From positions 62,001-126,000 of the forward strand of contig SUYO01000002.1 of the NCBI GenBank assembly GCA_015060385.1: a DNA stretch of 64,000 nucleotides, read 5' to 3'. The stretch is from Bacteroidales bacterium. Its GTDB lineage: Bacteria > Bacteroidota > Bacteroidia > Bacteroidales > UBA932. Position 1 is the first letter of the stretch, and each line of letters begins with the position of its first letter. Positions 1-64,000 of the stretch are shown piece after piece. The translations under genes and the position numbers were made by a program. The notes beneath the pieces were generated by a model that saw nothing but the letters and a program-made list of their open reading frames with translations, did no database searches and was not told the origin of the DNA.

Positions 1-23
1 TCCCTGATCGGCAGCGGGAGAAC

Positions 24-560
24 GTGCGTAGAAAATACGGTCTGGAGGAAGGTACCAAGGTAGTGGCATTTGTCGGAAGTCTTGTCCGTGTAAAGAATCC
101 GGACCTGCTTCAGCCTGTCTTCAGCAAGGTAAGGGAAAAATATGAGGGGCCGCTCGAGTTCTGGGTGGTAGGAGACGGTAAGATAAGGTCTAAGGTTGAA
201 CCTGCCCTGGTTTCCGATCCTTCTATCGTGGTACGCATGTGGGGAAACCGCCCGTCCGACGAGATGCCGTCCATCATGAACTGTATCGACGTGCTTGTGC
301 TGCCGAGCCGTAATGAAGGTCTGCCTCTTGTGTGTGCAGAAGCCATAAGATGCGGGGCTGTCGCAGTCGGAGCAGATGTCGGAGGAACCGCCGAAGTTGC
401 AGGAAGGTCAAATGTGGTACCTCACGGCGAGGGATTTGTGGATGCCATGGCTTCGAAGGTCGTTTCAGCCTTGAACGGTGAGGTCGTCCAGTCGGTTCCG
501 GACAATCTTGACTGGAACAGGACAGCATTAAAGGAGCTTGAATTCCTTCGGAAGCGATGA
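24..560 (+). CDS. Glycosyltransferase family 1/4 (C-terminal part; gene probably begins upstream of the window)
   Basis: ORF with GT-B motifs (VAFVGSLVRVKNPDLL, LVLPSRNEGLPLVCAEAIRCG); reading continues from the window edge. Confidence 0.85.
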   Translation: MRRKYGLEEGTKVVAFVGSLVRVKNPDLLQPVFSKVREKYEGPLEFWVVGDGKIRSKVEPALVSDPSIVVRMWGNRPSDEMPSIMNCIDVLVLPSRNEGLPLVCAEAIRCGAVAVGADVGGTAEVAGRSNVVPHGEGFVDAMASKVVSALNGEVVQSVPDNLDWNRTALKELEFLRKR

Positions 561-1235
561 GGTGAATCTCATGGTTCTGCCCGTCCAGGGGTGTATGAAC
601 GAAAGAACCTGTGCATGGAGGGCAAGTCTTCCGATCGGATTGGTACGTGCATCGTATTTCCTGTCTCCTGCAATCGGATGCCCGATCCATTGCGAGTGGG
701 CCCTGATCTGGTTTTTCCTTCCTGTCTCCAGGCTGAATTCCACGCAGGTATATTTCTGTCCGTCCTTTTCGGAATGCCTTACAGTACGGCAATGGCTTGC
801 GGCGAACTTCCAGTCCTTTCGTGGCGGCCGGTTGCGGTCATCTCCTTCCCTCAGGGGGTAGCAATGAACCTTGAGAGACTTGGGGTGTTCGTACATCCAT
901 GTCTCGATCCAGCCCTCCTGATCTTCTATATGACCCTCAAGAACAGCGAAATATCCTCTTTCCTGTACGGCTCCATCCCAGTTTTCCTGCAAGGCGGTCT
1001 TTGTCTCTTCATCCTTTGCGAATACCAGAAGGCCCGAGGTGTCCCTGTCCAGACGGTGGACGATATATATGCTCTTCTCTCCTTTCCTTCCGCCCTTGCC
1101 CAGGGTATAGTCATACAGGATTGAATACGCAGTCTCCGTCTCGGGATGTCCTGCAGACATGCTCAGCATTCCGCTCGGCTTCTCTACCACGATAAGCCAG
1201 TCGTCTTCAAATACTATCTTGAGTCCCTTTGCCAT
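528..1235 (-). CDS. RluA-family pseudouridine synthase
   Basis: HRLDRDTSGLLVFAK motif and general RluA-like layout (IVVEKPSGMLSM...TGRKNQIRAH). Confidence 0.92.
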   Translation of the reverse strand: MAKGLKIVFEDDWLIVVEKPSGMLSMSAGHPETETAYSILYDYTLGKGGRKGEKSIYIVHRLDRDTSGLLVFAKDEETKTALQENWDGAVQERGYFAVLEGHIEDQEGWIETWMYEHPKSLKVHCYPLREGDDRNRPPRKDWKFAASHCRTVRHSEKDGQKYTCVEFSLETGRKNQIRAHSQWIGHPIAGDRKYDARTNPIGRLALHAQVLSFIHPWTGRTMRFTSSLPKEFKLL

Positions 1236-1297
1236 TGTTATTGATTTTGCCCTGCAAATCTAACAATATTTTTGACTATCTTTGCATGATTCGGGAT

Positions 1298-1714
1298 ATG
1301 AGAACAGTATTTGATCCGTTACGCAGAAAAGAGGTGGCGCTTACTCCTGAGGAGGAAGTGCGGCAGTGGTGTATAAAGGTGCTTTCCACTGAGCTGGGAG
1401 TACCGATGCATATGATGATGAGTGAGGCAGGCTTCAGGCTTGGAGACAAGCAGCTGCGTGCTGACATCCTTGTCTACGACAGGCAGGCCAGGCCTCTGGC
1501 CGTGGTGGAGTGCAAGAGACCGGAAGTCGCACTGGGCAGGGAAGTGCTTGATCAGGCAGTAAGGTACAACATGGTCCTGAATGTACGATACATGATAATA
1601 ACAAACGGAAGACAGACCTTCGCATGCCGCAGGACTGATGAGGACGGGCAGGTGAGATATGTATTCATCGACAAGGTGCCTTCCTATAATGAAATGATAT
1701 GTCAGCAACAATAA
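1298..1714 (+). CDS. Stand-alone type I restriction enzyme R N-terminal (HSDR_N-like) domain protein
   Basis: PD-(D/E)xK-like pattern (LRADILVYDRQARPLAVVECKRP). Start chosen downstream of the -7 box TATCTTTG at 1277-1284; ORF track start is 1229. Confidence 0.75.
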   Translation: MRTVFDPLRRKEVALTPEEEVRQWCIKVLSTELGVPMHMMMSEAGFRLGDKQLRADILVYDRQARPLAVVECKRPEVALGREVLDQAVRYNMVLNVRYMIITNGRQTFACRRTDEDGQVRYVFIDKVPSYNEMICQQQ

Positions 1715-3210
1715 CCCAGGGTTTTCTGGACCATAAGATCTTTTCCATCGTTTCGGAAACTGCGGCTGAACTCGGTGTCCGTGCGTTTGTGATCGGCGGG
1801 TATGTGCGTGACTGCTTCCTCGGCCGTCCGAGCAAGGATATAGACATCGTTGTCGAGGGCAGCGGCATCGCACTGGCGGAGGCTGTCGGAGCCAAGGTCC
1901 GCAGCAATGTGTCCGTGTTCCGCAATTTCGGTACAGCCATGCTCCGTTATCATGGAATAGAGGTGGAATTCGTAGGAGCCCGCAAGGAATCATACAGACG
2001 TGATTCCCGTAAGCCCATAGTCGAGGACGGTACTCTGGAAGACGATCAGCTCAGGCGAGACTTCACCATCAACGCCATGGCCTTCAGTCTGCAGAAGGAA
2101 GACTTCGGTGCTCTGGTCGACCCGTTCGGAGGTATACGTGACCTCGCTGCAGGTATCATCCGTACTCCTCTTGACCCTGACACAACATATAGTGACGACC
2201 CTCTGAGGATGGTACGTGCAGTCAGATTTGCGACAAAGCTTTCCACTGCAGACCAGATTTTCAGCATAGTTCCCGAGTCACTGGATTCCATAAGGAGGAA
2301 CAGGCAGAGGATGGAGATCCTCTCGAAGGAAAGGATAGTCGAGGAACTCAACAAGATCCTTGTCACTCCTAAGCCGTCGATAGGATTCAGACTTCTTGAC
2401 CAGACAGGGCTTCTTGACTTTATCCTTCCTCAGCTGTCCAAGCTGAAAGGTGTTGAAAGCGTTGAGGGAAAGGGACATAAGGAAAACTTCTCGCATACTC
2501 TTGAAGTCCTTGACAATGTTGCCGAATATGAGATCCAGGCGATAGCTGAAGGAAGCCTCAAGGACTGGATCTTCGAAGAGGGTGAAGAGGTCGGAAAGGT
2601 GAGGACTGAACCGAACGTATGGCTCAGGTGGGCGGCACTCCTCCACGATATTGCCAAACCTGCCACAAAGAAATATGACCCTCAGCTGGGATGGACCTTC
2701 CACGGACATGAAGTCGTGGGAGCAAGATGGATTCCGAAGATATTCCAGAGCATGAAGATGCCTCTGAACGAGAAGATGAAGTATGTGCAGAAGCTGGTGA
2801 ATCTCCACCTGCGTCCGATAGCTCTTGTAACGGAAGAGGTTACGGATTCCGCTGTCAGGAGGCTTCTCTTCGATGCAGGTAACGACATAGACGACCTCAT
2901 GCTTCTCTGTCATGCCGACATTACTTCGAAGAATCCGCGCAAGGTGGCCAGACTTCATGCCAATTTCGAGATCGTGAAGACCAAGCTTGTGGAAGTAGAG
3001 GCTAAGGATGCAATCCGTAATTTCAAGAATCCTATAACAGGAGATTATGTGATGGAACTTTTCGGCATAGAACCTTGCAGCACCATCGGTGTCCTTAAGG
3101 AGACGGTGAAGAACGCCATCCTGGACGGTGAGATAGAGAATACTTTCGAGGCTGCTGACGCCCTCATGCGTTCAAAGGCTGCCGAGCTGGGACTCTTTCC
3201 TGTAAAGTGA
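1699..3210 (+). CDS. CCA tRNA nucleotidyltransferase with HD domain
   Basis: GGYVRDCFLGRPSKDIDIV nucleotidyltransferase motif, RRDFTINAMAF, HD-domain LLHDIAKP. Confidence 0.93.
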   Translation: MSATITQGFLDHKIFSIVSETAAELGVRAFVIGGYVRDCFLGRPSKDIDIVVEGSGIALAEAVGAKVRSNVSVFRNFGTAMLRYHGIEVEFVGARKESYRRDSRKPIVEDGTLEDDQLRRDFTINAMAFSLQKEDFGALVDPFGGIRDLAAGIIRTPLDPDTTYSDDPLRMVRAVRFATKLSTADQIFSIVPESLDSIRRNRQRMEILSKERIVEELNKILVTPKPSIGFRLLDQTGLLDFILPQLSKLKGVESVEGKGHKENFSHTLEVLDNVAEYEIQAIAEGSLKDWIFEEGEEVGKVRTEPNVWLRWAALLHDIAKPATKKYDPQLGWTFHGHEVVGARWIPKIFQSMKMPLNEKMKYVQKLVNLHLRPIALVTEEVTDSAVRRLLFDAGNDIDDLMLLCHADITSKNPRKVARLHANFEIVKTKLVEVEAKDAIRNFKNPITGDYVMELFGIEPCSTIGVLKETVKNAILDGEIENTFEAADALMRSKAAELGLFPVK

Positions 3211-3214
3211 CCAT

Positions 3215-4210
3215 ATGAAGATCTTTGATGCATATATAAGGTATATATGTAATGTGAGGCGATATTCGGACAGGACGGTCGCCCTGTATGAGCATGCCGT
3301 GAAGGATTATCTTTCCCATGTCTTTCCGGAAGGTGTTCCTGAAGATGATGCCGATGTTGCAAAGGCTTTCAATACATCGGAGATCCGCAGTTATATGGTC
3401 CAGATGCTTGATTCCACGCCTCCTATGTCGGCGAAGACTGTCAGTCTCCATCTTTCCGCATTGAGCAGCATATGCAGATATATGATGAAGGAAGGTCTGC
3501 TCCGGTCCAACCCAGTACGGCTTGTCACCAAGCCTAAGGTGGAGAAACGTGTGCCGCAGTTCTACAGAAAGGATTCCATGGACGAATATTTCAATACGAC
3601 ATCCCGTCTGTTGGATAAGGATGGATATGATGCTTTTCTTCGTGAATGGCATACCCTCAGCGGAAAGGAATACTATTCCAGCCTTCTTGAAAGGATGGTC
3701 ATATCCACATTGTATTCCCTGGGTTTGAGACGTTCCGAACTGATAGGACTTAAGGTCGGAAACGTCGATTTTGGTAGAAATGTTGTTAAAGTATGCGGAA
3801 AAGGCGATAAAATGCGAGAAATTCCTCTCGTTCCTTTATTGTCTGAAGAAATTTTATTATATTTGAAAGCAGTTGAGACGATGTGCGGAAGGGAAAGGTC
3901 TTTGGAAGAGCCGCTCTTTGTAACATACTCCGGCAATCCTCTATATGCAAAGTATGTGGACAGGGTAGTGAAATCCGCCTTGGGAAGGGTCAGGTCAGTA
4001 AAGGGACGCAGGTCCCCTCATGTACTCAGGCACTCTCTTGCGACGGAACTCATGAACGGGGATGCGGAACTGAATTCCATCAAGGAACTTCTCGGACATT
4101 CCTCGCTGGCTGCGACACAGGTCTACACCCACAGCAGCATCGCCCGACTGAAAGATAGTTATGAACGCGCCCATCCAAGGGCTAAAAACGGAGGTAAACA
4201 TGGAGATTAG
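3215..4210 (+). CDS. Tyrosine recombinase (XerC/XerD-like)
   Basis: Catalytic pattern R..H-R..H (GLRRSELIGLK, SPHVLRHSLATELM, LGHSSLAATQVYTH). Confidence 0.88.
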   Translation: MKIFDAYIRYICNVRRYSDRTVALYEHAVKDYLSHVFPEGVPEDDADVAKAFNTSEIRSYMVQMLDSTPPMSAKTVSLHLSALSSICRYMMKEGLLRSNPVRLVTKPKVEKRVPQFYRKDSMDEYFNTTSRLLDKDGYDAFLREWHTLSGKEYYSSLLERMVISTLYSLGLRRSELIGLKVGNVDFGRNVVKVCGKGDKMREIPLVPLLSEEILLYLKAVETMCGRERSLEEPLFVTYSGNPLYAKYVDRVVKSALGRVRSVKGRRSPHVLRHSLATELMNGDAELNSIKELLGHSSLAATQVYTHSSIARLKDSYERAHPRAKNGGKHGD

Positions 4211-4490
4211 AGTGCAGTCGATCAAGTTCAATGCAGATCAGAAACTGTTGGACTTTGTAGAAAAGAAATTCTCAAGGGTAGAGAAGTTCTATGACGCAGT
4301 TACAGCTGTAGATGTTGCTCTTTCGCTTCTACCTGATCATGAGAACAAGAATGTAAAGGTACAGGTGAGCATTCCAGGCAACACAATTGTAGTAGAGAAG
4401 AATGCAAAGACCTTCGAAGACGCAGTCGTTGACTGCGCGGATATTCTCAAGGAAAAACTTGTGAAAGTAAAGGAGAGAAGAAACGAATAA
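4200..4490 (+). CDS. hpf: Ribosome hibernation-promoting factor / ribosome-associated translation inhibitor (short HPF)
   Basis: MEIRVQSIKFNADQKLLDFVEKKFSRVEKFYDAV...; GGAGG upstream of ATG at 4200; start overlaps stop of the upstream recombinase. Confidence 0.85.
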   Translation: MEIRVQSIKFNADQKLLDFVEKKFSRVEKFYDAVTAVDVALSLLPDHENKNVKVQVSIPGNTIVVEKNAKTFEDAVVDCADILKEKLVKVKERRNE

Positions 4491-4535
4491 TAGAAAAAAT
4501 AAAGGAACCTCGCAGGGTTCCTTTATTTTTTCTAT
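4490..4535 (+). terminator. Perfect 20-bp stem terminator between hpf and holA
   Basis: ATAGAAAAAATAAAGGAACC-TCGCAG-GGTTCCTTTATTTTTTCTAT inverted repeat; A-tract/U-tract on either side. Confidence 0.85.
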
Positions 4536-4546
4536 CTTTGTACGCT

Positions 4547-5587
4547 ATGGCTAAAGGATTCGCAGATACTGACGCTCAGTGCAGACAGCTTGTTCAGGAT
4601 GCCCGCAGCGGCGTCTTCTGTCCGGTTTATCTCCTGATGGGAGATGAACCGTATTATGTGGATATGGTATGTGATGCCGTACTTGACAACTGTCTTGACG
4701 AGAGCGAGAGGGACTTCAATCAGACCGTCTGCTACGGTGCTGATGTGGATGCAGATACAGTAATAACTGCAGCAAGGAGGTATCCGATGTTCTCGGAACG
4801 TCAGCTTGTTGTCGTCAAGGAGGCCCAGATGATGAAGTCTCTTGAAGAACTGGCGGTGTACTGTCAGAATCCTCTTGAATCTACCGTGCTTGTGATAGCG
4901 ATGCACGGTGCATCTGCCGACAAGAGGAAGTCCCTGTACAAGACCGTTTCAAAGATTGGTGTGGTAGTTGAATCGCAGGTCTTGAGGGATTATGAGATGC
5001 CTAAATGGATATCGATGTTCTACCGTACAAAGGGGCTGGATATTGCTCCGGATGCGGCAGCCCTGCTTTCCGAGCATGCGGGTACCGATCTGAACAAGAT
5101 TGCGATAGAAACTGAGAAGATGCTCAAGAATCTTCCTGAAGGTACGACGGATGTGACAGTCACGGATATTGAAAAGAACGTAGGAATAAGCCGTCAGTAC
5201 AGCATTTTCGAGCTGACCAAGGAACTCTCATTCAGAAATTCTGCAAAAGCATTGAGGATTGCTTCATACATAGGGTCTTCAGCCAAGTTCGCCATGCCGA
5301 TGGCAGTCAGTGCCCTTTATACCCATTTTTACCGTATATTGAAATACGAGGCTCTCCTTGCCAAGACCGCCCGTCCTACCAATGAGCAGAAGTCGAAGGT
5401 GCTTGCTGTGAATCCTTACTTCTTCTCTGAATATGACACTGCGGTCCGCAACTATCCTATGAACAGATGCATGGCGGTGATCTCGCTTCTTCGTGAGTAT
5501 GACTACAAGGGAAAGGGAGGAGATGTCGGTGAGGCGACCCCTGCCGAGCTTATGGTGGAGCTTACAGCGAAAATATTAAACATTTAA
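4547..5587 (+). CDS. holA: DNA polymerase III subunit delta
   Basis: HolA-like (PVYLLMGDEPYYVDMV...ERQLVVVKEAQ...); ATG at 4547 follows TATCTTTG at 4533-4540. Confidence 0.85.
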   Translation: MAKGFADTDAQCRQLVQDARSGVFCPVYLLMGDEPYYVDMVCDAVLDNCLDESERDFNQTVCYGADVDADTVITAARRYPMFSERQLVVVKEAQMMKSLEELAVYCQNPLESTVLVIAMHGASADKRKSLYKTVSKIGVVVESQVLRDYEMPKWISMFYRTKGLDIAPDAAALLSEHAGTDLNKIAIETEKMLKNLPEGTTDVTVTDIEKNVGISRQYSIFELTKELSFRNSAKALRIASYIGSSAKFAMPMAVSALYTHFYRILKYEALLAKTARPTNEQKSKVLAVNPYFFSEYDTAVRNYPMNRCMAVISLLREYDYKGKGGDVGEATPAELMVELTAKILNI

Positions 5588-5598
5588 CAAAATAGACT

Positions 5599-6513
5599 AT
5601 GGGATTAATCAAATGTACAGATGTCTGCAAGAGCTTCGGTGAGAAGGTGGCTCTTGACCATGTTTCGGTGGACATCCCGAAAGGAAAGATCTTCGGTCTT
5701 CTCGGACCTAACGGTGCGGGAAAGACCACTCTCATACGCATCATCAACCGCATTACCATCCCTAATGCAGGAACAGTACTTTTTGACGGCCGTCCGATAA
5801 CCCAGGAAGATGTCGAGAAGATCGGATACCTCCCTGAGGAAAGAGGACTGTACCGCAAGATGAAGGTAGGTGAGCAGGCGATGTATTTCGCACAGCTCAA
5901 AGGCATGTCTTCGAGAGATGCTGCCAGGGAACTCAAGAAATGGTTCGTGAAGTTCGGTATCGAGAGCTGGTGGAACAAGAAGGTGGAAGAACTCTCCAAG
6001 GGTATGGCCCAGAAGGTTCAGTTCATCACTACCGTGGTGCACAAGCCATCGCTCCTGATCCTCGATGAGCCTTTCTCCGGTTTCGACCCGGTAAACGCAC
6101 AGCTTATCCGTGAGGAGATTCTCCGACTCAAGGAGGAGGGTGCCACCATCATCCTTTCAACCCATAACATGGAGTCCGTTGAGGAATTATGTGACAACAT
6201 CGCTCTCATAAACAAGTCTCATGTAGTGATCACCGGCGGTGTGGATGAGATACGCCACAAATACGGAAACAACAACGTGGAACTCGTATATACGGATAAT
6301 ACTGTTGTGCAGCCGGCTCCCGGGGTGTTCAGTGTACTCTCCGACCGTGATGATGCCGGCAGACATACGGCAGTCCTTGCCCTTGAAGGCGGCACAGGCA
6401 GCAACGACGCCCTCAAGGCGGTTCTTGCCCAGGGACTTACAGTGAATTCATTCAAGGAACTTGTGCCAAGAATGAACGATATATTCATCAAACTTGTAAC
6501 AGAGGAGGAATAA
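5599..6513 (+). CDS. ABC transporter ATP-binding protein
   Basis: Walker A GPNGAGKTT, signature LSKGMAQK, Walker B LLILDEPFSGFDP. Confidence 0.93.
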   Translation: MGLIKCTDVCKSFGEKVALDHVSVDIPKGKIFGLLGPNGAGKTTLIRIINRITIPNAGTVLFDGRPITQEDVEKIGYLPEERGLYRKMKVGEQAMYFAQLKGMSSRDAARELKKWFVKFGIESWWNKKVEELSKGMAQKVQFITTVVHKPSLLILDEPFSGFDPVNAQLIREEILRLKEEGATIILSTHNMESVEELCDNIALINKSHVVITGGVDEIRHKYGNNNVELVYTDNTVVQPAPGVFSVLSDRDDAGRHTAVLALEGGTGSNDALKAVLAQGLTVNSFKELVPRMNDIFIKLVTEEE

Positions 6514-6516
6514 GCC

Positions 6517-7878
6517 ATGAAGATGAGAAACATAAAGACAATAATATCCCGCGAATATCTTACCCGCGTCAAGAAGAAGTCTTTCCTTCTTACGACTTTT
6601 CTTGTGCCTGTGTTCTTTGCGGCAATGTGTATCCTTCCAAGCGTCATCATGTTCATGGCGAAGGAAGACGGCAAGAAGATTGCCGTTGTGGATCAGTCAG
6701 GACTCGTGATGCCGTATCTCGAAGACAGCGAAGCGGTTTCCTATACTGACTTCTCAGAAGAACCTGCAGATTCACTGAAGGCTGAGTATGAGGCTCTCGG
6801 ATATGATGCCCTTGTTGTGGTTTCGCCTCTGGACAGCATCGCAAAGACAGTTTCTGTCGTTTCATATTCAAGCAAGCCTCTGAGCGTGGATCTCAAGGAC
6901 AGGATTGCTTCAAGGGCCGAGGAAGCTGTCGAGGATTACAGGATATCCCTTTACGAGATGGGTAATCTCAAGCAGATAATGGAGGAAGTCAGCGTGGATA
7001 TTTCTGTTTCCACATATACAATGGATGAGTCAGGTGAGGAGCAGATAACCTCGTCAGAGGTATATATGATAATATCCATGCTTCTGTCGATGATCATCTA
7101 CATGTTCATCGCCATGTTCTCGGGAATGGTCATGCAGAGCGTGATCGAAGAGAAGGCGAGCAGGGTGGTCGAGGTGCTGGTATCTTCTGTAAAGGCTACA
7201 GAGCTTATGTTCGGAAAGATCATCGGCGTGGCTTGTGTGGCATTGACTCAGTTCTTCCTGTGGATTCTCCTTACTCTCGTTCTTGTCGGTGGCTTCTCTG
7301 CGTTCGTGGGCTTCGATTCGCTGATGGGTGACCCTGCACAGGCTGAGCAGATGATGGATATGACTGCTCAGATGGGTGGCGTGGATGTTCAGGAAATGAC
7401 TGCAGCTATGACTGAAGAAAGCGGAATGGGTGCAGTTCTCACCACTCTCGGCAACATCAACTGGGTACAGATGATATTTGCCTTCATCATTTATTTCACT
7501 CTCGGATATCTGCTTTATGCATCGTTCTTTGCAGCCATCGGCTCTGCCGTGGAAAATGAGGCGGATACCAACCAGCTCCAGCTGCCTGTGACCATTCCAT
7601 TGCTTCTTGCATTCTTTATCGCACTCTATGCATTCAATGCTCCTGACAGTGCGGTGGTATGGTGGGGTTCGATGATTCCTTTCACTTCTCCGATAGTGAT
7701 GCTGTCACGTATTCCTTTCGGTGTGCCTGGATGGGAGCTTGCTTTGTCTGTCGTGCTTCTCGTAGCTACATTCATCGGATGCGGATGGGCTTCGGCAAAG
7801 ATTTATAAGATAGGTATCCTGATGTTCGGCAAGAAGACCAATTTCAAGGATCTCTGGAAATGGCTCAAGCAGAAATAA
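6517..7878 (+). CDS. ABC transporter permease (NatB/ABC-2 type)
   Basis: Membrane protein directly downstream of the ATPase; SRVVEVLVSSVKATELMFGKIIGV motif. Confidence 0.88.
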   Translation: MKMRNIKTIISREYLTRVKKKSFLLTTFLVPVFFAAMCILPSVIMFMAKEDGKKIAVVDQSGLVMPYLEDSEAVSYTDFSEEPADSLKAEYEALGYDALVVVSPLDSIAKTVSVVSYSSKPLSVDLKDRIASRAEEAVEDYRISLYEMGNLKQIMEEVSVDISVSTYTMDESGEEQITSSEVYMIISMLLSMIIYMFIAMFSGMVMQSVIEEKASRVVEVLVSSVKATELMFGKIIGVACVALTQFFLWILLTLVLVGGFSAFVGFDSLMGDPAQAEQMMDMTAQMGGVDVQEMTAAMTEESGMGAVLTTLGNINWVQMIFAFIIYFTLGYLLYASFFAAIGSAVENEADTNQLQLPVTIPLLLAFFIALYAFNAPDSAVVWWGSMIPFTSPIVMLSRIPFGVPGWELALSVVLLVATFIGCGWASAKIYKIGILMFGKKTNFKDLWKWLKQK

Positions 7879-7880
7879 AC

Positions 7881-8065
7881 TATTCATTGTAAGCCGATTG
7901 ACAATGTATTCCATTGGCCTCCTCCCACTTTGTGGGCCCCGACCGGTCCTGCTGCCGCAGGCTGTTCGCTGCAAAAGTCCGCTGGACTGTTTGCCCGGTC
8001 GCTCACGACCCCTAGCCGGGGGTGGCAAAATGCCAATTCCATACATATGTCAACCGACTTATAGT
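7881..8065. repeat. MITE-like foldback element with approx. 30-bp imperfect terminal inverted repeats
   Basis: Left arm ACTATTCATTGTAAGCCGATTGACAATGTATTCCATTGGC, right arm GCCAATTCCATACATATGTCAACCGACTTATAGT; several internal hairpins (CCCACtttGTGGG, CCTGCtgccGCAGG, AGTCCgctGGACT, GACCGG...CCGGTC). Confidence 0.6.
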
Positions 8066-8078
8066 AAATAATGTTGTT

Positions 8079-8927
8079 ATGAATAAAGTAGTTATGATTT
8101 CTGTCGTGGCATTTCTGGCGGGTTGCGTCGGGGTGTGGGGGCAGGAATATGAGTGGAAGGCAGACCTGATGGACGGAAGCAGGACTGGCTGCGTATCTCC
8201 GTCGAAGGATAATGTACCTCAGACTCTGGGAGTCTTCAAGGGAGGAAGATATATTGCTCCTGACGGAACCGTATATCCTCGGAAGTCGACAGTGGCAAAG
8301 ACAGCACGCGTTGTGATGGATGCCCAGCCGGCGATGGCGAGGGTCAAGGATGTCGTAGGATATTCGACATCGGCCATGACGGCTGAATATCCTGAAAGTG
8401 CGCTTTCAAACTGGTTCATCGACATCCTGATGAGTAAGACTGAAAAGCTGTCTGGAAAGAAGGTGGATATTGGTATCACCAATTTCGGCGGTATCCGTAT
8501 TGATATGCCTGAAGGGGAGATCATTCTTGACGACATGCTCTCCATGTTCCCGTTCAAGAACCAGCTTGCATATGTGGAGCTTACCGGAAAGCAGATCCGG
8601 GAAGTGCTTGAGAAGATGGCTGAGCGTCGTTTTGAGGTTCTTGGAGGTGTAAGGGTCGTTGCTGATGGCGGCAAGCTTTTATCTGTTGAGGTAGGCGGCG
8701 AACCTCTTGATGACGAAAAGGTATATTGCGTAGCTACAATCTCCTTCCTTCTTGACGGAGGTGACGGCCTCTCTCTTGCCAAGGATGCACTGTCAGTCAC
8801 GGTCTATGAGGATGTGCAGATCATCGATGCGGTTCTCGAGCATATTTACGCGGAGACTGCCGCCGGAAGACCTATAGAATATAAGACTGACGGCAGGGTA
8901 GTAGTCAAGGATTATAAAAGGAGATGA
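8079..8927 (+). CDS. 5'-nucleotidase C-terminal domain protein (secreted)
   Basis: DIGITNFGGIRIDMPEGEIILDDMLSMFPFKNQLAYVELTGKQI is typical of the 5'-nucleotidase C-domain; signal peptide-like N-terminus. Confidence 0.85.
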   Translation: MNKVVMISVVAFLAGCVGVWGQEYEWKADLMDGSRTGCVSPSKDNVPQTLGVFKGGRYIAPDGTVYPRKSTVAKTARVVMDAQPAMARVKDVVGYSTSAMTAEYPESALSNWFIDILMSKTEKLSGKKVDIGITNFGGIRIDMPEGEIILDDMLSMFPFKNQLAYVELTGKQIREVLEKMAERRFEVLGGVRVVADGGKLLSVEVGGEPLDDEKVYCVATISFLLDGGDGLSLAKDALSVTVYEDVQIIDAVLEHIYAETAAGRPIEYKTDGRVVVKDYKRR

Positions 8928-9736
8928 AGATGAAGAAGCCGATAATAATGATAATTGCCGTTCTTGCGGCTCTTTCGCTTGATGCTCAGAATCTTACGAT
9001 TCTCCATCTTAATGACACCCACAGCCATGTCGATCCTGAACGCTCCGGCGAATACAAGGGGCTCGGAGGTGCTGTGGAGCAGTCTGCCTATATTGACAGC
9101 GTCAGAAAGGCTGACGGAAAGAGGAATGTCCTTCTTCTGCATGCCGGTGATTTCAGTCAGGGTACTTCGTATTTTACGGAACTTGGCGGAAACATCGAGA
9201 TAGATCTTCTGAATGCCATGCAGTTTGATGTCGTGACTCTTGGAAACCATGAGTTCGACAACGGGTCAGAGGAACTTGCCCGTCGTCTGAAGAATCTGGA
9301 TCCTGAAGTCGTATGTGCCAACTATGATTTTACAGGTACTCCTCTGGAAGGTCTTGTAGCTCCGTATACCGTAGTACGCAAGGCAGGACTGAAGATCGGC
9401 ATCATAGGTCTGCTGACTGATATCAGCAGGGTGGTGGACAGGAAGCTGGTAGGCTCTCTTGAATATCTTGATCCTGTCGAGGTGGTAAACCGATATGCGG
9501 CACTCCTTAAAGATGAGGAGAACTGCGACCTTGTCCTTTGTCTGAGTCATCTCGGTTTCTCACTTGATGAGGAGATTGCCCCTCAGATAAGGAATGTGGA
9601 TGCCATTGTCGGAGGTCATTCCCATACTCAGCTTGAAGAGATGGAAAAGGTGAAGGACCTTGACGGAAAGGATGTTATCATAGTTCAGGACTGGTGCTGG
9701 GGCATGAGTGTCGGCAACCTTAAGGTGCGTTACTGA
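8924..9736 (+). CDS. Metallophosphatase / 5'-nucleotidase N-terminal domain protein (secreted)
   Basis: [41 protein letters not shown] metallophosphoesterase motifs. Confidence 0.9.
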
Positions 9737-9777
9737 CCGCATGCCTGAACAGGACTGATGTTAGTTTCTTTACTGAT

Positions 9778-10341
9778 ATGGGAATAGCGGAACTGATAAT
9801 CATAGCCGTGGGGCTTTCTATGGACGCATTTGCAGTTTCCATATGCAAGGGTCTCTCTGTCCAGAAGGTCCGCCCGGGCCATCTTGCGGTAACTGCCCTA
9901 TGGTTTGGTGGCTTTCAGGCTCTAATGCCTGTCATAGGATACTTCCTAGGAGTAAGCTTTACGGATTTCGTGAGCTCGATAGATCATTGGATAGCGTTTA
10001 TCCTCCTTGGCATCATAGGAGGAAACATGATAAAGGATTCCTCCCACAGGGATGAGGACCTTAAGGTCGACCCCGATTTCTCTGTCAGGACGATGTTTGC
10101 AATGGCTGTGGCAACCAGCATAGATGCTCTTGCAGTAGGTGTCTCCTTTGCCTTCTTGAAGGTAAATATATGGGAATCTGTTCTGATTATAGGTGTGATT
10201 ACCGCGCTTTTTTCTGCAGCCGGAGTTCTCATCGGCAACTTCTTCGGCGCCCGATGGAAATCCAAGGCTGAATTCGCAGGTGGCTTCATCCTTATTGCCA
10301 TGGGTCTCAAGATCCTCTTGGAGCACACGCTTGGTGCATAG
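9778..10341 (+). CDS. mntP: Manganese efflux pump MntP family protein
   Basis: [13 protein letters not shown] and [13 protein letters not shown] duplicated acidic motifs. Confidence 0.9.
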
Positions 10342-10360
10342 CCAGTTTTATGAAACCATA

Positions 10361-10402
10361 GTTCCCGGCCACATTTCCATATTGATTTGTGACCGGGAAC
10401 TG
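10361..10402. repeat. REP-like palindrome, probably also a bidirectional terminator
   Basis: AGTTCCCGGCCACA-tttccatattgatt-TGTGACCGGGAACT, between convergent mntP and the DUF3810 gene. Confidence 0.7.
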
Positions 10403-10405
10403 CTT

Positions 10406-11491
10406 TTAGATATCCCCAGCCACGTTTGACAGTGTTTTTGTTGCCAGGGTTTTGATTGTTTCTTTTTGTACTGAGTACTCTGTTGCAATTATCAGATCGA
10501 TCACCTGCATGTAGTTTTTGGTTCCGCTGCTGATCTTGTTCCCCTTAAGCATGGCGTCATACATTCTGCTTTGTATTTCCCCGAGAGTCTTGCTGTATCT
10601 TGCTTTCCAGTAATTCTGCTGGTCAATCAGCTGTTGCAGGATTTCAGGTCTGATCTGTCGCTGATATTCCTTATATTCGTCCTCGGACAATATCCTGGAG
10701 GCATTTGAAAGTACATATGGAAGCAAAGAGTAATAGCCACTGTACCTTACTTCAGGTATATTAGAATGTCTGCAGATCTGATAGGCCCAGAAGTTAGCCT
10801 CATCTTCATTGCTGACCCCAAGAAGATGAGACAATTCATGTGCATAGCTGAACGCTTTCTGTCCCGGCAGGACATCTTCGTTGACCTGTATCTCACTGAA
10901 AAAGGGACCGATATATCCTACTACGCCAACCGCTGAATACAGACGGTTGAATATCAGGTTCTTTGGGTTTTGCCATGACTTCGGTTCCGATAGGCCGTAT
11001 TGAGCCGGTACTTTCTCGTATCTCTCCTTTATATCTGCAGCAAAGTCGTCATATTCCAGGTTTTCAGGCATCTCTACATAAGAACCGTTCAGATTGTCAG
11101 CATAATCTTGCAGAAACTTTTCGAATATGTCTTCTTCAAACTGCTGCCGTTCTATTTTACCCCTTGAATAGATGCTCTCCCTGAAGTAGTTCATACCCCA
11201 TCCGAGGTAGAACCAGATGATTGCCCAGATTATGATCTCAGCAATAATAAATATGGTCTTCAGCCTTTTCTGAATGATACCTCTTATGGCAAGAACTATA
11301 ATGATGATTCCAGTTCCGACAACCAGCATTTCTTCCATAGAGAACGGAATCCGGGAGACAGCAAAAGATAATGCACATGAAACCAGTGGATAAATTGTGA
11401 CCGCATACCATTCACCGACAGCCGCATTTGTTCTTGCTGCAATAATGAAAGCTGCAAGAATCAACAGTGTCATGTATCTGGTCATCTTCAT
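10406..11491 (-). CDS. DUF3810-like membrane protein with zinc-binding HELxH motif
   Basis: TM-rich N-terminus, FSYAHELSHLLGVSNEDEANFWAY. Confidence 0.75.
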   Translation of the reverse strand: MKMTRYMTLLILAAFIIAARTNAAVGEWYAVTIYPLVSCALSFAVSRIPFSMEEMLVVGTGIIIIVLAIRGIIQKRLKTIFIIAEIIIWAIIWFYLGWGMNYFRESIYSRGKIERQQFEEDIFEKFLQDYADNLNGSYVEMPENLEYDDFAADIKERYEKVPAQYGLSEPKSWQNPKNLIFNRLYSAVGVVGYIGPFFSEIQVNEDVLPGQKAFSYAHELSHLLGVSNEDEANFWAYQICRHSNIPEVRYSGYYSLLPYVLSNASRILSEDEYKEYQRQIRPEILQQLIDQQNYWKARYSKTLGEIQSRMYDAMLKGNKISSGTKNYMQVIDLIIATEYSVQKETIKTLATKTLSNVAGDI

Positions 11492-11540
11492 TACACAAAG
11501 ATAGCAAATTATTATTTCGCGGCATCCATAATCCGTTTTT

Positions 11541-11625
11541 CGGCTACAAATACCCTGTGAAATGTGGCTGCAAGGGTAAAATCAAGTGCCCCGGCCACGA
11601 TAAGAGCCTATAGCGTGGCTGGGAG
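11541..11625. repeat. Two REP-like units upstream of the RAYT gene
   Basis: CGGCTACAAATACCCTGTGAAATGTGGCTG (11541) and CCCCGGCCACGATAAGAGCCTATAGCGTGGCTGGGAG (11589); highly similar to 12743-12827. Confidence 0.75.
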
Positions 11626-11797
11626 CAGATTGATTTGTGCTTTTCATTAAAAGCTGCTATATTTGATACATATAAAAGGTGAGCATCTGACGGATATGTA
11701 TCGTTGCTTGGTCTGCAGGTCGTTCTGACCGGGGTGTCTGTAAATCCCTGTTCGCATGAGTCACCATATGCTGTGTCATTTTAATTATTGTTTACTT

Positions 11798-12739
11798 ATG
11801 CAGACCGAAAATTCAGGAAAACTGTTCTATGACAAAGAGAAGCTTTGTTTATACAACTTCAGTACGGTACAAGACTACTGGCATCTATGTACGCCAGTTA
11901 TGAATGTTCCTATCATCTTTACCTGCCGTGAAGATTTCGAATACGGAATGTGTCTGATGGCGATGTGTGTACATCTCTTCCAGGATATTTCAGTATATAC
12001 ATTTGTCTTGATGAATACGCATATTCATGTGATCCTTTCTGGAGATGAAAACAGATGCAGGGAGTTTTTTGAGATGTTTTCCCGTAAACTAAGGCGCTAT
12101 CTGTCGGAATGTGGCAGAAGTATTGACATGAGCGGATTCGTCCCTCGGCTGATTCCGATAAAAGATCTTCAGATGTTACGTAACGAGATTATTTACGTCA
12201 ATCGTAACGGGTATGTAGCGAACAGCAACTATTCTCCATATTCATATCCATGGGGTGCCGGGATGTACATCTTCAATCCTCTTGCAGAAAAGCTGCCTTA
12301 TATGAATTTTGAAAGACTGACTGTCCGCAAACGACGTGAGATATGCAGGACAAAAGTCATTGATGTCTGTCATGGTATGAAAGTCCATGAGAATATTATT
12401 CTTCCAACCTCTTTCTGCAAAATAAGGGAAGCCGAAAACATGTTTCGTGATGCAGCGCACTATTTCTCCTCGTTAACCAGAAATCATGAGGCATTCAGCG
12501 AAATTGCTAAAAGGATAGGTGACACATCGTTTCTACCAGACAGTGAAATGTATCAGGCAGTTGCGTCAATCTGCAACAAGAAATACGGAATAAGGAAGCC
12601 ATCGCTTCTGACTCCTGCAGCCAAGATGGAAACAGCCAGGATGATGCATTATGAATATCATGCAAGTAACCGGCAGATTCGCAGCATACTGAATATGGAT
12701 ATGGCTGCCATAGATGAAATGTTTCCTAGCTCTCAGTAG
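11798..12739 (+). mobile_element. REP-associated tyrosine transposase (RAYT)-like Y1 transposase gene
   Basis: HUH motif in FVLMNTHIHVILSG; YVNRNGYVANSNYSPYSYPWGAG resembles the conserved RAYT 'Y(I/V)xxNPxxAG...YPWSS' block; flanked by REP palindromes. Confidence 0.8.
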
Positions 12740-12741
12740 AT

Positions 12742-12878
12742 CCGGGCACAAATAGCCTGTGAAATGTGGCTGGAAGGGTAAAACCAGACGCTCCGGCCAC
12801 AAAATCATGGGCAAACGTGGCTGGGAGGGTCATAATAGGGTCTCTAGCCACATTTCAGTCGTTATTTGTGACCGGGAG
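12742..12878. repeat. Three REP-like units downstream of the RAYT gene
   Basis: CCGGGCACAAATAGCCTGTGAAATGTGGCTGG, CTCCGGCCACAAAATCATGGGCAAACGTGGCTGGGAG, CTCTAGCCACATTTCAGTCGTTATTTGTGACCGGGAG; CGG(G/C)CAC-type heads at 12743, 12794, 12845. Confidence 0.8.
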
Positions 12879-12906
12879 TTGGTCGGACTGTTCAGATCAT
12901 ATGGGG

Positions 12907-14202
12907 TCAGAGGAAGCGTCGGGTGCAGAGGAGGATATTACCGCGCAGGTCGGATTTCAGGCCGAAGATATGGGCGTCGTCTCCTGAGGTGATGCCCAGC
13001 TTCTTTCTCAGGGTGTCTGTGTCCATCGGGATGTTGCGTGCTGTTACCTCGGCTTTTGGGAAGTCCTTTCCGGCGGCCTTCATTGTCCTCTTGTCCAGGG
13101 GCTCGCATCTCAGAATCCTGTATACTTTTCCAAGGCCTCTCAGACGTGCAATCTGCTCATCGCTCTCAAGGAGATAATAGTGGGTGGACTTTCCGAGTTT
13201 TGCGATTTCCATACGGACGCTTACAAGATTGAAGGCACCGGCTTTCATGAGGGCCTTGCCAGGCTCGAAAAGGTATAAGGTCTTGCCCGGGTGATCCCCG
13301 CTGACTGTGTCCTCGCAGTGACATGTGGCCATGTTAACGTTGTCAGAGACGTTCTTCTCCTCCGAAGGAAGGAAAGTGAAGACAGACTGCTGCGAAGCAG
13401 GAAAGTCGGTCGGAAGCTCTATTGCATGGACGGAGTACTCTTCCTTCCATTCGCGGTCCATCCATATCAGGAGCTCCTTGCATTCGCCTCCGTAAGCGAC
13501 TACATGGACTTCACGACAGGTCTCTCCAAGACGGCTGCATACCATAGAAATATCAGCCATAGGGGAGAGCTTGATCAGTATATGACGGGAAACCGTGAAG
13601 ATTTCGTCCTTGAGGTTGAGGACGTCCGGAGCACATTCTTCTATGAGGAAGACCTTCTTTCCGCCTTCGCCTCGGCGTGCAGGATCCATGTAGACGACAT
13701 CCGGGCTGAATGATCCCAGTATTGAAGAAGGAGATGCTTCTGATGTTTCAGGAACAGGATCAGAGCTTACTGCATGGTTGCTTACTTCTATGTTGCAGGC
13801 GCCTAAAGCCTTGAAGTTATGACTTGCTGCCTTGCAAAGACCTGGCTGCATCTCGTTATAAAGTACCTTTCCCGCTCTTCTGGAGAAGAACCACGAGTCG
13901 ACGCCAAGACCTCCGGTCAGGTCGGCTATCTTCCAGCCTTCTGCAGAGGCTATCCTTTCTGCAAGCGCTGACTTGTACGATGCGGTTGCAGAACTGCTGC
14001 ATTGTTCGGCTGAAAGCTTTGCAGGAAAGATAAGTGAAGTATTGTCATACCATTCCTGAACCTTGCCCTTGAGCTTCCTGCGGCTTTCTATGCATGCGAC
14101 TGCCAGGTCCATATCTATATGAGGCCACCTGCCTCTTGACAGAAGCAGTCTGGAAGTGTCATCTTCGAGGTGCTCGGATACGAATTGAGTCAGCATTTCC
14201 AT
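12907..14202 (-). CDS. Class I SAM-dependent methyltransferase (THUMP-like domain family)
   Basis: IADLTGGLGVDSWFFSRRAGKVLYNEMQ, DVVYMDPARR; start placed after the TATCTTTG box (ORF track start 14220). Confidence 0.8.
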   Translation of the reverse strand: MEMLTQFVSEHLEDDTSRLLLSRGRWPHIDMDLAVACIESRRKLKGKVQEWYDNTSLIFPAKLSAEQCSSSATASYKSALAERIASAEGWKIADLTGGLGVDSWFFSRRAGKVLYNEMQPGLCKAASHNFKALGACNIEVSNHAVSSDPVPETSEASPSSILGSFSPDVVYMDPARRGEGGKKVFLIEECAPDVLNLKDEIFTVSRHILIKLSPMADISMVCSRLGETCREVHVVAYGGECKELLIWMDREWKEEYSVHAIELPTDFPASQQSVFTFLPSEEKNVSDNVNMATCHCEDTVSGDHPGKTLYLFEPGKALMKAGAFNLVSVRMEIAKLGKSTHYYLLESDEQIARLRGLGKVYRILRCEPLDKRTMKAAGKDFPKAEVTARNIPMDTDTLRKKLGITSGDDAHIFGLKSDLRGNILLCTRRFL

Positions 14203-14291
14203 GTTTGTCCGTTTCTGCAAAGATACGTAATATTTTCTGTATTGGCTTGGACCTTGCTATACCGGATCCGTAAATATTGATTTTTAGTAAG

Positions 14292-15374
14292 ATGAAACGG
14301 ATTTTAGTTTTGATTGCAATGGCGGTCTCAGTATCGCTGTATGCAGAAAAGGCAAACGCATGTACGGGAATCGCTCTGAAAGCCCTTGACGGCAGCAGGG
14401 TAGTGGCAAGAACTGTGGAGTGGGCTGCCACACCGATGCAGTGCGGATATGTAGTAGCTCCAAGAGGACATGCCCACAGGTCCTATACCCCTACAGGTGA
14501 TAACGGTCTTGAGTACACCTCTGTCTACGGATACGTAGGTATCTATACCGAATATGAGCCATTTGTCGTGGAAGGTGTAAATGAAGCCGGCTTGTCTGCC
14601 GGACTGTTCTTCTTTCCTCAATATGGAGAATATGCCCCTTACAACCCTGCAGACAATGACAAGACCCTGTGTGACATGCAGTTCGTGTCCTGGGTCCTGT
14701 CGCAGTTCTCTACTATCGATCAGGTAAAGCAGGGCCTTTCAAAGATCGACCTTGTGACCTTGAACCATAAGATCGGTGCCGTGCATTGGAGGATAACTGA
14801 ACCAAACGGAAGGATGGTGGTGCTTGAGGTCGTCGCCGGTGTCCCTCATTTTTATGAGAACAACTTAGGCGTACTGACGAATGCTCCGGGATTCCAATGG
14901 CATATGACGAACCTTAACAACTATGTGAATCTTGAACCGGGTTCTGCTCCTGACAATGACATCACTAAGGGAATCACTCTCAAGTCCCTCGGACATGGCA
15001 GCGGAATGCTCGGACTGCCGGGAGACTTCACTCCTCCTTCAAGATTTGTCCGTGCCACATTCTTCCAGACTACATCCCCTGAATGGGCCACGGGATTCGA
15101 TACTGTAGTGCAGGCCTTCCATATCCTGAACAACTTCGACATCCCTATCGGAAGTCAGCATGTCAAGTCCGAGATCCCTAAGGGAATGCCTAGTGCGACC
15201 CAGTTCACTTCTGCAACAGACCTGAAGGCAATGAAGCTGTATTACAGAACCGCATGGAACAGCAATATCAGATGTATAGACCTTATGGATATCGACTTCC
15301 ATAAGATCAGGTATCAGTCACATCCTCTTGATAATACACAGGTACAGCCTGTAGAGGTCGTGAAGGTAAGATAG
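14292..15374 (+). CDS. Linear amide C-N hydrolase, choloylglycine (bile salt)/penicillin V acylase family, secreted
   Basis: Signal peptide followed by CTGIALKALDGSRVVARTVEW (Ntn nucleophile Cys); conserved NAPGFQWHMTNLNNYVNL. Confidence 0.88.
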   Translation: MKRILVLIAMAVSVSLYAEKANACTGIALKALDGSRVVARTVEWAATPMQCGYVVAPRGHAHRSYTPTGDNGLEYTSVYGYVGIYTEYEPFVVEGVNEAGLSAGLFFFPQYGEYAPYNPADNDKTLCDMQFVSWVLSQFSTIDQVKQGLSKIDLVTLNHKIGAVHWRITEPNGRMVVLEVVAGVPHFYENNLGVLTNAPGFQWHMTNLNNYVNLEPGSAPDNDITKGITLKSLGHGSGMLGLPGDFTPPSRFVRATFFQTTSPEWATGFDTVVQAFHILNNFDIPIGSQHVKSEIPKGMPSATQFTSATDLKAMKLYYRTAWNSNIRCIDLMDIDFHKIRYQSHPLDNTQVQPVEVVKVR

Positions 15375-15443
15375 CGCTTCCGTCCTTTGCGGTGGCAAGG
15401 CCGACCACACGTAGAGGCTCATCATATTTCACCTTTATTCCCG

Positions 15444-15478
15444 TTCGCCGGAAACCTGATGGCTCAGGCTCCGGCGAA
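15444..15478 (+). terminator. Intrinsic terminator-like hairpin
   Basis: TTCGCCGGA aaCCTGAtggcTCAGGc TCCGGCGAA downstream of the acylase gene. Confidence 0.6.
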
Positions 15479-15516
15479 ATTTCGTATATTCGCAGCCGTA
15501 AAACAGATTACTGCAT

Positions 15517-17019
15517 ATGAAGAAACTTCGAGTTCCGAATACTTATGTGATAATTTTCACTGTAATCGCAATCTGCGCCCTCTCCACCTGGTTCGTCCCG
15601 GGAGGAAATCCTCAGACCTGGCAGGTCCTGTCGGCCCTTTATGAGGGTTTCAGCCAGCAGGCCGGCATCATAGCCTTTGTCCTCATCATAGGAGGAGCAT
15701 TCTGGCTGGTGAACAGTACGAAGGCTGTGGATGAAGGTATAATGGCGTTCATATCAAAGGTAAGGAAACTTGAGCGGTATTCTCTCGTACGGAAGGCTGG
15801 TGTCGGAAACATAGTCATTGTACTTGTAATGTTGCTATTCGGCGTTTTCGGGGCGGTTTTCGGGATGAGTGAGGAAACGATAGCATTTGTGGCTGTAGTC
15901 ATACCTTTGGCCAGGTCTCTGGGGTATGACGAGATCGTTGGAGTCTGCATGGTCTATGTTGCTGCACATGTCGGTTTTGCAGGAGCCATGCTCAATCCGT
16001 TCACAATCGGTATCGCTCAGGACATGTCCGGACTTCCTCTCTTCTCCGGCATCGAGTACAGAGTGTTCTGCTGGGTGGTGCTCATGGCGATTACAATCGC
16101 GTCCGTACTCATGTATGCATCTCGAATCAGAAAGAAAGCAGACGGTCCGGATCTGGCCGGACAGACGGAGGATATGCCACGGAGTGCGGATCAGATGCCT
16201 AAAGGCAGAGCCTGGATATGCATTGGACTGCTTACTGTCGTGACCCTGCTCTTTGCGGTCTTTTATGCCTCAGACTGCAGCATAAAGCTCGGTCAGTCCG
16301 TGTACGATGCTCCATGGCTTCTGTGGGTGGTGGAAGTGTTGTTTGTAGGTTTTTCCATCTTGTCGCTCAGAAGTTCAGTGAGGATGTACATACTGAATCT
16401 CCTTATGTTCACGATAGTTTATCTGGTTGTGGGAGTAATGGGATACGGATGGTATCTTCCTGAAATATGCGCCCTGTTCATGGCCCTGGGAATCGCTTCC
16501 GGTTTTTGTGCCGGCTATTCTGCTGACAATATTTCAAAGGAGTTCATCGCCGGAGCCAAGGACATATTCTCGGCAGCTCTAGTAATAGGTTTTGCTGCCG
16601 GTATCATAGTCATTCTTGAAAACGGTCAGGTGATCGATACGATGCTTGCGTCATTGGCTTCAGCTCTTGAAGGAGCCGGCAGGGCAGGGGCTTTGGGCTC
16701 GATGTATGGAATCCAGACCTTCATAAATCTCTTCATTCCTTCCGCTTCAGCCAAGGCTGCTGTCACCATGCCGATAATGGCCCCTTTCTCTGACATGATC
16801 GGAGTATCCCGTCAGGCTACAGTGCTTGCATTCCAGTTCGGTGACGGATTCACTAATATGATCACTCCATGCTCCGGAGTGCTGATGGCTGTCCTCTCTG
16901 TTGCAAGGATACCTTATGAAAAATGGTTCAAATGGATCTGGAAGTTCATGATCATCCTTATAGTGACTGGTTTCCTTCTCCTTCTTCCGACCTTATGGCT
17001 TGATCTTCCTGGTTTCTGA
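15517..17019 (+). CDS. YfcC-family/basic amino acid antiporter-like membrane transporter
   Basis: MKKLRVPNTYVIIFTVIAICALSTWFVPGG and FINLFIPSASAKAAVTMPIMAPFSDMIGVSRQATVLAFQFGDGFTNMITP. Confidence 0.85.
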   Translation: MKKLRVPNTYVIIFTVIAICALSTWFVPGGNPQTWQVLSALYEGFSQQAGIIAFVLIIGGAFWLVNSTKAVDEGIMAFISKVRKLERYSLVRKAGVGNIVIVLVMLLFGVFGAVFGMSEETIAFVAVVIPLARSLGYDEIVGVCMVYVAAHVGFAGAMLNPFTIGIAQDMSGLPLFSGIEYRVFCWVVLMAITIASVLMYASRIRKKADGPDLAGQTEDMPRSADQMPKGRAWICIGLLTVVTLLFAVFYASDCSIKLGQSVYDAPWLLWVVEVLFVGFSILSLRSSVRMYILNLLMFTIVYLVVGVMGYGWYLPEICALFMALGIASGFCAGYSADNISKEFIAGAKDIFSAALVIGFAAGIIVILENGQVIDTMLASLASALEGAGRAGALGSMYGIQTFINLFIPSASAKAAVTMPIMAPFSDMIGVSRQATVLAFQFGDGFTNMITPCSGVLMAVLSVARIPYEKWFKWIWKFMIILIVTGFLLLLPTLWLDLPGF

Positions 17020-17044
17020 TCCGTTCATCTTGTATGTTGCAGAC

Positions 17045-17076
17045 AAAAGCCGCTACCTTCACAGGCAGCGGCTTTT
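17045..17076 (+). terminator. Intrinsic terminator
   Basis: AAAAGCCGCT accttcacaggc AGCGGCTTTT. Confidence 0.85.
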
Positions 17077-17212
17077 ACGTGTACTTTTAAACTTAGATTT
17101 AGGTTTCAATCAGTAGATCTTTTCTGCTAACATTGTTGTTACTTCAGTCTTTATCTTTCTGTTTTCATCCTACATCTGCAAAGTTACTGCTAATGGCTCT
17201 TTATTTGAATTA

Positions 17213-17322
17213 ATTGTGATATACGGGGCGAAAATGTGATTTTAAAGCTATTTTTGTGACGAAAATCAAATATTTGTGACTAAAAAATATATTTTGTAAT
17301 TTTGTCACACCTAAATTGTGAC
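17213..17322 (+). promoter_or_regulatory. 20-bp phased direct-repeat operator array and promoter of the LytTR gene
   Basis: ATTGTGAT 17213, AATGTGAT 17233, TTTGTGAC 17253, TTTGTGAC 17273, TTTGTAAT 17293, ATTGTGAC 17315; TAATTTTG -7 box at 17297-17304. Confidence 0.7.
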
Positions 17323-17329
17323 TAATATT

Positions 17330-18127
17330 ATGGCTCAGATAGCATCAGTATTTCGTAGGTTCATCCCTCAGTTGCTGCATATGATCGTACTTCCGATCTT
17401 CTTTTTCGCTTTCATCCTTCTTTATCGTCCCTTCGGTATTGTAGACTATCTTGGAAGTGAATGGTTCGGAGTCCACCTGACAATAATCTCCTGCATAGTA
17501 ATGCTCTGCATTGCAGTCGCACGAAGCGCATACTATTTCATACCTATGAACATCAACTATACCATATATATATTCTGGTGTCTTGGTGAAATGATCTTCA
17601 CTTCCTTCTTTGTCGCACTCTACATCTGGCTCGTGCTTGGCAAGGATATGCCTTATTTCGAATATCTGGCTACCTCCTTTCAGTATATATCGATGTCCCT
17701 TGTATTTCCTTATCTCATTCTTGCACTTGCTGTCAGGACCCATGATTATCATGAAAAGTCAGTCAATCAGGGTACTCACAATATCCAGAAGATGAGATTC
17801 TATGACCATCTCCATAATCTTAAGATCGTGCTTTCTCCTGATACGATCCTTTATATATCTGCCGAGGAAAATTATGTCAACATTTATTATTCAGAAGCCG
17901 GCAGAGTACGTGAGTACAACCTCAGAAGCTCGATGAAGGCTATAGATGAACTCTGTCAGGATAACGGTCTTGTGAGATGCCACAGGTCTTTCTACATTAA
18001 TCCCGTCCATGTCAAGGTCTTGCGACGGGACAGGGACGGGATAATGTATGCTGAGCTTGATGCAGATGACGTCCGTCATATTCCTGTTTCCAAGACTTAT
18101 TACGGACGTCTTTCAGATATTCTTTAG
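17330..18127 (+). CDS. Membrane-anchored LytTR-domain transcriptional regulator
   Basis: N-terminal four-helix membrane region then LytTR domain (ILYISAEENYVNIYYSEAGRVREYNLRSSMKAIDEL...LVRCHRSFYINPVHVKVLRRD). No REC domain. Confidence 0.88.
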   Translation: MAQIASVFRRFIPQLLHMIVLPIFFFAFILLYRPFGIVDYLGSEWFGVHLTIISCIVMLCIAVARSAYYFIPMNINYTIYIFWCLGEMIFTSFFVALYIWLVLGKDMPYFEYLATSFQYISMSLVFPYLILALAVRTHDYHEKSVNQGTHNIQKMRFYDHLHNLKIVLSPDTILYISAEENYVNIYYSEAGRVREYNLRSSMKAIDELCQDNGLVRCHRSFYINPVHVKVLRRDRDGIMYAELDADDVRHIPVSKTYYGRLSDIL

Positions 18128-18735
18128 AACAGACCGTATAGATGTGCGTCAATCCTGTCTGTAATCTGAGCGAAATCTTCCGGACGGTTTTCAAAGTCCA
18201 TGTCGTCTGCTTCGATTACAAGCACTTTTCCAGGATATTCTTCAATCCACTTGTCGTATCTCTCGTTAAGATTGTTGAGATACTCGATGCTTATGCTCTT
18301 TTCGTATTCCCTTCCGCGTTTCTGGATCTGCGAAACGAGGTGGGGGACTGATGACTTCAGGTAGATGAGCAGGTCCGGCTCGCTTACCATAGACATCATC
18401 AGGTTGAAAAGCTGCATATAGGTGTCGAAATCACGGTCGGAAAGGTTTCCCATTGCCTTGTTGTTGGCTACAAAGATATGTACTCCCTCAAGAATGGTCC
18501 TGTCCTGGATTATGACGTCTTCTGACTTGGAAATCTCGAGCAGATCCTGGAATCTCTGTGCAAGGAAGTATGTCTCAAGATTATATGACCATCTTTCGAT
18601 ATCCTTGTAATAGTCCTCCAGATACGGGTTATATGTCACGGACTCGTATTTCGGAGTCCACCCGTAATGCTGAGCGAGCATTCTTGTAAGCGTCGTCTTT
18701 CCGCAACCTATATTTCCGGCTATTCCTATATGCAT
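18124..18735 (-). CDS. Deoxynucleoside kinase
   Basis: GIAGNIGCGKTTLTRML P-loop; QDRTILEGVHIF. Confidence 0.9.
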   Translation of the reverse strand: MHIGIAGNIGCGKTTLTRMLAQHYGWTPKYESVTYNPYLEDYYKDIERWSYNLETYFLAQRFQDLLEISKSEDVIIQDRTILEGVHIFVANNKAMGNLSDRDFDTYMQLFNLMMSMVSEPDLLIYLKSSVPHLVSQIQKRGREYEKSISIEYLNNLNERYDKWIEEYPGKVLVIEADDMDFENRPEDFAQITDRIDAHLYGLF

Positions 18736-18745
18736 AAATACTGGT

Positions 18746-20101
18746 TTATACGAGTCCCTGAGCCATCATCGCTTCTGCAACCTTGATGAAGCCTGCGATG
18801 TTTGCTCCCTTCACATAATTGACATATCCGTCTTCCTCGGTACCGTACTTGACGCATGCCTCGTGGATATCTGTCATGATCTGTCTGAGGTGTGAGTCTA
18901 CTTCTTCTCTTGTCCATTTGAGCCTCATCGAGTTCTGGGTCATCTCAAGACCTGATGTAGCCACACCGCCTGCATTGGATGCCTTTCCTGGAGAGTAGAG
19001 GAGCTTGGCGCTCTGGAACACCTCGATGGCCTCAGGAGTACATGGCATGTTTGCGCCTTCTGCAACGCATATGCAGCCGTTTGCAACCAGGGTCCTTGCC
19101 TCTTCTTCGTTGAGCTCGTTCTGTGTGGCGCATGGCATTGCTATGTCGCACTTCACGCTCCATGGACGTTCGCCTGGGAAGTACTGTGCTGTAGGATATT
19201 TCTCTGCATATTCCCTGATACGGCCTCTGTAGATGTTCTTCAGTTCCATGATGTAGGCAAGCTTGTCTGCATCTATTCCGTCAGGGTCATAAATCGAACC
19301 GTTCGAGTCAGACATCGTGACTACCTTTGCACCAAGCTGGATTGCCTTCTGTGCGGCAAACTGGGCAACATTTCCCGAACCGGAGATTGCCACTGTCTTG
19401 CCCTCATAGCTGTCGCCTCGAGTCGCAAGCATTGCTGAAGCGAAATAACAGGTACCGTAACCGGTCGCCTCAGGCCTCATCGGGCTTCCGCCCCATGTCT
19501 GACCCTTTCCTGTAAGCACTCCAGTGAATTCGTCACGAAGTCTCTTGTACTGTCCGAACATGTATCCGATCTCTCTGCCACCTACTCCGATGTCTCCTGC
19601 CGGTACGTCAGTGTCAGCTCCGATGTGCTTGTGGAGTTCGCTCATGAAGCTCTGGCAGAAACGCATCACCTCATTGTCAGACTTTCCCTTAGGGTCGAAA
19701 TCCGAACCTCCCTTTGCCGAACCCATAGGCAGGGTGGTGAGGCTGTTCTTGAAGGTCTGCTCGAAGGCAAGGAACTTCATGATGCTGAGGTTTACGCTCG
19801 GATGGAAACGGATTCCTCCCTTGTAAGGTCCTATCGAGCTGCTGCACTGGACGCGGAATCCTCTGTTTACACGTATTTCTCCTTCATCGTCAAGCCAAGG
19901 CACTCGGAAGATGATGATCCTCTCAGGTTCCACGATTCTCTCAAAAATCTTGAGGTCCATCAGATAAGGATGTTCGGTAATGTAAGGCGCAACGCTCTCA
20001 AGCACTTCCTTTACAGCCTGATGAAATTCCTTTTCTCCAGGGTTTCTGGCGATGAGATCAGCCATGAAACCATCAACATAATTCTGTGTAAACTGGTCCA
20101 T
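18746..20101 (-). CDS. gdhA: NADP-specific glutamate dehydrogenase
   Basis: VQCSSSIGPYKGGIRFHPSVNLSIMKFLAFEQTFKNSLTTLPMGSAKGGSDFDPKGKS; full length. Confidence 0.96.
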   Translation of the reverse strand: MDQFTQNYVDGFMADLIARNPGEKEFHQAVKEVLESVAPYITEHPYLMDLKIFERIVEPERIIIFRVPWLDDEGEIRVNRGFRVQCSSSIGPYKGGIRFHPSVNLSIMKFLAFEQTFKNSLTTLPMGSAKGGSDFDPKGKSDNEVMRFCQSFMSELHKHIGADTDVPAGDIGVGGREIGYMFGQYKRLRDEFTGVLTGKGQTWGGSPMRPEATGYGTCYFASAMLATRGDSYEGKTVAISGSGNVAQFAAQKAIQLGAKVVTMSDSNGSIYDPDGIDADKLAYIMELKNIYRGRIREYAEKYPTAQYFPGERPWSVKCDIAMPCATQNELNEEEARTLVANGCICVAEGANMPCTPEAIEVFQSAKLLYSPGKASNAGGVATSGLEMTQNSMRLKWTREEVDSHLRQIMTDIHEACVKYGTEEDGYVNYVKGANIAGFIKVAEAMMAQGLV

Positions 20102-20199
20102 AATCGTATCTATCTGTTAGGGGTTAATGAATAAGTACATCTTTGCAAAATTCGTCAAATTCTCGCGTAAATGCAAACGATAGACCGATTTTTTGCAAC

Positions 20200-22839
20200 T
20201 TAGAACTGGATTGACAGACCGAACAGTATTTTCTTTGAAATCGGATATGATCCGTAGTCCACTCCCATAAGCTGACCCTTGCCATCATATGAGGTCATGC
20301 CAGGATCTTCCTTGTATCCGAGGTCACTCAGCCTGCTTCCGGTAGTAGCCGTCTCAGGGTCGCCACCCGGATAGCTGCTGAACGTGATCCAGTCATCCAG
20401 AGATATGTATAACCTTGCCTTCTGTATGAAGATTCTCCTTGTTATCTTGTCGGGTATGGTGTATCCTAACTGCATTTGCTTGATTCTGAACCAGCTGCCG
20501 TCAAATACAAATGCGTCGGATCCAAACTCCAGTCCTGTTCCGGTCCAATTCTTCTTGTTGGCTAAGTCACGGATCACATTGGTGAACGTTCTCGTCCTGC
20601 CATATACGCAGTTTGCTATCTCGTTTCCGGAAACGCCGCTTCCATATGTCGTGAAGTCAAAGCCCTTGTATGAAAGGTTCAGGGTAATTCCATAATATAG
20701 TGAAGGAATGCCTTTGCCTATGAATCCTTTTTCAATCTGTCCTGTGTAGATGTCCTGAATGTCGACCGGACCCTTGTAGCCATAGAAATACCACATCGGT
20801 TTTCCCGGCTCATAAGCCGTACTCACCTCATTGTACCTGTTCAAGTCTGTGGTGATGCGCTCGACGGTATCGGAATCAGTGAATTCAATGACCTCATTCT
20901 TCAGCGTTGACAGGTTGCCTGATATCCGGTATGTAAAATCTCCGTATCTCTCGCTCCATGTAATGTCAAGGTCAAGTCCTTTGTTCATGACTGAACTGTA
21001 ATTTGACGGCAGTATCTTTATTACTGCAGGCAGACCCGAAGTCTTTCTTGTATACCACTCTGCATCCATCTTCAATCTTCCGTCAGCGAGCCGCATGCCT
21101 GCTCCAAAAGCAAACTGTCCGGAGATCTGGTACAGCCCCGATGCAAATCCGTTGTGAAATGCTTCCAGATCGTTTGTACTTCCTCCCTTTCCCCATGAAA
21201 CATGAAGCGACAGGTCTGAAATGATCTTCTGAGATATGCTGTTTCTGAAGAACCTCTCATTGGAGATGTTCCATCCTGCTGAGACTGCAGGGAATGACTG
21301 CATAGGGTTCTCACTTCCTATGAAGGAATTGTTCCTGTATCTGTCTGCCCTGATACCTGCATGAATCATATAGCGTCTGTCATAGCTGTATCCGACCCCG
21401 GCGAATACACCCATGTCAGAGTATTCCGTGCTTATATCGTCCCCGAGGTCGCTGAAAGTGAGGTCGTCATGGCCTACCGGACCGGTCATCGAATATACGG
21501 AATCATCTCTGAGCATCTGCTGTATCTTGTTGAAGCTCAATCCAGCTGATATATCAAGCTCGTGTCGGCCCTTTTCCAGACCATATGCTGCAATGGCATC
21601 GATCTGATATCCTTTGTTCCTTCTCTCGGAAGCGGAATACAGGTATTGGTTCGAGTTCAGGGCTGATGTGTAGTAATATGGGCTCGCCTGAGTGTTCCTG
21701 TCCTGTCTCTCGTTTATATATCCTGCCCGGGCTGTGAATGAAAATCCCTTCAGAGGACTTATTACTGCATAGATAACGCCGTGAATGTCGTCCTGTCTGG
21801 CGTTCATTTTTGTTATGTCCCTGAAAAGCAGCGGATTGACATTGGAATTGTCAAAAGCAGACGGAGAATAATATCTGTCGTTATCGGAATCCTTCGGAAT
21901 ATACATTCCTGCTGCCTGGGCAAGAATCCTGTCCGGCATGAATTCGCCGTCGTCTGACAGGTATGGCCTGGTCAGAGGATCCATAGTCAGTACGGAACTG
22001 AATAAAGTGAACATTTTCTTCTGCTGGGCAAGGAAGGTGATGTCCTGATCGGTATATGATGCGTTGATGCCGAGCTCCAGCCATTCAGTGACATTGTATC
22101 TGCCGTTCAGTCGGGCGGATATACGCTGATGAGTATCAGAATTTCCGACAACCATCCCGTCATTGTCGAGATAGTTTACTGCAGCATAGAAGCTTCCCTT
22201 GTCGTTACCTCCCTGTAGGGAAACACCGTGCTGGTGGGCAAAGCCGTTCCTGTATACAACATCCTGCCAGTCAGTGTCTGTACCGTCATGACCGTATTGC
22301 TCTATCAGCTGACCTATGCCCTGTCCGGATATTTCCTTCATATGGGAGATCCACTCCTTTGCATCGAGAAGATCGGCCTTCTTTCCTTGTGAGGAGCTTA
22401 TGATCTTCAGGTCATAAGATACCTTGAATTTTCCGGATCCCTTCCTGGTCGTGATCCGGATCACACCGTTTCCTCCATGGATGCCATACAGGGCGGTTGC
22501 CGCACCGTCTTTAAGTACTTCAACGGTTTCTATCATTGACGGGTCGAGATGCTGGATGTTTTCCACTTTGAGTCCGTCAACTATGTAGAGAGGATTCCCG
22601 TTGCCGCTGCTTGTGGTAAAGCCACGTATATTCAGCTTTGCCCTTTCACCAGGGGCACCGGACTGGTTCAATACCAGCAGGCCGGAGAACTTACCCTGAA
22701 GGGCTGCTCCGGCATCTGTTACAGATCTGTTGATGAGATCGTTCTCTTCGATTGAAGAGGCTTTGATGTCTGGGGCGTATGACAAGGACATATATGTCAT
22801 TGCAACCGCCAATGTCAAAATAATGTTCTTGTGCTTCAT
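20200..22839 (-). CDS. SusC/RagA-like TonB-dependent outer membrane protein (short, no N-terminal CarboxypepD-like extension)
   Basis: Plug domain ALQGKFSGLLVLNQSGAPGERAKLNIRGFTTSSGNGNPLYIVDGLKVENIQHLDPSMIETVEVLKDGAATALYG. Confidence 0.85.
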   Translation of the reverse strand: MKHKNIILTLAVAMTYMSLSYAPDIKASSIEENDLINRSVTDAGAALQGKFSGLLVLNQSGAPGERAKLNIRGFTTSSGNGNPLYIVDGLKVENIQHLDPSMIETVEVLKDGAATALYGIHGGNGVIRITTRKGSGKFKVSYDLKIISSSQGKKADLLDAKEWISHMKEISGQGIGQLIEQYGHDGTDTDWQDVVYRNGFAHQHGVSLQGGNDKGSFYAAVNYLDNDGMVVGNSDTHQRISARLNGRYNVTEWLELGINASYTDQDITFLAQQKKMFTLFSSVLTMDPLTRPYLSDDGEFMPDRILAQAAGMYIPKDSDNDRYYSPSAFDNSNVNPLLFRDITKMNARQDDIHGVIYAVISPLKGFSFTARAGYINERQDRNTQASPYYYTSALNSNQYLYSASERRNKGYQIDAIAAYGLEKGRHELDISAGLSFNKIQQMLRDDSVYSMTGPVGHDDLTFSDLGDDISTEYSDMGVFAGVGYSYDRRYMIHAGIRADRYRNNSFIGSENPMQSFPAVSAGWNISNERFFRNSISQKIISDLSLHVSWGKGGSTNDLEAFHNGFASGLYQISGQFAFGAGMRLADGRLKMDAEWYTRKTSGLPAVIKILPSNYSSVMNKGLDLDITWSERYGDFTYRISGNLSTLKNEVIEFTDSDTVERITTDLNRYNEVSTAYEPGKPMWYFYGYKGPVDIQDIYTGQIEKGFIGKGIPSLYYGITLNLSYKGFDFTTYGSGVSGNEIANCVYGRTRTFTNVIRDLANKKNWTGTGLEFGSDAFVFDGSWFRIKQMQLGYTIPDKITRRIFIQKARLYISLDDWITFSSYPGGDPETATTGSRLSDLGYKEDPGMTSYDGKGQLMGVDYGSYPISKKILFGLSIQF

Positions 22840-22873
22840 AACACTTAGTAAGTTAGAGTTATGAAGCACAAGA
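22827..22873 (-). promoter_or_regulatory. Start-codon-sequestering hairpin of the SusC-like gene
   Basis: TCTTGTGCTTCATAAC (22827-22842) and GTTATGAAGCACAAGA (22858-22873) are perfect reverse complements; ATG of the CDS is inside the stem. Confidence 0.6.
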
Positions 22874-22907
22874 TAACAATTAATCTTTAATCATGCAAAT
22901 CCGGACC

Positions 22908-24338
22908 TTAGAAGAGGAAGCCGGTGTTGATGTAGAAGGCTCCATTGCCGTCCTGCTTGTTGAAGCAGCGTGCGTATTCGAACGCCACGATGAAGTTCTG
23001 GTTCATTATGAAACGGAGACCGGCACCTGCTGTGGCGTGGAGTCCGTCCTTGCGTGATGTGTCGATGTACCTCTTGTAGAGATCCTGCTTCACGCCTGTC
23101 TTGTTTGTAAGATCATATCCCTTGAATACATGGGCTCCGTCAGTGAATGCACTGAGCGCGAATGCTATGTTCTGGTTGAAAAGCTGGAAATCCACGAACC
23201 TGTAGCGGAGTTCGATGTTGTAGAATCCTGTATGAAGACCCTGAACTCTGTCAAGCATCAGACCTCTGACGGTACGGTATCCGCCGATGGCGTCAAAATC
23301 ACGCTTATCTCCCATGTTGGAATAATAAGGCATCATGTACCAAGGAGCGCTTTTGCCGAGGAATCCCTGATAAGCGAGACGGTAGGCCAGAACAAGTTTT
23401 TCTGTGCCGAGAGGTACATATTGTCTCCATGTTGCCGAGATCTTGTATGCCTCCTGGCTTGATCCGAGCCATTTAGGTCCTAAGATGGCGTGAGCCTCTG
23501 CCCATATACCCCTTGTAGGGTTGTTTTCAACGTTTCTGGAGTCATAAAGGAGACCGGCCTTGATAGCTGAAAAGAACTGGTTAGGCTTTTCGTCCGGGTT
23601 GATGATGCCCCAGTCTTTATAAAGACCGTACAATGAACCGTCCTCTACCGTATAGCCTTTCGGAGTGAAGCTCTGGTTGTTCACCCAATAGAATGAATAA
23701 CCTGCTTCCCATTTGAAGTGCTCGGTGATGTCTCCTATGAAGTCAGCCTTGCCGACGAATGACTGCCTGCTGTATCTGTAGAAGCCTTTAGGGAACTTGC
23801 CCTTGTCAATGAACTTGTTTTCCAGCTTCTGGCCTTTGGCGGTGTCGTCATATCTGATGAAGTCCGGATTATCTTTCAGGAAATTATCATCAGCGAATAC
23901 ATAATTGCTCTGATAACCGTTGAATCCATAGAAATCCAGGGCGGCCTCGTTAGCATATTTGGTGCATACGGACAGACGGACATTATCGAATATCTGTTTG
24001 TTGTCATAGTTGAGATAAAGATTCCATGTGCCGCCTGTATATGCTGAAGCCTCGATATACCAGGTTGAGTTGGGGTTAGGGTAGTTCCTGCCGTCTCCGA
24101 AATTGTAGATGTTAAGGAGAGCTCCATACTGGAATCCGCGGTCAGCGTCGAATGCCACTACAGGAAGGGGACCGAAGTTAAGACCGGTCTTGATGATTTC
24201 TCCCTGTTCGTTATATTTTACTTCCTTCTTGGCTTTCTTTGTCTCCTTTTCTGCAGAAACGCTCTCGAGAGTTTCTGCGAAGGATGTGATGCAGAGCATC
24301 ATGGCTGCCAAAGCAGTGGTCAATGTTCTTTTCATCAT
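22908..24338 (-). CDS. BamA/TamA (Omp85)-family outer membrane protein
   Basis: Signal peptide, beta-rich repeats, GGYRTVRGLMLDRVQG and C-terminal aromatic FYINTGFLF. Confidence 0.75.
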   Translation of the reverse strand: MMKRTLTTALAAMMLCITSFAETLESVSAEKETKKAKKEVKYNEQGEIIKTGLNFGPLPVVAFDADRGFQYGALLNIYNFGDGRNYPNPNSTWYIEASAYTGGTWNLYLNYDNKQIFDNVRLSVCTKYANEAALDFYGFNGYQSNYVFADDNFLKDNPDFIRYDDTAKGQKLENKFIDKGKFPKGFYRYSRQSFVGKADFIGDITEHFKWEAGYSFYWVNNQSFTPKGYTVEDGSLYGLYKDWGIINPDEKPNQFFSAIKAGLLYDSRNVENNPTRGIWAEAHAILGPKWLGSSQEAYKISATWRQYVPLGTEKLVLAYRLAYQGFLGKSAPWYMMPYYSNMGDKRDFDAIGGYRTVRGLMLDRVQGLHTGFYNIELRYRFVDFQLFNQNIAFALSAFTDGAHVFKGYDLTNKTGVKQDLYKRYIDTSRKDGLHATAGAGLRFIMNQNFIVAFEYARCFNKQDGNGAFYINTGFLF

Positions 24339-24359
24339 ATGTTATTTAAAGTTAAGGTT

Positions 24360-25679
24360 TTACAATGAACGGTAGTCCTTGAGTATCGAAGCGAATCTCT
24401 TTCTGAGTTTTCTGCATCTTGTGATCCTGATGTCTGAAACGAACCGTCTCATTCCTTCAAGATAGTCATGGAAGATGCTGTAGGAAGGGACGAAGAGCAG
24501 CAGAGTACCCAAAGCTACGTACCAAGGTGTCAGACAGAACATGAGAGCTGCCAGGATAAGGAACCATATGATTCCGAGTCCGAGCTTCACACCGAAGCTT
24601 GCCGTGTTTCTGAAAGCCCTGTCCTTTATCTTGCTTCTGAGGAATGTCTCCAATGTCCACATAGGAAGGCTCACGAGCGCGCTGAATACGAAATAAGGAA
24701 GACCGAGGAGGGCTGCCAGGCTCTTTCCTGCAATTACAGGAATATCCTTATGCTTCCTGAACGAATAGATTGAGATACCGTCCTTCCTTCTGTACTTGTC
24801 GAATTCTGCGACATCCTTCAGGATCTTCTCCATCTCTTCGGGATGTTCCTCACAGGCCTTCCCGATGCCGGAAATCAGTTCGCGGTTATTCTTCATGCTT
24901 TCGGAGAGGCAGGTGCCGAAGTTTCCGTAAGGCTTTTCAGCAGAATCGATGGAAAGCATCTTTGTAAGGACCCATTTCTCCTTAAGGTGTTCTCCGTCAG
25001 GAATATATGTAAAGAGTTCGGAAATCCTTGAAGCCAGTTCGCGACGCATAGGCTCCATCATCTGAGCTTCGTTCTCCACATCAAGCGTCTTGATGAATTC
25101 CGTAACATTGATAGGCTTACCGAAAGTGACGAGTGAAGTGCTTCTGTATCTGAAGAAGTCTCCGTACTCTATTCCTGCCGGTACTATATAAACAGGTTTC
25201 CTGTCGCCGAACCTGGCATTCGCTGCCAGAGCCGCACGGAAGATGCCCTTTCCAAGAGGCAGGAGAGATTTCTCCGGTCTGTGGCGACCTTCCGGGAAGA
25301 TGCAGAACCTTACGTCGTTCTCAAGAGTGTTGACGATGATTTCCTGAGTCTCGGTGTTCTTGAGCACATTTCGCAGACCGTCTCTCTGACGCACCATCGG
25401 AAGGATACGCAGGAAGTACATGATGTTTGCGATGAACTTGTTGTTGAACATGTCCGCTCTTGCTCCGAATACCGTTGAACATCTGCCTGAGCGGAGGATG
25501 ACGAGAGCATCCATCAGAGTGTTGCAGTGGTTCGGCGCAATGATGTAAGGACCGTCAGTCGGAAGATTTTCAGTTCCTCTGACTTCGACTTTCCTGAAAC
25601 TGTGCTTCGTGCTCCAGTCTACGATAGGCCTCAGAAGGTCATATCCCAGGTTCTTTTCGTATATGTTGGCTTTTCCCAT
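24360..25679 (-). CDS. 1-acyl-sn-glycerol-3-phosphate acyltransferase family protein
   Basis: PNHCNTLMDAL, FPEGRHRPEKSLLPLGKGIFR acyltransferase motifs. Confidence 0.88.
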   Translation of the reverse strand: MGKANIYEKNLGYDLLRPIVDWSTKHSFRKVEVRGTENLPTDGPYIIAPNHCNTLMDALVILRSGRCSTVFGARADMFNNKFIANIMYFLRILPMVRQRDGLRNVLKNTETQEIIVNTLENDVRFCIFPEGRHRPEKSLLPLGKGIFRAALAANARFGDRKPVYIVPAGIEYGDFFRYRSTSLVTFGKPINVTEFIKTLDVENEAQMMEPMRRELASRISELFTYIPDGEHLKEKWVLTKMLSIDSAEKPYGNFGTCLSESMKNNRELISGIGKACEEHPEEMEKILKDVAEFDKYRRKDGISIYSFRKHKDIPVIAGKSLAALLGLPYFVFSALVSLPMWTLETFLRSKIKDRAFRNTASFGVKLGLGIIWFLILAALMFCLTPWYVALGTLLLFVPSYSIFHDYLEGMRRFVSDIRITRCRKLRKRFASILKDYRSL

Positions 25680-25685
25680 TTCTTA

Positions 25686-26657
25686 TCAGTCCTCATTTAC
25701 TTCTTTTCTTCCTCTTATGCGCCATGTGAAGGCAAGAGTCAGACCGGAAATGATGTGCCATACGCCCCACCATGCGGTAATCACCAGCATACCTCCGTTG
25801 TTTGCCCATGCACCGGTGTCAGGGAAGATGTTAGGGTTCAGAAGAAGTATGAGGCCGAGACCGGAATTCTGGATGCCTGTCTCGATGGTGAGTGTCCTGC
25901 GGTCCTTGTACGGAAGCTTGAGCAGCGTACTTGTACCGAATCCGATGCCGAGGGCAAGGAGATTGTGCAGAAGCACGATAAGGAAGATGTATTTGATACA
26001 TGCCATGAACACATCCAGATTGCCTGTGAAGATGATTACCACCATGGCGATGAAGACTGCGATGGAAAGATACTGGAGAGGTTTCTTCAATACGTTCGCA
26101 ACCTTAGGGAGATACTGTCCGCAGAGGATACCGAGAACGAGAGGAATACCCATGATGATGAAGATGCTCTGGAAGATCTCTCCGAGAGGGATCTGAAGTT
26201 CAGGAAGAGCTCCGATTCCATGGTTGCCTGCGAAGTTCAGGTACATCTTTCCCCAGAAAGCGAAGTTAAGCGGGGTGGTTATCACGCAGGCTGCCGTGTT
26301 GAAGGCTGTCAGCGAGACTGAAAGCTCCGAGTTTCCTCTTGAGAGGGATGTAATGAAGTTCGAGATGTTTCCTCCGGGGCATGATGCGACCAGAATCATG
26401 CCTAATGCGATCATAGGCGAAATCCAGTGTCCGAATATCATTGTCAGCAGCAATGTAAGCGCAGGGAGAAGTACCAGCTGGCACACAATACCTGTAATTA
26501 TGGACTTTGGATTCTTTACGATGTCTACGAAGGTTGCCGGCTTGATGCCAAGCGCTACGCCGAACATTACAAATGCGAGAACGATGTTAAGAAGGGTAGA
26601 ACCTCCGTTCATGGTGACGTTCAGCGCGTCCAGATTGCGAATGACTTCCTCACTCAT
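25686..26657 (-). CDS. Bile acid:sodium symporter (BASS) family transporter
   Basis: FVMFGVALGIKPATFVDIVKNPKSIITGIVCQLVLLPALTLLL...SCPGGNISNFITSLSRGNSELSVSLTAFNT. Confidence 0.9.
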   Translation of the reverse strand: MSEEVIRNLDALNVTMNGGSTLLNIVLAFVMFGVALGIKPATFVDIVKNPKSIITGIVCQLVLLPALTLLLTMIFGHWISPMIALGMILVASCPGGNISNFITSLSRGNSELSVSLTAFNTAACVITTPLNFAFWGKMYLNFAGNHGIGALPELQIPLGEIFQSIFIIMGIPLVLGILCGQYLPKVANVLKKPLQYLSIAVFIAMVVIIFTGNLDVFMACIKYIFLIVLLHNLLALGIGFGTSTLLKLPYKDRRTLTIETGIQNSGLGLILLLNPNIFPDTGAWANNGGMLVITAWWGVWHIISGLTLAFTWRIRGRKEVNED

Positions 26658-26751
26658 TTTGATAGGTTTTTAAAGGTTTTAGTAAACAAAGGTATTAATT
26701 TTTGTCGTAATGGCAAAATTTGTTATTTTTGTGAAAAGACTTGAAACCGCT

Positions 26752-27480
26752 ATGAACAATCTGGCATTTCCACTTAACCTGATCCTGCTCGTCCTTTGGG
26801 CAGTTTCTGTCGTCATGATCTGGCGCAACTCAAGGGAATCGCGGTTTGTGAGGTTCATGCTTTCTCCGCTTGCCACATACCTGTCCATAGGACTTTTTCT
26901 GATCATTGTACTTGTAGTCGGCATGACAGGCAGAAGGGAACTTGCCGGCAGCTGGCCTTTTGCAGTCTTCATCCTCTTCTTCCAGACGGTGCTCGCCTTT
27001 GTGATCCTGCGAGGATGGAGACGCGGCAACGGCATCAGGTGGCGTTTCTTCCTGCTGCACACGGGTCTGATGCTTACTGTCGGATCAATGTTCTGGGGTG
27101 CTCCAGACAACCTTACGCTCAGGACCCAGGCTTTCAAGGATGTTCCTGTAAGTGAGGCATATGCGCCTGACGGCAGGACGGAATGGCTTGATGTACCTGT
27201 CACTCTTGCTGACTTCACTGTTTCATACGGAGATGACGGTCAGCCTTCAGATTACAGGGCTTTCATCAGGGTAGGAGATGAAGATGTGGTGCTGAGAGTG
27301 AATCATCCTTATCAGATACGTTTCGGAGAGGATCTTTATCTGTCAGGCTATGATACCGTATCGCAGGAATACTGCATACTTCAGATAGTACGTGAACCGT
27401 GGAGATATGTCACCCTTGCCGGAATCATCATGATTCTTGCAGGTGCTCTCCTGCTTTTCATTGGAGGACCGAAGTCATGA
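26752..27480 (+). CDS. ResB-like cytochrome c biogenesis protein
   Basis: TM protein directly upstream of the ccsA-like gene, ResB-like; start placed after the TATTTTTG-like -7 box. Confidence 0.65.
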   Translation: MNNLAFPLNLILLVLWAVSVVMIWRNSRESRFVRFMLSPLATYLSIGLFLIIVLVVGMTGRRELAGSWPFAVFILFFQTVLAFVILRGWRRGNGIRWRFFLLHTGLMLTVGSMFWGAPDNLTLRTQAFKDVPVSEAYAPDGRTEWLDVPVTLADFTVSYGDDGQPSDYRAFIRVGDEDVVLRVNHPYQIRFGEDLYLSGYDTVSQEYCILQIVREPWRYVTLAGIIMILAGALLLFIGGPKS

Positions 27481-28247
27481 CATGGGATCTTTTCATATGG
27501 TTCGGGATATCTGCAATCCTGTTGTCGGCGGCAGGAGCAATCTTCGCACTGTCCGGCAGACGTAAATATGCATTGTCATATAGCACAGGCTCCATTCTTG
27601 TTCTGGCTTCGTTCATCGTCCTGTTATGGATCGGTCTGGAGCGTCCCCCGCTGAGGACAATGGGTGAGACCAGACTCTGGTATTCGTTCTTCGCCCTTGT
27701 TTCCGGACTCTTCACCTATCTCAGATGGCGCTATAAATGGATACTGTCATTCTCGACGGTGCTCGCAACGGTATTCATAATAATCAACATACTTAAGCCC
27801 GAGATACATGATCAGTCGCTCATGCCTGCCCTGCAGAGCCCTTGGTTCATACCGCATGTGACCGTGTACATGTTCTCGTATTCGCTTCTGGGCTGTGCCT
27901 TCCTCATTGCTGTCTTCGGACTTTTCAGCAAGGGGAAGGACATGCTCGACGCTGCTGACACCCTTGTATATATAGGTACGGCCTTCCTTACTTTCGGAAT
28001 GCTTTCCGGAGCAATCTGGGCGAAGGAAGCATGGGGACATTACTGGAGCTGGGACCCGAAGGAGACCTGGGCTCTGGTGACATGGCTCTGCTATGTACTT
28101 TACATCCATCTGAGGCTGATTGGCAAGACCTCGAGGAAACTCCTGTACCTGCTGCTGATATTCTCCTTCCTCTGCCTGCAGATGTGCTGGTGGGGAGTGA
28201 ACTATCTGCCGACGGCGCAGGACAGCATACACGTATATAACTCATAA
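27477..28247 (+). CDS. ccsA: Cytochrome c biogenesis protein CcsA/CcmC-like
   Basis: WAKEAWGHYWSWDPKETWALVTWLCYVLYIHLR (WWD-like haem handling domain). Confidence 0.92.
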   Translation: MTWDLFIWFGISAILLSAAGAIFALSGRRKYALSYSTGSILVLASFIVLLWIGLERPPLRTMGETRLWYSFFALVSGLFTYLRWRYKWILSFSTVLATVFIIINILKPEIHDQSLMPALQSPWFIPHVTVYMFSYSLLGCAFLIAVFGLFSKGKDMLDAADTLVYIGTAFLTFGMLSGAIWAKEAWGHYWSWDPKETWALVTWLCYVLYIHLRLIGKTSRKLLYLLLIFSFLCLQMCWWGVNYLPTAQDSIHVYNS

Positions 28248-28258
28248 ATAATGATCAT

Positions 28259-29659
28259 ATGAAGAAACTGGTAAAATGGTGTGTGTGCGCGCTGCTGGTG
28301 GCGGCTGCTGCACTGACTCTGGTCTACCGACTTGTGAATCAGCTTCCTTCTGCAGATCTCCCGATGAATCTCCAGGTGCTGGAGATATTCGATGAGGGAG
28401 GCTGTCTGAGCTGCCATTCGGCGGACCCTGACGTTCCTTTCTACGCAAAGATGCCTGTGGCTGGAAAGATTGTCATGAAGGATATCGATTCCGGTTACAG
28501 AGCCTTCGATGTAGAGCCTTTCATGGAGGCCCTTGCTGTCGACGGTGAAGTCAATCCGGTGGATCTCGCCAAGATTGAGAAGGTCGTGCTTGACGACCGT
28601 ATGCCTATGCCTAAGTACTATCTGGTACATTGGGGAAGCTCTCTTACGGGTGCGAAGAGGGCAGTGGTGCTTTCATGGATCCGCGACCGCAGGATCGCGA
28701 TGTATGACGACGGCCTTTCTGGTGACCGTGCAGCAGAGCCGGTACGACCGATAGATCAGAAGCTTGATACCGATCCGGAGAAGGTGGCTCTGGGTCATGC
28801 ACTTTTCCACGATACACGTCTTTCTGTTGACAATACTGTTTCATGCGCGACCTGTCATGCCATCGAGACGGCAGGTGTGGACAATCATCAGTATTCGCAC
28901 GGTGTGGACGACCAGCTGGGAGGCGTGAATGCCCCTACCGTATACAATGCCGTCTATAACTTCGTGCAGTTCTGGGATGGTCGTGCGAAGACTCTTGCCG
29001 ACCAGGCAGCCGGTCCGCCTCTTAATCCTGTGGAAATGGCTTCGCCTTCATTCGATGCCATCATAGCGAAGCTCAAGGCCGACAAGCCTTTCGCAAAGGC
29101 ATTCGCAAAGGTATATCCTGACGGACTGACGGAAGCAAACATAACGGATGCCATCGAAGAGTACGAGCGTACGCTCATCACTCCGAACTCCCGTTTCGAC
29201 AAGTGGCTCCGTGGTGATGACTCTGCGATCACCGCTGACGAACTTGCCGGATACGAACTCTTCAAGACATATGACTGCGCTACCTGTCATGTGGGACAGA
29301 ATCTCGGAGGACAGTCATACGAACTCATGGGACTTCGCAGACATTACTTCGCCGACAGGGGACTTGAACTTACCAACGAGGACAACGGCCGCTACAAGGA
29401 GACACAACTCGAACGTGATCGCCATCGTTTCAAGGTTCCGGGCCTTCGTAATGTGGAGCATACATGGCCTTACTACCACGACGGCACACGCCACACTCTT
29501 GAAGACGCTGTTCGCGACATGGCCATCTATCAGAGCGGGGTCGAACTGTCTGATCCGGAAGTCGGTCAGATAACTTCATTCCTGAAGACCCTTACCGGAG
29601 AGTACGATGGAGTGCTTCTGACAAATGACAATCCCCGTGAACTGATCCACGGACATTAA
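28259..29659 (+). CDS. Tri-haem cytochrome c peroxidase (MauG/CcpA family)
   Basis: Three CxxCH motifs: CLSCH, CATCH, CATCH; FHDTRLSVDNTVSCATCH. Confidence 0.92.
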   Translation: MKKLVKWCVCALLVAAAALTLVYRLVNQLPSADLPMNLQVLEIFDEGGCLSCHSADPDVPFYAKMPVAGKIVMKDIDSGYRAFDVEPFMEALAVDGEVNPVDLAKIEKVVLDDRMPMPKYYLVHWGSSLTGAKRAVVLSWIRDRRIAMYDDGLSGDRAAEPVRPIDQKLDTDPEKVALGHALFHDTRLSVDNTVSCATCHAIETAGVDNHQYSHGVDDQLGGVNAPTVYNAVYNFVQFWDGRAKTLADQAAGPPLNPVEMASPSFDAIIAKLKADKPFAKAFAKVYPDGLTEANITDAIEEYERTLITPNSRFDKWLRGDDSAITADELAGYELFKTYDCATCHVGQNLGGQSYELMGLRRHYFADRGLELTNEDNGRYKETQLERDRHRFKVPGLRNVEHTWPYYHDGTRHTLEDAVRDMAIYQSGVELSDPEVGQITSFLKTLTGEYDGVLLTNDNPRELIHGH

Positions 29660-29662
29660 CAG

Positions 29663-29764
29663 ATACAGCGACAGACCCCTGTTACAAGGTGACATTGGCT
29701 CCCGAAAAGGGAGGGGACCCACGAAGTGGGGAGGATCACCGGTAACAGGGGTCTGTCGCTGTAT
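29663..29764. repeat. 102-bp foldback element with perfect 23-bp terminal inverted repeats
   Basis: ATACAGCGACAGACCCCTGTTAC ... GTAACAGGGGTCTGTCGCTGTAT; internal GGTGA/TCACC, CTCCCgaaaaGGGAG and CCCACgaaGTGGG stems. Confidence 0.8.
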
Positions 29765-30928
29765 TTAATTCTTCCGGCCGAAGAAACGGTCGATGATGAG
29801 GGCGATGGCTCCGTCGCCGGTTACGTTGCAGGCTGTGCCGAAGCTGTCCATCGCAATATAAAGGGCAATCATGAGCGCTTGGGCTTCCTGGTCAAATCCC
29901 AACATTGACTGAAGGAGTCCGAGCGCTGCCATTATAGCCCCTCCAGGTACGCCTGGAGCAGCAACCATCGTGATGCCCAGCATGCAGATGAAGCCGAAGA
30001 ACATTCCGAAGTCATAAGGCATGCCCTGCATTATCATAAGCGCGAGGGCGCATGCGACGATCTTCAGCGTACTGCCTGACATATGGATGGTCGAACAGAG
30101 AGGTATGACGAAGCCGGCGACATCCTCGGATACACCGTTCTTTCTTGTCTGTTCAAGTGTCACAGGTATCGTCGCTGCAGATGACTGTGTTCCCAGGGCT
30201 GTGAAATAGGCCGGCAGCATGGTCCAGAGAAGCTTGAGCGGGTTCTTCCTTGCAAAGCCTCCCGCAATGCCGAACTGAAGCAGCAGGATGGCGATATGGA
30301 TCAGGAAGATTATGCCTATTATCTTTATGAAGACTGTCAGGATTGCGAATACCTGGCCCACGAAGGTCATGTTCAGGAAGATTCCGAAGATGTAGAGAGG
30401 CAGCAGGGGAATGATGGCTGTCTTTATGGTCTTGATGATTACCTGCTCGAAATCGTGTACGGCATTCTTGAGAGTATCCCTGCCTTCCAGTACGGCAAGT
30501 CCCAGACCGAGCATGAAGGCGAGTACCAAAGCCGTCATCACGTTCATCAGAGGAGGAATCGTGACGGTGAAGAATGGGAGTGGTTCGCTTGCGGACTCGA
30601 TCTTTGCCAGCGCATCAGATTCTATCATGGAAGGAAATACTGCCGCTCCTGTAAGATAAGAGCAAAGTCCTGCGAAGACAGTGGATCCGTAAGCGATGAG
30701 CACTGTAGCCAGCAGCATCTTGCCGGCTCCCTTTCCGATGTCGGATATGGCCGGAGCTACAAGTCCGACGATGATCAGAGGTATTGCAAAACCTAGGAAC
30801 TGGCTGAAGATTCCGTTGAATGTGAGGAACAGTCTTACTATCCATTCAGGTACTATCATACCAAGTCCTACTCCGAGCGCAATGGCTATCAGAATCTTGG
30901 TCAAAAGGCCGATTTTAGGTGTCTTCAT
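29765..30928 (-). CDS. Dicarboxylate/amino acid:cation symporter (DAACS/SLC1-type)
   Basis: AATIPVTLEQTRKNGVSEDVAGFVIPLCSTIHMSGS, AAPGVPGGAIMAALGLL, DSFGTACNVTGDGAIALIID. Confidence 0.93.
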   Translation of the reverse strand: MKTPKIGLLTKILIAIALGVGLGMIVPEWIVRLFLTFNGIFSQFLGFAIPLIIVGLVAPAISDIGKGAGKMLLATVLIAYGSTVFAGLCSYLTGAAVFPSMIESDALAKIESASEPLPFFTVTIPPLMNVMTALVLAFMLGLGLAVLEGRDTLKNAVHDFEQVIIKTIKTAIIPLLPLYIFGIFLNMTFVGQVFAILTVFIKIIGIIFLIHIAILLLQFGIAGGFARKNPLKLLWTMLPAYFTALGTQSSAATIPVTLEQTRKNGVSEDVAGFVIPLCSTIHMSGSTLKIVACALALMIMQGMPYDFGMFFGFICMLGITMVAAPGVPGGAIMAALGLLQSMLGFDQEAQALMIALYIAMDSFGTACNVTGDGAIALIIDRFFGRKN

Positions 30929-30993
30929 GTGGTTAACAAAAATGTTTCGTACAAAAACTAAATTGTTTTATATGTTAGTAATCAATTATATGA

Positions 30994-31179
30994 TTACCAA
31001 AACTTGTTCAAGTCAGGATTATACTCGAATCCGGCTCCATTCAGCCTCTCAACGAGCTCCTCACGCGGGATTTCAAGGTCTTCACACATGCTTTCAAGGC
31101 TTGGGTAGAAGTCTCTGAGCTTCATGTTGACCCAGCTCAGAAGCATAATCGGGTCTTTAGGATATTCTGTCATTTCCAT
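30994..31179 (-). CDS. DUF4250-like small protein
   Basis: PKDPIMLLSWVNMKLRDFYPSLESMCEDL. Confidence 0.75.
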   Translation of the reverse strand: MEMTEYPKDPIMLLSWVNMKLRDFYPSLESMCEDLEIPREELVERLNGAGFEYNPDLNKFW

Positions 31180-31835
31180 TTAATCTTCATGTCCTGGCCG
31201 GTCGCTTCCAGGAACTCATCGTATGTTATGTAACGTGCCCCCATCGATCTGAGATGCGGGGTTTCAAGCTGGCAGTCTATGAATCTTCCTCCTCTGGCTT
31301 CCATATGCCTTGCAAGGTGGATGAGGGCGAGCTTGGATGCTCCCGGAGCTATCGAGAACATGCTGTCTCCGAGGAAGCAGCCTCCTGTCACGAAGCCGTA
31401 CAGCCCCCCGACGAGTTCGTCCCCTTCCCATACCTCGACGCTCTTCGCATGTCCCATGTCGTGGAGCTCCATCCATATGTCCATGAGTTCAGGGCCCAGC
31501 CATGCGTTCTCTTCCTCGATCCTGCCGTCTATGCATGCACACATGGCAAGGACTCCTGCGAAATCCTCGTCGATCGTGCAATGATACCTCCCCTTGTTCA
31601 TGATGTTCCTCATCGAATGGGATACATGTATCTCGGAGGGAAATATCACGAATCTTTTCTGGGGAGCCCACCAGCATAATCTTTCCGTCTTGTAGGCATA
31701 ATAGGGGAATATGCCCATCGGATAGGCTTTTGCAAGCCTGTCTGCGGATAATTCACCTCCCACGGCATAGAAACCGCTGAGGTTTCCATACCGTGGATCC
31801 GGGAATCCGTCAGTATGAGTCAGGTCGAATATCAT
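31170..31835 (-). CDS. aat: Leucyl/phenylalanyl-tRNA--protein transferase
   Basis: FPDPRYGNLSGFYAVGGELSADRLAKAYPMGIFPYY...GGLYGFVTGGCFLGDSMFS. Confidence 0.95.
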   Translation of the reverse strand: MIFDLTHTDGFPDPRYGNLSGFYAVGGELSADRLAKAYPMGIFPYYAYKTERLCWWAPQKRFVIFPSEIHVSHSMRNIMNKGRYHCTIDEDFAGVLAMCACIDGRIEEENAWLGPELMDIWMELHDMGHAKSVEVWEGDELVGGLYGFVTGGCFLGDSMFSIAPGASKLALIHLARHMEARGGRFIDCQLETPHLRSMGARYITYDEFLEATGQDMKIKWK

Positions 31836-33991
31836 GACAGCACATATCCTCCCTCATCAGCCTTTACGACCGCCTTGAAACCTTCCTTCCGTCCGAACAG
31901 TATCTCGCGCATCAGAAGAGGCGTTATGCGTGAATTCAGCACCCTTTCTATCTCACGTGCTCCATATTCAGGGGTGAAGCCCTCGTCAAGCAGCTTCTCG
32001 AAGGCCTCCGGAGCGATTTCCAGAACGATGTCCTTAGGCTCAAGCCTTTCCTGAAGCTTCCTGACCTTGTCTTCGAGGATCAGACGGGCCATCCCACGGT
32101 CCATGTCATTGAAGACCACTACAGAGGTCAGTCTGTTGATGAACTCCGGTGCGAAAACGTTCTTGACCTCCTTGGCCATGGCAGAACCTGCGTCAGCCTT
32201 CCTGTCAAAGCCTATTCCTGCCTTGTGGGCATATCTGGCTCCTGCATTTGAGGTCATTATAAGGACCACATTGCGGAAATCTACCTTCCTTCCCTTGTTG
32301 TCCGTGATGACGGCATAGTCCATTATCTGGAGAAGCAGGTTGTAGATGTCCTCATGTGCCTTTTCGATCTCGTCAAGCAGAAGCACGCAGTATGGATTCC
32401 TGCGTATCATGTCCGTAAGGATTCCGCCGTCGTCATATCCTACATATCCGGCAGGGGAGCCTATTAGCTTTGCCACCGAGTGCTTTTCCGAGTACTCGCT
32501 CATGTCGAATCTATGGAGAGGAACATGCAGCTGCCGGGCAAGTACCTTTGACAGCTCCGTCTTTCCCACTCCTGTCGGACCGACAAACAGGAAATTTCCG
32601 ATTGTCTTGCCGGAATCAAGAAGACCGGCCTTTGACATCAGTATCGCCTCGGAAACCGTCTTTATAGCCTGATTCTGGCCATAAATCCTGTTTCCGAGCC
32701 TTTCCTCCATCCTGAACAGGTCGTCCCTGGTCTCGTCGTCACCGGCCTGCACGTCTGTCCGGCATATATCTGAAAGTGCAAGGTCAAGCACCTTCCTGTC
32801 CACGGTGTGCATCCCTTTGGATTCTGCATATGCTCCGGCTTCGTCCATCAGGTCTATCGCCTTGTCAGGGAGACATCTGTCCATTATATATCTGCGGCTC
32901 ATGCTTATCGCATAGCCGGATGTGCCTTCCTCGTATCTTACGGAGTGGAAATCAGAAAGGGATGGAACCAGACTTTCAAGAATCTTCCCGGATTCCTCGT
33001 CAGAAGGCTCCTCAATATCCACCTGACGGAAGAGCACCAAAGCTGCCCCGTCGCTGGCTGCAGTCTTCTTCACGTCTTCAGGAGTAGCTGATATCAGGAA
33101 TTTTACATCCCCTGACTTAAAGTAAGGAATCAGCAAGCTCAAGATGTCCTTGGAGCCATCATCCATCTTTCCTGAACCTCCCAGAGACTTCAGTTCGTCG
33201 ATGTAGACTATCATCCCTTCCTCAGCCTTGACTGCATCCATGAGTTCCTGGATTCTGCCCTCAAGGTCTCCTCTGTATTGTGTGCCGTTAAGCAACGCGT
33301 TGGTATTCAGCTCAATGATGCAGCTGTCCTTAAGTCTTGCAGGAACTGAACCCCTTTCAAGAAGTGCCGCGATTCCTCTTGCTATGGCAGTCTTGCCGAC
33401 ACCTCTTCCTCCCACCAGCAGGGCATTGTTCTTCTGTTTCCTGCACAGTATCCGCAGGACCTTGGACATTTCTTCCTCTCTGCCCACAATCTCAGCGAAA
33501 GGCTCGAGAGGCCTGAAGTACTTTGCAAGCCTTTCCCCTGGTTCCTGTTCATCCTGAGCGTCACTTATAGCTATAAGTGAATTGAGGAACTCCGGAACGC
33601 TGCAGTCCAGGCACTTCTCCATGTAATACCTTGCGTGGGATTCCTCCAGACGGAAGAATGAGAATATCACATGATGGAGCTGTATGCTTTCTGTCATCGC
33701 GGCAGCTGCAGTCTTGCCTGCAGTATCGAACAGTTCCTGGAGCTGCTCGGAGAAGTCTATAGCCAGCTCCTGGTCCGAAGGTACCGTATCCAGTCCGTTT
33801 ATATAATTGTACAATGCGTCTTCGAGTTCCTGAGAGCGTCCGCAACGCGAGACGGCCTCCCAGAAATCCTTGTCCTTCAGGAAGCCTGCAAGCAGGTGCT
33901 CCGGAGTCAGGAACTCGTTACGCTTTTCGGTGGCTATCCCGTAGGCATCCACCAATGCTGAAGTGACTTGTTGTGTCTGGCTTAATGGCAT
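31832..33991 (-). CDS. clpA: ATP-dependent Clp protease ATP-binding subunit ClpA
   Basis: Two AAA modules (GGRGVGKTAIARGIA; FVGPTGVGKTELSKVLA), N-terminal Clp_N repeat. Confidence 0.93.
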   Translation of the reverse strand: MPLSQTQQVTSALVDAYGIATEKRNEFLTPEHLLAGFLKDKDFWEAVSRCGRSQELEDALYNYINGLDTVPSDQELAIDFSEQLQELFDTAGKTAAAAMTESIQLHHVIFSFFRLEESHARYYMEKCLDCSVPEFLNSLIAISDAQDEQEPGERLAKYFRPLEPFAEIVGREEEMSKVLRILCRKQKNNALLVGGRGVGKTAIARGIAALLERGSVPARLKDSCIIELNTNALLNGTQYRGDLEGRIQELMDAVKAEEGMIVYIDELKSLGGSGKMDDGSKDILSLLIPYFKSGDVKFLISATPEDVKKTAASDGAALVLFRQVDIEEPSDEESGKILESLVPSLSDFHSVRYEEGTSGYAISMSRRYIMDRCLPDKAIDLMDEAGAYAESKGMHTVDRKVLDLALSDICRTDVQAGDDETRDDLFRMEERLGNRIYGQNQAIKTVSEAILMSKAGLLDSGKTIGNFLFVGPTGVGKTELSKVLARQLHVPLHRFDMSEYSEKHSVAKLIGSPAGYVGYDDGGILTDMIRRNPYCVLLLDEIEKAHEDIYNLLLQIMDYAVITDNKGRKVDFRNVVLIMTSNAGARYAHKAGIGFDRKADAGSAMAKEVKNVFAPEFINRLTSVVVFNDMDRGMARLILEDKVRKLQERLEPKDIVLEIAPEAFEKLLDEGFTPEYGAREIERVLNSRITPLLMREILFGRKEGFKAVVKADEGGYVLS

Positions 33992-34010
33992 AGGCTTTTA
34001 TGTGCTTTGA

Positions 34011-36041
34011 CTACCAGATGTTGATTCTTTCCTCAGGAGCCATGTACATCGCGTCTCCCTCCTTGATGCCGAAGGCCTCGTAGAATCCGTCGATGTTCCT
34101 CAGTGCGCCGTTCACACGCCACTTGCCGAGCGAGTGTACGTCAGTCTTGGTCCTGCGGATGATCTCCTGCGGTCTTACGTTCTGTGCCCAGAGGTTTGCA
34201 TATCCGAGATAGAATCTCTGCTCATGGGTGAATCCGTCTATGTCTGCAGGCCTTTCCTTGCCTTCGAGCGTGTTCATGTATGCCTGATATGAAATCAGGA
34301 GGCCTCCCTGGTCAGCGATGTTCTCTCCGAGGGTGTATCTTCCGTCAGCGTGGAGCGTGTCGAGAACCACGATCCTGTCATACTGGTCGACGAGGACCTG
34401 AGCCTTTTCGTTGAACTTCTCCTCGTCCTCCTTGGTCCACCATGCGCTGAGGTTGCCGTCCTTGTCGTAGTTTCTTCCCTGGTCGTCGAAACCATGGGTC
34501 ATCTCATGCCCGATGACTACTCCGATACCGCCATAGTTTACAGCATCGTCAGCATCAGGATTGAAGAAAGGAGGCTGGAGGATCGCTGCCGGGAAGCAGA
34601 TCTCGTTTGTGGTAGGGTTGTAATATGCATTGACAGTCTGAGGGCTCATTCCCCACTGGGTCCTGTCTACAGGCTTGCCTTCATCCTTCATCATCTCGTT
34701 GTGGCTGAAAACGTTTGCGCGGCAGATGTTTGCCCAGTATGAATCCTCCTTGATCTCAAGGGCCGTATAGTCCTTCCATGTGTCAGGATATCCGACCTTG
34801 ACGATGAAGGTGCCGAGCTTCTCCTGTGCCTTCGCCTTTGTCTCGTCGCTCATCCACTCGAGAGCTTCTATCCTCTCGCCGAGAGCTGTCTGAAGGTTAG
34901 CCACCATCTCGAGCATCTTTTCCTTTGAAGAAGCCGGGAAGTACTTCTCTACATACATTTGTCCGAAAGCCTCTGCAAGAGACCTGTTCACTACAGAAAG
35001 AGAACGTTTCCACAGCGGCTGGAGCTCCTCCCTTCCCTGGACAGTCTTGCCGAAGAATTCAAAGTTTGCGTTTACGAAATCCTCGCTGAGATAGTTTGAA
35101 GCAGAGTTCAGAAGCTTGAATGAAAGATAAGCCTTGAGATCCTCGATGCTTGTCTTCTTCATGAGTTTCGTGAGTCCCTTGAAGAAAGGAAGCTGGCCTG
35201 CATTGAGCTCAGTGGAGTTCCTGATGCCTACTTCCTTGAAGAAGATGTCCCAGTTAAGGAAATCGTACTTTCTGACGAACTCCTTGAGACTCATCTTGTT
35301 GTAGTTCTTGTGGACATCCCTGAGAGCGTTCCTGTCTACTGAAGTCTCGGCGATGCCTGTCTCGAACCTGAGGACTGCATCTGCGGCCTTGGCTGCATCA
35401 GCCTCGCTGTATCCTGCAAGGGTGAAGAGGGTGTTTACATACTCCCTGTAGGCGTTCCTTATCTTCACGCTGTTCTCGTCCTGGAGAAGATAATAGTCCC
35501 TGTCTCCCATTGAAAGACCTCCCTGGTTGAACTGAAGGAGGTTCATGGTGCTGTTCTTCTCGTCAGCTCCGATGTAGAAGCTGAAGAACGGACTCGATGT
35601 CTCCATATGCATCCTTGCAGCAACTGCAGAAAGACCGTCTATGTCTGTGATCGCATCGATTGCTGCAAGCTGCTCCTTAACAGGCGCTGCTCCGTCGGCG
35701 TTTCTCTTTTCCATGTCCAGTCCGAGGGCATACAGGGTGCTGATCTTGTCACCTACGCTGCCTTCCTCCTGAGGCTTTGAATTGAGCTCTTCGATAAGGG
35801 CCTTGAGCTTTTCCTGATTCTCCTTGTCCAGCTGGTCGAAGATGCCGTAGCGTGCATATTCCGGTGTAAGCGGGTTTGCCGCCATCCATCCTCCGCATGC
35901 ATACTGGTAGAAGTCCTCTGCAGGAGAGACCGTATTGTCAAAATTTGCCAGGTCGATGGCAGGCTTGCCTGCCTCCTTGACCTGATTGCAGCCTGAAAGT
36001 GTCATTGCTGCGATTGCTGATGCCATGATGATTCTTTTCAT
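34011..36041 (-). CDS. M13-family metalloendopeptidase (PepO/neprilysin-like), lipoprotein
   Basis: IGVVIGHEMTHGFDDQGRNYD (HExxH), ENIADQGGL; lipobox LSGC. Confidence 0.95.
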   Translation of the reverse strand: MKRIIMASAIAAMTLSGCNQVKEAGKPAIDLANFDNTVSPAEDFYQYACGGWMAANPLTPEYARYGIFDQLDKENQEKLKALIEELNSKPQEEGSVGDKISTLYALGLDMEKRNADGAAPVKEQLAAIDAITDIDGLSAVAARMHMETSSPFFSFYIGADEKNSTMNLLQFNQGGLSMGDRDYYLLQDENSVKIRNAYREYVNTLFTLAGYSEADAAKAADAVLRFETGIAETSVDRNALRDVHKNYNKMSLKEFVRKYDFLNWDIFFKEVGIRNSTELNAGQLPFFKGLTKLMKKTSIEDLKAYLSFKLLNSASNYLSEDFVNANFEFFGKTVQGREELQPLWKRSLSVVNRSLAEAFGQMYVEKYFPASSKEKMLEMVANLQTALGERIEALEWMSDETKAKAQEKLGTFIVKVGYPDTWKDYTALEIKEDSYWANICRANVFSHNEMMKDEGKPVDRTQWGMSPQTVNAYYNPTTNEICFPAAILQPPFFNPDADDAVNYGGIGVVIGHEMTHGFDDQGRNYDKDGNLSAWWTKEDEEKFNEKAQVLVDQYDRIVVLDTLHADGRYTLGENIADQGGLLISYQAYMNTLEGKERPADIDGFTHEQRFYLGYANLWAQNVRPQEIIRRTKTDVHSLGKWRVNGALRNIDGFYEAFGIKEGDAMYMAPEERINIW

Positions 36042-36063
36042 TTTTATTCTTTTATGTCAAGTC

Positions 36064-36366
36064 CTACTGTATTTCAAATCTGAGAGGAAAGCCTTCTTCC
36101 CTTGCCATTCTGGTCGCTTTTGCGACCTTGCTTCTGGCTATGTCAAGCGAATATCTGCCGACTGTGGCCTTCTGACAGACATGGGTCGTCTCTGCGATTT
36201 CCTCAGCCTGACGTCTTGTCTTTCCGAAGACGGTCATCATCACCTCAATGACGAATTCAAAGGTTGTGAAGTCGTCATTGAGGATGATCACGTCATATTT
36301 CTTCGGTTCCTTCGGAGAGGTCTTCAGGTCTGACCTGCTCTCCTTCTGCATTTCGGTCTGCGGCAT
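36064..36366 (-). CDS. clpS: ATP-dependent Clp protease adaptor ClpS
   Basis: KYDVIILNDDFTTFEFVIEVMMTVFGKTRRQAEEIAETTH. Confidence 0.93.
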   Translation of the reverse strand: MPQTEMQKESRSDLKTSPKEPKKYDVIILNDDFTTFEFVIEVMMTVFGKTRRQAEEIAETTHVCQKATVGRYSLDIARSKVAKATRMAREEGFPLRFEIQ

Positions 36367-36377
36367 GTCTACAGGTG

Positions 36378-38366
36378 TTATTCTGCCTTGAATACTATGA
36401 CTACTCCGTCATTCTGCGGCACGCTGACTGTAGCCTTTCCAAGTTTCTTCGCCTCGACCTCGCGGATCACAGGGCTGTTTCCGCCCTCGTATATCCTTAC
36501 GTCGCGGCCCTTGAGCTCAGCCATCATGTCAGCAACCTTGTATTCCTTTGTCTGCTCTGTAGCGTTGATTGCAGCTATGTACCAGGTGTCTCCGCTGCGG
36601 CGGGCAAGCGCCACATGCTCTCCAGGGAGGCCGTCGATGTACCTTGTCTCATCCCATGTGGTAGGAACCTCGCGGAGGAAGTCCAGACATACTTCAGGAG
36701 CATCCTCAAGGTTGTTAGGTGCAAGGGCGAAGTTCTGGATAGGATTCTGGAAAAGCACGCAGGTAGCTATCTGGAACACGTCTGTAGTACGCCTTGTGGT
36801 ACCTCTCTGGTTGTTCTTGCTGAGTTTCTCGTTCATGAAGCAGCCACCGAACTCCATTGAGCCGACCGTGTTGCGGATGAACGGATGGAGACATGCAGCC
36901 TGGGCCTCCTGATTGCATTCATACTGGCTGAACACGAGGTTTTCCGAAGCACGGACAGCCTCGCTTCCCACATAATTCGGATACATCTTCTCCCAGCCTC
37001 TCGGAAGGGTGCAGCCGTGGAAGATGCACATCAGACCATTGTCATCGGCATCGCTCAGTATCGCCTCATAATGTCTCATCGTCTCCTGCTTGTCTCCGCC
37101 GAAGAAATCGACCTTGATGCCCTTCACTCCGAGCTCATGCATCCATCGCATTTCCTTCTTTCTCGAGATAGGGTTTGACATCACGTTTATCGGACCCTGC
37201 TCTATGTCGTTCCACCATCCGCTCGAGCTGTACCAGAGGAACACATCGATTCCCTTGCTGCGGGCATATGCGACCAGGTCCGCTATCCTTTCCCTTCCGA
37301 TGTTGGTGTCCCACCAGTTGTCCACGAGGACATACTGGAAGTTCATTGCAGCCGCAAGGTCTATGTACCTGCACTGGTCCTCATAATTGATGCTGGCATC
37401 CTGCCATACGATCCAGCTCCAGGTTCCCTTGCCGAACTTATAGTCGTGTGCAGTCTCGTAAAGAGGCTCCACGACATCCCATGCCACTGTAGTCTCTACG
37501 ATCGGAGCTAGATCCTCGCCGAGGGTCACGGTCCTCCAAGGAGTGGTTCCCGGAAGGGCGATTCCCGGCTCGGAAGTGCCGTTTCCGTTGTTTTCCTCAG
37601 GCATAGGGTATTCGATCTTATAGCTGTATGTTCCTTTGTTATGGTCGAATCTGCTGTCGCTCAGGCGTGAACCGCAGTATGAACCGTCGACTCCTGTCTC
37701 GCTGACAAGTACCCATCCGTTCTCTCCGACCTTGAAGAGACACGGGAAGGTGTATCCGTGTCCGTACTGTGACTTCTCGGAAAGCGGCTTTGCTACGCCG
37801 TAATATTCCTCATAGCTTGGCTTGGTGCGCTTCCAGCCTATCATTGCGTCGCTCTGCGGGGTAAGATAGCTCACCACATCGTCTCCCTCAGGGAAGTTGA
37901 ACTCTGTAAGTTCGTCCATCACCCTCACGCTTCCTGTCTCTCCTTCCTTCGGCAGCCTGTATCTGAAGGCCACGTCGTTACGGCTTACGACAAACTCGAC
38001 ATAAAGTTTTTCTCCCTTGGGATTCTCGAAGGTCACGGTACCCTTTGACGCACTGTGGCTTACCTTGCTTGCCTTTGTCCTGTTCATCGTATAGTCGATG
38101 CCGACCTCTTCCTTTTCCATACCTTTGAGCTCTACCGAAGTCCAGTCGAAGGCGTTGGTCATCAGACCGAGGCGTGAGGCTGGGAGATTCAGCTTTTCTC
38201 CGTGCGAGATGCTGTACCATGCCTTGCCGTTGTCTGTTCCTACAGTGACCGTGGTGATCCCCTCAGGATCAGAAACTGAAACCGTCTCCGTCTGTGCGGA
38301 TGCGGCAAAGGCGTTTGCTGCGATTGCAACAGCAAGGACGATGAGTGCTGTAAGTCTGTTTTTCAT
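36378..38366 (-). CDS. Glycoside hydrolase family 97
   Basis: WYSSSGWWNDIEQGP, GIKVDFFGGDKQETMRHYEAI, CIFHGCTLPRGWEKMYPNYVGSEAVRASE. Confidence 0.93.
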   Translation of the reverse strand: MKNRLTALIVLAVAIAANAFAASAQTETVSVSDPEGITTVTVGTDNGKAWYSISHGEKLNLPASRLGLMTNAFDWTSVELKGMEKEEVGIDYTMNRTKASKVSHSASKGTVTFENPKGEKLYVEFVVSRNDVAFRYRLPKEGETGSVRVMDELTEFNFPEGDDVVSYLTPQSDAMIGWKRTKPSYEEYYGVAKPLSEKSQYGHGYTFPCLFKVGENGWVLVSETGVDGSYCGSRLSDSRFDHNKGTYSYKIEYPMPEENNGNGTSEPGIALPGTTPWRTVTLGEDLAPIVETTVAWDVVEPLYETAHDYKFGKGTWSWIVWQDASINYEDQCRYIDLAAAMNFQYVLVDNWWDTNIGRERIADLVAYARSKGIDVFLWYSSSGWWNDIEQGPINVMSNPISRKKEMRWMHELGVKGIKVDFFGGDKQETMRHYEAILSDADDNGLMCIFHGCTLPRGWEKMYPNYVGSEAVRASENLVFSQYECNQEAQAACLHPFIRNTVGSMEFGGCFMNEKLSKNNQRGTTRRTTDVFQIATCVLFQNPIQNFALAPNNLEDAPEVCLDFLREVPTTWDETRYIDGLPGEHVALARRSGDTWYIAAINATEQTKEYKVADMMAELKGRDVRIYEGGNSPVIREVEAKKLGKATVSVPQNDGVVIVFKAE

Positions 38367-38380
38367 AACGTTACAAGTAT

Positions 38381-39154
38381 TTAGAACTGTATGTAATATG
38401 GTTCAGGGAAATGCATTCCGTACACCTTGAGACCTTCTTCCTTGAAGGCTGCGAGAGCTTCCTTGCGTGACTTGGCCGACTGCTCCCTGTTCTGGTCGAA
38501 TCTTGCACAGCTGTCAGGATTCCTGAGCTGCAGGGCTGTTCCGTGCATGATGTCACCGGCAAACACGATGTCGTCGATCCGGTACATAGTGTGTCCCGGA
38601 GTATGTCCGTACGCCTTTATCGCCTTGACTCCGCACGGAAGCTTGTCGTCAGCATCGAAAAGCACGAGCTTCTCGCCGTAAAGCTTCATCATGTCCATAC
38701 CCGCTGCGTCGGCCCATCCGTCATGCTCGTCCTTGTTCAGATAGACCGTCGCATTGGTGAATACGGCCTTGCCGTCATTCACCATGCCTCCGATATGGTC
38801 GCCGTGGAGGTGGGTGATGAACACATGGTCGATGTCTTCAGGCTTTACGCCAAGGGCTTCAAGACCAGGTAGGAGCTGTGAATCATCCACTCCGTTTCCG
38901 GAATCGAAAAGGATTTCCTTGCCGTCCTTCCTTACGAGAAAGGCGCAAAGGGAAGAAGGAATGCCTTCCTCGACTCCAAGTTCCGATATGAGTCCCTCAG
39001 GAACATCTGTAAACAATGCCGGTGTCATGGTTCTCGGGTCAAGGCTATCCGGGAGGACATGAACTTCAGTACTGGTGACGCTTACGCAGGCTGATGTGAG
39101 GAGAACGGCTGCTGCAGCTGCCAGAGACCTCCATAGGCTGATTCTGTTTTTCAT
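38381..39154 (-). CDS. Metallo-beta-lactamase fold hydrolase, secreted lipoprotein
   Basis: VFITHLHGDHIGGM (HxHxDH). Confidence 0.9.
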   Translation of the reverse strand: MKNRISLWRSLAAAAAVLLTSACVSVTSTEVHVLPDSLDPRTMTPALFTDVPEGLISELGVEEGIPSSLCAFLVRKDGKEILFDSGNGVDDSQLLPGLEALGVKPEDIDHVFITHLHGDHIGGMVNDGKAVFTNATVYLNKDEHDGWADAAGMDMMKLYGEKLVLFDADDKLPCGVKAIKAYGHTPGHTMYRIDDIVFAGDIMHGTALQLRNPDSCARFDQNREQSAKSRKEALAAFKEEGLKVYGMHFPEPYYIQF

Positions 39155-39242
39155 ATATTTTGCATATTAGTTTCTCAAATCTACAAAGTTACATTAAAAA
39201 ATGCGTAAATTTGTGAAAATCTACCCTAAAAGAAGATAAACG

Positions 39243-40544
39243 ATGAAACAGAAAAGATATTTCCTTTCCGAACAGGACATTCCGTCCTGCTGGTATAATG
39301 TAATGGCTGACATGCCTGTGAAGCCTCAGCCTATGCTGGATCCCGCCACCAGGGAACCCGTTACGGTAGAGAGTCTTTCTGTGCTTTTCAGCGAAGAATG
39401 TGCCCGTCAGGAGCTGAATATGACTGAAAGGTGGATAGAGATACCGCAGGAGGTAAGGGAGAAATATACATATTACCGCTCGACTCCTCTTGTCAGGGCC
39501 TATGGCCTGGAGGAAGCTCTGGGAACCAAGGCACGTATATATTTCAAGAACGAGAGTGTCAGTCCTATAGGCTCGCATAAGCTGAATTCAGCCCTGGCGC
39601 AGGCTTACTATTGCAAGGCTGAGGGCGCCACCAATGTGACTACAGAGACCGGGGCAGGGCAGTGGGGAGCAGCTCTTTCATACGCATCCAAGGTCTTCGG
39701 ACTTGAAGCAGCGGTCTATCAGGTGAAGGTCAGCTACGAACAGAAACCCTACAGAAGAAGCGTGATGCAGGTATTCGGAGCTGTCGTGACCCCTTCGCCT
39801 TCGATGTCTACAAGAGCAGGAAAGGACATCCTGACCAGGACACCTAACCATCAGGGATCTCTCGGAACAGCTATTTCCGAGGCCGTGGAACTTGCCAGGA
39901 TGACACCCGGATGCAAATATGCCCTTGGCTCGGTGATGAATCATGTCACCCTCCACCAGACTGTAATCGGCCTCGAGGCAGAGAAGCAGATGGAGATGGC
40001 GGGTGACTATCCGGACATCGTGATCGGCTGTTTCGGAGGAGGTTCCAACTTCGGCGGCATATCATTCCCGTTCATGCGTCATAACTTTTCAGGCGAACGC
40101 AATACACGTTTCATAGCGGCTGAACCTGCGGCCTGTCCTAAGCTTACCAAAGGCCGCTTCGAATATGATTTCGGTGATGAGGCAGGATATACTCCTCTTC
40201 TCCCGATGTTCACCCTCGGACATGACTTCCAGCCTTCTAATATCCATGCCGGCGGTCTCAGGTACCATGGAGCCGGTACGGTCGTGTCCCAGCTGATGAA
40301 GGACGGATGGGTAGAGGCCGTGGACATAGAGCAGAAGGAATCGTTCGAGGCCGGCTGCCTCTTTGCGAAGGCAGAGGGTATAATACCGGCTCCCGAATCG
40401 TGCCACGCGATAGCGGCGACGATCCGGGAGGCGATGAAATGTAATGAAACCGGCGAAGAGAAGGTGATACTTTTCAACCTTTCAGGTCATGGTCTGATAG
40501 ACATGACTGCCTACGACCAGTTCCTTGCCGGTAACGTCCATTAG
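39243..40544 (+). CDS. TrpB-like PLP-dependent enzyme (TrpB2 type)
   Basis: SPIGSHKLNSALAQAYY PLP-lysine motif; CFGGGSNFGGISFPF. Confidence 0.88.
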   Translation: MKQKRYFLSEQDIPSCWYNVMADMPVKPQPMLDPATREPVTVESLSVLFSEECARQELNMTERWIEIPQEVREKYTYYRSTPLVRAYGLEEALGTKARIYFKNESVSPIGSHKLNSALAQAYYCKAEGATNVTTETGAGQWGAALSYASKVFGLEAAVYQVKVSYEQKPYRRSVMQVFGAVVTPSPSMSTRAGKDILTRTPNHQGSLGTAISEAVELARMTPGCKYALGSVMNHVTLHQTVIGLEAEKQMEMAGDYPDIVIGCFGGGSNFGGISFPFMRHNFSGERNTRFIAAEPAACPKLTKGRFEYDFGDEAGYTPLLPMFTLGHDFQPSNIHAGGLRYHGAGTVVSQLMKDGWVEAVDIEQKESFEAGCLFAKAEGIIPAPESCHAIAATIREAMKCNETGEEKVILFNLSGHGLIDMTAYDQFLAGNVH

Positions 40545-41557
40545 AATCTTACAAGTATCCTGAATACCTTTCCAGGGGCCTCTGACCATTTCAGCATGGC
40601 CCCTTCTGCGTTTTCAGGGCTTACTTCCATGCTTATGAGCTTGTCTACAGGGCAGGTTCCCTGCTGCAGATACCGGATGACTGCACGGAAATCCGAAGGC
40701 ATGGCGTTGCGTGACCCCCTGATGTCAAGTTCCTTCTGGACGAAAAGCTTGGTCTGGAACGAGACCTCTGACTTCGCATATCCGATGCAAACGACTCTTC
40801 CGGTGAATCCGACTTCATCCACGGCCATCTGATAGGTAGCCGGACTTCCTACAGCCTCTATGACCACGTCCGGAGCCATACCACCGGTGATTTCTTCAAG
40901 TCTTTCATGGACATTCTCAGTCAGGGTGTTGATCACATGAGATGCTCCAAGCTCTTTGGCGAGCGCCAGCTTGTCATTGTCTATGTCGGCTGCTATGACT
41001 GTTGCACCTCTTATAGCGGAACGTACGACCGCACCGAGTCCCACCATTCCGCATCCGATCACCATTACTGTATCGATGTCAGTGACTTCTGCGCGTGATA
41101 CTGCGTGGAAGCCCACGCTCATAGGCTCGGCTATGGCGCATGTACGGGCTGACAGACCTTCGGCCGGGATAATCTTTGTCCATGGGAGGCTCATCCTTTC
41201 TCTCATCGCTCCGTTTCTCTGGACTCCGAGGGTCTCGTTATCCTTGCATGCGTTCACCCTTCCGTTGCGGCATGAGGAACACTTGCCGCAGTTAGTGTAT
41301 GGATTTACCGTTACGGTCATGCCGGGAACAAGGTGGCCCGGAACTTCTGAACCGACCTTTTCGATTACTGCTCCGATTTCATGACCCGGGATGACAGGAA
41401 GCTTGACCATAGGGTTCCTTCCCATGTATGTGTTCAGGTCAGATCCGCAGAAACCTACATATTCAAGTCTGATGAGGACTTCGTCTGCTCCCGTTTCAGG
41501 TTCCGGGAGCTCCACTACCTTCATCTGCCTTTCGGCAGTAATATTGAGACCTTTCAT
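40541..41557 (-). CDS. Zinc-binding alcohol/polyol dehydrogenase
   Basis: YVGFCGSDLNTYMGRNPMVKLPVIPGHEIGAVI, NCGKCSSCRNGRVNACK. Confidence 0.9.
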   Translation of the reverse strand: MKGLNITAERQMKVVELPEPETGADEVLIRLEYVGFCGSDLNTYMGRNPMVKLPVIPGHEIGAVIEKVGSEVPGHLVPGMTVTVNPYTNCGKCSSCRNGRVNACKDNETLGVQRNGAMRERMSLPWTKIIPAEGLSARTCAIAEPMSVGFHAVSRAEVTDIDTVMVIGCGMVGLGAVVRSAIRGATVIAADIDNDKLALAKELGASHVINTLTENVHERLEEITGGMAPDVVIEAVGSPATYQMAVDEVGFTGRVVCIGYAKSEVSFQTKLFVQKELDIRGSRNAMPSDFRAVIRYLQQGTCPVDKLISMEVSPENAEGAMLKWSEAPGKVFRILVRF

Positions 41558-41559
41558 AT

Positions 41560-42807
41560 TTACTGGACTTTATAACCTTTCCAACCGTAGTATGCACAGA
41601 AGATGAAGCAGATCAGAGGGACGATGTATGCGATCTGGTAGATCTGCGGGTTATGGTGCATGATGTACGCTGTAAGCTGAGGGAGGCAGGCATTGCCCAC
41701 GATAGCCATCACAAGGAAGGCAGATCCGCTCTTTGTCTGATCTCCGAGGCCCACAAGTGCAAGAGAGAACTGTGTAGGGTACATGATCGACATGAAGAAG
41801 GAAACTCCCAGCATTGCGTAAAGACCTACCATGCCTCCGAAGGTCATGATCACGCCGCAGAGAGCCACATTGACGATAGCATAGACCGTAAGCATGTTCT
41901 GAGGCTTGAATTTGATCATGAGGGCTGTACCTATCCATCTTCCGAGCAGGAAGGCGAGCATGTAGAGACCGAAGAAGGTCGTCGCCGTGCTTTCAGGAAG
42001 TCCTGCGTAGTTGCAGCAGTATACAAGGAAAAGGCTGTTCACTGCAGTCTGTCCGCCGTTGTAGAAGAACTGTGCTATGACTCCCCAGCGGAGATGTCTG
42101 CGCTTGAGTACGCTGAAATCAATGAGCTTGGTGTCCTTGTCTGCATTCTCTTCCTCCTCCTTTATCTTAGGGAGCTTCACGAAGATGAACATGACTGCTA
42201 TGATGATGAGGATGCCCGCAAGAATGAGGTACGGAAGCTTCATCGCGTCAGTCTCCATCTGTATATAGCCTTCCCATCCGCCGGCGAAGTCAGCTGGAAG
42301 TGTCTCCCTGGTATATGTGTTGCCGCTGAGGACAAGCTTGCTCAGGAACATAGCCGCTACAAAGGCGCCAAGACCGTTGAATGACTGGGCGAGGTTGAGC
42401 CTGCGCGGAGCTGACTCTGAATCTCCCAATGCGGTCACATATGGATTGGCGGCAGTCTCGAGGAAGCACATTCCAGTAGCGATGATGAAGAAGATGCCGA
42501 GATATGCCCAGTATTCCTTTATTATCGCAGCAGGGAAGAACAGAAGTCCTCCGGCAGCCGCCAGCAGAAGACCGAAGATGATTCCGGACTTGTAGCTGTA
42601 TCGCTTCATGAACATCGCGATAGGGATAGGGCAGATGAAATATGCGAGCCAGTATGCTGTTTCGGTGAACGAAGCCTCGAACGCATTGAGTTCGCAGGTC
42701 TTCATGAGCTGCCTGATCATCGTAGGCAGAAGGTTGCTGCTTATAGCCCATAGGAAGAAGAGGCAGAATACAAGCGCAAGAGGTATGAATTGTTTACGTT
42801 TCATCAT
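41560..42807 (-). CDS. MFS transporter, FucP-like sugar permease
   Basis: FLWAISSNLLPTMIRQLMKTCELNAFEASFTETAYWLAYFICPIPIAMFMKRYSYKSGI; FLETAANPYVTALG. Confidence 0.88.
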   Translation of the reverse strand: MMKRKQFIPLALVFCLFFLWAISSNLLPTMIRQLMKTCELNAFEASFTETAYWLAYFICPIPIAMFMKRYSYKSGIIFGLLLAAAGGLLFFPAAIIKEYWAYLGIFFIIATGMCFLETAANPYVTALGDSESAPRRLNLAQSFNGLGAFVAAMFLSKLVLSGNTYTRETLPADFAGGWEGYIQMETDAMKLPYLILAGILIIIAVMFIFVKLPKIKEEEENADKDTKLIDFSVLKRRHLRWGVIAQFFYNGGQTAVNSLFLVYCCNYAGLPESTATTFFGLYMLAFLLGRWIGTALMIKFKPQNMLTVYAIVNVALCGVIMTFGGMVGLYAMLGVSFFMSIMYPTQFSLALVGLGDQTKSGSAFLVMAIVGNACLPQLTAYIMHHNPQIYQIAYIVPLICFIFCAYYGWKGYKVQ

Positions 42808-43721
42808 TCAGACATGTTTTTGATGTAAGGAAGGTCGATGAGGTTTTCAAGACGGTAGAATCCGCAGGCATTCTCTCCCAGGAAGAGACTCTTCTCCCTT
42901 TCGGTGAGTTCCTTGCTCTTCAGCACGAAGTCGTACGACATCCGGTAAGTGATGGCCGTGATGGTACGAGGGTAGTCGCTTCCCCACATGAGCTTTTCCA
43001 TGCCGACAAGGCCGGCCGCTTCCTTTATGGCACGGACTGCGCCGTCGAAAGGATAGAATTCGCTGTTGTAGAGCCATGTGATGCCGCCCGATTCGACGAA
43101 TACGTTCTTATGCGAAGCAAGGCTGATCTGCTCGAGCCAGTTCTCGCGTGTCGGCATTCCGAAATGGCCGATGGCGATCCTCAGATCCGGACATTCCTGT
43201 ATCACCTCCCTCATTTCGGCGCACTGAATGTCTCCGTCAGCGAGGGTGATGGAAAGGAACACATCCTTCTCTTCCATCAGCTTGAACATCCCGATCATTT
43301 CAGGAGAGTTGAGCATGATCCTGACATTGTCCTGGATGAGACGATGGCCCGGGATGGCGATTCCCTTGAACCCTTTTGCAATCAGTCCGGCCGCCTGATC
43401 CTTGAGATTGCCGTTGAAGTAGTCGCACATTCCGCAGGTAATGAACCTGTCCGGATATCTGTTGCTTACTTCAAGCAGGTAGTCGTTCTGACAGCCGTCG
43501 ATCAGTTCCTGAACCACCACGGCAGCCTGGACCTGGGCATAGTTCATGTTCGAGAGGAAGACCTCAGCCGTATTGCGTCCGTCGATGATGAACGGAGGGA
43601 TCATCTGTACCTCTTCACCGAGGAAGATGGATCTTCCGTTCTTCAATGACTTGATAGGCAGGCCGTTCCATGATGTGTCCTGATTCAGCCAGAGGTGGCT
43701 GTGAGTGTCAATGATATTCAT
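42804..43721 (-). CDS. Amidohydrolase family protein (fuconolactonase-like)
   Basis: IDTHSHLWL and WGSDYPRTITAITY. Confidence 0.82.
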   Translation of the reverse strand: MNIIDTHSHLWLNQDTSWNGLPIKSLKNGRSIFLGEEVQMIPPFIIDGRNTAEVFLSNMNYAQVQAAVVVQELIDGCQNDYLLEVSNRYPDRFITCGMCDYFNGNLKDQAAGLIAKGFKGIAIPGHRLIQDNVRIMLNSPEMIGMFKLMEEKDVFLSITLADGDIQCAEMREVIQECPDLRIAIGHFGMPTRENWLEQISLASHKNVFVESGGITWLYNSEFYPFDGAVRAIKEAAGLVGMEKLMWGSDYPRTITAITYRMSYDFVLKSKELTEREKSLFLGENACGFYRLENLIDLPYIKNMSE

Positions 43722-43725
43722 GGCA

Positions 43726-44661
43726 TCAGCTGTTTTTCCACCTTACGCGCATCTGGTCTCCTATGATCTCCCGTACCTTTGCAACCATTTCCATGTCTAC
43801 GGGTTCGTTCACATATGAAATGTTCTTCTGTACGTTTGCCGGGTTGGCGCTGCTGAAGAGGGTAGTGGCGATACGAGGGTTCAGGCTTGTAGAATACTGG
43901 ACTGCGAGCTTTTCTATAGGGCAGCCCTGCTCGCTGCACCATGCTGCCGCACGGGCGCATGCCTCCTTGAGCGGTTCGGGTGCCGGATGCCAGTCTGGTG
44001 TACCTCTCTGCGAAAGCAGGCCCATCGAAAGAGGCGAGGCGTTTATCACGCCGATGCCCCTTTCCTCGAAGAAATCGAGGTAGTCGAGCAGAAGGTCGTC
44101 GTTGAGACAGTAGTGGCAGAAGTTAAGTATGCTTTCTATCGTGCCTTCCGGGGTGTTCTCGACCAGCCATTTAAGATTTTCCGGCTGGAGGTCTGTGATT
44201 CCCACATGTCCCACCACACCTTTTTCACGGAGTTCCACGAGGGCAGGAAGGGTCTCTTCCGCCACCTTCTTCAGGTCTGTGAACTCGACGTCGTGTACAT
44301 TGATGAGGTCAATGTAGTCAACATGGAGTCTCTCCATGCTCTCGTATACGCTTTCAGTGGCTCTCTTTGCGGAATAGTCCCAGGTATTGACTCCGTCCTT
44401 GCCGTAACGTCCGACCTTTGTGGAAAGGATGAACTTGTCGCGAGGAATGTCCTTCAGGGCCTTTCCGAGTACAGTTTCAGCCTTGAGGTGGCCGTAATAT
44501 GGAGATACGTCGATGAAGTTGATGCCGCCCTCGACTGCAGTGAACACCGCCTTGATGGCTTCGCTTTCATCTATGCCACGGAATACTCCTCCGAGAGACG
44601 AGGCTCCGAAACCGAGGTTTGAAACCACCATCCCCGTCTTTCCTATTTCGTTGTAGATCAT
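43726..44661 (-). CDS. Aldo/keto reductase (fucose/galactose dehydrogenase-like)
   Basis: INFIDVSPYYGHLKAETVLGKALK, ILSTKVGRYG. Confidence 0.87.
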   Translation of the reverse strand: MIYNEIGKTGMVVSNLGFGASSLGGVFRGIDESEAIKAVFTAVEGGINFIDVSPYYGHLKAETVLGKALKDIPRDKFILSTKVGRYGKDGVNTWDYSAKRATESVYESMERLHVDYIDLINVHDVEFTDLKKVAEETLPALVELREKGVVGHVGITDLQPENLKWLVENTPEGTIESILNFCHYCLNDDLLLDYLDFFEERGIGVINASPLSMGLLSQRGTPDWHPAPEPLKEACARAAAWCSEQGCPIEKLAVQYSTSLNPRIATTLFSSANPANVQKNISYVNEPVDMEMVAKVREIIGDQMRVRWKNS

Positions 44662-44664
44662 GGC

Positions 44665-45327
44665 TTACAGGTATTTAAGGATTATCTTTTTCATCACATC
44701 GTAGCCTGCCTTCGTCGGGTGGCAGCCGTCTTCTGCATATTCCTTAGGAAGACCGTTGCTGCTGTTCTTCATCTTCGAATGGTAGTCTACATATGGTATG
44801 TCGGCTGACTTTGCATATTCCTTGAGCAGCTTGTTGAAGGCTACGATCTCCTCAGCCTGTCCGGTAACCTCAGGACGCCAGAAGAAGCGGTCGCAGGGGA
44901 GTACAGAACAGATTATCGGCTTGATGTCGTTAGCCCTTGCGATCTCGCACATGGATATTATGTTGCCGAGGCTGTTCTCAGGAGCTATGTCGCCGAGATT
45001 CTTTGCGATATCGTTCGTTCCGGCAAGGATGACCACATATTCAGGCTTATGGTCCACTACATCCCTCCTGAACCTTACGAGCATGTGTGAGGTAGTCTGA
45101 CCTGAGATTCCTCTTCCGAGGAAATTGTTGGAAGTAAAGAATTCGGGGTCTGCCTCAACCCAGAAATCCGTGATCGAGTCGCCCATGAACACGACGCGCG
45201 GTGCGGTCGTCACTTCCTTGTTTGCGTCGTGGTATCTGTCGAACTTAGCCCAGTCTCCGATCTGAGGCTGTGCATATGCCATGACTGCTGCCATGGCCAT
45301 GATAAGGGTTAAAAGTGTCTTTCTCAT
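44665..45327 (-). CDS. SGNH/GDSL hydrolase, secreted
   Basis: VVFMGDSITDFW, ILAGTNDIAKN, DGCHPTKAGYDVM. Confidence 0.92.
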   Translation of the reverse strand: MRKTLLTLIMAMAAVMAYAQPQIGDWAKFDRYHDANKEVTTAPRVVFMGDSITDFWVEADPEFFTSNNFLGRGISGQTTSHMLVRFRRDVVDHKPEYVVILAGTNDIAKNLGDIAPENSLGNIISMCEIARANDIKPIICSVLPCDRFFWRPEVTGQAEEIVAFNKLLKEYAKSADIPYVDYHSKMKNSSNGLPKEYAEDGCHPTKAGYDVMKKIILKYL

Positions 45328-45343
45328 ATGTGGTGTGTTTTAT

Positions 45344-47011
45344 TTACAGACTGCTGCCGCCGATGAAGCTTCGGATAAGTGAAGTAGCCGGAACATCCTT
45401 GTCTGACACAGGTGTGAAGTAGCTCAGGAACTTCTTGAGCCTGTGGGCCTCGCTGTATTCCGGACAGTTCTTCGGAACCGTCATCAGGATACGTTCTGCG
45501 TGTGCCCTGACGACTGCAAATTCCACAAGATAGGCAGAGTTGAACAGCACATCGGCGTTTTCCTGATATGGATAGATCCATTTCACCTCCGACCTTCTCA
45601 CGTTAGGCCAATGCATGATAGACTCCCGGGCGGTGAAGGCTCCCTTGTTGAAGTCCCTGACGATACGTCGCAGGAGGCGGTTGTCGCTGGTCGGGATGCA
45701 GTTGTGGTCGTCAAGCGAAATGCTGGTTATCGTGTTGATGAATATCCTGTACTTGGTAGAATCTTCGATCTTGTCGGTGAGCATCGGATTCAGGGCATGT
45801 ATGCCTTCGATGATGAGTACGGATCCCGGTTCGAGCTTGAGCTTCTTGCCGTTGAATTCCCTCAGACCTGTCACGAAATTGAATTCAGGTACATCGACAG
45901 TCTCTCCGTCAAGTAGCTTGAGCACGTCGCTCTGGAGGTATCTGTGGTCTACAGTCTCGAAATTGTCGAAGTCAAAGTCTCCGTTGGGAAGTCTCGGAGT
46001 ATCGAGACGGTTCACGAAATAGTCGTCGGTAGAGAATGATACAGGTCTTATTCCGCAGGCCTTGAGCTGGATGCTCAGACGTTTGCAGAAGGTTGACTTG
46101 CCGCTGCTGCTCGGACCTGTGATGAGTACAAGACGCACAGGTTTTTCGGGATCGTTGACGCGTCTTTCGATCTCTTCCGCTATCTGCACTATCTTCTTTT
46201 CCTGAAGGGCCTCTGCAATCTTGATCAGGTCGCCTGTTTCGCCTCTCTGACAGGCCAGGTTCATGTCTCCGGCGTTGTCCAGACCCATTATCCTGTTCCA
46301 TTTGAGGTGTTCCGAGAACACCTCGAAGGTCTTTGGCTGTTCGACGAAAGGTGCCAGCTCCTCAGGTCTGTGCCTGTTCGGCACGCGGAGCAGCAGACCG
46401 TCACGGTACATCGACAGCTCCCATACCTTCATATAGCCGGTGCTGGCCAGGAGTGCCTCATAGTAATAGTCTGCGGTACCGTCCAGGGTATAATAGTTCA
46501 CGTAGACGTCACCTGTGGTGTTGAGAAGCTTGACCTTGTCCTCATGTCCGAGGCTTGAGAACAGTTCTACTGCCTCCTCGGTCCTGACCTCGTGTCTGCG
46601 GAACGGCATGTCCGCATCCACTATCTCACGCATCCTTGACTTTATCTTCTCGACGTCACTTTCGGTCACATGTGTGGAATCGGCCTTTACGATAGTGCAG
46701 TAGTATCCTTTGGAAATAGGTCTTCTCAGAACCACGCGGCAATCAGGGAAGATGTCCTTGGCCGCCTTGCAGAGGAGGAAGCACAGGGAGTTGCAGTAAA
46801 CGCTTCTGCCTACATAAGAGGTGTAGTCGAGAAACTCTACCTGCCTGCTGTTGAACGCCCTGTATTTAAGTCCCTGGCTGACGTTGTTTACCTTAGCGCA
46901 GAGTATGGGATATGGTCTTTCGAATTCAAACTCCGGAAGCATGTCCATCAGTGTCGTGCCTTCGGGAAAGGTCTTGCTGGTACCGGTGTTGACGCAGTAT
47001 ATCTTTACCAT
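45344..47011 (-). CDS. Nucleoside (uridine) kinase with TGS/ThrRS-like N-terminal region
   Basis: LITGPSSSGKSTFCKRLSIQL P-loop, STDDYFVNR, N-terminal TGS-like domain. Confidence 0.88.
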   Translation of the reverse strand: MVKIYCVNTGTSKTFPEGTTLMDMLPEFEFERPYPILCAKVNNVSQGLKYRAFNSRQVEFLDYTSYVGRSVYCNSLCFLLCKAAKDIFPDCRVVLRRPISKGYYCTIVKADSTHVTESDVEKIKSRMREIVDADMPFRRHEVRTEEAVELFSSLGHEDKVKLLNTTGDVYVNYYTLDGTADYYYEALLASTGYMKVWELSMYRDGLLLRVPNRHRPEELAPFVEQPKTFEVFSEHLKWNRIMGLDNAGDMNLACQRGETGDLIKIAEALQEKKIVQIAEEIERRVNDPEKPVRLVLITGPSSSGKSTFCKRLSIQLKACGIRPVSFSTDDYFVNRLDTPRLPNGDFDFDNFETVDHRYLQSDVLKLLDGETVDVPEFNFVTGLREFNGKKLKLEPGSVLIIEGIHALNPMLTDKIEDSTKYRIFINTITSISLDDHNCIPTSDNRLLRRIVRDFNKGAFTARESIMHWPNVRRSEVKWIYPYQENADVLFNSAYLVEFAVVRAHAERILMTVPKNCPEYSEAHRLKKFLSYFTPVSDKDVPATSLIRSFIGGSSL

Positions 47012-47072
47012 AGGTTATCAGTGTTGTGTTTTTATACGTATCCAACAAAGATAGTAATAAAAATCCATTGTA

Positions 47073-48284
47073 TCATTTGAATACAAGGGTAAACACTGTT
47101 TTTTTCTCGTCGCTGCATGTAAGGTTCAGGGTGCCGTTATGCATCCGCATGATCTGGCGGGAGAGGCTGAGGCCGATTCCCGTGCCTTCCTGCTTGGTAG
47201 TGTAGAACGGAATGAAGATATCCTCCTGGCTTTCCTTGCTTATCGGACGGCCGTTGTTTGATACCTTGACTATGATATGTTCGTACGGGTTGATTTCAGC
47301 CGTGATGCCGATATCCTTGGCTCCAGCCTGGATGGCATTCTTGACAAGGTTGATGAGTATCTGGGTTATCTGTCCTTCATCCGCATAGAGAAGGATATCC
47401 TCTGACTTTTCAGTATATGAGCATGTCACTCCGGAAATCACAGCCTCTTCCCTTGTAAGGCTGATCACTCTTTCTGCGAGGTCACGCATGTAGAAGGCTG
47501 TTCTGACAGGGATGGCGACCCTGGTAAGGTTCCTGTAGCTCTCTACGAACTTAATCAGTCCGCGCGAGGACTGGGCTATGGTATCAAGCCCGCTGCGTAC
47601 CTCCTCGTCTACATTCTCGAACTTTAGAAGGGTTTCGCTGAGGGACGCTACAGGGGTCACCGTATTCATGATCTCATGGGTAAGCACCCTGATCAGTTTC
47701 GTCCATGATTCCTGTTCGCTTTCCGCGATCTCGCCGCTGATGTCGTTGAAGGCGATGACCTTGACCTCGGTCCTGCCGATGTTCGCCTTCGAAGCTGTAA
47801 TGGAGACCGTTATCTTGCCGCTTTCGTTATAATAGCTGGCCCTTTCTTCATGGGAACCGTCAGTGACCGTTCGGAAGGCCTCATAAAGTGACTCGCTGAT
47901 AGGGCGGAGCTGACGGATATGTCCGATGGAGGATATTCCGAGGAGTACGAGGGCTGTGCTGTTGCAGTAGTTTATCCTTCCGCTTTCCTCCACTACGACC
48001 ACTCCAGTCCGGACATGGTCTAGCATGAGACCGTAGTATTTCTCCTGTTCTATGATTTCGTGCCTTTCCTTATCGAAGATGGCGCGCAGTCGGTTCAGGG
48101 TCCTGTTGAGCTTTCTTCCTCTGAAATGCTTTTCATCAAATCTGAAGTTCAGTTCCTTATCCTCCAATGCATCCAGCATGTAGGTCACCTTCTTTCTCAT
48201 CTTTCTTGCGGTGACCAGATAAGTGATGACAGACGATATTGCTATCGCTGCCAGAACTGTCAATATGATGGTTGCATTGTTCAT
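47073..48284 (-). CDS. Sensor histidine kinase
   Basis: LIRVLTHEIMNTVTPVASL H-box, NLVKNAIQAGAKD, GTGIGLSLSRQI. Confidence 0.93.
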   Translation of the reverse strand: MNNATIILTVLAAIAISSVITYLVTARKMRKKVTYMLDALEDKELNFRFDEKHFRGRKLNRTLNRLRAIFDKERHEIIEQEKYYGLMLDHVRTGVVVVEESGRINYCNSTALVLLGISSIGHIRQLRPISESLYEAFRTVTDGSHEERASYYNESGKITVSITASKANIGRTEVKVIAFNDISGEIAESEQESWTKLIRVLTHEIMNTVTPVASLSETLLKFENVDEEVRSGLDTIAQSSRGLIKFVESYRNLTRVAIPVRTAFYMRDLAERVISLTREEAVISGVTCSYTEKSEDILLYADEGQITQILINLVKNAIQAGAKDIGITAEINPYEHIIVKVSNNGRPISKESQEDIFIPFYTTKQEGTGIGLSLSRQIMRMHNGTLNLTCSDEKKTVFTLVFK

Positions 48285-49636
48285 CAGATATTGTACTTCT
48301 TCAACTTCGCATAAAGCGTAGGCCTGCTGATGTTCAGAGACTTAGCCACCATAGACAGATTGCCTCCGAACCTTGCCATAGCCGCCCGGATCGCCTTCTC
48401 CTCTGTCTCCTCCAAAGTGTCGTTTCCGTTCACGACAGCTGTTTCCTTCGCTGTTCCTTTCTTCGGAAGCTCTATGTCTTCAGCTGTAAGCATGTCACCG
48501 TCCGAGAGTATCACCGCCTTCTCTATGCAGTTCTGGAGCTCACGGATGTTTCCGCTCCAGCTGTGGGCCGTCAGCACTTCCACCGCTTCCGGCGCAAGTC
48601 CTTTCACCGTCCGTCTGTATCTTTCAGAATATCTTGCTATGAACATCTCGGCCAGAGGCACGATCTCGTCCGTCCTTTCGCGCAGAGGAGGGAGGTGGAG
48701 GTGGATCGTGTTGATCCTGTAGTAAAGGTCCTCCCTGAACTCACCTTTCTCCACCATCTTCTTCAGATCCTTGTTAGTGGCGCAGATGAGCCTGATGTCG
48801 ACTGGGATGGACTTCGTGTCGCCGACCCTTGTTATGCAGCGGTTCTGGATGACCCTGAGCAGCTTTGCCTGAAGGTGGAGGGGAATGTTGCCGATCTCGT
48901 CAAGGAAGAGGGTGCTGCCGTCCGCCTGCTCGAATTTGCCGATGTGGTCGGCGTGGGCATCGGTGAATGCACCCTTCACATGACCGAAGAGCTCGCTCTC
49001 GAACAGGGTCTCGGTCAAGGCACCGGCATCCACGCAGACCATCTGTCTGAAGGCACGTTCCGACCTGCGGTGTACCTCTCCCGCCAGCACATCCTTTCCC
49101 GTACCGTTTTCGCCGGTAATCAGGACATTTGCGAGGGTAGGGGCGAACTTGTCCATGTTCTTTCTGACCAGAGACATGCCCGGACCGTTGCCCCAGTACA
49201 TTTCGAGCGATGACGGTGGAGCGACGGACTCCTCCTTGTCATCCTTGCCTTTGCCTTCGCATGCAGACTTCAGCGTCTGTACAAGCTTCTCATTGTCCCA
49301 TGGCTTTACGATGAAGTCAAAGGCCCCGCGCTTCATTCCTTCTACCGCCAGCTGAATGTCTGCATAGGCAGTGAAAAGCACCACCTCGATTTCGGGGCAG
49401 CGCTTCTTTATCTCCGAAAGCCAGTAGAGGCCTTCGTTTCCTGTATTGATGTCGGTGTGGAAATTCATGTCAAGCAGCACGACGTCCGGACGGAAGTCGG
49501 TCAGGCGGCTTACCAGCTCATTGGGTGAGGGGATGAGCTCTACCTGAGAGAAATGCATGGGCAGCAGCAGTTTGAGTGCCGCCCTGATTCCGTTGTTGTC
49601 ATCTACAACCAGTATCTTTCCTTTGCTTTTTGCCAT
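48284..49636 (-). CDS. Sigma-54-dependent response regulator (REC-AAA-HTH, NtrC-like)
   Basis: [48 protein letters not shown] (GAFTGA variant), [19 protein letters not shown]. Confidence 0.95.
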
Positions 49637-49662
49637 AACTCCACAAATTTAATCTTTTTTCC

Positions 49663-50634
49663 CTAGAATGCATAACCGATCTTGAGATTCAGTCCGGCAT
49701 CCACATCATCATACATGGCATTATCGTATTTATACCAGTACTTGTATGTCTCCAGAGCGATGCCGAGAGATATGTTCAGCCTCTGATGAGGACCTATGTT
49801 GAAACCGTATCCGAATGACGGTTCTACTACAAGGCCTTCGTGCCTTTCTCTCTCGTAGCGGTTTCTTTCAAAGGAGAACTGTCCTCCTATGTTAAGTGCG
49901 AGGAAAGGACTGCGGGTGCTGTTGAAGAAATCGCTTCTGATGTGGAGGAAGACAGGAAGCGTGAATTCACCGGATCCCTCGTACCAGTTGATGCCGGTTC
50001 CCAGACCGACTGCAAACTGAGGACATACGCGGTAACCGTTTATTATCGTAAGGCTCGGACGGATGTTCTCTGTACCGAACAAGGCTCCGACGCCCATTTC
50101 GGCGATTCCGAAATATCCACGGTTGTTGTTGAAGCGTCCGTCGTTTCGCATCTGTCTTCTGTATGCATTCGACCAGCGTCCGTATCTCTTGGTGATCATG
50201 CTGACCTCGTCGAGGTCATAAAGATATGTGCTTCCGTCGTATGTAGTCAGGCGGAGGTCTTCTCCCGGAACGAGGTCGGTGATCACACCGATGATCTCCG
50301 ACCCGTTCTTCAGATGCACGACATCCAGAAACATTCGTCCGCCGGAATAACTGTGGAAAAACACTCCCGTATCCATGTGGATGTCCCTTCTGTGTCTGTA
50401 ATCGCTGCGATATCCGAAATCACGGTCGTGACCGTCCCTGTCCGATGTGCCGAAATGAACTCCGAAATGCTGGTCGAAATGCTGACGGTCCGTGTGCTGT
50501 CCGCTATGCTGTCCGGCGTGCTGCCTGCTATGCTGTCCGGCGTGCTGGCGGGCATGCTGGTCCATATGGTTCTGTGCCGATGCTGTCAGGATGCAGATCA
50601 GTGCTGCTGTAAGTGTTGTCAATGTTCGTCTCAT
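49663..50634 (-). CDS. Secreted/outer-membrane beta-barrel-like protein with His-rich N-terminal repeat
   Basis: Signal peptide then QHARQHAGQHSRQHAGQHSGQHTDRQHFDQHF; C-terminal NLKIGYAF. Confidence 0.75.
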   Translation of the reverse strand: MRRTLTTLTAALICILTASAQNHMDQHARQHAGQHSRQHAGQHSGQHTDRQHFDQHFGVHFGTSDRDGHDRDFGYRSDYRHRRDIHMDTGVFFHSYSGGRMFLDVVHLKNGSEIIGVITDLVPGEDLRLTTYDGSTYLYDLDEVSMITKRYGRWSNAYRRQMRNDGRFNNNRGYFGIAEMGVGALFGTENIRPSLTIINGYRVCPQFAVGLGTGINWYEGSGEFTLPVFLHIRSDFFNSTRSPFLALNIGGQFSFERNRYERERHEGLVVEPSFGYGFNIGPHQRLNISLGIALETYKYWYKYDNAMYDDVDAGLNLKIGYAF

Positions 50635-50712
50635 GATTGTCCAAAGTTATATTGTTCACCATTATGACGCAGATCTTCCTTAAAAGTACTATCTGCCGCC
50701 TCAGGAAGTTCC

Positions 50713-50849
50713 TTCCGGCCACGTTTACCCTTGATTCTGTGGCCGGCACCTGGATAATGGCCCTCCCGGCCACGTTTGCCCTTGATTCTGTGGCCGGCAC
50801 CTGGATAATGGCCCTCCCGGCCACGTTTGCCCTTGATTCTGTGGCCGGG
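50713..50849. repeat. Three tandem REP-like units with 51-bp period
   Basis: CCGGCCACGTTT(A/G)CCCTTGATTCTGTGGCCGG at 50717, 50768, 50819 (GGCC starts), separated by CACCTGGATAATGGCCCTC. Confidence 0.88.
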
Positions 50850-50851
50850 CA

Positions 50852-53197
50852 TCACTCCTTCTTCAACGCCTCGGCCGGGTTCGTCCTGGCAGCACGGAGG
50901 GTCTGCCACAGGACGGACGCGAGGGAAAGGGTTACGGACGCGATGCATGCAAGCAGGATCGGCCATAACATGTTTACATCTGGCAGGCCCTGGAGCATGA
51001 ATCCTGACACGATGCTTCCGAGGGGGAGTCCGAAGATGTTTGCCACAAGTATTATCTTCATGTAGGTGCGGATATTTCGTACAGTTTCACTTCGAACTGT
51101 TCCCCCGAAGACCTTATGAATGGCAATGCCTTTGGTATTCTCTTCTGCAAAGTATGAACTCATGGCGAACAGGCCGAGTATTGAAATCACAAGTGCAATC
51201 ACAAGGAATACGGTTGCAAATATGATCATGATCTTCAAGCCTGAAAGAGATTCCTTGATGAATTCTTCTGCATATCCGAAATCCTCCCTGCTTTCATAAT
51301 ATCCTGTAGTCTCGTTACAGTATTTCTCAAGTTCATTCAGTATCGCCTCTCTTGCCTGATCATGAGGCCCTGTCGTCTCGATGGCATAAAAATATCCGTA
51401 TGGATGACTCTCGACTTTAAGGATCTGATATGGGTTTTCGTAAAATCTTGAAGGATCACAACATACAAAGTCCTTGACTACACCTCCTGAATGACAATCT
51501 CTGAATCCTGATACAATTTCAGATGGGTCCACAGACATAAGTTCATCCATACCGACATCTAATCTCTCCACCAGGGATTCGGAATACCATACCGATCCTT
51601 CCAAAGGAACATTGAAAGAATGGGTCTGCGCCAGTCCCATCAGCCTGAAAGTAGTTGTGTCGACCTTGCATACAGTCATCATCAGTTCGTTTCCCTGGAG
51701 ATCATGCTGAGTCATGATATGGTTTCTGGCTATTCCTCCATCGCACATACCTATGGTCTTGACATATGGCAGGGCCCTTAGCCTCTCGATAAATGCCGAG
51801 TCATCACGCGCGTTGCCATAGGTGGATCTTGACAAGAAGAGAATATTATCACTGTTCCATCCTGCAGGAGTGTTCCTGAACTTCATATGGGTCATTCCCA
51901 AGGTGATTGAGAAGACCATCAGAATTATGGCTATTACTGTGTTGATTCCGATGAAGATCTTGCTGAAGACCATTTTCCTGATCTTCTTGAAGCGTCCCTT
52001 TGTAACTTCTATAGGTGAGAACGACATCGCAAGAGCTGCAGGTATCATCCCGGATACAAGTCCGGTTACTGTACCGATGATCAATATCACCGGTACAGAA
52101 CGCCATGTCAGACCGATCGGCGGTATTTCTGTAGGTCCCTGAATCGTTCCTGTGATGATGCTGTTCACAACAGGTGTGACTGCAATGATCAGAAATAATG
52201 CGATAACAGTACATATGGATGCCATCAGCATGCTTTCAACAAGGTGCTGGCGCAGGATTTCACCTTTCTGGGCGCCTACAAGACGCATTGTCGCTATTTC
52301 ATTGCTTCGCTTTGATGTCTGGGCAAATGTAAGGTTTATATAATTGAAGACTGCAGAAAGAAGCAATACGATGGCGATTGCGGCAAGAATGAGTATCAGT
52401 GTCGATCCTGAGTGCATCAGCCCAAAATGTCTTTCATGTATGATAAGGTCATCCAGAGGGTCGGCATAACTGTATTCCGGATTCCAGTGCGGATCTTCAG
52501 TACAGTGCTCATCAATGATTTGCCTTACCTTGTCCGAAAGTTCCTTTCGGTTGACCTGTCCATCAGTCTTCACGAACAGCTGAGGGGAGAATGATATTGC
52601 CGTACAACGGACTCCTGCTTCATGATTGATGACAATACCGGCCGACTCGAAGATGGAATTGTCAAAGTCCTCAATGACAGCCGATACCTGCAGAGTGTTG
52701 AAATATGACGGATTTTCCTTAGATCCGAACTTATTCAATGTAATGGCCTGACCCACAGCTTTCTCTGCACCTCCAAACAACCTGTCCGCCATACTTTGGG
52801 TGATGACGACGGTACCATCATCCTTGAGTCTGCCGATATTTCCCGCCTTTGATTTACGAGGAAACATTTCAAAGAATCCTTCTCCGGCAAGAATGATCTG
52901 GTCCGCAAACATCCCTTCACCATCCTCCACATATATGTTGATGTAGTTGTATATGACATGCTCACGTACTTCAGGAATCTTGTCGATATGGTTATAAAGT
53001 TCCATCGAAGCCATACCCTTTGAGGTACCGTTCAGAGCATATATATATTCATGATCCGGAATCTTCCAGGTCAAGGTGTACATATTCCATGCATGACAGC
53101 CGACGATCATGACAAACGCAAGAGATACGCTCAGTCCCACGACCTCGATTGCAGTGTACAGCTTGTTTCTTCCCAGGAATCTAAGGTAACTTTTCAT
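50852..53197 (-). CDS. FtsX/MacB-like ABC transporter permease
   Basis: MKSYLRFLGRNKLYTAIEVVGLSVSLAFV; C-terminal LRAARTNPAEALKKE. Confidence 0.9.
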   Translation of the reverse strand: MKSYLRFLGRNKLYTAIEVVGLSVSLAFVMIVGCHAWNMYTLTWKIPDHEYIYALNGTSKGMASMELYNHIDKIPEVREHVIYNYINIYVEDGEGMFADQIILAGEGFFEMFPRKSKAGNIGRLKDDGTVVITQSMADRLFGGAEKAVGQAITLNKFGSKENPSYFNTLQVSAVIEDFDNSIFESAGIVINHEAGVRCTAISFSPQLFVKTDGQVNRKELSDKVRQIIDEHCTEDPHWNPEYSYADPLDDLIIHERHFGLMHSGSTLILILAAIAIVLLLSAVFNYINLTFAQTSKRSNEIATMRLVGAQKGEILRQHLVESMLMASICTVIALFLIIAVTPVVNSIITGTIQGPTEIPPIGLTWRSVPVILIIGTVTGLVSGMIPAALAMSFSPIEVTKGRFKKIRKMVFSKIFIGINTVIAIILMVFSITLGMTHMKFRNTPAGWNSDNILFLSRSTYGNARDDSAFIERLRALPYVKTIGMCDGGIARNHIMTQHDLQGNELMMTVCKVDTTTFRLMGLAQTHSFNVPLEGSVWYSESLVERLDVGMDELMSVDPSEIVSGFRDCHSGGVVKDFVCCDPSRFYENPYQILKVESHPYGYFYAIETTGPHDQAREAILNELEKYCNETTGYYESREDFGYAEEFIKESLSGLKIMIIFATVFLVIALVISILGLFAMSSYFAEENTKGIAIHKVFGGTVRSETVRNIRTYMKIILVANIFGLPLGSIVSGFMLQGLPDVNMLWPILLACIASVTLSLASVLWQTLRAARTNPAEALKKE

Positions 53198-53220
53198 ATA
53201 TGTTTAATATTTCATTCTTT

Positions 53221-53354
53221 CTGTCCGGGATTATCCTTGTTTTCCCGGATAAGTTTCAACTATTCTATCGTTCGTCCGGAAATTCGCTTGTTTTCCCGGA
53301 CAGGTTATTCTTTTACCTTCGCCTGTCCGGAATCCAAGGCACATTTCCGGACGA
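53221..53354. repeat. Three palindromic units (TCCGG...CCGGA) with 51-bp spacing
   Basis: GTCCGG at 53223, 53274, 53325; each followed by a TTTTCCCGGA/ATTTCCGGA arm. Confidence 0.7.
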
Positions 53355-53401
53355 AGTCATCATGACCGCCTTCCTCCCGTCATGCCCGGCCCTGCCAGGC
53401 G

Positions 53402-55780
53402 TCACTCCTTCTTCAGCGCGTTGGCCGGGTTGGTACGTATCAGGCGTAGTGCCTGGAGAGCGATGGCAATGAGGGTCACACCAAGGACGGTCGCGAATGC
53501 ACCGATGTAGATGAGAGGGGAGTTGTCGGTGCGGATGACGTATCCTTCGAGCCAGTGGCCGATGACGGTATATGCAATCGGAATTGCCACGACAGCTGAT
53601 ATGACCACCGGAAACGTGAAATCTAGGGTGATCTTTCGGATCATCTCCTTCCTCGAACATCCGAACACGTTACGCACGGCATTGTCCTTCTCGCCGGTCT
53701 TCGCGTGATAACTGCTGAGTCCCACGATGGTCATAATGGTCATCAGGATGCAGATGAGAGAGAATCCGGTCAGAAGTTTGAGCATATTCTTCTCCTCCTT
53801 TAGTTCTCTTTCAGTCTTTTCGCGTAATGTCTCAACTGCGAACATTGTATCATCATATCCTTTGCTGTAATAGAATTCCTGCACCATCTTCTTTGCCTTG
53901 TTCTCATCGATGCTGACTTTCAGGACAGGCGAGCCATACTGAACGAATTCCTTCATGTTCCTGACATTCAAGAATGCGAACTTGCTGTATGCGTTATCTT
54001 TCAGACTTCCTATCTTGATGTCGTTCACAATACCGCTCAATGGAGCCGACTTCCACATGTTCAGCATTCCATCCATCATATAGTCGTCTATCCCTTCATA
54101 TGAGCTTTTGCAGATGTACCATTTGCCGTCTTCAGTATCAGCCGATCCCGATCCATTATCTTCAATGATCTCAATACCGAGCATCTCAAAATACTCGCTG
54201 TTTCCGCTAATGAATCCAATTGCCTCATACTTGCCTGTACCGTTGCTCTTGAGACTTGTCATTGCCCATGATGTCGGGATTTGTCGATATGAGCCAACCC
54301 TGTCGATGAATGGCAGGGATTTGAGCTCATCAAAGAAGCGGTTTTCATCAGAAATGAACTCGACGCATACCATATTGTCATAATTGTATCCTAACGGCTG
54401 GCTCAGGATATATCTTGTCTGTCTGATTACGCCGAAACATATTGACAATCCTCCTATGCAGAGAAGACCTGCAAAACCTATGAATACCTTGCCGAATGTG
54501 ACCTTGTCCTTATATCTTGCCTCGCCTTTGATCACATTGACCGCGCTGTAGGACGAAAGGATCAATGAAGGAACGGCGCTGGCGATTGCGACCATTATCA
54601 CGATGATGCCGGCCAATATGATGTATTCGTTCAGCTGGGTAAGCGGATTGATTTCAGCTCCGAGTATCTGGCTGAGCGGATTCTTGAATGCTATGGCAAT
54701 GATCACCGCGAAGATGCATGATACGTCCAGCAGAATGAATGCTTCCGCAAAGCATCTGCCGATTATGCCCTTCCTGTCTGTGCCCAGAAGCTGACGCGTC
54801 GCTATCTCCTTGATTCTGAACCTGCTGAAGGCAATGGTCAGCACTGTGTAGTCAAGTAGGGAAACGATGGTTATGAATATACACATCAGAAGGTATATAC
54901 CGAAGAGCCTGCCCTGTCTGATGTTGTTGAAGTCGTAGCTGAAGATCTGAGGGTCCTGCTTCTTTATTTCGTGAAAAGCCGTAAGGACGACCTGCATCTG
55001 GTAGCTATCTCCGTATCTGGTATCCGATCCGAGGAAACCTTCAGTGAGATTTTCCGAAACTTCTGCAGGATCTGCTCCTTCGCCAAGCTTTACGAAACTG
55101 TGTTCTATTTTCCTCATGCCGCCATGAAACATCGCTTCCTGCTTTTCATAAATCAGATCTTTACTCATGATCATGTCAGGTTCATTGAATATGGTCTTCG
55201 CAAACGGCTTGAAGATACCTGTCACGACCAGATTGACATCAAAATCCATGACCGGCTCATCAGACAATTGTCCCATAGGATTCTTTTCGAACACATTTAT
55301 TACCTTACCGAGCGCATCACCTTCAGGGAAGAGTGTGTTTGCCAAAGCCTCAGATATGACGACGTTGTCATTTGATTCCAAAGCATTATACGGATCACCC
55401 TCAGACAATGGGAATGTGAAGAAATCGAAGAATGTATCCGATACTCCCATCGTCCTTACATTCATACTGTTTTCTCCGTAGTTTGCAGTGGTGATGTCCA
55501 CGAATAGGGATGTGTTTCTGTTGCTTTGTACTATTCCGCATGAACTCTCGATCTCCGGCATTTCAGCATATAATTGCGGTACTTCGTAAAACAGATCCGA
55601 TGAACCGGCAGTATGAACCAGATATACATCATCCGTATTCTTCAATATTTTGTTCACGCTCATGTCATCGACGATGTAAGAGCTCAGAACTATGACAAAT
55701 GCCAGTGCAACGCTAAGTCCCACGACCTCGATAGCAGTGTACAGCTTGTTTCTTGAAAGGAATCTTAAATAGCTTTTCAT
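53402..55780 (-). CDS. FtsX/MacB-like ABC transporter permease (paralogue of 50852-53197)
   Basis: MKSYLRFLSRNKLYTAIEVVGLSVALAFV; LRLIRTNPANALKKE. Confidence 0.9.
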   Translation of the reverse strand: MKSYLRFLSRNKLYTAIEVVGLSVALAFVIVLSSYIVDDMSVNKILKNTDDVYLVHTAGSSDLFYEVPQLYAEMPEIESSCGIVQSNRNTSLFVDITTANYGENSMNVRTMGVSDTFFDFFTFPLSEGDPYNALESNDNVVISEALANTLFPEGDALGKVINVFEKNPMGQLSDEPVMDFDVNLVVTGIFKPFAKTIFNEPDMIMSKDLIYEKQEAMFHGGMRKIEHSFVKLGEGADPAEVSENLTEGFLGSDTRYGDSYQMQVVLTAFHEIKKQDPQIFSYDFNNIRQGRLFGIYLLMCIFITIVSLLDYTVLTIAFSRFRIKEIATRQLLGTDRKGIIGRCFAEAFILLDVSCIFAVIIAIAFKNPLSQILGAEINPLTQLNEYIILAGIIVIMVAIASAVPSLILSSYSAVNVIKGEARYKDKVTFGKVFIGFAGLLCIGGLSICFGVIRQTRYILSQPLGYNYDNMVCVEFISDENRFFDELKSLPFIDRVGSYRQIPTSWAMTSLKSNGTGKYEAIGFISGNSEYFEMLGIEIIEDNGSGSADTEDGKWYICKSSYEGIDDYMMDGMLNMWKSAPLSGIVNDIKIGSLKDNAYSKFAFLNVRNMKEFVQYGSPVLKVSIDENKAKKMVQEFYYSKGYDDTMFAVETLREKTERELKEEKNMLKLLTGFSLICILMTIMTIVGLSSYHAKTGEKDNAVRNVFGCSRKEMIRKITLDFTFPVVISAVVAIPIAYTVIGHWLEGYVIRTDNSPLIYIGAFATVLGVTLIAIALQALRLIRTNPANALKKE

Positions 55781-55808
55781 CAGTTTATTTGATTTTGCCG
55801 TTCCGGTA

Positions 55809-55826
55809 TGCTACAGCTGTGCCAAA
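55809..55826 (-). promoter_or_regulatory. Sigma-54 (-24/-12) promoter
   Basis: Minus strand TTTGGCACAGCTGTAGCA: GG-N10-GC spacing, close to TTGGCACnnnnnTTGCW; upstream of ATG at 55780. Confidence 0.65.
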
Positions 55827-55879
55827 GTTGCTAATGTGTTACTATTCAATGTTTTGCTAAAATTGTGAGTTTTGGCAGG

Positions 55880-55908
55880 TGTAAAGAAACTTTACAAAAG
55901 TGTAAAGG
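55880..55908. promoter_or_regulatory. Candidate enhancer/UAS for the sigma-54 promoter
   Basis: TGTAAAGAAACTTTACA palindrome followed by a further TGTAAAGG copy. Confidence 0.45.
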
Positions 55909-55942
55909 TAAAATTTATTTTATCATGCTAAAATAAATTTTA

Positions 55943-55959
55943 GCCTCCCCTCTGGAGGC
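55943..55959 (-). terminator. Hairpin terminator-like structure
   Basis: GCCTCC-CCTCT-GGAGGC; on the minus strand followed by TAAAATTTATTTT. Confidence 0.5.
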
Positions 55960-55986
55960 AAAGAAAAGTGAGATGATGCTAAAGTT

Positions 55987-56110
55987 TTAATGAAACTCTA
56001 TCGTATAGAAACAGTAGTCATGAACATCATCAATATTTACCCATTCTTTAGGATGCTGATGTTTATCTCTCAGACCACAATAATCCTGAGTAAACATATG
56101 CGTTCCCATG
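55987..56110 (-). pseudogene. Truncated duplicate of the 3' end of the 58783-59430 gene
   Basis: Encodes FTQDYCGLRDKHQHPKEWVNIDDVHDYCFYTIEFH, matching the C-terminus of 58783-59430; near-identical at DNA level. Confidence 0.8.
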
Positions 56111-56297
56111 GACAGAAGTAGATTTTGATACAGTCTGTCCATGAAATGACATGTTTTCATGGACAGGAATGGCACAAAGAGCCGTCTTCCCAGCGGGCGA
56201 TCCTTCAGTTTACCAACTTAGTGCAAAGGAAGGTCTCATTTTCATTTGTCCGTATTACCTTATTATTCACATCAGTTTGATAGATCAGATTTTTCTG

Positions 56298-57545
56298 TTA
56301 AATTCCTAAATCATAGATAGGCATTTCAGGGAAATGCTCTTCAAGTAATCCGAATGTGACTCTTAATACCTCAATGACATAATCGGCCGGACTTCTAGGA
56401 CTTCCGTTTCTCAACATGTAAAAGGATATTTTTTCAATTTCATCAGCAGTCAGATCTATCAATCCTCGCTGATGCTTGACAAGAAGTATCCTGCACAAGG
56501 CACAATATGGGTATGCAAAACCGTATTTATAAGAATTCAGATTTCGCTGCATGATTTCCTTTGTCTTATCTTCAATTGCTTTGGATAGCCTGTCCAGCTG
56601 AATGGCAGTCATCTTAGGAGTAAAGTGTGCAGATGCCAGAAGCATTTCCAGATAGTTCCTGTCCATGAATGTCCATGGTACGTTTATGTCATTGTCATAC
56701 ATAGGACCCTCTTCTTCCGCAATGGCCGGATCTGCAAGCTTCATGTTTTCATAGAGTTTCAGCAAGGCTTCTGGGGCATGCGTTCTTGCAGCAAGCTCCT
56801 TGAGACCATTATACCATTCGGTAACATGAAGATTTATAAACATCAAGGAAGATTCATACAGGAGCATATCCTTTCTAAGCGGATAATACATACAGGTCTG
56901 TGACAGTCCTTCAGTTGTAAGCTTGGCCATATCTTCATCCGGGATCTGAAACATATCGATTCTTTGCTGATAATCTGAGAACTGATACCAGAAATCGGGG
57001 GCATTACAGTACCCGTAATCATATACATATCCTGTGAATTCTCCTTCTACTACAGGTAAATCCAGTTCGTCTCTTGGAATCTGGACAGAATTATCTTCAT
57101 CCGTTCCCGGTTCCGACGTAGGTTTATCAGTTCTGTAGAAGCATTTATAATCACCGGCGATACCGTCTATAGAAAAATCTGTTCCTACTCTTTGCCATTC
57201 CATTTCCTTATCATTGATGGTGACGATTTCAAAACTTTGGCGCCCTGACTCCGATTCATCATAAATCAGAGTTATGACATTTCCATCAAGGATATACTTA
57301 TATGTATCCATATGATACATCCAGATTTCATCGTAACTATAATATTCCCATGACCCGTCCTCACGGAAAGTATACTGAGGAATACCTTCCCATTTTGTCG
57401 AATACCCAAACTGAGAATAGTCTTCAACCCAATAGCCGCTGACAAGCTTATGAATGTATCCCGGAATATCACCTGCAATATGAGGTTCCTTATCACAAGA
57501 TAAGACACAGAAGGCTACAGATAAGATTGTAAGAAAACGTTTCAT
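56298..57545 (-). CDS. Hypothetical lipoprotein
   Basis: Lipobox LSCD near N-terminus (MKRFLTILSVAFCVLSCDKEPH). Confidence 0.65.
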   Translation of the reverse strand: MKRFLTILSVAFCVLSCDKEPHIAGDIPGYIHKLVSGYWVEDYSQFGYSTKWEGIPQYTFREDGSWEYYSYDEIWMYHMDTYKYILDGNVITLIYDESESGRQSFEIVTINDKEMEWQRVGTDFSIDGIAGDYKCFYRTDKPTSEPGTDEDNSVQIPRDELDLPVVEGEFTGYVYDYGYCNAPDFWYQFSDYQQRIDMFQIPDEDMAKLTTEGLSQTCMYYPLRKDMLLYESSLMFINLHVTEWYNGLKELAARTHAPEALLKLYENMKLADPAIAEEEGPMYDNDINVPWTFMDRNYLEMLLASAHFTPKMTAIQLDRLSKAIEDKTKEIMQRNLNSYKYGFAYPYCALCRILLVKHQRGLIDLTADEIEKISFYMLRNGSPRSPADYVIEVLRVTFGLLEEHFPEMPIYDLGI

Positions 57546-57615
57546 GACATATTGAAATTAGACATTTACATCGCAAGTTAAAGATTTATATTGAGATAAA
57601 CAACTCATCTCCAAG

Positions 57616-57942
57616 CTATTCACTGATAGACTTCACCAACTTCGCAAATGTATCTGTGTGGGTGGGATTAGCGTTGACATCAAGGATATTTCCTTCCTTG
57701 TCAATCAGGATGTATGTCGGGAATGCATCAACCTTGAGGAAATTCTCAATCGCTTTCTGCTGCACTTCAGGAAGAGATATCTCATCTTCAATCAATGTCA
57801 TCATCTTACTGATAAGAGGTCTCCTGGTCTGATCTATAATTCTGCACAATGCACGAGAAATATGAATATCTCGGAGTGATTTCTCACATCCTAGAGAGTC
57901 CAAATATCTCCATTGAACGCAAGAGCAGCAGTCAATCGGCAC
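57616..57942 (-). pseudogene. Remnant of a TlpA/thioredoxin-like protein (C-terminal half only)
   Basis: NFLKVDAFPTYILIDKEGNILDVNA resembles thioredoxin-fold C-terminal half; no CxxC motif. Confidence 0.5.
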
Positions 57943-58116
57943 TGGTCATCAATAGCATCTATGTGGCACTCAAGCTCGACATTGCAGTTATCGACAATTG
58001 ATCCAGATAATCCCGAATAAAAGTGTTGAAGTTGTTATATGGGCCATAGTACTACCCAATTATATCGTTGTAAGTACATCCTCATCCCGCATTTCACGTG
58101 GTGGGTAAAGATGAAG

Positions 58117-58422
58117 TTATTTTGTTGTCAGGTGACTTTTTATGTCCATTCTTTCGTGCAGGATACGAATGACCATGACATCGTCGTTGTCAATGACGTT
58201 GTAGAATATGACATGGTGCCCGGCTTTGATTCCCATGAGTCCGTCTGCTATCTCATCATAGGAGCGATTGGAGATGATGGATGGGTATAGAAGCCGGTTG
58301 CAGGCTGATATGAGCATTTCATAATACTCATCGGCCTGACTTTCGGACCATTCTGATAATGTATATTCCCATATTGATGTCAGGTCCTCTACTGCTTTAT
58401 TTGAATAACGGACCTTAGGCAT
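58117..58422 (-). CDS. parE: RelE/ParE-family toxin
   Basis: VRYSNKAVEDLTSIWEYTLSEWSESQADEYYEML...VMVIRILHERMD. Confidence 0.9.
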   Translation of the reverse strand: MPKVRYSNKAVEDLTSIWEYTLSEWSESQADEYYEMLISACNRLLYPSIISNRSYDEIADGLMGIKAGHHVIFYNVIDNDDVMVIRILHERMDIKSHLTTK

Positions 58423-58660
58423 TTCGTTTAGATGCTTTAAGGGATTTCAGATGTGCTGCAGGATCGAAGTCTACAGCCTCTCCGCTGTTGAGTCCTTCTT
58501 CTATCTCGCTCTTAAGTGCAGCAATCCTGATGTTGTTGTCCTCTAGCATTCGCAGGCCAGCACGAATTACTTCGCTGGCGTTGTTGTATCTGCCCTGTGC
58601 AATCTGAGCCTTAATGAAGTCCTCGAAGTAGGGACCAAGTGCTACTGATGTTGTTTTCAT
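58415..58660 (-). CDS. parD: ParD-like antitoxin
   Basis: MKTTSVALGPYFEDFIKAQIAQGRYNNASEVIRAGLRMLE; overlaps toxin start. Confidence 0.9.
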   Translation of the reverse strand: MKTTSVALGPYFEDFIKAQIAQGRYNNASEVIRAGLRMLEDNNIRIAALKSEIEEGLNSGEAVDFDPAAHLKSLKASKRNA

Positions 58661-58678
58661 ACTACAAATTTTTACAAA

Positions 58679-58697
58679 GTTACCAATATTTGGTAAC
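58679..58697. promoter_or_regulatory. ParDE operator palindrome overlapping the promoter
   Basis: GTTACCAA-TAT-TTGGTAAC; minus-strand TAACTTTG -7 box overlaps it. Confidence 0.6.
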
Positions 58698-58782
58698 AAT
58701 GCAAATGTTATACGAAATAGTCTATCATTACAAAACGGCATCAATCCTTTCGTGAACTATCCCGATTAAAACCACTAATATT

Positions 58783-59430
58783 TTAATGAAACTCTATCGT
58801 ATAAAAACAATAGTCATGAACATCATCAATATTTACCCATTCTTTAGGATGTTGGTGTTTATCTCTCAGACCACAATAATCCTGAGTAAACATAGGCGTT
58901 CCCATAAAATCCATTGCTCCGCAAATTCCTCCGGTTACTGCAAATATAGGAATCTCATCGTTTATAGTAAAAGCCTGATCAACATAAGTTTCCATTGGAA
59001 TGTAACTGCATGATTGTCCTTCGGGGAAAGATATCATAAAGTTTCTTGGAATCATCAGATCCATAGTCCTTCCGTTAACGGCAAAAGCGACAGCAACAGT
59101 ATCCCGCTGCTGCTTCATCATCACTTCAATGGACATTCCATCCTTATTGGGAATACTGATTCCTGACATCTGCACAGGAATACCCATGTCAAATTTTGAA
59201 ACAACACCATTCTTAGCAGTATAAAAGTTGAAGACTGCTGTTTTCTTGGAAGACAAATCAGCCTGAACATCTATCTTCAGGTAGGTTTTATTATCCAACT
59301 TCAATGACAGTTGAGTTGGCACATCCGCATTGATCTTTTCAGAATAATCAACTTGGACATTTTGTGCATATGTTGGCATAGTGCTGGCAATTATCATTGC
59401 GGCACAGATTGTTAATGCAATCTTTCTCAT
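58783..59430 (-). CDS. Hypothetical secreted protein
   Basis: Signal peptide MRKIALTICAAMIIASTMPTYAQ; no recognised domain. Confidence 0.6.
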   Translation of the reverse strand: MRKIALTICAAMIIASTMPTYAQNVQVDYSEKINADVPTQLSLKLDNKTYLKIDVQADLSSKKTAVFNFYTAKNGVVSKFDMGIPVQMSGISIPNKDGMSIEVMMKQQRDTVAVAFAVNGRTMDLMIPRNFMISFPEGQSCSYIPMETYVDQAFTINDEIPIFAVTGGICGAMDFMGTPMFTQDYCGLRDKHQHPKEWVNIDDVHDYCFYTIEFH

Positions 59431-59436
59431 ACGCTA

Positions 59437-60351
59437 TTACTTTAGAATAAACTCATTTTCAAGGTAATTGGTATCAAGTCCCTCCATAATATTGACAATG
59501 ATTCCTTCTTCATCGGTGTATATGCAAGTCGGTGTCGCCTGACAGTTGTAGATTGAAGTGAATGGCGTAGCCCCACCTTTGAAATCAGATATTACAGTAT
59601 AGTCTTCCAGTCCGAATTCCTTGATTTCCTCTTTCATTTCTTCAGAATCATTGCAATATACATACAGAATCAGTTGATGACTATCTCCATATTTCTCCTT
59701 GATGCTCTCGAAATATTGCTTAGGAAGACTATTGTCCATTCCGTGTGTCATACACCACAAGCCGCCTACAATGATTGTGAATTTCTTTCCTTTCACAGAA
59801 TTCCAGTCGAATTTATTCATATTCACATCGAAGCATCTTATAGGTTTGAATCTATCACTCGGCTGCAACTGGTCATTTCTGATAAACTCCCTTGTTCTTT
59901 TTCCAATCTCCGACTTACGCACAGTTTCAGATGCTTTTGACAACAATACACTCAGACTGTCTTTTGAGATCCTCTTCCTTGCAAGATAGGCAGCAGATTC
60001 GAAAGCAAGAGGATCTGTGAACATGAATTTCCTTTCCATTTCCAATCCTTGTTGACAAAGAATTTCATATTCTTTATCGAATATCGAACGCAGGCTGTCA
60101 GCCTTGTGTCTCAAACTGTCAATCCGGGGATTCAGTTCCGCCACCAAAGCAGGATTATCCTTCGCTATCCTCTCTAACTTCTTCGCCTCAATATTCAGAG
60201 GTGGAACATTAGCATTATTCCATTCTATTAATTCCGTAACCTTCAGATGATGAGCCTCCAAAGCAAGCTCAAACTCAGATTTCTCCTGTGCAAATACTAA
60301 TGTTGATGCGGAGATAATCAAGGCAGTAAGTGCAGTTCTTATCTTTTTCAT
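59437..60351 (-). CDS. Secreted thioredoxin-fold (TlpA-like) protein with degenerate active site
   Basis: FTIIVGGLWCMTHGMDNSLPKQYFESIKEKYG...ATPTCIYTDEEG; CxxC replaced by CMTH. Confidence 0.65.
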   Translation of the reverse strand: MKKIRTALTALIISASTLVFAQEKSEFELALEAHHLKVTELIEWNNANVPPLNIEAKKLERIAKDNPALVAELNPRIDSLRHKADSLRSIFDKEYEILCQQGLEMERKFMFTDPLAFESAAYLARKRISKDSLSVLLSKASETVRKSEIGKRTREFIRNDQLQPSDRFKPIRCFDVNMNKFDWNSVKGKKFTIIVGGLWCMTHGMDNSLPKQYFESIKEKYGDSHQLILYVYCNDSEEMKEEIKEFGLEDYTVISDFKGGATPFTSIYNCQATPTCIYTDEEGIIVNIMEGLDTNYLENEFILK

Positions 60352-60429
60352 TTCTTTCAGTGTTATCCTTTATTTAATTCATTAGTTAGCTGGTGAACAA
60401 ATATACCAAAGTCGCTTAACGTATGATTA

Positions 60430-61506
60430 TTATTTCAATAGTACAGAAAGTTCATCAATCAGATATTCGCCCCTGAGATCGCGACGGATGATGATACCTG
60501 TTTTACAATCAATCAGGACATTATCCGGGATTCCTATAAGACCGTACAGCGTCCATGGTTCAATTGTATGTCCTTTACCTTCGCAGACGTGTATCCAGTT
60601 CAAACCTTTGGCCTCAACATAACTCTTACAGTCATTCACATCATAATCACACGACACACCTAAAATCTCCAATCCTTTATCTTTGAATAGTTCGTAAGCC
60701 TTTATAAGATTCGGGAGTTCATCTCTACATGGCCCGCACCATGTCGCCCAGAAGTCTACCAATACATATCGATTTGCAGGATCTTCTACGACAGATTTAA
60801 GGCTTAAGGGCTTTCCGTTCAGATCATTCTGTGTAAAATCGATATAGTATGGAACTATATCAGAGCCCTCTACCTGAGGTTCAGTCATCATTCTTCCTTC
60901 CAATTGCGTTTTCAACTGAATTGTCTTCTCGAGTGATTTATATTCGTCAGACAACTTCCCTATCTCGGCAACGAGTAAGACAGAAGGATAAACCATGCTC
61001 TGATTGTCAATCAATGAAAGCCTGCACGCATCAGTCAAGTCCGCTTCGAAAACCGACTTCACTAAATCGCGGGCTTTTCGGACAGCCTCCGGCCTTGAAT
61101 AATTCTGGTAGTATTCAGATGCCTGCTGTCTTTGATTTTTCATAATCTCATTCATCGGGCTTCCGGTCACGCCTGACCATCTGTCCGCCATCAGGTTTCC
61201 TTCGACTTTGATGTCGCCATTCTCCAGCAGGAATCTTCTGATGTCATATCCTCTTTCTGGTTCATCTGGTTTAAAGTTTATGCACACAAATGTCTCAAAG
61301 TCCACTTTATCGATTTCAAATCTGAATTGTCCGTTTTTGTACCTTACAGAGTCTATGACATTGAAATCATGCCATATATCTGTCAGCAATATCCAGCCTT
61401 CACCTTCCAGACCAGATACATTGCCGGTAATAGTACATTTATTGTTTGTGCATGCACATACTGCAATGAATGCTGCAATAGTAATAAGCTTTGTAGGTGT
61501 TTTCAT
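60430..61506 (-). CDS. TlpA-family thiol:disulfide oxidoreductase lipoprotein
   Basis: VDFWATWCGPCRDELPNLIKAYELF; lipobox VCAC. Confidence 0.9.
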   Translation of the reverse strand: MKTPTKLITIAAFIAVCACTNNKCTITGNVSGLEGEGWILLTDIWHDFNVIDSVRYKNGQFRFEIDKVDFETFVCINFKPDEPERGYDIRRFLLENGDIKVEGNLMADRWSGVTGSPMNEIMKNQRQQASEYYQNYSRPEAVRKARDLVKSVFEADLTDACRLSLIDNQSMVYPSVLLVAEIGKLSDEYKSLEKTIQLKTQLEGRMMTEPQVEGSDIVPYYIDFTQNDLNGKPLSLKSVVEDPANRYVLVDFWATWCGPCRDELPNLIKAYELFKDKGLEILGVSCDYDVNDCKSYVEAKGLNWIHVCEGKGHTIEPWTLYGLIGIPDNVLIDCKTGIIIRRDLRGEYLIDELSVLLK

Positions 61507-61513
61507 ATGATGC

Positions 61514-63424
61514 CTATTCTCCCATCGCCTTCAGAAGCTGAACTTTCATTGTCTCAGTGCCCGAGAAACCGGTATGTTTCCAGCATATGTTTCCATCCGG
61601 ATCCACAATCAGATAGGTCGGCACGCCTTCTATGTTAAAGATGTTGCCAAGGTAGTCATGCTGCTTCTCACTGAGTCTGTAATGCTCTCCTTTGAGATCA
61701 GGAATCATGTTCTCCCATGTTTCCTTAGGGGAACTTTCGCTTGCAAGGTAAATGTAGACTATATCCTTGTCCTTGAGTTCTTCCTTGAGCGGAGCCATGC
61801 TCTGGTTCGCACTGCGGCATGGACCGCACCAGGTCTCCCAGAAATCCACCAGTATGGTCTTTCCACGGAACGGAGCGATTATGGATGCGAACAGATCTTC
61901 GTAAGCCACTTCGCCTGTCTCATTCTTCCTGAAACCTTCTACTTTCTTGTTTCTCTCGATAGTGGCGATCAGGTCTGCATTAGCATTTTCTATATATTGC
62001 CTGTAGGCATCCGGAAGCTGCTGCACCTTTGCCATAAGTTCGTCGTCAAGTGGTTTGAATTCAGTAATGTCACGCATCAGGAAGCATGCATCGGCAATCT
62101 CCAGAAAACTGCCTTCTGTCCTGAGGAAAGGATAGTTGATGAAAGCATGTTCAGTCGACATGTGCATGAAGATATCTTTGACATAGTGATAACCTTCAGT
62201 AAATGCTGCAGCCGGAACATTCATGACTTCCACAAGGTCTGCCGGTATCAGCCGGTCCCTTTCCTGCATGTATGCGCCAAGTAGTTCTATATACTCTTCG
62301 GTAGACTTGTTCTGTGCCAATGTCTTGTTGTAAGCCAATTCAGCAGGGGCGTGGATCAAGCTATAGAGCAGATTCGTGCGTATGAAGAGTGTGAAATACT
62401 CCTTGACGGCTAGAGGAAGATCTGCATTCTCGGCCATTTCCATCTCCTTATCTGACTCTTCGATCATCTTGTCGACTAACTTTTTCAGGTCATAGCTTGT
62501 CAATTCAGACTCCAAGGAATCACGCATCTCTGCTTCATAGACTCTTAGCTCATTTGAAAAACTATCCTCCAGATCAGCAAAAGCCTGATTCAGCGCAGCA
62601 TGTGCTCCTTTGAACACTACAAAAGGTTCTGCAGGTCTTCTGTCAGCGAAGAGTGAATTCCTGCGGCTGTTCTCACGCAGGTTCACGATGCATTCTGTCG
62701 TTTCTCCCGGCTCCAGAAAAACTGTCAGAAGCTTGTTGAATCCACCGGATCCTACCTTCACACAACTAGTCTGAACAACCGGAACCTCTACCTGGAAGGT
62801 ACCGTCATCAGACAGATAACCATCCTTATATCCGGACTCGGAAAGCAGGTTGTAGTTCTCAAAATATATACGGTTCATCTGATCGTCAGGACGATGGCCC
62901 AGGACCTTGATCTTGAGCGTTGCCTTGCCATATTCCTGCTTTATCTCGGGAAGGGGCGCATCGGCTGTGAGCTTCTCCGGCTTCGGCATACTGATCTTCG
63001 GTAATTTTCCGTCAAGACGGATTCCCCATATTCTGAAAGCTCCCTGCTCGTATCCTTCAATGAAGTCTATGGAATTCACTCCGGTCGGAATCGGAGGAAA
63101 GGTCAAGGTAAACTGCGCCTCTCCAGAATCCGGCATCCAGAATTCCTTGTCGAGTTCAATGCCATCTGCCGAGACAATCGGATATTGATTGCCGTTCTCA
63201 TCGGCAAGGAATGTAGATGACACGATCTTGATCCACCAATGCGGAGTGAATCTTGCCTCAACATGAAGGACAGTTGTAGAATCCGTCAGGTCGATTCTTG
63301 ATATTTCGACGGTTTTAGTGTTACGAACCTCATAGAGAGGAGCTTCGATCGTACCGCGATGCGGCTGCTGGCTGCATGCTACAATGCACAGTATTGTCGA
63401 CAAAACAAATAATATCTTTTTCAT
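61514..63424 (-). CDS. TlpA-family thioredoxin-like lipoprotein
   Basis: VDFWETWCGPCRSANQSMAPLKEEL; lipobox IVAC. Confidence 0.9.
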   Translation of the reverse strand: MKKILFVLSTILCIVACSQQPHRGTIEAPLYEVRNTKTVEISRIDLTDSTTVLHVEARFTPHWWIKIVSSTFLADENGNQYPIVSADGIELDKEFWMPDSGEAQFTLTFPPIPTGVNSIDFIEGYEQGAFRIWGIRLDGKLPKISMPKPEKLTADAPLPEIKQEYGKATLKIKVLGHRPDDQMNRIYFENYNLLSESGYKDGYLSDDGTFQVEVPVVQTSCVKVGSGGFNKLLTVFLEPGETTECIVNLRENSRRNSLFADRRPAEPFVVFKGAHAALNQAFADLEDSFSNELRVYEAEMRDSLESELTSYDLKKLVDKMIEESDKEMEMAENADLPLAVKEYFTLFIRTNLLYSLIHAPAELAYNKTLAQNKSTEEYIELLGAYMQERDRLIPADLVEVMNVPAAAFTEGYHYVKDIFMHMSTEHAFINYPFLRTEGSFLEIADACFLMRDITEFKPLDDELMAKVQQLPDAYRQYIENANADLIATIERNKKVEGFRKNETGEVAYEDLFASIIAPFRGKTILVDFWETWCGPCRSANQSMAPLKEELKDKDIVYIYLASESSPKETWENMIPDLKGEHYRLSEKQHDYLGNIFNIEGVPTYLIVDPDGNICWKHTGFSGTETMKVQLLKAMGE

Positions 63425-63443
63425 ATAGACTGATTTACATTGA

Positions 63444-63986
63444 TTATTCTACTATTCGTGCTATTATTCTTCTGGTTTTCTGCCAGACACCGTTTTTAAT
63501 TTCAAACTCCACTTTCTCGCCGCAGACGGTTCCTCTTATGATTCCCTTCCTGAATGTCCTCTTGACTGCCGGGAACTCTGCTCGGAATGTATTTGAAGTG
63601 AATCCTGCATCGCGTATGTAATCCTGATCGGTTGGAATTCCGTGCAGTCGTGTGAGTTTGCGTGAGTTGGATTTCTTTATTCTTATCTTCCAGTCGCTGC
63701 CCACAGATATAGGTACGCTGCGATCTTCCTGTATGTATAAAGTGAAGTACAGCATTGTGTTCTTCTCATTCAGTTCGACCCTGTCCAAGATAAGGAAATC
63801 GGGCATGTCGTTGGTGTCTATCTTCCGCAACATGGAAAAAGGTGCCATCACAACCGCATTCACTGTGCCTGCGACAGGATTGTGGCCAAGAGAGGCCTGA
63901 ACTCCATACCACTGGTCGTTGTTGCCGTCCGGATTGATGTCAAACTCAACGATATCAGCATCCAGCGGTTCATAGACATAGCACAT
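63444..63986 (-). CDS. Hypothetical protein (probably N-terminally truncated by the window end)
   Basis: Long ORF running to the window edge, same operon orientation as the TlpA-like genes. Confidence 0.5.
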   Translation of the reverse strand: MCYVYEPLDADIVEFDINPDGNNDQWYGVQASLGHNPVAGTVNAVVMAPFSMLRKIDTNDMPDFLILDRVELNEKNTMLYFTLYIQEDRSVPISVGSDWKIRIKKSNSRKLTRLHGIPTDQDYIRDAGFTSNTFRAEFPAVKRTFRKGIIRGTVCGEKVEFEIKNGVWQKTRRIIARIVE

Positions 63987-64000
63987 CCTGAACTGGCAAT

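Follow-up and report, generated by a model that had tools for sequence, protein, structure and literature searches.

Which unit a REP-associated tyrosine transposase (RAYT) acts on, and why some bacterial genomes keep REP doublets, are unsettled questions. Both are touched by a locus in the 64,000-nucleotide stretch analysed here, which spans positions 62,001 to 126,000 of contig SUYO01000002.1 (assembly GCA_015060385.1) and is called the window below. An earlier reading of the sequence alone had proposed a RAYT-like gene bracketed by cognate REP-like palindromes in a Bacteroidales genome. The host does belong to Bacteroidales, more precisely to Candidatus Cryptobacteroides.

The RAYT-like gene and the palindromes of the window

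The RAYT-like HUH/Y1 gene is found at 11798-12739 on the forward strand, with an alternative start at 11756, and is recognised by motifs, alignment and an AlphaFold model. The reading frame is open from either start and contains the two blocks described earlier, the HUH motif (NTHIHVILSG) and the Y block (YVNRNGYVA...YPWGAG). Residues H75, H77, Y133 and N137 (numbered in the 313-aa form) are invariant in family alignments of 27 and 51 members. In the AlphaFold (AF2) model (pLDDT 91, pTM 0.84) the HUH core covers approximately residues 27-141 and a helical C-terminal domain approximately residues 160-310. The top PDB fold match in Foldseek was 4er8, the E. coli RAYT with bound REP hairpin (probability 1.00, E-value only 5e-3), followed by the TnpA proteins of ISDra2, S. 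tokodaii and ISHp608. The C-terminal domain by itself gave no significant match in the fold search. Searched alone, the window protein matched neither Pfam nor the PDB sequences. Against the NCBIfam model REP_Tyr_transpos (NF047646) it scored 12.3 bits and its best-scoring paralogue, L005, 38.3 bits (1e-9), both under the 80-bit cut-off. L005 also connects the family to Y1_Tnp (2.8e-5). With the NCBIfam IS200 model (cut-off 55 bits) the window protein had no match and L005 reached 15.7 bits. The assignment of the window protein to the RAYT-like HUH/Y1 enzymes is supported by motif and fold, and the profile links are weak but consistent.

Relatives were located by an alignment-based contig scan; a scan with the single protein had given no match. 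The family is present in 32 of the 37 Candidatus Cryptobacteroides genomes, with at most nine matches per genome, and was detected in none of 24 other families of the order and in none of 298 other, evenly drawn Bacteroidota genomes (E ≤ 1e-15). It is a diverged family missed by Pfam and found here only in Candidatus Cryptobacteroides. The data are sequence-based and come mostly from MAGs. The genome that carries the window, itself 75% complete, encodes five relatives of the window protein: four full-length paralogues (47, 39, 24 and 22% identical to it) and one C-terminal fragment. The sequence-only reading had named grouping with IS200/IS605 elements that have copies elsewhere as an argument against it; this does not hold, the paralogues being at most 47% identical. 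A lone 136-aa ORF (L006:1480-1890; contig C34:123007-123396) consists of the RAYT C-terminal domain only and is flanked by other repeats. RAYT genes also occur paired on one contig, about 4-6 kb apart (L152/L161 and L186/L205).

The palindrome family beside the gene, REP1, has two units upstream (11540-11571, a 32-mer, and 11591-11622) and three downstream (12742-12773, two bases past the RAYT stop codon, 12793-12824 and 12844-12875), the last with its loop inverted. This confirms the layout read from the sequence alone, and within each cluster the start-to-start distance is exactly 51 bp. The accompanying description as BIME-like is weak: the third downstream unit is indeed inverted, but most units are repeated directly, with a fixed pitch of 51 bp. 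Another REP1 unit is located between mntP and a DUF3810 gene (10365-10396), and the next one, 51 bp further (10416-10447), overlaps this gene (10406-11491, reverse strand) and makes its 3' end. A REP1 array of three units at the same pitch (50715-50848; starts at 50715, 50766 and 50817) lies directly 3' of an FtsX-like permease gene (50852-53197, reverse strand). The REP1 sites are therefore at 10.4, 11.6, 12.8 and 50.7 kb of the window. The REP1 pattern matched 11 times in the window against a shuffled mean of 0.12, and these matches represent nine REP1 units, one of them on both strands, and a chance-like match at 30725.

A further array of three units with 51-bp pitch (53221-53354; starts at 53221, 53272 and 53323) stands between two FtsX-like permease genes. 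It belongs to a different family, REP3, with the palindrome TGTCCGGAAA...TTTCCGGACA and its cognate RAYT (L003) on contig C12. The window gene had been taken as the cognate RAYT for all REPs scattered through the window, which holds for REP1 and fails for this 53.2-kb cluster. A palindrome confined to a few sites had been named as an argument against the whole idea. REP1 is so confined, with ten units at four sites in the 75% complete genome, all on this contig within about 40 kb, but its sister families REP2 and REP3 are dispersed. Two other repeats were seen in this part of the window. A near-perfect 34-bp AT-rich palindrome, TAAAATTTATTTTATCATGCTAAAATAAATTTTA, is present at 55909-55942, and L005 on contig C1 has a near copy of it (1321-1354) upstream of its RAYT-like gene. 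The region of tandem FtsX-like permease genes contains a 131-nt direct duplication, 95% identical (55979-56109 and 58775-58905).

Palindrome families and their pitch

The locus L002 is flanked by REP2 (TCAAAAG[A/C]ACAAAA...TTTTGT[G/T]CTTTTGA) and L003 by REP3, and every RAYT examined is bordered on either side by a palindrome family of its own. In the genome of the window REP2 counts 10 units and REP3 18, both dispersed, and reversed-pattern controls gave 0. Among 61 genomes REP2 was found in only two, the two with a REP2-type RAYT. Clean palindromes from 59 loci fell into 37 sequence clusters. REP arms are alike only among RAYTs that are at least 70% identical (median similarity 0.95); the value is 0.59 for RAYTs 50-70% identical and 0.50-0.55 below that, with a random median of 0.45. 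Whatever the identity, most pairs differ in pitch by 0-1 bp. This co-variation of RAYT and REP and the tracking of REP2 with its RAYT, added to motif, fold and profile links, bear out the claim of a RAYT-like protein flanked by cognate REP-like palindromes.

Among the clusters examined 15 of 16 are intergenic, often directly 3' of genes. The loops of adjacent units are direct in 76 cases and inverted in 17, with 17 ties. The tetranucleotide GT[AG]G was found at 8 of 234 hairpin feet, which equals the background of 0.034. In L034-L043 several REP2 doublets pair a GAACAAAA-stem unit with a GCACAAAA-stem unit and are heterodimer-like.

An unbiased lag scan, in which flanks were compared with themselves, placed lags 51 and 52 far above every other. 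Tandem flank repeats were significant in 129 of 171 non-redundant RAYT loci and absent at this level in 42. The period was 50-53 in 102 of the 129 (51 in 74, 52 in 22, 50 in 5 and 53 in 1), counts that are not independent trials, the loci being related by descent. Distal flanks, used as a control, were significant in 21 of 111 cases with scattered periods (seven at 50-52), and shuffling left 2 of 171 loci significant. Independent palindrome calling gave distances between adjacent centres of 51.0 in 66 cases, 52.0 in 23 and 50.0 in 7. A frequent distance of 25.5-26 bp was rejected as a spacing of its own, as two identical palindromes trivially give a dyad at half the pitch. In the genome of the window each of the 34 scanned REP1, REP2 and REP3 units is matched by a partner 51 bp away; for several of them 52 scores as high, and in two of these 52 is listed first, ties that are due to loop-length slack.

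The pitch is not universal in the family. It partly follows the tree, and periods of 26, 36-41, 63 and 72-85 occur in some divergent clades. In L185 and L205 the period is 41 bp, not 51. Because divergent clades with other periods or none exist, the 51-bp rule is that of the main clade and 52 bp that of a second clade, and neither applies to every relative. Clades that lack the 51-bp pitch have the C-terminal domain as well, so this domain is not sufficient for it. Canonical RAYTs of other Bacteroidales, taken as a control, showed lags of 54-57, 65, 76, 96 or 112 or none, and none at 51.

The same pitch is composed differently in different families: a 36-nt palindrome and a 15-nt spacer in REP2, 32 and 19 nt in REP1 and REP3. 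The strong negative correlation of palindrome and spacer length is a consequence of definition at fixed pitch and does not count as evidence. Spacers of the three families are constant in length and low in identity except for a central A-tract. The mean of 33 dissimilar units has A/T tracts approximately 5-6 bp to each side of the palindrome centre and another at mid-spacer (approximately 25.5 bp), and its outer arms have no common sequence. The mid-spacer A-tract occurs in nearly all REP1, REP2 and REP3 spacers; these were oriented to the A-rich strand, which inflates the A-tract fraction and leaves its position unaffected. The frame is constant around variable arms. An assembly artefact is an unlikely source of the regularity, as units vary in spacer and loop, and MAGs of many projects show the same pitch. 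CRISPR-like regular repeats and spacers were rejected on repeat anatomy alone, the units being palindromes tied to a RAYT.

Gain and loss of units between and inside genes

At the convergent PNP-nadE junction, genome G021 possesses a REP2-like doublet in a gap of 101 bp; in G032 the gap is 97 bp and holds a doublet that has diverged but keeps the pitch. In G007, whose PNP is 95% identical, the gap is 3 bp and the doublet is absent. Elsewhere the two genes abut or overlap in several genomes, and a plain terminator occupies this position in G026 and G114.

Units are also found inside genes. The linker that joins the homocysteine and pterin domains of metH contains an in-frame REP3 array. Between fixed motifs this linker measures 64 aa with one unit (G007), 81 aa with two (G000 and G021) and 98 aa with three (G032), steps of exactly 17 codons (51 bp). 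In G024, G097 and G030 it is 58-61 aa long with no clear unit. In the genome that carries the window, metH (contig C27:17109-18626, outside the window; L295, L030) has, apart from its linker doublet, some 57 additional aa in the N-terminal domain (P0001 residues 198-254), which G024 and G097 lack. In the DUF3810 gene beside the RAYT, the last codons (10406-10456) are made by a REP1 unit and lie past the Pfam domain (residues 29-335). Its 63%-identical orthologues (L244, L245) end earlier and differently, and are too diverged for an empty-site comparison of the RAYT site by synteny. The junction, metH and DUF3810 cases show change in whole units, of which the RAYT would be the presumed cause.

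A hairpin pair as candidate substrate

HUH enzymes of the Y1 fold cut single-stranded DNA beside hairpins. The reading that we favour, if by no great degree, is a lineage-specific RAYT-REP system with a Y1-type HUH endonuclease/transposase, the substrate of which would be two adjacent hairpins about 51 bp (five helical turns) apart and not one hairpin. The variable outer stem arms would be the likely address read by the cognate RAYT, within a constant frame made up of loop-closing A/T tracts and a mid-spacer A-tract. With two hairpins at a fixed distance, one enzyme assembly would have two places to cut. The RAYT would cleave equivalent places in neighbouring hairpins, and joining would release or capture one 51-nt unit. 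One such unit or a doublet could be moved, added or lost, and copying would not extend to doublets of other spacing. That spacing is fixed and sequence free suggests an assembly that accepts only about five helical turns. Cleavage, RAYT-driven mobility and measurement of the pitch by the RAYT, perhaps via its C-terminal domain, are predictions from comparative data, and some of the constancy could reflect slow change in length. A broader proposal is offered tentatively: recognition may be self-diversifying, with a genus-specific HUH family repeatedly evolving new hairpin addresses (at least 37 clusters) and the five-turn, 51-bp frame staying fixed because the enzyme, perhaps via the C-terminal domain, measures the hairpin distance. 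Arrays would then change in 51-nt quanta, also inside genes.

The pitch of an ordinary RAYT and its REPs could also be passively inherited from a 51-bp tandem array in an ancestor, with indels rarer than substitutions and no enzyme measuring. The 52-bp and 49-50-bp subclades, with 18 changes on the tree, agree with such inheritance, and identical units in some arrays indicate that simple tandem duplication occurs. However, arms and spacers have near-random similarity while in every scanned cluster of the three families the length has stayed the same, REP2 (36 + 15) and REP1/REP3 (32 + 19) arrive at the same 51, and the A-tract stays at mid-spacer. Passive heritage is thus unlikely, and the other two explanations are less probable still. 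If the palindromes were host elements, such as bidirectional terminators or mRNA-stability hairpins, with RAYT genes merely among them, the intergenic position of 15 of the 16 clusters, often just 3' of genes, would be expected; an own palindrome family on both flanks of each RAYT, the REP2 that follows its RAYT across 61 genomes and the in-frame doublet in metH make this improbable. Insertion sequences of the IS200/IS605 type, moving as whole elements with terminal hairpins, would share the HUH/Y1 fold and have homologous arrays at both gene ends, but the genome has no near-identical gene copies (only the 47-22% identical paralogues) and hairpin doublets are found without a gene, so that this origin is, by a little, the least probable.

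The proposed hairpin-pair system appears to be a variant of the RAYT-REP kind, with which it shares the enzyme core, cognate palindromes and dispersal. Like RAYT/TnpA_REP and REPtrons (E. coli TnpA_REP, 4er8), it has an HUH and single-Tyr core, flanking cognate palindromes, repeat copies elsewhere in the genome, and a RAYT and REP that vary together. Unlike them, its hairpin feet lack GT[AG]G above background and its proteins carry an extra C-terminal domain of about 150 aa. In the REPs of Nunvar 2010 two REPs are in inverted orientation (PMC2817692), whereas those of Cryptobacteroides are mainly direct at fixed pitch. In the REPINs of Pseudomonas fluorescens SBW25 doublets are inverted in 93%, and the spacing is 71 or 110 bp by family in the same genome (PMC3116915). 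As with REPINs, the doublet is the dispersed unit and spacing is constant within a family; here, in contrast, loops are mostly direct and unrelated families share one spacing. The TnpA proteins of IS200/IS605 (IS608, ISDra2) have the same catalytic fold, and joint use of two hairpins is proposed for both, but they differ from the present system in that it has no identical gene copies and its hairpin pairs are dispersed without the gene.

Among published RAYT subclasses, 2.1 and 2.3 have large C-terminal domains and had no REPs, according to a HuH survey (PMC6006769); by that account the large C-terminal domain together with REPs is an unusual combination. The same survey describes, for the Bacteroidetes subclass 2.6 (Bertels group 5), atypical flanking structures without GT[AG]G and with copies elsewhere in the genome; it gives median lengths of 179 and 194 aa for subclasses 2.6 and 2.4, with YIH[QN]NP or YIxNNP as the Y motif (PMC6006769). 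By these descriptions the present family resembles subclass 2.6 in its Bacteroidetes host, flanking repeats without GT[AG]G and genomic copies, and is set apart from 2.6 and 2.4 by a length of about 310 aa and Y-x-x-R-N. In the open literature searched, no mention of a 51-bp pitch was found for these two subclasses, and no report on repeats of Candidatus Cryptobacteroides.

The new point is the 51-bp spacing across unrelated repeat families. It amounts to a natural experiment repeated many times, in which the address sequence varies and the spacing is constant, so that distance is testable with the hairpins kept. The many RAYT-REP pairs of the family are also material for studying hairpin reading by HUH enzymes, and metH shows a protein linker lengthened by transposase-linked repeats, exactly 17 codons at a time.
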